Positions 1-22,253 of a stretch of 22,253 bases of DNA are shown piece after piece. Position numbers and translations under genes: made by a program. The DNA is taken from positions 1-22,253 of the IMG/VR virus record IMGVR_UViG_3300030107_001934; one strand, written 5' to 3'. The notes beneath the pieces are model-generated. The model made no database searches. It saw only the letters and a program-made list of their open reading frames with translations, and was not told the origin of the DNA. The stretch's first letter is position 1. Each line of letters begins with the position of its first letter. This DNA comes from a virus.

Positions 1-46
1 CCCCCCATAATAAGGTATTACTATTGGGCAATCGTACCAATCTAAA

Positions 47-850
47 CTAGGCACTAGCAGGTTTTACCTTTGCCATCTTACATATCTTAGAATAGATTCT
101 CGCTTCTAATTTATGTGTTGCCTCTGCTTTTCTATCCATACCATGTGTTGCTACGTTTGTTGCTACGTTAAGTAAATCCCACAGATTATTAGGACTTTCT
201 GCAATCAATAGGTTTGTAATGTAATCGGATGATTGAAGTGGAAACATCTTAAGTATATCTACAATATGAGAATCTCTTACTTTTGTATCATAGATAGCAG
301 GAAAATCATTCTTCATAATCATCTTTGTTTTCTTTATTGTTTCTTCAATTACACCATCAATGTCTTTCAATTCCATGTTCTGTATGATGTGCTTGTTCTT
401 ATATTTCTCAGCAACTACACCAATTACTAATCCATTTGTGCATACTAATCTGAATGCTCCACCCATAATATTTAATCCTATTGTACCATCATAACTATTT
501 TGCCAGACTATTTCTGGTGTACATATATCTCCATTGCTAATTTTTACTTTATGATTATCAAATTCATATTTAATAATACTCCTTGCTCCTCTACCAAACG
601 ATTGTACTTCTTTAAGTTTACCACCTTGCTTTGTGATAATTTTATCAGACTTATCTACCACCATAGAATTGCTAACCAATTGATAGTTATCAGTCATGCA
701 AGAAAGTATCTGTCCAGTATCTTCTCTCATAATAAACTTATATCCAGTATCTTTAGTTGATTCTTGAGTGTAGTTTTTATTTTTAGGGAATTTTCCTATA
801 GCAGGTATTTCTACGACAGGAAACATTATGTCTTGTATGTTTGCTTTCAT
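47..850 (-). CDS. DUF932 family protein
   Basis: 267 aa. The segment at residues 114-144 carries the family-typical pattern: IVWQNSYDGT, then AFRLVCTNGLV, matching the DUF932 (PF06067) / TIGR03299 phage-plasmid family core of an aromatic-rich strand followed by FRxVCxNG. The C-terminal part ends in a basic helical stretch (MDRKAEATHKLEARIYSK). The family's biochemical role is not established; in phages and plasmids it often sits among replication and recombination genes, which fits here because SSB, annealing and nuclease genes lie upstream on the same strand. It is the last complete gene of the leftward arm; the 46 bases beyond its TAG stop hold no gene I can support. Its start lies 2 nt after the previous gene's stop. 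Family assignment is fairly sure; function is unknown. Confidence 0.8.
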   Translation of the reverse strand: MKANIQDIMFPVVEIPAIGKFPKNKNYTQESTKDTGYKFIMREDTGQILSCMTDNYQLVSNSMVVDKSDKIITKQGGKLKEVQSFGRGARSIIKYEFDNHKVKISNGDICTPEIVWQNSYDGTIGLNIMGGAFRLVCTNGLVIGVVAEKYKNKHIIQNMELKDIDGVIEETIKKTKMIMKNDFPAIYDTKVRDSHIVDILKMFPLQSSDYITNLLIAESPNNLWDLLNVATNVATHGMDRKAEATHKLEARIYSKICKMAKVKPASA

Positions 851-852
851 TG

Positions 853-1257
853 TTACTCCTCTACTTTAATAACTGGCGGAACTCCACCAATTCTTTTACG
901 TTCTAGTTCTCTTATTGCTTCATTGTCCTTACCTAATGTTTGTATTATACTTTTTAGATAAGCAAATCCTTTTCCTTTATTATGATGTCCTGCTTGATAG
1001 TATTGTTCTATACCATATTCAACAACATCATCTTGAACATCTTTAATTCCTATTAAGAATTTCCAATATTCTGTTCTATTTTGTGAAGGTATAAGGTCGT
1101 TAATAAGCATTGCTATTTTATTTATTTTTTTTCTTGTAAATTGATTTCTTTCTCTTAGCATCTCGGACATTTCTTTGCCCATTTTATTTCCCCTGTTATA
1201 AAGATCAAATCCACAAGATGGGCATTTACTAAAACTAACTGTTTTATAGCTAGGCAT
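853..1257 (-). CDS. Hypothetical protein with N-terminal CxxC motif
   Basis: 134 aa, not recognised. It begins with KCPSCGFDLY (Cys12, Cys15), half of a zinc ribbon; no second CxxC follows, so metal binding would need another ligand or a partner. The rest is basic and mostly helical, with a GKGFAYLKSII segment near residues 95-105 that loosely recalls small helical domains of phage replication proteins, but this is too weak to name. It overlaps the preceding 60-aa gene by 8 nt. A second in-frame ATG at residue 26 has a better ribosome site (AGGGGAAAT), so a form lacking the CxxC is possible; I kept the longer start because the CPSC motif looks meaningful. Confidence 0.7.
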   Translation of the reverse strand: MPSYKTVSFSKCPSCGFDLYNRGNKMGKEMSEMLRERNQFTRKKINKIAMLINDLIPSQNRTEYWKFLIGIKDVQDDVVEYGIEQYYQAGHHNKGKGFAYLKSIIQTLGKDNEAIRELERKRIGGVPPVIKVEE

Positions 1258-1432
1258 TAGTATCTACTCTTTTATCACAATATCTTTCTACCATTTCTTC
1301 CATATGTAATGTTTCTTTTTCTTCATGAAATGTATTTAAAATATCACATACTTCTTTACTTCTGAATCCATCATCACCAATTGTTATATCAACTGCTAAT
1401 TTAACCTCTGCTAACGAAAATTTTTTTTCCAT
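1250..1432 (-). CDS. Small hypothetical protein (60 aa)
   Basis: Not recognised. The start codon shares one base with the previous gene's stop (TAATG), and an AAAGGAG site lies about 8 nt upstream inside that gene's 3' end, so the pair is probably translationally coupled. The peptide is acidic and predicted helical (KKFSLAEVKLAVDITIGDD, then EEKETLHMEEMVERYCDK). There are no membrane segments or recognisable motifs. Its tail overlaps the next gene by 8 nt. Confidence 0.6.
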   Translation of the reverse strand: MEKKFSLAEVKLAVDITIGDDGFRSKEVCDILNTFHEEKETLHMEEMVERYCDKRVDTNA

Positions 1433-1611
1433 TATCTACTCCTTTTATCTTTTCTTTTATAAGGTTCTTTAATCCACCAGCCATTACCACCTTCTCTTAA
1501 AAATTCTTCTTTATCTTTAAGATATTTAGGATCTTTTAATGTTTTATATTGAAACTTAGCTCCTTTCTTTTTTCCTAATTCTTTTGGAGCTTCAGTTATT
1601 TCTTTGCTCAT
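1432..1611 (-). CDS. Small basic hypothetical protein (59 aa)
   Basis: The frame reads MSKEITEAPKELGKKKGAK at the start and ends in YKRKDKRSR. It is lysine/arginine-rich and has a GGNGWWIKEP segment near residues 41-50. GAGGAA precedes the ATG by about 7 nt, in the 3' end of the 120-aa gene upstream. The stop overlaps the next start in a TAATG. The gene fills what would otherwise be a 180-nt hole in a compact gene string. No family recognised; the positive charge would fit nucleic-acid binding, which is inference only. Confidence 0.65.
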   Translation of the reverse strand: MSKEITEAPKELGKKKGAKFQYKTLKDPKYLKDKEEFLREGGNGWWIKEPYKRKDKRSR

Positions 1612-1614
1612 AGA

Positions 1615-1977
1615 TTATTCCTCTTCATCAAATGGTGATTTATAATTTCTATCTAAAACTGTTCCTTTAAATTCTTCATCTGCTATTTCTGATAGTTTTT
1701 TGTCATATTCTACTATTTCAGCTTGCATATCTCTATGTCTGTCGAGCATTTCTTGTTGAGATTTTAGATTTTCATCTTGAGCTATTCTTTCATCTTCTAA
1801 TAATGCATCTGTATCTTTATCTCCTGTAATAACTGGTACATTAAATTCATCAGCAGTGGTAGGTTCAAAATCAAGAGCTGTTTGTGCAACTACTTTTAAA
1901 TGTATTGCATTTGCCTGATCTGATGCTCCTGCTATAGCTTGTAAAGCTTCTTTATATTTTAATAATTTATAATCCAT
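1615..1977 (-). CDS. Acidic coiled-coil hypothetical protein (120 aa)
   Basis: Not recognised. Residues 1-55 are mixed helix with many alanines (KYKEALQAIAGASDQANAIH). Residues 60-105 are a charged, probably coiled-coil stretch (DALLEDERIAQDENLKSQQ, then MQAEIVEYDKKLSEIADEEF). The C-terminus is acidic (SPFDEEE). A GGAGAATAAT site directly precedes the ATG. The initiation region is nearly identical to that of the adjacent 93-aa gene, and both proteins begin MDY. Confidence 0.7.
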   Translation of the reverse strand: MDYKLLKYKEALQAIAGASDQANAIHLKVVAQTALDFEPTTADEFNVPVITGDKDTDALLEDERIAQDENLKSQQEMLDRHRDMQAEIVEYDKKLSEIADEEFKGTVLDRNYKSPFDEEE

Positions 1978-1978
1978 A

Positions 1979-2260
1979 TTATTCTCCTATTATAGTTACT
2001 ACTGTTTTTAAGGCCCACTTGCGCTCTCCTAAATAAAAAGGGTCATCACCTCTATGTTTAGTACAATATACTGCAGCAGCACAATCATTTTTATCTAACA
2101 ATATTGCTTGTGTATCTGACTCATAAACTTGCACAAGTTGACCTACGTCAATATCTTCTAAGTATGATGTTCCTTTTGGAGATTTCCAAGTAGGTTTATC
2201 TTTTAATGCTTTAGTCGCAAGTTTTGCAATACGGCGCTCTACCTTCTTCCAATAATCCAT
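1979..2260 (-). CDS. Small hypothetical protein (93 aa)
   Basis: Not recognised. A basic N-terminus (YWKKVERRIAKLATKALKDK) is followed by a compact beta-rich domain: GTSYLEDIDVGQLVQVYES, DTQAILLDKNDCAAAVYCTK and ALKTVVTIIGE. The ATG has a strong site (AAAAAAGGAGAATACA). Because that site lies inside the upstream 82-aa frame, the two genes overlap by 50 nt, which is long for this phage; the strong site argues that this start is right. Confidence 0.7.
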   Translation of the reverse strand: MDYWKKVERRIAKLATKALKDKPTWKSPKGTSYLEDIDVGQLVQVYESDTQAILLDKNDCAAAVYCTKHRGDDPFYLGERKWALKTVVTIIGE

Positions 2261-2459
2261 TGTATTCTCCTTTTTTAATTAAGTCATTTTTTATTTCTAC
2301 TAATTCTTTTCTTATTATTTCAAATGATTTACTAAACTCCATAGAACTTAAAGATTCACTTGCTTTCTCAGCCATAACAAGAGCAATTATAATGTGATGT
2401 ATTTCACTAATAGTTAATTTTATTTTAGCATTTAATACTTTATCCTTATCTATATTCAT
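2211..2459 (-). CDS. Small helical hypothetical protein (82 aa)
   Basis: Not recognised. Predicted all-helical: LNAKIKLTISEIHHIIIALVM, then SLSSMEFSKSFEIIRKELVE, with a C-terminus YCKTCD giving a terminal CxxC. The ATG overlaps the preceding gene's TGA as ATGA, so coupling is likely; GAGGT lies upstream. Its last 50 nt overlap the next gene, and the CxxC lies in that overlapped tail, so it may not be functionally constrained. Confidence 0.6.
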   Translation of the reverse strand: MNIDKDKVLNAKIKLTISEIHHIIIALVMAEKASESLSSMEFSKSFEIIRKELVEIKNDLIKKGEYNGLLEEGRAPYCKTCD

Positions 2460-2812
2460 AACACAACCTCATTCTTTACATATGGTGTTCTCATCGGGTT
2501 TATTCTTTTCATTATTGATTTAGGTATATACCATTGTGTACCTTGACCATTATTAGCAAGTGAACCATTATTCATTAATTTTCTTATTCCAATTTCTAAT
2601 GATATTTGTTTTGCATGATCTTGAAATATAAATCTTTTTATTTTATTATCTTTTGCATATGCTAATAAACTTATGTCAAATCCAAGTTGTTTATCTTTCC
2701 ACATAACAGCACTATGAAATGAAAAATCTCTTATAAGTGCGTCACCAACATGCTTACCTATAAAAGTTTTTCTGTCATTTATATATGTATATATTGCTTT
2801 ATTTTTTTTCAT
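2456..2812 (-). CDS. Hypothetical protein (118 aa)
   Basis: Not recognised. Basic and mixed alpha/beta: HVGDALIRDFSFHSAVMWKD, LGFDISLLAYAKDNKIKRFI, then an ISLEIGIRKLMNNGSLANNG helix-turn and a WYIPKSIMKRINPMRTPY tail. The start has an AAAAAGGAG site about 6 nt upstream. It is the first gene after the structured gap at 2813-3075, so its message probably carries the 2833-2895 stem about 20 nt ahead of the start codon. Confidence 0.65.
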   Translation of the reverse strand: MKKNKAIYTYINDRKTFIGKHVGDALIRDFSFHSAVMWKDKQLGFDISLLAYAKDNKIKRFIFQDHAKQISLEIGIRKLMNNGSLANNGQGTQWYIPKSIMKRINPMRTPYVKNEVVL

Positions 2813-2832
2813 TTAAATCTCCTTTTTAAAAT

Positions 2833-2895
2833 GAGGGCGGCGTATGGTAGTAGAAGGGAGAGATGATAAGAGACTAAATAAATATTACCGCCCTC
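2833..2895 (-). ncRNA. Structured leader element R1 with 8-bp G+C-rich closing stem
   Basis: GAGGGCGG (2833-2840) and CCGCCCTC (2888-2895) are perfect inverted repeats closing a 47-nt loop. Read leftward, the loop is pyrimidine-rich (ATCTCTCCCTTC). The stem is G+C-only apart from one pair, striking in this A+T-rich arm. It has no T-run after it, so it is not a normal terminator. It ends about 20 nt before the ATG of the 118-aa gene. The stem fits a form shared with 7378-7475 and 7960-8023. An RNA element is inferred; the inverted repeat is directly visible. Confidence 0.5.
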
Positions 2896-2927
2896 CCTAG
2901 AATATAATACCCTTTGCCATTAATATA

Positions 2928-3061
2928 AAAGAGGTAGTTAAAATATTATGCTCAGCCTCAATATTAGCGCCAACCAACATTCAACTATACCATCCTATCA
3001 AAACAAACCACATAATGTTTATTTAGGATTAGAAAGGACACAATATAATAACTACCTTTTT
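2928..3061 (-). ncRNA. Structured element R2, long-range stem with nested hairpin
   Basis: AGGTAGTTA (2932-2940) pairs with TAACTACCT (3049-3057), and after a 2x2 internal loop five more pairs follow (2943-2947 with 3042-3046). A few A-T pairs extend the base out to 2928/3061. Nested inside are ATCCTA (2992-2997) with TAGGAT (3024-3029), enclosing AAACA (3001-3005) with TGTTT (3016-3020). It lies between the SSB-like gene and the 118-aa gene. One flanking pair is G-T in the plus sense, so strand cannot be decided from wobbles here; leftward transcription is assumed from the genes. Confidence 0.4.
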
Positions 3062-3075
3062 ATTTTATTTACTAT

Positions 3076-3711
3076 TTAGAATGGTACGTCATCATCCATT
3101 TCTTCTTGAGAGATAGATTCTCCACCTTCCCAAGCTTTTATTGTTTGGACTTTGAAGACAGACCTTCTTTCTTGTTCATTAGGAGGAAGATGTTGAGTGG
3201 CTTTTGTTGTATATTCTTCTCTTTTAAGAACAATATTAACAGGCTTACCAATTACATCTTCTTCTTCAATAAGAACAAGTTTTTTTACTTCCTTACCATC
3301 TATTTTATCTGTTTCTAAATCAATACCAAGCTCTTCTAATACTTCAAAATATCTAGAATTTTTACTTCCAGATGATGAATTTAGAAATATAAAGAAACCA
3401 TTGTCTTTATATGTTCTACCTTTTAAATGAGAGCATTTTACAGAAGATGGGTTTCCATCTCCATCAAGTACATTAACTTTATTACCATTTTCATCTTTTA
3501 CGTATTCATATCCTTCCATTTTATATACTTGTTGAAAGCATTCAGATACTTCTGGGGCTATTTTATATTCCATACTTACAATAATAGCTTGACCAGCTTT
3601 AGTATCTCTCTCTCTTGTAGAAAGACTTGATATATGAGCAGGGTATGTACCTTCCTCTACTGGCCTCCATTGTTCTGACGGGTTGAATATTGCATCTAGT
3701 TTCTTAGGCAT
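3076..3711 (-). CDS. Single-stranded DNA-binding protein-like
   Basis: 211 aa. The C-terminus is EEMDDDVPF, the acidic tip ending in Pro-Phe that SSB proteins use to recruit partner proteins. The body is beta-rich with many charged turns, consistent with an OB-fold-type or phage SSB-like domain: EEGTYPAHISSLSTRERD, AGQAIIVSMEYKIAPE and a GKPVNIVLKREEYTTK strand. It starts NPSEQWRPVEEGTYPA, a form common in phage ssDNA-binding or recombination-associated proteins. AAGGAG precedes the ATG. It closes the nuclease / annealing-protein / SSB series on the same strand. The SSB role is inferred from the tail plus context; the fold is not proven. The ATG abuts the stop of the 90-aa gene. Confidence 0.65.
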   Translation of the reverse strand: MPKKLDAIFNPSEQWRPVEEGTYPAHISSLSTRERDTKAGQAIIVSMEYKIAPEVSECFQQVYKMEGYEYVKDENGNKVNVLDGDGNPSSVKCSHLKGRTYKDNGFFIFLNSSSGSKNSRYFEVLEELGIDLETDKIDGKEVKKLVLIEEEDVIGKPVNIVLKREEYTTKATQHLPPNEQERRSVFKVQTIKAWEGGESISQEEMDDDVPF

Positions 3712-3983
3712 TACGACTCCTTATTGTTTTTTTCAGTTGCAAATTTCTTTACTAACTTTTCATGTTCTGCAAGAAATTTTATACCTTCTTTTTTGAGAGT
3801 TAGTCCTTTACCATTTCTCATATAAAGCATTGGTATAACATCCTTACCTTCTTCTGTTTCAAAAACGAACATCGGTTTAGACTTACGTTTGCTTACTCCA
3901 CCAGATTTTTCTAATGAATTAGCAGCTGCTTTTGATAGTACGCCTTTCTTTTTCAGTGCTTCTATGTTGCTTTGTTTTTGCAT
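3711..3983 (-). CDS. Small basic hypothetical protein (90 aa)
   Basis: Not recognised. Strongly basic, with IEALKKKGVLSKAAANSLEK at the N-terminus (helix-turn-helix-like spacing, unproven) and a KRKSKPMFVFETEEGKDVIP strand region. It ends in a lysine-rich helix (HEKLVKKFATEKNNKES). AGAGGA precedes the ATG. It lies inside the recombination cassette between the annealing protein and SSB-like genes, so an accessory DNA-binding role is plausible but not shown. Confidence 0.65.
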   Translation of the reverse strand: MQKQSNIEALKKKGVLSKAAANSLEKSGGVSKRKSKPMFVFETEEGKDVIPMLYMRNGKGLTLKKEGIKFLAEHEKLVKKFATEKNNKES

Positions 3984-4210
3984 TATTGTCCTCTTTTTCT
4001 TTCTGTTATTGTGAATGTATGGAATGATGGATTAACAGTTATTTGCCTATCTGTAGAAGTTTTAAACACCATCATAGGCTTACCATTTAATGGCCTTGTA
4101 CCAAGATATTTAACTCTAACCCATTCTGTTCCATTGCTTAGACCAACTGTATAAAGTTCATTCTTTATTAACAGTTCATCATTATTAGTATTTGTTTTTA
4201 CTGCAATCAT
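3983..4210 (-). CDS. Small beta-rich hypothetical protein (75 aa)
   Basis: Not recognised. It looks like a small beta-barrel: ELLIKNELYTVGLSNGTEWV, then RVKYLGTRPLNGKPMMVFKT and HTFTITERKRGQ. The ATG overlaps the annealing gene's TGA as ATGA, with GAGG just upstream inside that gene, so its translation is probably coupled to that of the annealing protein. A regulatory or accessory role in recombination is only inferred from position. Confidence 0.65.
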   Translation of the reverse strand: MIAVKTNTNNDELLIKNELYTVGLSNGTEWVRVKYLGTRPLNGKPMMVFKTSTDRQITVNPSFHTFTITERKRGQ

Positions 4211-4854
4211 ACTGATTCTACCTCATCATTTAGTTTTTTATGAGAATCTACTTGTCTTTCTAGCTTGGCAAGAGAAGAATTATAATTAGCAGTATTAATA
4301 GACTGATCTTCGATTAATTTTCTTATATCATCCATCTTATCTTCTCCAATTTCACTAGCTAATACAAGAATATCACTTTTTTGTAAATCACTTAATTCCA
4401 TATCATCTACTTGATTGCGATATACATCATCTGCAATATTTAAATAGAAATTAAATGCTTTCTTGATTGCATCTGTATTAGCAGCTTTAACATCATTACC
4501 TATATCTACGAATGAATCTGTTCCTCTTTGTTTCTGAATGCGATGAGCTGCTGTCATATCACCAGTTCTCCAAATACCTTCATCATACCACTTAAGTCTA
4601 CCATGAATAACGAATGCTTCACTACCAAGAGTCGTATGTTTAACAATTTCCCAGCTCCAACCAGGATATTCTTTTTCTGCAATTTCTCTCATATATGAAT
4701 ATTCTACATAATCCATACCCATTTTCTTTTTAACAAATGGTTTAGGTGTTTTTATACCTGATACTTTTTTATGTTTCTTTGTTATTTTTGCTCTAATAGT
4801 ATCAACTACTTCTAATGAATCTGTTGATATTACTACTTGTTTATTATCTGACAT
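4207..4854 (-). CDS. Rad52-like single-strand annealing protein
   Basis: 215 aa. After a basic N-terminal tail, residues 48-145 follow the pattern of Rad52-type annealing proteins: YVEYSYMREIAEKEYPGW, then beta hairpin strands EAFVIHGRLKWYDEGIWR with GDMTAAHRIQ, then DIGNDVKAANTDAIKKAFNF, equivalent to the helix in Rad52 family members carrying a conserved K-A-(x)-TDA-(x)-KRA core. The C-terminal 60 residues are acidic and helical, typical of partner-binding tails. Annealing proteins of this kind pair complementary single strands after exonuclease resection. The neighbours are a nuclease immediately upstream (12 nt between ATG and stop) and an SSB-like gene downstream. The start has AAGGAG. 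The exact subfamily (Sak, DdrA, Rad52) is not determined. Confidence 0.65.
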   Translation of the reverse strand: MSDNKQVVISTDSLEVVDTIRAKITKKHKKVSGIKTPKPFVKKKMGMDYVEYSYMREIAEKEYPGWSWEIVKHTTLGSEAFVIHGRLKWYDEGIWRTGDMTAAHRIQKQRGTDSFVDIGNDVKAANTDAIKKAFNFYLNIADDVYRNQVDDMELSDLQKSDILVLASEIGEDKMDDIRKLIEDQSINTANYNSSLAKLERQVDSHKKLNDEVESV

Positions 4855-4865
4855 TATAGTTCTCC

Positions 4866-5609
4866 TTATTTTAGTTTACTTGGACATATTGTTTTATAGT
4901 TACAATACTTGCATTCCCAGTCTTCATATGGTACTCCCAATTGCCAACCGGGCCTTAATTTTTCTTCAAACAATCCATCTTTCATTGTTTTGGATATTAT
5001 TAATAATTCATCCCAATAATCTGTTGCTTTTTCTATCCATTCATCTGCATATACTTTTACTTCTCGTATCATGCTTGTGTTTTTATTATAAAAAACTAAG
5101 AACATATTTAATTCTTTAACTTCTAATTCTTCTTTAATTGCCATACCATATGTTGCTAATTGCATGCGATATTTATCATACTCAAAGACAGGTTGTCTAT
5201 TTTTCTTTATACCAAACATTGTAGACCACTTATAAGCAGCTGTTGTTTTAAGGTCATATAAATAAAAAACACCATCTTCAGTATATTCACCAATATCAAG
5301 TGTTCCTGTTACATTATATTTATCAAGATTAACCTTATGTTCTGAATATAATACACTATTGTCTTCTTTATTATTTTCTATATGGTATGTAACTGCATGT
5401 TCAAAATCTTTATGTACAATAGTGCCTAGTCTTAATACTTTATATGAAGATTCATCCATACTATCTTGTGGATATTCTTCAAGTCTATACATTTGCTTAC
5501 GATAGCAACTGCCAGCAGAAGATGCATGAAACTTACCATCATTTCTTTCTTCAGCATTTTTATTGTTTTTATATTTTAAATAATCTATGTATATAGAATG
5601 TATATCCAT
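4866..5609 (-). CDS. Cas4/RecB-like PD-(D/E)XK nuclease with Fe-S cysteines
   Basis: 247 aa from the chosen start. Catalytic motifs of the PD-(D/E)XK superfamily are visible: GTIVH (His66), GTLDIG (Asp105), LYDLKT (Asp119, Lys121) and QLATYG (Gln150, Tyr154). One cysteine lies before the core (SCYRKQMYRL, Cys35) and three after it (CKYCNYKTIC, Cys233, Cys236, Cys242), the arrangement that holds a 4Fe-4S cluster in Cas4 and AddB nucleases. Known relatives degrade DNA ends to give single strands, and the next gene encodes the annealing protein. There is no cas1, cas2 or repeat array, so this is a phage recombination nuclease, not CRISPR adaptation. The frame stays open to 5657, but the ATG at 5609 has a proper AGGAGAG site and the extra 16 residues are low-complexity, so I start there. 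Confidence 0.85.
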   Translation of the reverse strand: MDIHSIYIDYLKYKNNKNAEERNDGKFHASSAGSCYRKQMYRLEEYPQDSMDESSYKVLRLGTIVHKDFEHAVTYHIENNKEDNSVLYSEHKVNLDKYNVTGTLDIGEYTEDGVFYLYDLKTTAAYKWSTMFGIKKNRQPVFEYDKYRMQLATYGMAIKEELEVKELNMFLVFYNKNTSMIREVKVYADEWIEKATDYWDELLIISKTMKDGLFEEKLRPGWQLGVPYEDWECKYCNYKTICPSKLK

Positions 5610-5666
5610 AAAGTCTCTCCTACTCTTAAATTTAATAATAATAAAGGTTACAGTCAATGATATAAT

Positions 5667-5717
5667 GCAGAATAGAGCCCCAACAAGAAGGAAATGAGAA
5701 AAAGGGCCCTACTCTGC
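5667..5717 (-). ncRNA. Structured leader element R3, 14-bp stem on leftward RNA
   Basis: Positions 5667-5680 and 5704-5717 form an inverted repeat with two imperfections. In leftward RNA both imperfections become G-U wobbles and all 14 positions pair; in rightward RNA they would be A-C mismatches. The 23-nt loop is pyrimidine-rich in the leftward sense (TTTCCTTCTTG). A smaller hairpin follows at 5721-5736 (GTCTC/GAGAC with a 6-nt loop). The element lies about 60 nt ahead of the nuclease start, in the 5610-5739 gap. No T-run follows it, so it is more likely a leader or processing structure than a terminator. Confidence 0.6.
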
Positions 5718-5739
5718 GCAGTCTCATAGCGGAGACCAA

Positions 5740-5937
5740 TTATTTTTTTATTTGTTTCATGTTTTTATAGTTTCTAACTATTTCTATGTCAACAACATAG
5801 CTTTCATGACAATGAATACAATGCCATACTTCCCATTCTACTGCATCTCCATAACTATATTCTAGTGTATCACCATAAGATTCATCTGTGCAGCATTTAT
5901 TTGGTTTCTTATCTGTTGTTTCAGGTTGTATCATCAT
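5740..5937 (-). CDS. Small zinc-finger-like protein (65 aa)
   Basis: Not assigned to a family. Two cysteine pairs, KCCTD (Cys15, Cys16) and HCIHCHE (Cys40, Cys43 with flanking histidines), could bind one zinc. Between them is an aromatic/acidic strand pair (DTLEYSYGDAVEWEVWH). The start is ATGATG; the first ATG overlaps the preceding gene's TGA as ATGA and has AGGGAG upstream. It is the last gene of the small-gene string before the R3 structure and the nuclease gene. Confidence 0.65.
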   Translation of the reverse strand: MMIQPETTDKKPNKCCTDESYGDTLEYSYGDAVEWEVWHCIHCHESYVVDIEIVRNYKNMKQIKK

Positions 5938-6158
5938 TCGATCTCCCTTGTGTAAACAAATTCAAAGTCATCTATATCCTCAATACATATACATACTTTT
6001 TCATCATGTTCATCAGATTCTAAATCTCCACAACCACCTGCATTGTCTTCCCATCTTTCTTCATTATTATTTTTTACCCATTCTTCAGGTGTTAAATCTG
6101 TTGTATCACAAAGATCAACATCTCCAGTTATATGTGTGTAATAAACTTTAAATGCCAT
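5934..6158 (-). CDS. Very acidic small protein (74 aa)
   Basis: Not recognised. About 23 of 74 residues are Asp or Glu against about 5 Lys/Arg, concentrated in LTPEEWVKNNNEERWED and LESDEHDEKVCICIEDIDD. Four cysteines are present. Such charge is seen in phage DNA-mimic inhibitors, but no specific family matches, so that is only a hypothesis. Overlaps on both sides (TAATG upstream, ATGA downstream) show it belongs to a coupled string with its neighbours. Confidence 0.65.
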   Translation of the reverse strand: MAFKVYYTHITGDVDLCDTTDLTPEEWVKNNNEERWEDNAGGCGDLESDEHDEKVCICIEDIDDFEFVYTREIE

Positions 6159-6475
6159 TATTTACCTCTTATCATTTTCTCCATCATTTTTTTGCTTTCT
6201 AATGGTGTTACATTTTCATTAAATGCTTGCTCAAACTCTATTGATTTGTCTAAGTCAGTATCCCAATCCCAAGTAATACCATATAGATAAGTACCTTCTC
6301 CATCAGGATAATCCCAATTAAGACGTATATCATACATATCATCTTCGCTATGCAAACTAATCATCCATTTATCTCCAAATGGTAAATCTTGACCATAAAA
6401 CATATCTCTTAACATTTTTACTGTTATTTTATGAAATGGTAAGTCTTTTATTGCATCTTTCCAAAATTTCTTCAT
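6158..6475 (-). CDS. Hypothetical protein (105 aa)
   Basis: Not recognised. The N-terminus is helical and basic (KKFWKDAIKDLPFHKITVKM). The middle is acidic with aromatic strands (WMISLHSEDDMYDIRLNWD, EGTYLYGITWDWDTDLDKS), and the end is a helix with lysines. A very strong GGGGAGGA site, embedded in the stop region of the 61-aa gene, sets the start. The stop overlaps the next ATG as TAATG. Confidence 0.7.
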   Translation of the reverse strand: MKKFWKDAIKDLPFHKITVKMLRDMFYGQDLPFGDKWMISLHSEDDMYDIRLNWDYPDGEGTYLYGITWDWDTDLDKSIEFEQAFNENVTPLESKKMMEKMIRGK

Positions 6476-6476
6476 T

Positions 6477-6662
6477 TTATCCTCCCCATGTTACTGTTCC
6501 ATATCTATCACCAAATAATTTAGAACATACTCTACAATTTTTATGTATTGGTTTTGTTTTATCTAAATCAGCTACTCTTGATGTATAGATTCTTTTAGAA
6601 TTTACTTCTTCATGTTCCATATATTTCTGCTCACATAGTTTACAATAATATATTTGACTCAT
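6477..6662 (-). CDS. Small zinc-ribbon protein (61 aa)
   Basis: Two CxxC pairs, YYCKLCEQ (Cys7, Cys10) and KNCRVCSKLFG (Cys43, Cys46), separated by a basic stretch, give a classic four-cysteine zinc ribbon. The role is not known; such phage proteins can bind nucleic acid or host proteins. The frame is open six codons further, but the ATG at 6662 overlaps the preceding TGA as ATGA, so this start is preferred. Its final codons carry the ribosome site for the next gene. Confidence 0.65.
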   Translation of the reverse strand: MSQIYYCKLCEQKYMEHEEVNSKRIYTSRVADLDKTKPIHKNCRVCSKLFGDRYGTVTWGG

Positions 6663-7000
6663 GATGCAGCTAACCCCCAAAAGAAAAATGCTTTAATATT
6701 TCTTTTACCTTTATATCCTCTTTGTTCTTTAATTCTTTTAAGAATTGCTCCTTTTACTTCAATGCAATTCCATGCTCCCCATTTAGTTCCTTCAATAGTT
6801 TTATCATAAAATTTTTCCCATGCTTTAGTACCATATCTAGGATGTTTTGTTATTATTTTAAATCCATCTGATGTAGATATTGTACCATTGTATCCATCAT
6901 GTCCTTTTTCATACTCAGCTTCTTTAACAGATTCTGCATATGCTTGATTAGCATCTCTATATCTACCAATTTTTAATACTGAACAATTATGTGCTCCCAT
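6659..7000 (-). CDS. Hypothetical protein (113 aa)
   Basis: No named function. The segment ANQAYAESVKEAEYEKGHDG, then YNGTISTSDGFKIITKHP, resembles a pattern I have seen in small phage proteins (A-x-x-A-x-x-E-x-G-x-D-x-Y-x-GTI), but I cannot tie it to a characterised family. The rest is basic (KGAILKRIKEQRGYKGKRN) and ends in a hydrophobic FFFWGL. AAGGA lies about 8 nt before the ATG. It follows the 505-nt structured gap, so its message probably carries at least the 7033-7065 hairpin as a leader. Confidence 0.65.
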   Translation of the reverse strand: MGAHNCSVLKIGRYRDANQAYAESVKEAEYEKGHDGYNGTISTSDGFKIITKHPRYGTKAWEKFYDKTIEGTKWGAWNCIEVKGAILKRIKEQRGYKGKRNIKAFFFWGLAAS

Positions 7001-7032
7001 GTTATTTTCCTTTTATTGTTATTTAAAATTTA

Positions 7033-7065
7033 AGTGGGGACTGAACTCTTAAAACAATCCCCACT
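7033..7065 (-). repeat. Domain D1 hairpin, 8 bp
   Basis: AGTGGGGA (7033-7040) and TCCCCACT (7058-7065) are perfect inverted repeats around a 17-nt loop. It is the structure nearest the 113-aa gene, ending about 32 nt before its start codon. No T-run follows. Confidence 0.6.
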
Positions 7066-7191
7066 ATAGCCTATCATTTAATCTTAACTGTATACGCTAC
7101 ATCTATTGTTATTTATTACAAACTCCTGTTAAATAAACTGATGATTGCAAAAATACATCTGATTGTAGTCGCAGGAGATATGATAGGCTAT
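7066..7191 (-). repeat. Domain D2, 12-bp long-range stem with inner stem
   Basis: ATAGCCTATCAT (7066-7077) pairs perfectly with ATGATAGGCTAT (7180-7191), spanning 126 nt. Inside, CTCCTG (7123-7128) pairs with CAGGAG (7172-7177). A 12-bp perfect match over this distance is unlikely by chance among the few hundred bases available. Confidence 0.6.
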
Positions 7192-7194
7192 TTT

Positions 7195-7257
7195 TACACT
7201 AACTCACAACCCTTAGTCGGCGTGTTCGAACTTTGCTTGTTAATGTAAGCTAGTGTA
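7195..7257 (-). repeat. Domain D3, 7-bp stem with small inner hairpin
   Basis: TACACTA (7195-7201) pairs with TAGTGTA (7251-7257). Inside are GCTT/AAGC (7235-7238 with 7247-7250, 8-nt loop) and the palindrome GTTCGAAC at 7224-7231. It superficially recalls a tRNA acceptor plus D-arm, but the anticodon and T-arms are missing. Confidence 0.45.
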
Positions 7258-7264
7258 TAAATAA

Positions 7265-7365
7265 TAGGCTCTGGATAGTTACAACAGCAGTGATGAAGGT
7301 TCCTGTACTCGCAACGTCTTACGATGTGGTTTCCTATGTGCTATACACGCGTCACCAGAAGCCTA
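7265..7365 (-). repeat. Domain D4, 10-bp stem with one bulge
   Basis: TAGGCT (7265-7270) pairs with AGCCTA (7360-7365) and, across a single bulged base at 7359, CTGG (7271-7274) pairs with CCAG (7355-7358). The AGGCT core also occurs in the D2 stem, so D2 and D4 arms could exchange partners. Confidence 0.5.
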
Positions 7366-7377
7366 AATTAAAGTTAA

Positions 7378-7475
7378 GAGGGTTGATTATTATGCAATTA
7401 GATGACTCGAGTCCTTTATAAATGGATACCTAATTACTGCTTTAAAACCCTTAAAGTTTATAAAGCACAACCCTC
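7378..7475 (-). repeat. Domain D5, 8-bp stem with nested stems
   Basis: GAGGGTTG (7378-7385) pairs with CAACCCTC (7468-7475). Inside, AATTAG (7396-7401) pairs with CTAATT (7430-7435), and GACTCGAGTC (7404-7413) is a 10-base palindrome. AAACCCTTAA near 7444-7454 is a competing partner for the outer arm. The closing stem matches the KAGGGYKG form seen at 2833 and 7960. Confidence 0.5.
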
Positions 7476-7505
7476 AAAATAAGGGATACTTACTCACTCG
7501 CGCCG

Positions 7506-7739
7506 CTATATTGTATGAGAATTAGGAACGTCCTTTGGCGCATCTTCAGTATCCCCATACACTTCTTCTTTTAAAAATTTAATATATTTACCTTGACAAT
7601 CATGACTATAAGGTTTTTCAATGATCTTAATAATATCTTCAGCATCATCAAATTTTTCTCTTACTCTATATTTAATAAACTTAATAAAATCATCATCGGT
7701 ATTAATTTGAGGAGTTATTCCTTCTATATTTAAATACAT
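7506..7739 (-). CDS. Small acidic hypothetical protein (77 aa)
   Basis: Not recognised. It starts YLNIEGITPQINTDDDFIKF, followed by a charged helix (REKFDDAEDIIKIIEK), and a proline-rich acidic tail (EDAPKDVPNSHTI). AAGGAATAATT precedes the ATG, which lies 2 nt after the stop of the 65-aa gene. It is the last gene before the structured 505-nt gap. Confidence 0.6.
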   Translation of the reverse strand: MYLNIEGITPQINTDDDFIKFIKYRVREKFDDAEDIIKIIEKPYSHDCQGKYIKFLKEEVYGDTEDAPKDVPNSHTI

Positions 7740-7741
7740 AA

Positions 7742-7939
7742 TTATTCCTTATTTTTTACTACTAATGTGTTTTTTCCTTCAACAAATACTTCTTTTTCTT
7801 CTTCAGTTAATCCTAATACCCATTTAAGTGCTTCTATCCATCCTATATCTATTAAATAATCTCTTTGTTCTTCAGGTATAGGATTAGATAATATTTGAAT
7901 AAGACAAGTTATAATCTCATCTTTTGTTTTTAATTTCAT
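7742..7939 (-). CDS. Small helical hypothetical protein (65 aa)
   Basis: Not recognised. Predicted helical: DEIITCLIQILSNPIPEEQ, then RDYLIDIGWIEALKWVLGLT, with a charged end. AAAGGAG precedes the ATG by about 5 nt. The stem-closed element at 7960-8023 sits directly upstream, and its loop contains the exact complement of the core of this ribosome site (CTCC against GGAG), so translation may be modulated by it. Confidence 0.65.
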   Translation of the reverse strand: MKLKTKDEIITCLIQILSNPIPEEQRDYLIDIGWIEALKWVLGLTEEEKEVFVEGKNTLVVKNKE

Positions 7940-7959
7940 ATTTTCTCCTTTAATAATTA

Positions 7960-8023
7960 TAGGGCTGCCTGTTCACAAGGAGGATTGTTTGTGATTACAT
8001 GACGTATGTGGATGACAGCCCTA
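7960..8023 (-). ncRNA. Structured leader element R4, three-way-junction-like
   Basis: TAGGGCTG (7960-7967) pairs with CAGCCCTA (8016-8023). Two hairpins fit inside: CACAA/TTGTG (7974-7978 with 7989-7993) and ACAT/ATGT (7997-8000 with 8006-8009). In leftward RNA the first loop reads ACAATCCTCC, with CCTCCTT formed across the loop and stem edge, identical to the anti-Shine-Dalgarno core of 16S rRNA. The element fills the gap between the 83-aa gene's stop and the 65-aa gene's ribosome site. There is no T-run, so it is not a standard terminator. Confidence 0.55.
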
Positions 8024-8028
8024 AATAG

Positions 8029-8280
8029 TTAATAGTGCATTCTATATGCTGTAAGAGGCCCTGTATCTTCATCTTCCCAGTTCACAATGGTAAATGTTAC
8101 AGGACAATGTTCTTGAACATACATCAAATCATTAAAATCAATAACTTTCCAATATTGATATTGCAATGTTCTACCATCAGAACCATTCTTAAATCTCATC
8201 TCTTTCTTATCATATCCTCTCATACCAAGCAATAGTTTAATCTTATGCTCGATAGGATGATTAGCATTATCGAATGCCAT
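8029..8280 (-). CDS. Hypothetical protein (83 aa)
   Basis: Not recognised. It starts AFDNANHPIEHKIKLLLGMR and continues with FKNGSDGRTLQYQYWKVIDF and a beta-rich end (PVTFTIVNWEDEDTGPLTAY). A strong AAGGAG lies 7 nt before the ATG, inside the 3' end of the 46-aa frame, with which it overlaps by 14 nt. A small folded protein is likely; no motif gives a function. Confidence 0.65.
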   Translation of the reverse strand: MAFDNANHPIEHKIKLLLGMRGYDKKEMRFKNGSDGRTLQYQYWKVIDFNDLMYVQEHCPVTFTIVNWEDEDTGPLTAYRMHY

Positions 8281-8407
8281 GCTTACTCTCCTTGCTCATA
8301 ATTTTAATTTTACCATTACTTATATACACAACAGTATTCTTATTGTGCATCTCGACACCTATTATTTTATCAGGTATCTTTTCTTCAAGTTCTTTTAATG
8401 TTATCAT
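8267..8407 (-). CDS. Very small hypothetical protein (46 aa)
   Basis: The frame reads MITLKELEEKIPDKIIGVEM, then HNKNTVVYISNGKIKIMSKE and SKHGIR. A helix followed by two strands would make a small domain. GAAGGG lies about 7 nt upstream. It fills the gap between the lipoprotein-like gene and the 83-aa gene and supplies the latter's ribosome site in its last codons. It is short, so moderate confidence only; conservation in relatives would settle it. Confidence 0.5.
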   Translation of the reverse strand: MITLKELEEKIPDKIIGVEMHNKNTVVYISNGKIKIMSKESKHGIR

Positions 8408-8422
8408 TATTTTCCCTTCTTG

Positions 8423-8647
8423 TTAAAAGTATTTTAAAGTTTTCATCCAATACTTTACACCTTCTTCAGTATAATAATATCGAATGTTTTCCCATTCATA
8501 ATGTATCTGACAATATACAGTCATACTATCTTTATCTGGCAGTCTATCATACTTGTGTTTGTCATCAAATCTATCAGTAACTATATATGTTTCACCACTA
8601 TTCTTACAAGCTGTGAAACACAGCATCAATAATAATATATATTTCAT
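8423..8647 (-). CDS. Putative lipoprotein (74 aa)
   Basis: The N-terminus KYILLLMLCFTACKNS is a short signal peptide: one Lys, a hydrophobic run, then FTAC as a lipobox-like site with Cys14 as the lipidation candidate. The signal is shorter than usual and Phe at -3 is not ideal. The mature part is about 60 hydrophilic residues with several tyrosines (RYYYTEEGVKYWMKTLKYF) and no second membrane segment. A small envelope lipoprotein could act in superinfection exclusion or as an outer-membrane spanin subunit; no partner inner-membrane spanin gene is adjacent, so neither is shown. ATGA overlap with the 43-aa gene. Confidence 0.55.
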   Translation of the reverse strand: MKYILLLMLCFTACKNSGETYIVTDRFDDKHKYDRLPDKDSMTVYCQIHYEWENIRYYYTEEGVKYWMKTLKYF

Positions 8648-8775
8648 CGTTGCCTCTGTAATTCTTTAGAAATTTTATTTATAGCCATTCTATATGTCTT
8701 GGCTCTTACAGTTATTACTCTGTTATAATGGTTAAATACCCATTTATCTTTATTTTGCATTATAATTGTATTCAT
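8644..8775 (-). CDS. Very small basic protein (43 aa)
   Basis: Starts at an ATG preceded by GGAGGAATAACA, one of the best ribosome sites in the arm. The frame is open a further 53 codons upstream, but that part crosses non-coding-looking sequence and has no ribosome site, so it is left out. The product (KWVFNHYNRVITVRAKTYRM, then AINKISKELQRQR) is basic with a strand-strand-helix look. Its TGA overlaps the lipoprotein ATG. No family recognised. Confidence 0.55.
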   Translation of the reverse strand: MNTIIMQNKDKWVFNHYNRVITVRAKTYRMAINKISKELQRQR

Positions 8776-8894
8776 TGTTATTCCTCCATGTTTATTGTTT
8801 AAATTTTTTGTGTCTACCTTGCCGAAGGGTAATAAAGTTTGGACTACGGCCCAGCCTCTACTATCAATTAAGATAACAACACCACAAATAATTA

Positions 8895-9008
8895 GGGATA
8901 TGACCTGTAGAATTGATACATCAAGTGTACTCAAACTATCTTCAGACCACTGGGTATCCTAGTAACCAACTAGAACAAGGATTGGTTAAATCACAATCTT
9001 CATATCCC
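8895..9008 (-). ncRNA. Candidate 114-nt structured small RNA (R5)
   Basis: GGGATATGA (8895-8903) and TCATATCCC (9000-9008) are perfect inverted repeats; read leftward the RNA would begin and end with this stem. Inside, in leftward order, lie GATTG/CAATC and CTAGT/ACTAG hairpins and a possible GATAC/GTATC pairing. Two overlapping TATAAT boxes (9009-9014 and 9014-9019) sit directly upstream, and the second would place the first transcribed base at the first G of the stem. The -35 region is weak. A stand-alone RNA is inference; the repeat and boxes are seen. Confidence 0.45.
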
Positions 9009-9019
9009 ATTATATTATA
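9009..9019 (-). promoter_or_regulatory. Overlapping TATAAT -10 boxes
   Basis: Two perfect leftward TATAAT hexamers overlap by one base. A third lies at 9055-9060. A TTGGGC at 9031-9036 is 16 nt upstream of the box at 9009-9014 and matches the -35 consensus only at TTG. Their position next to the 8895-9008 stem suggests a local promoter, but A+T-rich DNA gives such boxes by chance. Confidence 0.3.
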
Positions 9020-9071
9020 TTAAAGTTTTTGCCCAAGTTATACAAAAATCTCATATTATACGAGAAAATAA

Positions 9072-9102
9072 CACTCTCGACACACTCAGGCACTCTCCGA
9101 CA
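9072..9102. repeat. Short direct repeat
   Basis: CACTCTCGACA (9072-9082) and CACTCTCCGACA (9091-9102) differ by one inserted C and are 8 nt apart. It could be a protein-binding pair or chance. No larger array is present. Confidence 0.35.
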
Positions 9103-9134
9103 ATGTTAATAAATAAGTCATAAATAATAATAAA

Positions 9135-9171
9135 GAGGTTGTGGGAGCTACTAAACTTCACTCCCATCCTC
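9135..9171 (-). terminator. Hairpin after first leftward gene, possible terminator or processing site
   Basis: GAGG (9135-9138) with CCTC (9168-9171) and TGGGAG (9142-9147) with CTCCCA (9161-9166) make a two-part stem with a 13-nt loop. In leftward RNA it is followed by a moderately T-rich stretch (TTTATTATTATTT), so weak termination after the 103-aa gene is possible. It lies 20 nt past that gene's stop codon. Confidence 0.45.
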
Positions 9172-9190
9172 ATTTAGATCAGATACCTAC

Positions 9191-9502
9191 TCAGGGCTTC
9201 AAAGTTAATGGCTGAACTTCTTCTTCCTCTGCTATCAAGGATTCAAACTGATAAGCTATACATCGCTTATTGATTGCTTGAATCTTAGAATTGAGAGTCC
9301 TCTGAAGATCATTATAACTTTCAGAATATCCGCCGAATACTACATTTCTTTCACCCTTATACTTAGCTACCTTAAACTTAGGCGCAAATGAGCGCTCAAG
9401 ATCAATCACCTGGTTCATAAAGAACTGTCTAGTGATAGGTGGCAAAGGTGCATCAATGTCTGAAGCCTTATCAGGCTTAGTATCTTTGCTATTCCAAGTC
9501 AT
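9191..9502 (-). CDS. First leftward gene, hypothetical protein (103 aa)
   Basis: Not recognised. It starts TWNSKDTKPDKASDIDAPLP, followed by a helical central part (RQFFMNQVIDLERSFAPKFK), a GGYSESYNDLQRTLNSKIQ helix and an acidic tail (IAEEEEVQPLTLKP). AAGGAG lies 7 nt before the ATG. Its codon use (more C-ending codons) differs somewhat from the very A+T-rich genes further along. Being first after the divergent promoter region, it is probably expressed early; a small early regulator or host-interaction protein is plausible but unproven. Confidence 0.65.
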   Translation of the reverse strand: MTWNSKDTKPDKASDIDAPLPPITRQFFMNQVIDLERSFAPKFKVAKYKGERNVVFGGYSESYNDLQRTLNSKIQAINKRCIAYQFESLIAEEEEVQPLTLKP

Positions 9503-9562
9503 TCATATTCTCCTTATTGACTTATTAATTAATTAATCAAATAAAATACAAATCAAAAATAA

Positions 9563-9598
9563 CGTAAATTCCATTTACGAAATCCCCCTTCAAGGGGG
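9563..9598 (-). promoter_or_regulatory. Two tandem hairpins in the leftward leader
   Basis: CCCCCT/AGGGGG (9584-9589 with 9593-9598, loop TCA) and CGTAAAT/ATTTACG (9563-9569 with 9573-9579, loop TCC) lie 4 nt apart. In leftward RNA the second is followed by TTATTTTTGATTT, so the pair could act as a weak attenuator ahead of the 103-aa gene. In the rightward sense there is no T-run. Confidence 0.45.
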
Positions 9599-9627
9599 TA
9601 TCTAATGGGAAAAAGGTTACATTTCAA
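9599..9627 (-). promoter_or_regulatory. Candidate leftward promoter
   Basis: Leftward TTGAAA (9622-9627) is separated by 17 nt from TAGATA (9599-9604), a reasonable sigma70-type pair. The predicted start falls near 9592, within the G+C-rich hairpin, giving a roughly 90-nt leader before the 103-aa gene. Sequence-only call. Confidence 0.4.
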
Positions 9628-9667
9628 AATCCTATAATTTTTTTTGTAAACAACTTGGTCGTATCAC

Positions 9668-9697
9668 TTGACTTTGATTTGACTTACATATTAGATT
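9668..9697 (+). promoter_or_regulatory. Candidate rightward promoter
   Basis: TTGACT (9668-9673), an 18-nt spacer and TAGATT (9692-9697). TTGACTT recurs 11 nt later (9679), so the region may also carry a repeated operator-like word. A lone TATAAT at 9724-9729 lacks a -35 partner. One of these probably drives the packaging and virion genes. Confidence 0.4.
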
Positions 9698-9749
9698 CTG
9701 GGCGGTGGTTGGGTTAAGGAATATATAATGTGTAGTAAGAAGGAAAAAA

Positions 9750-9968
9750 ATGGCGGAAGAGTTTAAAGAATTATCTCACCTTAATGAATCTGAGCAAGAG
9801 GCTATATTAGAGACAATTTCTAAGTCATATACTCCAATACAAATAGATAGTAAAATATATATGATACCAGAAGCTGTTAATGATTTAATAGATAAATTAG
9901 TAAGTAAGTTAGAAGATAAAGGTTATAACGTAACAATAGGAGAGTTGTTTGGAGAAAAGAACAATTAA
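9750..9968 (+). CDS. Small acidic hypothetical protein (72 aa)
   Basis: First rightward gene; not recognised. Helical and acidic: KELSHLNESEQEAILETISK, a short strand pair (PIQIDSKIYMIPEAVNDL), then DKLVSKLEDKGYNVTIGELF. AGAAGGA lies about 7 nt before the ATG. Its 3' end carries the AGGAG site of the TerS-like gene, with which it overlaps by 20 nt, so it is likely co-translated with the packaging genes. Confidence 0.65.
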   Translation: MAEEFKELSHLNESEQEAILETISKSYTPIQIDSKIYMIPEAVNDLIDKLVSKLEDKGYNVTIGELFGEKNN

Positions 9969-10731
9969 AGGTGTAGACCATTATGTATATGAAGATTATC
10001 AAGAGTTTAAAGAAAATTGTCCAAGTGAGGAAGTTCACGATGATTGGAGAACTGGAAACGAAGGCGATTGGGTTTACTCTGATGATGACCGCATAGTACA
10101 ATTACTTAAAGTAAGTAAGAATGTCAACCACCCCGGTGACAGAAAAAACTATAAATATGCAAATGGTTGGGTAAGAACTATAGTAGGTAGTTTTTTAAAT
10201 AGGCATACAGTTAAAATGGATACTGATTTCAATTCACATCCTAATAGGTATACATTTAGCAAAAATATAAAAGACACCAATAAAAGAATAAAAGAAAGAA
10301 AAAAAGTAACTAATAAAGAAAAGATGTTTGCTACTAATATTGTAGTAGGCATGGGAGCTGTAGATGCTTATAAGAAAGCATATAATGAAATGTCAACAAA
10401 TAAAGCTGGTAAGAAAGCAGCGATACTACTTAAACAGGAAAGAGTTATGAAAGAAATAGAAAAGTCAGTATTAGATGTCGCTAAAGGACTTGGTATTGAC
10501 CATGAATATATATTAAATAAACTAAAACATCTTGCTGATTATAGTGAAGATGATAATATTATATTGCAGTCTACTAAAGAACTGGGTAAGATTGTTGGAA
10601 CTTCTGGGAATAATATAAAACAAAAAGAATTAGGCATCGTAGGGATGTTTCAAGGATTTGGTTCTGAAGACTTGCAAATAGCAGATAGAAAAAAAATGTT
10701 AAATGAATCTAACTTAGAAGAAGAAGAATGA
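9949..10731 (+). CDS. terS: Terminase small subunit-like protein (TTG start)
   Basis: 260 aa. Residues 120-215 look like a Terminase_2-type small subunit: KEKMFATNIVVGMGAVDAYK, KAAILLKQERVMKEIEKSV, DVAKGLGIDHEYILNKLKHL, a helix-turn-helix-like unit followed by helices typical of TerS oligomerisation. It recognises the packaging site and hands DNA to TerL; it lies two genes upstream of TerL. An extra N-terminal domain of about 110 residues (EGDWVYSDDDRIVQLLKVS, ANGWVRTIVGSFLNRHT) is not part of the usual subunit. The start is TTG with AGGAG 6 nt upstream; no in-frame ATG exists until residue 90. The stop overlaps the next ATG. Confidence 0.7.
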   Translation: MEKRTIKGVDHYVYEDYQEFKENCPSEEVHDDWRTGNEGDWVYSDDDRIVQLLKVSKNVNHPGDRKNYKYANGWVRTIVGSFLNRHTVKMDTDFNSHPNRYTFSKNIKDTNKRIKERKKVTNKEKMFATNIVVGMGAVDAYKKAYNEMSTNKAGKKAAILLKQERVMKEIEKSVLDVAKGLGIDHEYILNKLKHLADYSEDDNIILQSTKELGKIVGTSGNNIKQKELGIVGMFQGFGSEDLQIADRKKMLNESNLEEEE

Positions 10732-11774
10732 TGAGAAAAGATGATGATGGTAACATCATAGCATGTCCTAAATGCGGATCAAGAAGAATGAGGAAAGATG
10801 GATGGTCGTATTGGAAAACAAAAAAAAGACAACGATGGATGTGTCAAGCATGTACAAAAAAAACATTAAAACCTGTCGTAGTAGAAAAATCGCCATTTGA
10901 ATTAGAAGAATTAGAAGAAGTAGATCACTTACCTATTGAAGAAATAATTGAACATCGCAAAAAACAATATTCACAAAAATTAAAAGCAAAAAAATCAAAA
11001 AAATTAATAAACATAAAAATAAAAATGCACGGGCCTATTGGGATACTTCATTTTGGAGACCCTCATGTTGATGACGATGGAACAGATTTAGCTGAAATAT
11101 ATAGTTTATGTAATCTTGTAAATAAAACAGATGGATTGTTTGGTGGGAATTTAGGCGATATTCAAAATAATTGGATAGGTAGGTTACAATCATTGTATGG
11201 GCAACAATCTACTTCAGCTAAAGAATCATGGAGACTTACAGAACATTTTGTTAATCAAGTAGAATGGTTATATCTAGTAGCAGGGAATCATGATGTATGG
11301 AGTGGAGATGGAGATCCATTAGAATTTATTATGAGAGAACATAGTGGTGTATATGAACAATGGGGAGCAAGATTAAATCTTTTATTTCCTAATGGAAAAG
11401 AAGTAAGGGTAAATGCAAGGCATATGTTTAAAGGTCATTCAATGTGGAACACAGCTCATGGAGTAGCAAAAGCAGCTCAAATGGGATGGAAAGACCATAT
11501 ACTTACTTGTGGACATACTCATGTATCAGGGTATCAAGTATTAAAAGATTCAGCCAGTGGATTAATAAGCCATGCAATTCAAGTAGCCTCATTTAAAATA
11601 ATGGATAGTTATGCTGAAAAATTAGGACTCGATGATAAGAATATATTTAATGCTCCAGTTACAATTATAGATCCTAAATATGATGACGATGATAATAGAC
11701 TAATAACTACTATATTTAATCCTTATGAAGGAGCAGAATATTTAAAACACAAAAGAAAAAAATGGAAGAAATAA
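10728..11774 (+). CDS. Zinc ribbon fused to calcineurin-like metallophosphoesterase
   Basis: 348 aa. Residues 11-46 form a zinc ribbon (CPKCGS, Cys13/16; WMCQACTKKT, Cys39/42) like those of IS1-type InsA proteins. A charged lysine-rich linker (residues 50-98) follows. Residues 104-300 carry metallophosphoesterase motifs in order: GDPH (Asp111, His113), GGNLGDIQNN (Asp144), GNHD (187-189), KGHS (His237) and CGHTH (His263, His265). Metal-binding residues all seem present, so the enzyme is probably active on a phosphodiester or phosphomonoester. Its place between TerS and TerL suggests a DNA-linked role at packaging; that is inference. Starts ATGATG overlapping the previous stop; either ATG may be used. 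Confidence 0.8.
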   Translation: MMRKDDDGNIIACPKCGSRRMRKDGWSYWKTKKRQRWMCQACTKKTLKPVVVEKSPFELEELEEVDHLPIEEIIEHRKKQYSQKLKAKKSKKLINIKIKMHGPIGILHFGDPHVDDDGTDLAEIYSLCNLVNKTDGLFGGNLGDIQNNWIGRLQSLYGQQSTSAKESWRLTEHFVNQVEWLYLVAGNHDVWSGDGDPLEFIMREHSGVYEQWGARLNLLFPNGKEVRVNARHMFKGHSMWNTAHGVAKAAQMGWKDHILTCGHTHVSGYQVLKDSASGLISHAIQVASFKIMDSYAEKLGLDDKNIFNAPVTIIDPKYDDDDNRLITTIFNPYEGAEYLKHKRKKWKK

Positions 11775-11920
11775 TTTTAATACCAAATTTATCTTATTGG
11801 GGTTTAGCAAATAAAGGCCCAAATCAACACTCACATCATCAAAGAGGTCGTAAATCTCAAAGTTATAAACAATGGAAATTTATTACAGATGGCAAATATA
11901 AATACACAGAATGTAAATGA
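11762..11920 (+). CDS. Small basic ORF overlapping TerL start (52 aa)
   Basis: Reads MEEIILIPNLSYWGLANKGP, then NQHSHHQRGRKSQSYKQWKF and ITDGKYKYTECK. It overlaps the phosphoesterase end by 13 nt and the TerL start by 32 nt. It exactly fills a 114-nt gap that is otherwise unusually long for this arm, and codon use resembles its neighbours. The middle is basic and histidine-rich. There is no strong ribosome site, so coupling to the upstream gene would be needed. Function unknown. Confidence 0.5.
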   Translation: MEEIILIPNLSYWGLANKGPNQHSHHQRGRKSQSYKQWKFITDGKYKYTECK

Positions 11921-13454
11921 AGCTGAAGAAGCTTTAAAACTTGCATATACAGATTTAATTGCTTTTGGTAAATTATTTTTACCTGACGATTTCCTGAGAA
12001 GTGAAACTCCATTCTTTCATTATGAGGTTGCAGATGTAATAGATGATAAGAAAGTTAAACAATCTGCTATTATTATTCCTAGAGGACATGGAAAGACTGT
12101 ATTAACAAAAGCATCAATATTAAAAGACTTTGTTTTCTGTAAAAATGATTTTCTTTTTTATGCTTGGGTATCAGCTACTCAAAAGCTGAGTGTAGGAAAT
12201 ATGGATTATATAAGACATCATTTGGAATTTAATGATAGATTAAAGTATTATTTCGGAGACCTTAAAGGTAAAAAGTGGACAGAAGAAGATATAGAATTAA
12301 AAAATGGATGTAAACTCATATCCAAGAGTAATGTCGCTGGGATACGGGGTGGAGCCAAATTACACAAAAGATATGACCTTATTGTACTCGATGACTTTGA
12401 ACACGAAGCAAACACAATCACAAAAGAAGCAAGGGATAAAAACGCTAATCTTGTTACCGCTGTTGTCTACCCTGCTATTGAGCCTCACACTGGTCGCCTT
12501 CGTGTCAACGGTACTCCTGTACACTATGATAGCTTTATTAACAATCTTCTTACAAATTATGCCAAAGCTGAAAAAGAAAATAAAGACTTTGCTTGGAAGG
12601 TAATTACTTATAAAGCATTTATAGATGATGATACTCCATTATGGTCATCATTTTTTAATAAAAAGAAACTAGAAGAAAAGAAAAAATTCTATTCTGATAG
12701 TGGTATGCCGCAAAAATTCTATCAAGAATATATGATGGAAGTCCAATCTGAAGAAGATGCTATATGGAGAAGAGACCATATAAAATATTGGAATGGTTAT
12801 TTTAAAAATGAAGATGGTGTTAATTATATTGTAAAAGATAATGAAGATATACCAGTTAATACATTTATTGGATGTGATCCTGCTACAGACATAGATACTA
12901 AACATTCAGACTTTAGTGTTATTACAGTTATAGCTATAGATGCTAATAATGAATTATATGTATTAGAATATGAAAGACATCGAAGTATTCCAACAATAGG
13001 TTCTAAGAATCCAGACACAGGTGCAATTATTGGGAAAAAAGGTGTTGTAGATATAATATTAGAATTACATGAAAAATATAATTGTATATCATCTACAGTT
13101 GAAGATGTTGCTATGAATAGAAGTATATTTCAAGCAATGAATGATGAAAGAAGAAGGTTAAATAAGTATCATATTGCTGTAATTCCTGAAAAACCGGGTG
13201 GGCAACAGAAAAGAAATCGCATTTATTCTGGACTTTCGGCTCGTTTTAGTACCGGAACAGTCCATTTACGGAAAAATATGTTTGATTTGATTAACGAAAT
13301 ACTTACTTTTGGCCCTAAAATGGCTCATGATGATACAATTGAAAGCCTTTATTATTCACAAATACACTCTTTTCCTCCAAATATGAAAAAGGATAAAGAG
13401 AAAAAAAGTTGGTTTAAACCTAGAAGAAAAGCAAAAAGTTGGTTGGTTTCTTAG
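11889..13454 (+). CDS. terL: Terminase large subunit
   Basis: 521 aa. ATPase: Walker A PRGHGKTV (64-71), Walker B LIVLDDFE (164-171). Nuclease, RNase H-like: FIGCDPATD (Asp330), TVEDVAMN (Glu405) and AHDDTIES (Asp481/482). These are all the landmarks of a complete TerL, the motor that pumps DNA into the prohead and cuts it at headful or site ends. Length is usual for the family. The start has only a weak ribosome site, so it may be coupled to the overlapping 52-aa frame. Two internal segments (12330-12550 and 13180-13275) use C-ending and CGN codons unlike the AGA/TTA-rich rest, hinting at mosaic ancestry. The stop immediately precedes the next ATG. Confidence 0.95.
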   Translation: MANINTQNVNEAEEALKLAYTDLIAFGKLFLPDDFLRSETPFFHYEVADVIDDKKVKQSAIIIPRGHGKTVLTKASILKDFVFCKNDFLFYAWVSATQKLSVGNMDYIRHHLEFNDRLKYYFGDLKGKKWTEEDIELKNGCKLISKSNVAGIRGGAKLHKRYDLIVLDDFEHEANTITKEARDKNANLVTAVVYPAIEPHTGRLRVNGTPVHYDSFINNLLTNYAKAEKENKDFAWKVITYKAFIDDDTPLWSSFFNKKKLEEKKKFYSDSGMPQKFYQEYMMEVQSEEDAIWRRDHIKYWNGYFKNEDGVNYIVKDNEDIPVNTFIGCDPATDIDTKHSDFSVITVIAIDANNELYVLEYERHRSIPTIGSKNPDTGAIIGKKGVVDIILELHEKYNCISSTVEDVAMNRSIFQAMNDERRRLNKYHIAVIPEKPGGQQKRNRIYSGLSARFSTGTVHLRKNMFDLINEILTFGPKMAHDDTIESLYYSQIHSFPPNMKKDKEKKSWFKPRRKAKSWLVS

Positions 13455-13835
13455 ATGTATAAGTTTGGCAAAAGAAGTAGAAAAAGATTAAAAGGAGTTA
13501 ATCCAAAACTTGTAAATGTTCTAAATGAACTTGTTAAGTTAATGGATGTTACTATTATTGAAGGATTGCGGAGTGAGGAACGTCAGAAGGAATTATTAAA
13601 ACAAGGCAAAACTAAAACTAAGTTTAGCAAACATATTGAAGGAAAAGCTGTTGATCTCGCTCCCTATCCTATTGATTGGGAAGATAGAGAAAGGTTTCAT
13701 TATATGGGTGGAATGATTAGAGGCATTGGTAAACAGCTTAAAGTTAATATACGCTGGGGCGGCGATTGGGATAGCGATGGCGAAATCAAAGATAATAATT
13801 TCGATGATTTAGTCCATGTAGAGATTAGAGATTAA
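13455..13835 (+). CDS. M15-type peptidase, endolysin-like
   Basis: 126 aa, a single small domain. FSKHIEGKAVDLAP gives the M15 zinc ligands His60 and Asp67; LVHVEIRD near the end gives His121 with Asp118 three residues before, matching the D-x-x-H of L-alanyl-D-glutamate endopeptidases such as T5 lysin. EGLRSEERQKELLKQGKT is the typical helix before the H-x(6)-D motif. It cleaves the peptide cross-bridges of peptidoglycan. There is no signal peptide, so a holin would be needed for release; none is identified in the window. It is wedged between TerL and portal with zero spacing at TerL and a TAATG overlap at portal, so it is expressed with late genes. Confidence 0.85.
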   Translation: MYKFGKRSRKRLKGVNPKLVNVLNELVKLMDVTIIEGLRSEERQKELLKQGKTKTKFSKHIEGKAVDLAPYPIDWEDRERFHYMGGMIRGIGKQLKVNIRWGGDWDSDGEIKDNNFDDLVHVEIRD

Positions 13836-16090
13836 TGGCCCGCATTACCAAAAAATCAAAAGCGCAAGTAAATAAGCAACTATGGGATAGGTCAAATAAT
13901 AGCCATAGGCAACGATGGCAAACTGTCAGTCAAAAAGGATATGATTTTTATCTAAATGAACAATTGACAAAAGATGAACTAACAATGTTAGAAGAATCTG
14001 GAATGCCTAGCTTTACTATAAATAGGATTACTCCTATTATAGAAATAATGAAATATTTTGTAACTGCAAATAATCCTAAGTGGAAAGCAGTCGGGGCAAC
14101 TGGAGATGATGTTGATGTAGCTCAAGTGCATGCTGATATTGCAGATTACTGTTGGTATTTATCTAATGGTAAATCTATTTATAGTCAAGTTGTATTAGAT
14201 TCATTAACAAAGGGAATTGGATATTTTTTAGTTGATATTGATAAAGATGCTGATAGGGGAATGGGTGAAGTTGTATTTAAAAAAATAGAACCATATGATG
14301 TTTATATAGATCCTGCAAGTAAAGATTTTTTATTTAGAGACGCTGTTTTTATACAAATAAGAAAAAATATATCTAGATCTAGACTTATTAATATGTTGCC
14401 TGAGCATGAAGCAAAAATTAAAAAAGTAACTAGGGGAACAGATATAGTATCTTATTCTCAAAGAGATGCTGATTTTACAGATTCAATACAACCTGAAGAT
14501 ATTACAATGGGGGTAAGTCCAAATTCTGAAGATGATGATATTATACCATATTATGAAACATATTCTAAAAAGAAATTTAAATATAGAAATGTTTACATAA
14601 AGATAGAACCTTCAAAGTCTGAACTTGTAATGATAAAAGAACAAGTGCAAGAAGAACTAAAGGCATTCCAAGAAGAAATAGAAGTTCAATTAATAGAAAA
14701 GCAAATACAAGTTGAGCAACAAGTCCAAGAAGGAGAAATGATTCCAGAAAGAGCCAAGCTAACAATAGAAAATTCTCAAAAAATGGCTGCTCAAGCTATT
14801 AAAGAAAAAGAAATGGAACTAATATCTCAGGCTCGTGATGAAGCTACCATCATAAAAGAACAAGTAATGTCTGAGGCTCAGTATAAAGAATTTGAACAAG
14901 ATAGGAATTTTTCAAAAAATATTGTTGATTCAATTGAATTTTATGAAAATAGAATTGTAAAAACTTGTAGTGTCGGAGATGATGTATTTTTATATGAATT
15001 TACTATTCCAATAAGTGAGTATCCTATTGTACCTATTCCATATATGTATACAGGTACTCCATTTCCAATGAGCGCAGTTACCCCATTAATAGGAAAGCAA
15101 CAAGAAATAAATAAGGCTCATCAGATTATGCTTCATAATGCAAATCTTTCTTCTAACCTTAGGTGGATGTATGAAGAAGGTTCTGTTCCAGAAGACGAAT
15201 GGGAAAAATATTCATCTGCTCCTGGCGCTTTATTAAAATATAGAAGTGGATTTGCCCCTCCAACTGCAATACAACCGGCTGCTATTAATAATGCTTTTTT
15301 TACAGTTGTTCAAGAAGGTAAGGCTGATGCAGAATATATAAGTGGTGTGCCATCTGCAATGATGGGTTTTTCTCAAGATCAAGCAGAAACATATCGTGGA
15401 TTACTTGCAAATGATGAGTTTGGAACTCGTAGATTAAAAGCATGGATGGGTAGTATAGTAGAGCCATGTTTAGAACATTTAGGCAGAATCTTTCAAATGA
15501 TGGCCCAAAAGCATTATAATATTGAAAAAGTATTTAGAATTGTTCAGCCAGAAGCTGGCAATGAAGAAGAAAAAGAAGTAAGAATTAATGTTAATTTATA
15601 TAATGATTATGGAAAAGCAATTGGTAAATATAAAGATTACGCATCTGCAAGATTTGATGTACGAATAATTGCAGGGGCAACATTACCATTAAATAGATGG
15701 GCATTATTAGAAGAATATTTTAGATGGTATCAAGCAGGATTGATTGATGATATTGCAATGTTAGCTGAAACAGATATACGAAATAAAGATAAAGTTGTAG
15801 AAAGAAAATCTCAATTAGCTCAAATGCAAAGTCAATTAGAATCTATACAAGAATTAATAAAAGATAAAGATGGAACAATTGAAACTCTTCAACGTCAATT
15901 AGTACAAGCGGGTATTAAAATGAAAGTTGGAGATGCGAATAATGAAATACGAAAAGATGTACTTGAAACTGAATCTCAGCAAAAACTTTTGCGAGGAATG
16001 TTAAAAGTTGAGTTTCAGAAAATGAAAGAACAACTCCAAGCCGATATGGAAAAATCGAAAGAAGATGTAGATAAGAATGAGCAATCATAA
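13835..16090 (+). CDS. Portal protein, P22-like type
   Basis: 751 aa, the size of P22-type portals. N-terminal part: PSFTINRITPIIEIMKYFVT, then VFKKIEPYDVYIDPASKDF with a D-P-x-S strand common to portal stems. Middle: PIPYMYTGTPFPMSAVTPLI and ISGVPSAMMGFSQDQAETY, the conserved region of this family. Residues about 259-355 are an unusual glutamine/glutamate-rich helical insertion; residues about 657-745 form a long coiled coil, comparable to the barrel of P22 portal. It forms the dodecameric channel at one head vertex, for DNA entry and tail attachment. Next gene is scaffold, as expected. Confidence 0.85.
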   Translation: MARITKKSKAQVNKQLWDRSNNSHRQRWQTVSQKGYDFYLNEQLTKDELTMLEESGMPSFTINRITPIIEIMKYFVTANNPKWKAVGATGDDVDVAQVHADIADYCWYLSNGKSIYSQVVLDSLTKGIGYFLVDIDKDADRGMGEVVFKKIEPYDVYIDPASKDFLFRDAVFIQIRKNISRSRLINMLPEHEAKIKKVTRGTDIVSYSQRDADFTDSIQPEDITMGVSPNSEDDDIIPYYETYSKKKFKYRNVYIKIEPSKSELVMIKEQVQEELKAFQEEIEVQLIEKQIQVEQQVQEGEMIPERAKLTIENSQKMAAQAIKEKEMELISQARDEATIIKEQVMSEAQYKEFEQDRNFSKNIVDSIEFYENRIVKTCSVGDDVFLYEFTIPISEYPIVPIPYMYTGTPFPMSAVTPLIGKQQEINKAHQIMLHNANLSSNLRWMYEEGSVPEDEWEKYSSAPGALLKYRSGFAPPTAIQPAAINNAFFTVVQEGKADAEYISGVPSAMMGFSQDQAETYRGLLANDEFGTRRLKAWMGSIVEPCLEHLGRIFQMMAQKHYNIEKVFRIVQPEAGNEEEKEVRINVNLYNDYGKAIGKYKDYASARFDVRIIAGATLPLNRWALLEEYFRWYQAGLIDDIAMLAETDIRNKDKVVERKSQLAQMQSQLESIQELIKDKDGTIETLQRQLVQAGIKMKVGDANNEIRKDVLETESQQKLLRGMLKVEFQKMKEQLQADMEKSKEDVDKNEQS

Positions 16091-16149
16091 TTGTTGCATT
16101 TTATTTTTCATTTCTGCTAAATTAAAACAATCTTAAAATAGGAGATAGT

Positions 16150-17013
16150 ATGTCAGAACAAGTAGGTAACGCTCAAGAAGCCCCCGAAAGTAACAACGTA
16201 CAAGATGCAGTCATGGGTGCGACACCTGATGATTTTTTTGAATCATTAGATAATCAAGTCAATGGAGGCATAATAGACGAACCAAAACAAACAACCTCGG
16301 ATATAAGCGATAACACGCAGTCGAGCCCCAATGTAGAAGTTCAAAGTGAAGAGCCACAAGAAGTGGATACTTTACAAAAAAGGTATAGTGATTCTAGTAG
16401 AGAAGCAAAAAGGTTAAATGGAAAGTTAAAAGAAATTGAACCTTATATGCCGATATTAGATGCTATGCGAGAAGACCCTAATTTAATTTCTCATGTTAGA
16501 AATTATTTTGAGGGTGGAGGTCAGGCCCCGCAATCAATGAATCAACAACTGAATCTTGATGAAGATTTTGTTTTTGATGCTGATGATGCTTTTTCTCAAC
16601 CTGATTCTGATTCTGCAAAGGTGCTAGGAGCGACAATTGATGGTATTGTTCAGCGTCGTCTTGGTAATGTATTAAAAAATCAAAAAGCTGAAAATGCAAA
16701 AATGGCTAGAGAAACTCAGTTCAAACAAAAGATGAATATGACTGATGAAGAATGGAGTGAGTTTACCAATTTTGCAAAAAGCAAGTCTTTAGAGCTTGAA
16801 GATATATACTATTTAATGAATCGTAAGAATCGTGATGAACAAATAGCCGATTCAGCTAGACAAGAAATTCACAATAAAATGAAAGAAGTGCAACAACAAC
16901 CGGGAACACTTGCAACACAAGGTAGTACTGCAGTTGAAAAATCTTCCGATGATACAGTCTTTGATACCATTTTGGGTTCTGATAATGAACTAGAAAAGGC
17001 TTTCAGTATATAA
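16150..17013 (+). CDS. Capsid scaffolding protein
   Basis: 287 aa, acidic, low in aromatics, lies between portal and major capsid genes. Disordered N-terminus (residues 1-75), then a helical core (QKRYSDSSREAKRLNGKLKE, ILDAMREDPNLISHVRNYF), a second helical part (MTDEEWSEFTNFAKSKSLEL) and a tail ending DNELEKAFSI. Such proteins template prohead assembly and leave before or during packaging. The start has AGGAGATAGT upstream. Recognised by position and composition rather than a catalytic motif. Confidence 0.8.
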   Translation: MSEQVGNAQEAPESNNVQDAVMGATPDDFFESLDNQVNGGIIDEPKQTTSDISDNTQSSPNVEVQSEEPQEVDTLQKRYSDSSREAKRLNGKLKEIEPYMPILDAMREDPNLISHVRNYFEGGGQAPQSMNQQLNLDEDFVFDADDAFSQPDSDSAKVLGATIDGIVQRRLGNVLKNQKAENAKMARETQFKQKMNMTDEEWSEFTNFAKSKSLELEDIYYLMNRKNRDEQIADSARQEIHNKMKEVQQQPGTLATQGSTAVEKSSDDTVFDTILGSDNELEKAFSI

Positions 17014-17054
17014 TATATATTGTCAGCCGTAACTCAAACTAAAGAGGTATAAAA

Positions 17055-18617
17055 ATGGCTGAAAGTGTATTTGGCTTAAGTACCTATTCAGATGTAGCTC
17101 ACACTCCATCGGATGGTACTTCAAAAGATACCGGTGATCTTAGGCGAAAATACAACTTTGGGGATAGGGTTTCTGAACTAGCAATAGCTCAAGATCCTTT
17201 TTTCAGATTTGTATCTAAGATAGCCAAAAAGCCAACAGACGATCCAGAGTTTAAGTTCACAGAACGTAGGCAATCTTATCATAAAAGATATGCTTATGTA
17301 ATGGGAGCTGTAAACGCATCTGGGGCAGATTATTTTGGAGATTCTGAAATAATTGCAACCAATGATGCAGGAGCTGGAACTTCTGTTGCAAGTGGAGACA
17401 CTGTTAAATTATACATGGCTGGGGATTATAAATCTTCAGGTAATTTACAGAACGTCTATGGTAATACTGATAACGATTGGTCTGTTGGGGCTACTGGAAC
17501 TAGACCTGCTTTTTTCTTGGAAGGTCAGGTAATTAAAGTTCCTATGACAAGCGCTACTGATGGTACTTTATGGGGTAAAGATTACATCCTTGTAAAGGCA
17601 ACAAAAGTGACAGATTCTTTGACTAAAGATAGTAAAGAATGTGTTTTGGTTGAAGGTACAGTTGTAAAAGCATCTTCATCTTGTGGTGAATTTGCAGGTT
17701 GGCATACAAATAATTTTAGTCCTTCTGGCGATTCCGCTGGTGACGAAGTTGTTGCTGATAAATCAATTTACAACAAACTAGAAAGTGCTCGTTCTTATGT
17801 AGTTGGTTCTGCTCATGGTCAGGGATCTGGATACCCAGAAACTTGGAAAGATCAACCTTTCTCAACCGGTTTTGGTCTAACTCAAATTTGGAAAACATCT
17901 ATGGCAATGGATAACACAACTCGTGCTACCGTTCTCAAGTATGAACCAAATGAGTTTGCTAGAATCTGGCGTGAAAAGCTGATTGAACATAAGTGGGATA
18001 TTGAAACATCATTATTATTTGGTTCTCAGGGATCAGTTGATGATATTCAGTATACCGAAGGAGCTGTTGATTTTATTACTAATTATGGTAATATCTTTAG
18101 CGGTTCTGGAATGGGTGGATCAGGCACAAAGGCTCAAGATGATTTTCTTGATGACATGAGTAACTTTCTCGATCCTCGGTATAACAATGCAAATGCTACT
18201 CTATTTATGGTTCCAACTGATGTATATAATTGGTTGCATAAATTAAGTGGTTACTTTGCTGCTAATATTAAACAAGTGGGTGTAGGATCTGGTAATGATC
18301 TTGGACGTGCTGACTTTAGTATTGGGAACAGGAAGAGCGTCTTTGGCGTAGATATTACACAAATTTATACTCCATATGGTGTTATGAATGTGTCTCGTAA
18401 TATTCACTTAGATGGAACTACAATTAAAATGTTAGCTTGTAACATGAAATATTGTGCTTACAGACCATTGGTCGGTAATGGACTTAATCGTGATACAGCA
18501 GTTTATGTTGGAGTTCAAACTCTTGAGAATAGTGGTGTTGACCGTAGGGTTGATTTAATTCAAACTGAGGCCGGTATGGAATGGCAAATGCCTGAAGCCC
18601 ATGCGGTCTGGAAATAG
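17055..18617 (+). CDS. Major capsid protein
   Basis: 520 aa, directly after scaffold, with AGAGGT before the ATG. Reads like a HK97-fold capsid protein with a large insertion: N-arm with DTGDLRRKYNFGDRVSELAI, FRFVSKIAKKPTDDPEFKFT, a glycine/serine/threonine-rich central part (residues about 95-230), then a core with WREKLIEHKWDIETSLLFGS, VPTDVYNWLHKLSGYFAANI and TQIYTPYGVMNVSRNIHLDG near the C-terminus. Codon use is less A+T-biased than neighbours, as expected for the most expressed virion gene. Family subgroup not determined; the role follows from order and length. Confidence 0.85.
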   Translation: MAESVFGLSTYSDVAHTPSDGTSKDTGDLRRKYNFGDRVSELAIAQDPFFRFVSKIAKKPTDDPEFKFTERRQSYHKRYAYVMGAVNASGADYFGDSEIIATNDAGAGTSVASGDTVKLYMAGDYKSSGNLQNVYGNTDNDWSVGATGTRPAFFLEGQVIKVPMTSATDGTLWGKDYILVKATKVTDSLTKDSKECVLVEGTVVKASSSCGEFAGWHTNNFSPSGDSAGDEVVADKSIYNKLESARSYVVGSAHGQGSGYPETWKDQPFSTGFGLTQIWKTSMAMDNTTRATVLKYEPNEFARIWREKLIEHKWDIETSLLFGSQGSVDDIQYTEGAVDFITNYGNIFSGSGMGGSGTKAQDDFLDDMSNFLDPRYNNANATLFMVPTDVYNWLHKLSGYFAANIKQVGVGSGNDLGRADFSIGNRKSVFGVDITQIYTPYGVMNVSRNIHLDGTTIKMLACNMKYCAYRPLVGNGLNRDTAVYVGVQTLENSGVDRRVDLIQTEAGMEWQMPEAHAVWK

Positions 18618-18627
18618 GAGGTAAACA

Positions 18628-19203
18628 ATGAGTATACCTTTATATGGTCAAAACAAAGCTGGTGATGCTCTTAAATCTGCTGTAAATAGCAGTGGATATA
18701 AGGAAATAACAGTCATTACTGCTGGTGATGCTTCGCATACGCTATCAGAATCAGATGCAGGCATAATTTTTATTAATTGTGCTCTTGCGTCTGGAGCTGT
18801 TATACAGTTACCACAAGCAAAACCATCTAACATTGGGTTAAAATACAGAATAGTATTTGGTGGAACAATGGCAGCAGCTTGCTCTATTGATCTTCCAAAT
18901 GCTTATTCAGCAGTTTATGCAGGTGTTATTACTCAAGAAAGATGTGGAAATGGTGCTGGTGTAGCTGAACATGCAACTAATGTAAGAATGACTACGATTG
19001 TTTGTAAACAATCTGATCAAGAAAAATCATTAGAACTTGATCAAGATGACGTAACATTTGGTGGAGCTATTGGAACTGATTTACAGTTTGAATACGTATC
19101 TCCAGATGTTGTTTTTGTAAGCGGCAAGTCTTATGTTAATGTTGCTACAAGCGCTCTTGATGGATTACAGGCAACTACATTCACAGCAACTGGATGGTCT
19201 TAA
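18628..19203 (+). CDS. Capsid decoration-like protein
   Basis: 191 aa. It begins 10 nt after the capsid stop with GGAGGT upstream. Almost all beta, small-residue-rich: EITVITAGDASHTLSESDAG, IIFINCALASGAVIQLPQAK, LKYRIVFGGTMAAACSIDLP, and a long beta C-terminus ending TTFTATGWS. A head-decorating or capsid-stabilising role is likely from position and composition; it has no recognised family motif. It probably shares the capsid message, which ends in the hairpin at 19253-19282. Confidence 0.6.
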   Translation: MSIPLYGQNKAGDALKSAVNSSGYKEITVITAGDASHTLSESDAGIIFINCALASGAVIQLPQAKPSNIGLKYRIVFGGTMAAACSIDLPNAYSAVYAGVITQERCGNGAGVAEHATNVRMTTIVCKQSDQEKSLELDQDDVTFGGAIGTDLQFEYVSPDVVFVSGKSYVNVATSALDGLQATTFTATGWS

Positions 19204-19252
19204 TACTATAATCTGAAATTCGTGATTAATACCACGATATAAGGATGAAATA

Positions 19253-19282
19253 ATATATGGGGGCCTACGGGCCCCTGTATAT
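19253..19282 (+). promoter_or_regulatory. 13-bp hairpin with UACG tetraloop
   Basis: Arms 19253-19265 and 19270-19282 pair at all 13 positions in rightward RNA (two G-U wobbles), with GGGGCC/GGCCCC at the top and loop TACG closed by C-G: a C(UNCG)G loop, one of the most stable known. A small TCGTG/CACGA hairpin at 19220-19237 precedes it. No T-run follows; the next gene's ribosome site starts about 4 nt later. It probably stabilises or processes the upstream capsid message, or dampens downstream translation. Confidence 0.7.
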
Positions 19283-19293
19283 AAAGGTGAGAA

Positions 19294-20196
19294 ATGGCAA
19301 TAACAGATATACAAGCAACAGTTTTAGCAAACACTGGTAGAACTCCAACAGCTAATAGCATTGAAGATGCTCAAAGATTTGTAGTTTCTAGTATTCCTAA
19401 AAATTTATTAAGATGGGCAGTTACAGAAACAATCCCTGCTACTCATGGAGGGGATAACGATCCACAACAAGTTACTCTTCCTATAGATTCTGATAATATT
19501 ATATCAGTTAGAAGAGATTCTTATGTTGCTGAAGAAGTTAAAGTTGAAGAAAGAGGCTTTATTGGTAATAGCTCAAGTCTTAAAAAAGCTACAAATGTTT
19601 TTCCAAAATATTATATAGCTGATGGAAATAGGGTAATTGTTAAACCAGACCCTGATTCAACATATAAAATTTATGTAATGTATATTGATTATTCTAAACT
19701 AGATGATGATTCTGATTTAAGAAATATAGTTATTAATTATGCAAGTTCTAAAGAATTTACTGCATTAGCGATTTCTACTACTTTTCCAAGTCTTTCTTGG
19801 GGTAAAGAAACGCCTCCTTCATTTAGTCCTCCATCTCTTCAACAACCAGATTGGGCTGATGTTGAGAATTGGATAACAACTGAAGAAGATTCAGAAATGT
19901 TAAATTCAAGAATATCTGCAATACAATCTCAAATTGCAGAATATAATGCTAAGCTTCAATCTGCTCAAGCAGAGTTCAATTCTGAATTACAAGATTATCA
20001 ATCAAGGCTTAATGAAACAGTGCAATTAAATCAAGGAGAAATTGCTGAGTGGCAATCTCAAAATAGTGTTAAGTTATCCCATTATTTACAATCAGCTGCT
20101 CAACATTATAATTGGGCAATTGCAGAAATAAAAAGTTATACAGAAAATAATACTAGAACATTAGATAGGGTTTTAGAAATTCAAAGAGGTAAATAA
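19294..20196 (+). CDS. Virion/head-tail connector-like protein with coiled-coil tail
   Basis: 300 aa. Residues 1-150 resemble structural adaptors seen after capsid genes in podovirus- and siphovirus-like phages: IPKNLLRWAVTETIPATHGG, VTLPIDSDNIISVRRDSYVA, KYYIADGNRVIVKPDPDSTY, YKIYVMYIDYSKLDDDSDLR, NIVINYASSKEF. Residues about 195-290 form a glutamine-rich coiled coil (SRISAIQSQIAEYNAKLQSA, AEFNSELQDYQSRLNETVQL). The first half suggests a ring-forming connector; the coiled coil could reach into a neck or tail. Exact role not determined. AAAGGTG site before the ATG, which follows the UACG hairpin. Confidence 0.65.
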   Translation: MAITDIQATVLANTGRTPTANSIEDAQRFVVSSIPKNLLRWAVTETIPATHGGDNDPQQVTLPIDSDNIISVRRDSYVAEEVKVEERGFIGNSSSLKKATNVFPKYYIADGNRVIVKPDPDSTYKIYVMYIDYSKLDDDSDLRNIVINYASSKEFTALAISTTFPSLSWGKETPPSFSPPSLQQPDWADVENWITTEEDSEMLNSRISAIQSQIAEYNAKLQSAQAEFNSELQDYQSRLNETVQLNQGEIAEWQSQNSVKLSHYLQSAAQHYNWAIAEIKSYTENNTRTLDRVLEIQRGK

Positions 20197-20576
20197 TGGC
20201 AAATGAAATAAAAATTAATTTATCAATTACAGCAGAAAAAAATGGTGCTAAATATACAAGGCAAGAAAATTTTATAGATGATATGTCTGGAGATGCTTGG
20301 GTAACGGGAGTTCAACAAGTTGGAGCAAGCTCAGAAGACATTATAACACATGAAGATATTGCAAATTATGGGTGGATATTTTTAAAAAATTGTGGAACTG
20401 ATACATCTTTATATGTAGAGTTTGCTCATGATACAGCTTCTGTAGACGGTGATGATAATATATGTAGATTGTATGGAGGTGAATCATGTATTTTAAAAGC
20501 TTCATCTCAAACTGCTTTGCATGCTATATCAAGTAGTGGTACTCAAGCAGTAGAATATGCTATAATAGAATTATGA
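20196..20576 (+). CDS. Small beta-sandwich virion protein (126 aa)
   Basis: Overlaps the previous stop (TAATG). Reads MANEIKINLSITAEKNGAKY, YGWIFLKNCGTDTSLYVEFA, LYGGESCILKASSQTALHAI, TQAVEYAIIEL: a beta-sandwich layout common among phage head or tail accessory proteins (a W-I-F-L-K-N strand, a G-G-E-S-C turn and a final A-x-Y-x-I-I-E-L strand). It resembles the 111-aa protein at 21620-21955 in layout. No function can be assigned beyond virion-associated. Confidence 0.55.
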   Translation: MANEIKINLSITAEKNGAKYTRQENFIDDMSGDAWVTGVQQVGASSEDIITHEDIANYGWIFLKNCGTDTSLYVEFAHDTASVDGDDNICRLYGGESCILKASSQTALHAISSSGTQAVEYAIIEL

Positions 20577-20863
20577 CAGTTTTAGAATTAATGGAGCGTC
20601 TTGATATTAAAGAGGAAACTCTTGCAATTGCTTGGATAAAAGATGCAATCCATTTAATACAGAGCAATACAAAAGAAAAAATAGAAATAAGTAAACAAGA
20701 TATTATTAAAGCAGTTGATTCAGATGATAATGTTTATATTCTTCCTAACGATCTTATAGCAATAGAAAATGTAAGTGTAAAAGATACAAGTGATGATAGA
20801 TATAAAAGAATTAAAAGACTTGTTAATCAACCACATTATATACTTGAGGATGTTTCACCATGA
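20573..20863 (+). CDS. Putative head-tail connector (96 aa)
   Basis: ATGA overlap with the preceding gene. Helical N-terminal half (TVLELMERLDIKEETLAIAW, IKDAIHLIQSNTKEKIEISK), then strand-rich DDNVYILPNDLIAIENVSVK and YKRIKRLVNQPHYILED. Helical bundle plus beta hairpin is typical of small connector or head-completion proteins. Its stop overlaps the next ATG, so these genes are translated together. Assignment from size, position and style only. Confidence 0.55.
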   Translation: MTVLELMERLDIKEETLAIAWIKDAIHLIQSNTKEKIEISKQDIIKAVDSDDNVYILPNDLIAIENVSVKDTSDDRYKRIKRLVNQPHYILEDVSP

Positions 20864-21549
20864 GTAGTTATGTAGATAAAGATTATTTTTATTATTTAAG
20901 AGGTAGGGAACTTCTTTTATATAAATTACTTGGAAGTAGAAATTCTGATAGAATTACACAAACTGGAGTATTGCAATCATATGATAATGAATTAACATAT
21001 CCAGATGAAAATATATCAAATGGTCTTAGAGTAGAATATACAAGAGTAAGTGAACCATTTGTTGCAGAATCATTAGAATCAACTACATCTAAAACGTCTG
21101 GAATTACTATAGCATTTGTAGATGGAGGTGGTGGTAGTGATACAATTACTGATTCAGCTAGTGGATTTAATTTTGCAGATGGAGATAAAATAAGAGTTCA
21201 AGGTTCTGCAAGTAATGATGGAGATTATACATTAAGTGGGACTGCTAATGCTGGTACATTAACTGTAGCAACTGGAACATTTACAGCCGAAACAGCAGGT
21301 GAAAGGATTACAATTACTCAAATACCTAAAGAAGTAACATCTCCAGATACTACATCTTATATTAATCTTAATAAAATGCTTTGTTTAGCAGTGGTTGATT
21401 ATTGCAAAGCAATGATTTCAGAAAGAGATGGAGAAATAGATAAAAAAGAATATTACATAAAAGAATTTTATAGTAAATTAGCAGACAATGAAAGCAATAA
21501 GAGAGTAATATCTGTTGCATTTCCAATCTCGCCTTTTGCAGTGAGATAA
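20860..21549 (+). CDS. Connector-type protein with inserted beta module (229 aa)
   Basis: N- and C-terminal parts (residues 1-75 and 157-229) read as one helical domain: DKDYFYYLRGRELLLYKLLG, YINLNKMLCLAVVDYCKAMI, DGEIDKKEYYIKEFYSKLAD. Between them, residues about 80-155 are a glycine/threonine-rich beta module: ITIAFVDGGGGSDTITDSAS, GDKIRVQGSASNDGDYTLSG, AGTLTVATGTFTAETAGERI. I know closely similar modules embedded in many virion proteins of environmental phages, hence a mobile domain insertion. Likely neck or head-surface protein; the exact role is unsettled. Confidence 0.6.
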   Translation: MSSYVDKDYFYYLRGRELLLYKLLGSRNSDRITQTGVLQSYDNELTYPDENISNGLRVEYTRVSEPFVAESLESTTSKTSGITIAFVDGGGGSDTITDSASGFNFADGDKIRVQGSASNDGDYTLSGTANAGTLTVATGTFTAETAGERITITQIPKEVTSPDTTSYINLNKMLCLAVVDYCKAMISERDGEIDKKEYYIKEFYSKLADNESNKRVISVAFPISPFAVR

Positions 21550-21558
21550 AAAATTAAC

Positions 21559-21599
21559 GTATTTGTATAAGGAGCATTCTCGCCTCGCATGACAAATAC
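21559..21599 (+). promoter_or_regulatory. Intergenic hairpin, 8 bp
   Basis: GTATTTGT (21559-21566) pairs with ACAAATAC (21592-21599) around a 25-nt loop that holds AAGGAG and an ATG 14 nt later. Downstream, the real ribosome site (AAGGAG at 21608-21613) serves the 111-aa gene. No T-run. Confidence 0.45.
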
Positions 21600-21619
21600 A
21601 AACAACAAAGGAGAAACAA

Positions 21620-21955
21620 ATGGCAAATTTAAATAAACATAGGGCCCACGAGTCATTAAATGCAGATACTGCTGCTGATTGGGATGTCCAAAGCGCTGTA
21701 ACTGCAGATACTGATGGAGTGGCAGTTGATGTTAGTTCATATCACACAATTCATTTAATGAGTGATAATGATCTTTATTTTAAATTTAATACAACAGGAA
21801 CAGATTCTGATATAAGCACAGCTAATGATTTATATTTAATGGGTGGTGATACAATTTATTCATTAAAAGTACCTAGAGGATTAGGTGAATCAATATATTT
21901 AATAATGGAACGAAAAGGCGGTTCTGATGCAACTGTTAGATTGATATTATCATGA
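21620..21955 (+). CDS. Small beta-rich virion protein (111 aa)
   Basis: Not assigned to a family. After a short helical start (NKHRAHESLNADTAADWDVQ) it is mostly beta: VAVDVSSYHTIHLMSDNDLY, FKFNTTGTDSDISTANDLY, MGGDTIYSLKVPRGLGESIY, LIMERKGGSDATVRLILS. Strand order resembles the 126-aa protein at 20196-20576, so both may be related surface or tail accessory proteins. AAGGAG is about 7 nt before the ATG. The TGA overlaps the next start. Confidence 0.55.
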   Translation: MANLNKHRAHESLNADTAADWDVQSAVTADTDGVAVDVSSYHTIHLMSDNDLYFKFNTTGTDSDISTANDLYLMGGDTIYSLKVPRGLGESIYLIMERKGGSDATVRLILS

Positions 21956-22253
21956 AGAGTCCAATAATTTCAACAACAGCAAGTTCAATATCATCTGGTG
22001 GCACAATATCTGGTGACGTAACTATATCGGGAGATTTAACTGTATCTGGTGGTGGTGGCTATTCTTTTAGTGAAGTCTTATCAGGTGATATGATAATTGA
22101 CCAAGATGCAAATTCAGTAGCTTTAAAAATAGATACAGAGGCAACGACTGCTCATGGGATATGGTTAAACAATCCACAACAAACAAGTGGTGATATAATC
22201 TATATTAATGAAGCTGTAGCCTTAACAACTGGCTCTATTATAAGTGCTGTATC
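21952..22253 (+). CDS. Fibre-like protein, 5' part (cut by window edge)
   Basis: Open from ATG (ATGA overlap with the previous gene) to the right edge, about 100 codons. The N-terminus is a serine/glycine/threonine repeat: ISTTASSISSGGTISGDVTI, then SGDLTVSGGGGYSFSEVLSG and DMIIDQDANSVALKIDTEAT. The S-G-D-(L/V)-T-V-S-G-(G) unit is typical of trimeric phage fibre or appendage proteins. A tail-fibre or baseplate appendage is likely; the receptor-binding part would lie beyond the window. Confidence 0.65.
   Translation, partial: MKSPIISTTASSISSGGTISGDVTISGDLTVSGGGGYSFSEVLSGDMIIDQDANSVALKIDTEATTAHGIWLNNPQQTSGDIIYINEAVALTTGSIISAV

Follow-up and report, generated by a model that had tools for sequence, protein, structure and literature searches.

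The 505-nt gap and its flanking genes

The stretch of DNA analysed here, 22,253 nt of one strand of an uncultivated virus record (hereafter the window), encodes a terminase, a portal protein, a PD-(D/E)XK nuclease and a DUF932 protein, among others, and can thus be regarded as a fragment of a tailed phage. No close cultured relative was found: the terminase matches those of phages only below 60% identity (the best listed matches being at about 25%), and the 113-aa protein considered below gives only weak matches among cultured phages, to Rhodococcus and Gordonia phages. Therefore, no host was assigned. Our guess would be that the virus is marine.

Positions 7001-7505 form a 505-nt gap flanked by a 113-aa gene and a 77-aa ORF, both on the minus strand (Table 1). 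The 113-aa protein has no Pfam or PHROG match but 21 relatives among viral contigs. No relative of the 77-aa ORF was found among the fetched loci, and it may not be a real gene, or its C-terminus may be supplied by the structured element that overlaps its last codons.

The minus strand of the gap is predicted to fold at -131.1 kcal/mol, as compared to -106.1 +- 5.9 kcal/mol in shuffled sequences (z -4.2, 0/100), while the plus strand differs less from its shuffled versions (z -3.4). As folding by itself is insufficient proof, we compared the gap with its counterparts in relatives. Their non-coding gaps were reached via the 113-aa protein, and more contigs were added by pattern scans with module cores.

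Table 1. Coordinates of the elements in and around the gap, with names from the initial annotation in brackets.
Element	Position	Strand	Description
113-aa gene	6659..7000	-	downstream of the array
Leader and ribosome-binding site of the 113-aa gene	7001..7032	-	unpaired in the predicted fold
Module G (D1)	7033-7065	-	terminal hairpin adjoining the leader; 11 pairs including wobbles
Module B (D2)	7066-7191	-	12 perfect bp; 28 distinct copies
Module X (D3)	7195-7257	-	14-pair stem including G-U; GTTCGAAC / GCTCGAGC loop; 6 distinct copies
Module C (D4)	7265-7365	-	two copies in all: window and L014
Module E (D5)	7378-7475	-	8-bp closing stem GAGGGTTG/CAACCCTC; two inner hairpins
Module I	7483-7556	-	8-bp stem, 7483-7490 with 7548-7555; absent from the initial annotation
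77-aa ORF	7506-7739	-	last codons overlap module I
Module K	7960-8023	-	AGGGCTG...CAGCCCT; upstream of a 65-aa gene

The gap holds an array of structured modules

The gap is almost certainly occupied by strand-specific RNA modules, arranged as a tandem array of six separate structured units on the minus strand. Read 5' to 3' on that strand, their order is I, E, C, X, B, G, and the linkers between them are almost pure A/U. The initial annotation had proposed five inverted repeats tiling this region. All five stems are present close to where it had placed them, closing functional RNA folds that are kept in relatives, and the first two domains (modules G and B) indeed abut. The stem of the third was real but undersized, counted as 7 pairs where 14 can form with G-U pairs included. 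All five domains stand, but a sixth, module I, had been overlooked at the right edge of the gap, where it extends over the last codons of the 77-aa ORF.

The modules differ in how they are conserved. Module B combines a variable outer stem, a near-invariant internal-loop core (CATATCTCCTGCGA / CGTATACAGTTAAGATTAAATG) and a variable inner hairpin. In L019 and L020, 106 nt at module E are 98% identical to the window, and module I has a core, CTCATACAATATAGCNGCGC, conserved in L016, L019 and L037, with a closing stem that varies in sequence. Copies of module G occur in L016, L019 and L020, with G-U exchanges that preserve the stem; this module is conserved together with the leader (similarity block 7067-6995), and a TTAAATTTTAAATAACAATAAAAGGA-like leader is also found before other genes in relatives. 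Searches with core patterns of module C returned almost nothing beyond chance matches.

Other non-coding parts of the window show similarity to relatives as well. Module K has a counterpart in L017, with 88% identity across 89 nt. The gaps at 5640-5745, 2813-3075 and about 9000-9190 (minus strand) are similar to sequences in several relatives, and they are probably structured too. Between the divergent gene arms, the non-coding stretch 9503-9750 retains 77-89% identity in many relatives and probably is a divergent promoter or origin region.

Helices are maintained by compensatory changes

Homologous gaps were examined for loss of the stems, and the stems were found to be retained. Covariation was found as well, most strongly in module B. 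Across its 28 copies, 95.6% of cells are paired and 9 pairs are altered on both sides; the covariation score, calculated for a structure named from the alignment, is 0.243, against 0.091 +- 0.010 after shuffling (0/500) and no more than 0.053 in slid controls. Even within the otherwise near-invariant core, the copy of L061 carries two compensatory changes. Support is modest for module X (6 copies, 98.9% paired, 2 pairs altered on both sides), and one to a few changes were seen in modules C, E and G. For example, TAGGCT/AGCCTA of module C in the window is replaced by TAGACT/AGTCTA in L014, and the closing stem of module E, GAGGGTTG/CAACCCTC, becomes GGGGGTTG/CAACCCCC in L024. Among modules seen in relatives, D is an H-type pseudoknot which is common there, with one covarying pair per stem, but the window yielded no match to it. 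Two-sided pair changes are also seen in modules A, H, Q, F, S, R and Y, in automatic alignments from which both the structure and the change counts were drawn.

Two suggestions about alternative folding did not survive this comparison. An AGGCT core common to the second and fourth domains (modules B and C) had been noted, and it is not kept: the stem of module B reads CTACT, CTTTA, AACCTG and others in relatives, while the module C copy of L014 has AGACT, with no module B detected in that locus. A competing partner of the module E arm had also been pointed out. It lies in module X, which occurs in L040 and L045 where module E is undetected. As neither the pairing between B and C nor that between X and E is kept in relatives, a conserved alternative fold is unsupported.

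Modules recur separately and are shuffled between phages

All six modules of the window are found again in contigs of other uncultivated phages, in differing combinations; each occurs elsewhere without most of the others, and the gaps of relatives hold pieces of the window's gap but never all of it. A fuzzy search with 21 core patterns, of which about 18 were counted as independent module families, assigned about a dozen families beyond the window's six to the same array system. Examples of array orders are I-D-E-F-B-G (L020), F-B-E (L024), H-B-A-D-S (L036), X-B-Q (L040), Z-D-Y-T-R (L009) and d-D-U-S (L053). The order of a given pair is not fixed: E lies ahead of B in the window and in L020 but behind it in L024, and A lies ahead of B in L003 but behind it in L036. 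Genes downstream of or flanking the arrays differ between contigs.

Many similarity blocks stop at or near a module border or stem, as does that of module E (7482-7366), and many module B matches stop at 7064-7067. Some module B matches break off within it, since the inner hairpin varies. Inner hairpins seem to be mobile too, since a GATTCATTGAAATTATTCAAC hairpin lies within B in L026 and within G in L020. In addition, a short hairpin with a GGAYTCYGCA-like motif and differing stems is present in many arrays (L005, L024, L043, L052, L066) and is possibly one more widespread module family.

In none of 15 contigs (32-73 kb, a few of them covered only to 40 kb) does any searched family occur twice, and in each of these contigs all module matches are on one strand. 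A covariance-model search for divergent copies of module B yielded no new ones, and GTDB genomes contain no exact match to the core of this module.

Modules follow the strand of the genes

In 10 of 10 modules, the strand of the genes gives the more stable consensus fold. Of 136 modules placed, 119 are oriented like the majority of the three nearest ORFs, and the other 17 are mostly close to contig ends or to divergent genes. Where flanking genes are co-directional, 4331 similarities between non-coding gaps keep the same orientation and 32 are inverted, a count that includes missed coding sequence. No promoter of the modules' own was seen in a scan limited to sigma-70-like sites, which occur at chance level (5 vs 6.2 +- 2.5). 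Terminator-like sites number 1, with 0.5 expected.

Comparison with known structured RNAs

As the initial annotation had anticipated, the region matches neither GOLLD nor ROOL, also when the search was relaxed. More generally, no Rfam family reached threshold in the window or in 22 loci, and relaxed searches gave no credible match. EGFOA-assoc-1 (RF02970) scored 16.4 bits (E 0.037) against a gathering threshold of 224.5 bits and was not seen in the homologous modules of L013 or L040; we treated it as a chance match, as we did a sub-threshold match to RAGATH-15 in L052.

GOLLD and ROOL often lie near tRNA islands, while in the window, itself a fragment of 22 kb, ARAGORN found no tRNA or tmRNA. 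What these RNAs have in common with the arrays is that they are large structured non-coding regions in phages; the difference is that each has a single conserved fold, whereas here separable modules are shuffled. Phage tRNA clusters likewise line up small RNAs in a mosaic fashion on the strand of the genes, but the module folds are unrelated to tRNA.

In GOLLD and OLE, the replacement of one palindrome by another was taken to indicate symmetric kissing loops (PMC12286853), and similar switching is seen in the arrays. One loop position of module d (L003, L010, L012, L015, L022, L055) reads GATATC, CTCGAG, CACGTG or AATATT, the loop of module T is ACAGCTGT or AACTCGAGTT, that of module X is GTTCGAAC or GCTCGAGC, and that of module I is GGTTAACC or GGATATCC. 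Exceptions are GATTCG in two distinct d sequences and GGACGTTCC in module I of the window. The switching in module d suggests symmetric kissing loops, and the palindromic loops may hint at the homo-oligomeric RNA-only assembly of GOLLD and ROOL. On the other hand, the loops of X, T and I could alternatively form small hairpins. As palindromes show no significant enrichment across the arrays overall and these loops were picked by eye, we regard dimerisation as a lead only.

Two other phage systems share features with the arrays. Phage phiTE carries pseudo-ToxI, RNA decoys which mimic a type III antitoxin and are tandem, small, structured, trans-acting and evolved by recombination (PMC3475682). 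The arrays are likewise tandem and phage-borne. However, pseudo-ToxI repeats one pseudoknot unit, whereas the units here are unlike each other and do not, in the window, include the pseudoknot module D; with six different modules and no tandem repeat family there, a type III antitoxin or its phage mimic was rejected. PeSLs (promoter early stem-loops) of T4-type phages, also structured intergenic cassettes, are reported to mediate modular shuffling (PMC4503421). To judge by the titles of the original PeSL papers they are promoter-terminator composites, whereas the arrays have many distinct folds, conserved internal cores and no excess of sigma-70-like sites. Neither system matches the present arrangement. 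As the literature was checked within open-access papers, single motifs may have been reported separately.

What the modules may do

The initial annotation had considered either a large non-coding RNA or an elaborate leader of the 113-aa gene. The former holds as far as structured RNA is concerned, as indicated by covariation, gene orientation and conservation, but six autonomous modules take the place of one RNA. A riboswitch, with one conserved aptamer and an expression platform before a conserved gene set, or a leader dedicated to the 113-aa gene is unlikely: in relatives, these modules stand ahead of other genes, and the predicted fold leaves the ribosome-binding site open.

The explanation we favour is that the gap is an array of six co-transcribed, independently folding modules which are shuffled by recombination and act in trans; to this statement as a whole we give a probability of about 0.42. 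The modules would presumably be transcribed with the leftward operon, each folding on its own, and might be released or insulated at the short A/U linkers that join them. They would be drawn from a repertoire shared by related uncultivated phages, recombination adding, removing and reordering them much as tRNA genes may be gained and lost in phage tRNA clusters. Conserved cores, such as the internal loop of B, might bind a partner in trans, the most plausible role being that of a decoy or modulator of a host component, and some modules might self-pair through palindromic loops. This explanation draws on the separate recurrence of modules, covarying helices, orientation with the genes, stability on the gene strand, single occurrence of each searched family in the 15 contigs and varied downstream genes, and on the precedent of phage RNA decoys (PMC3475682); it is weakened by sigma-70-like sites being at chance level, with no own promoter seen. 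We hold the trans-acting mechanism only tentatively. It is conceivable, though somewhat doubtful, that the arrays amount to a combinatorial library of unrelated, single-copy, trans-acting RNAs joined through recombination at helix borders, some of which self-associate via palindromic loops.

The main rival, which we consider a serious possibility though below even odds, is a role in cis, with modules serving as transferable 5' leaders or intercistronic elements for mRNA stability, processing or translation of the next gene. That modules are always placed among genes of a single strand would be predicted by a cis role too; module G is linked to a conserved leader with ribosome-binding site that stands ahead of several different genes, and the terminator-like site also fits. 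Nevertheless, arrays of four to seven unrelated modules before one gene exceed such a need, no searched family occurs twice in any of the 15 contigs though many genes could use one, and the open ribosome-binding site likewise speaks against it.

It seems improbable that the main role of the structured blocks is to supply homology by which genes are shuffled, a role that has been proposed for PeSLs. Similarity does break at or near module borders, flanking genes do vary between arrays, and PeSL-mediated shuffling has been reported (PMC4503421), but covariation with changing sequence opposes recombination driven by homology, and sigma-70-like sites are not enriched. Finally, elements acting as DNA, whether MITE-like repeats with terminal inverted repeats or cruciforms, are very improbable even though inverted repeats bound every module and modules move between sites, as the outer repeats of B vary and covary around a near-invariant core, no searched family is present twice in any of the 15 contigs, orientation follows the genes, and every module tested folds more stably on the gene strand.

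The arrays thus comprise about 18 candidate structured-RNA families in one uncultivated phage group, shuffled as units and with no Rfam match in the searched loci. If these RNAs do act in trans, such phages would possess an accessory repertoire of RNAs in addition to that of proteins, and new counter-defence or host-takeover RNAs would be likely to be found in it. Should the arrays be a library of RNAs, they would be an RNA counterpart of protein accessory-gene islands.
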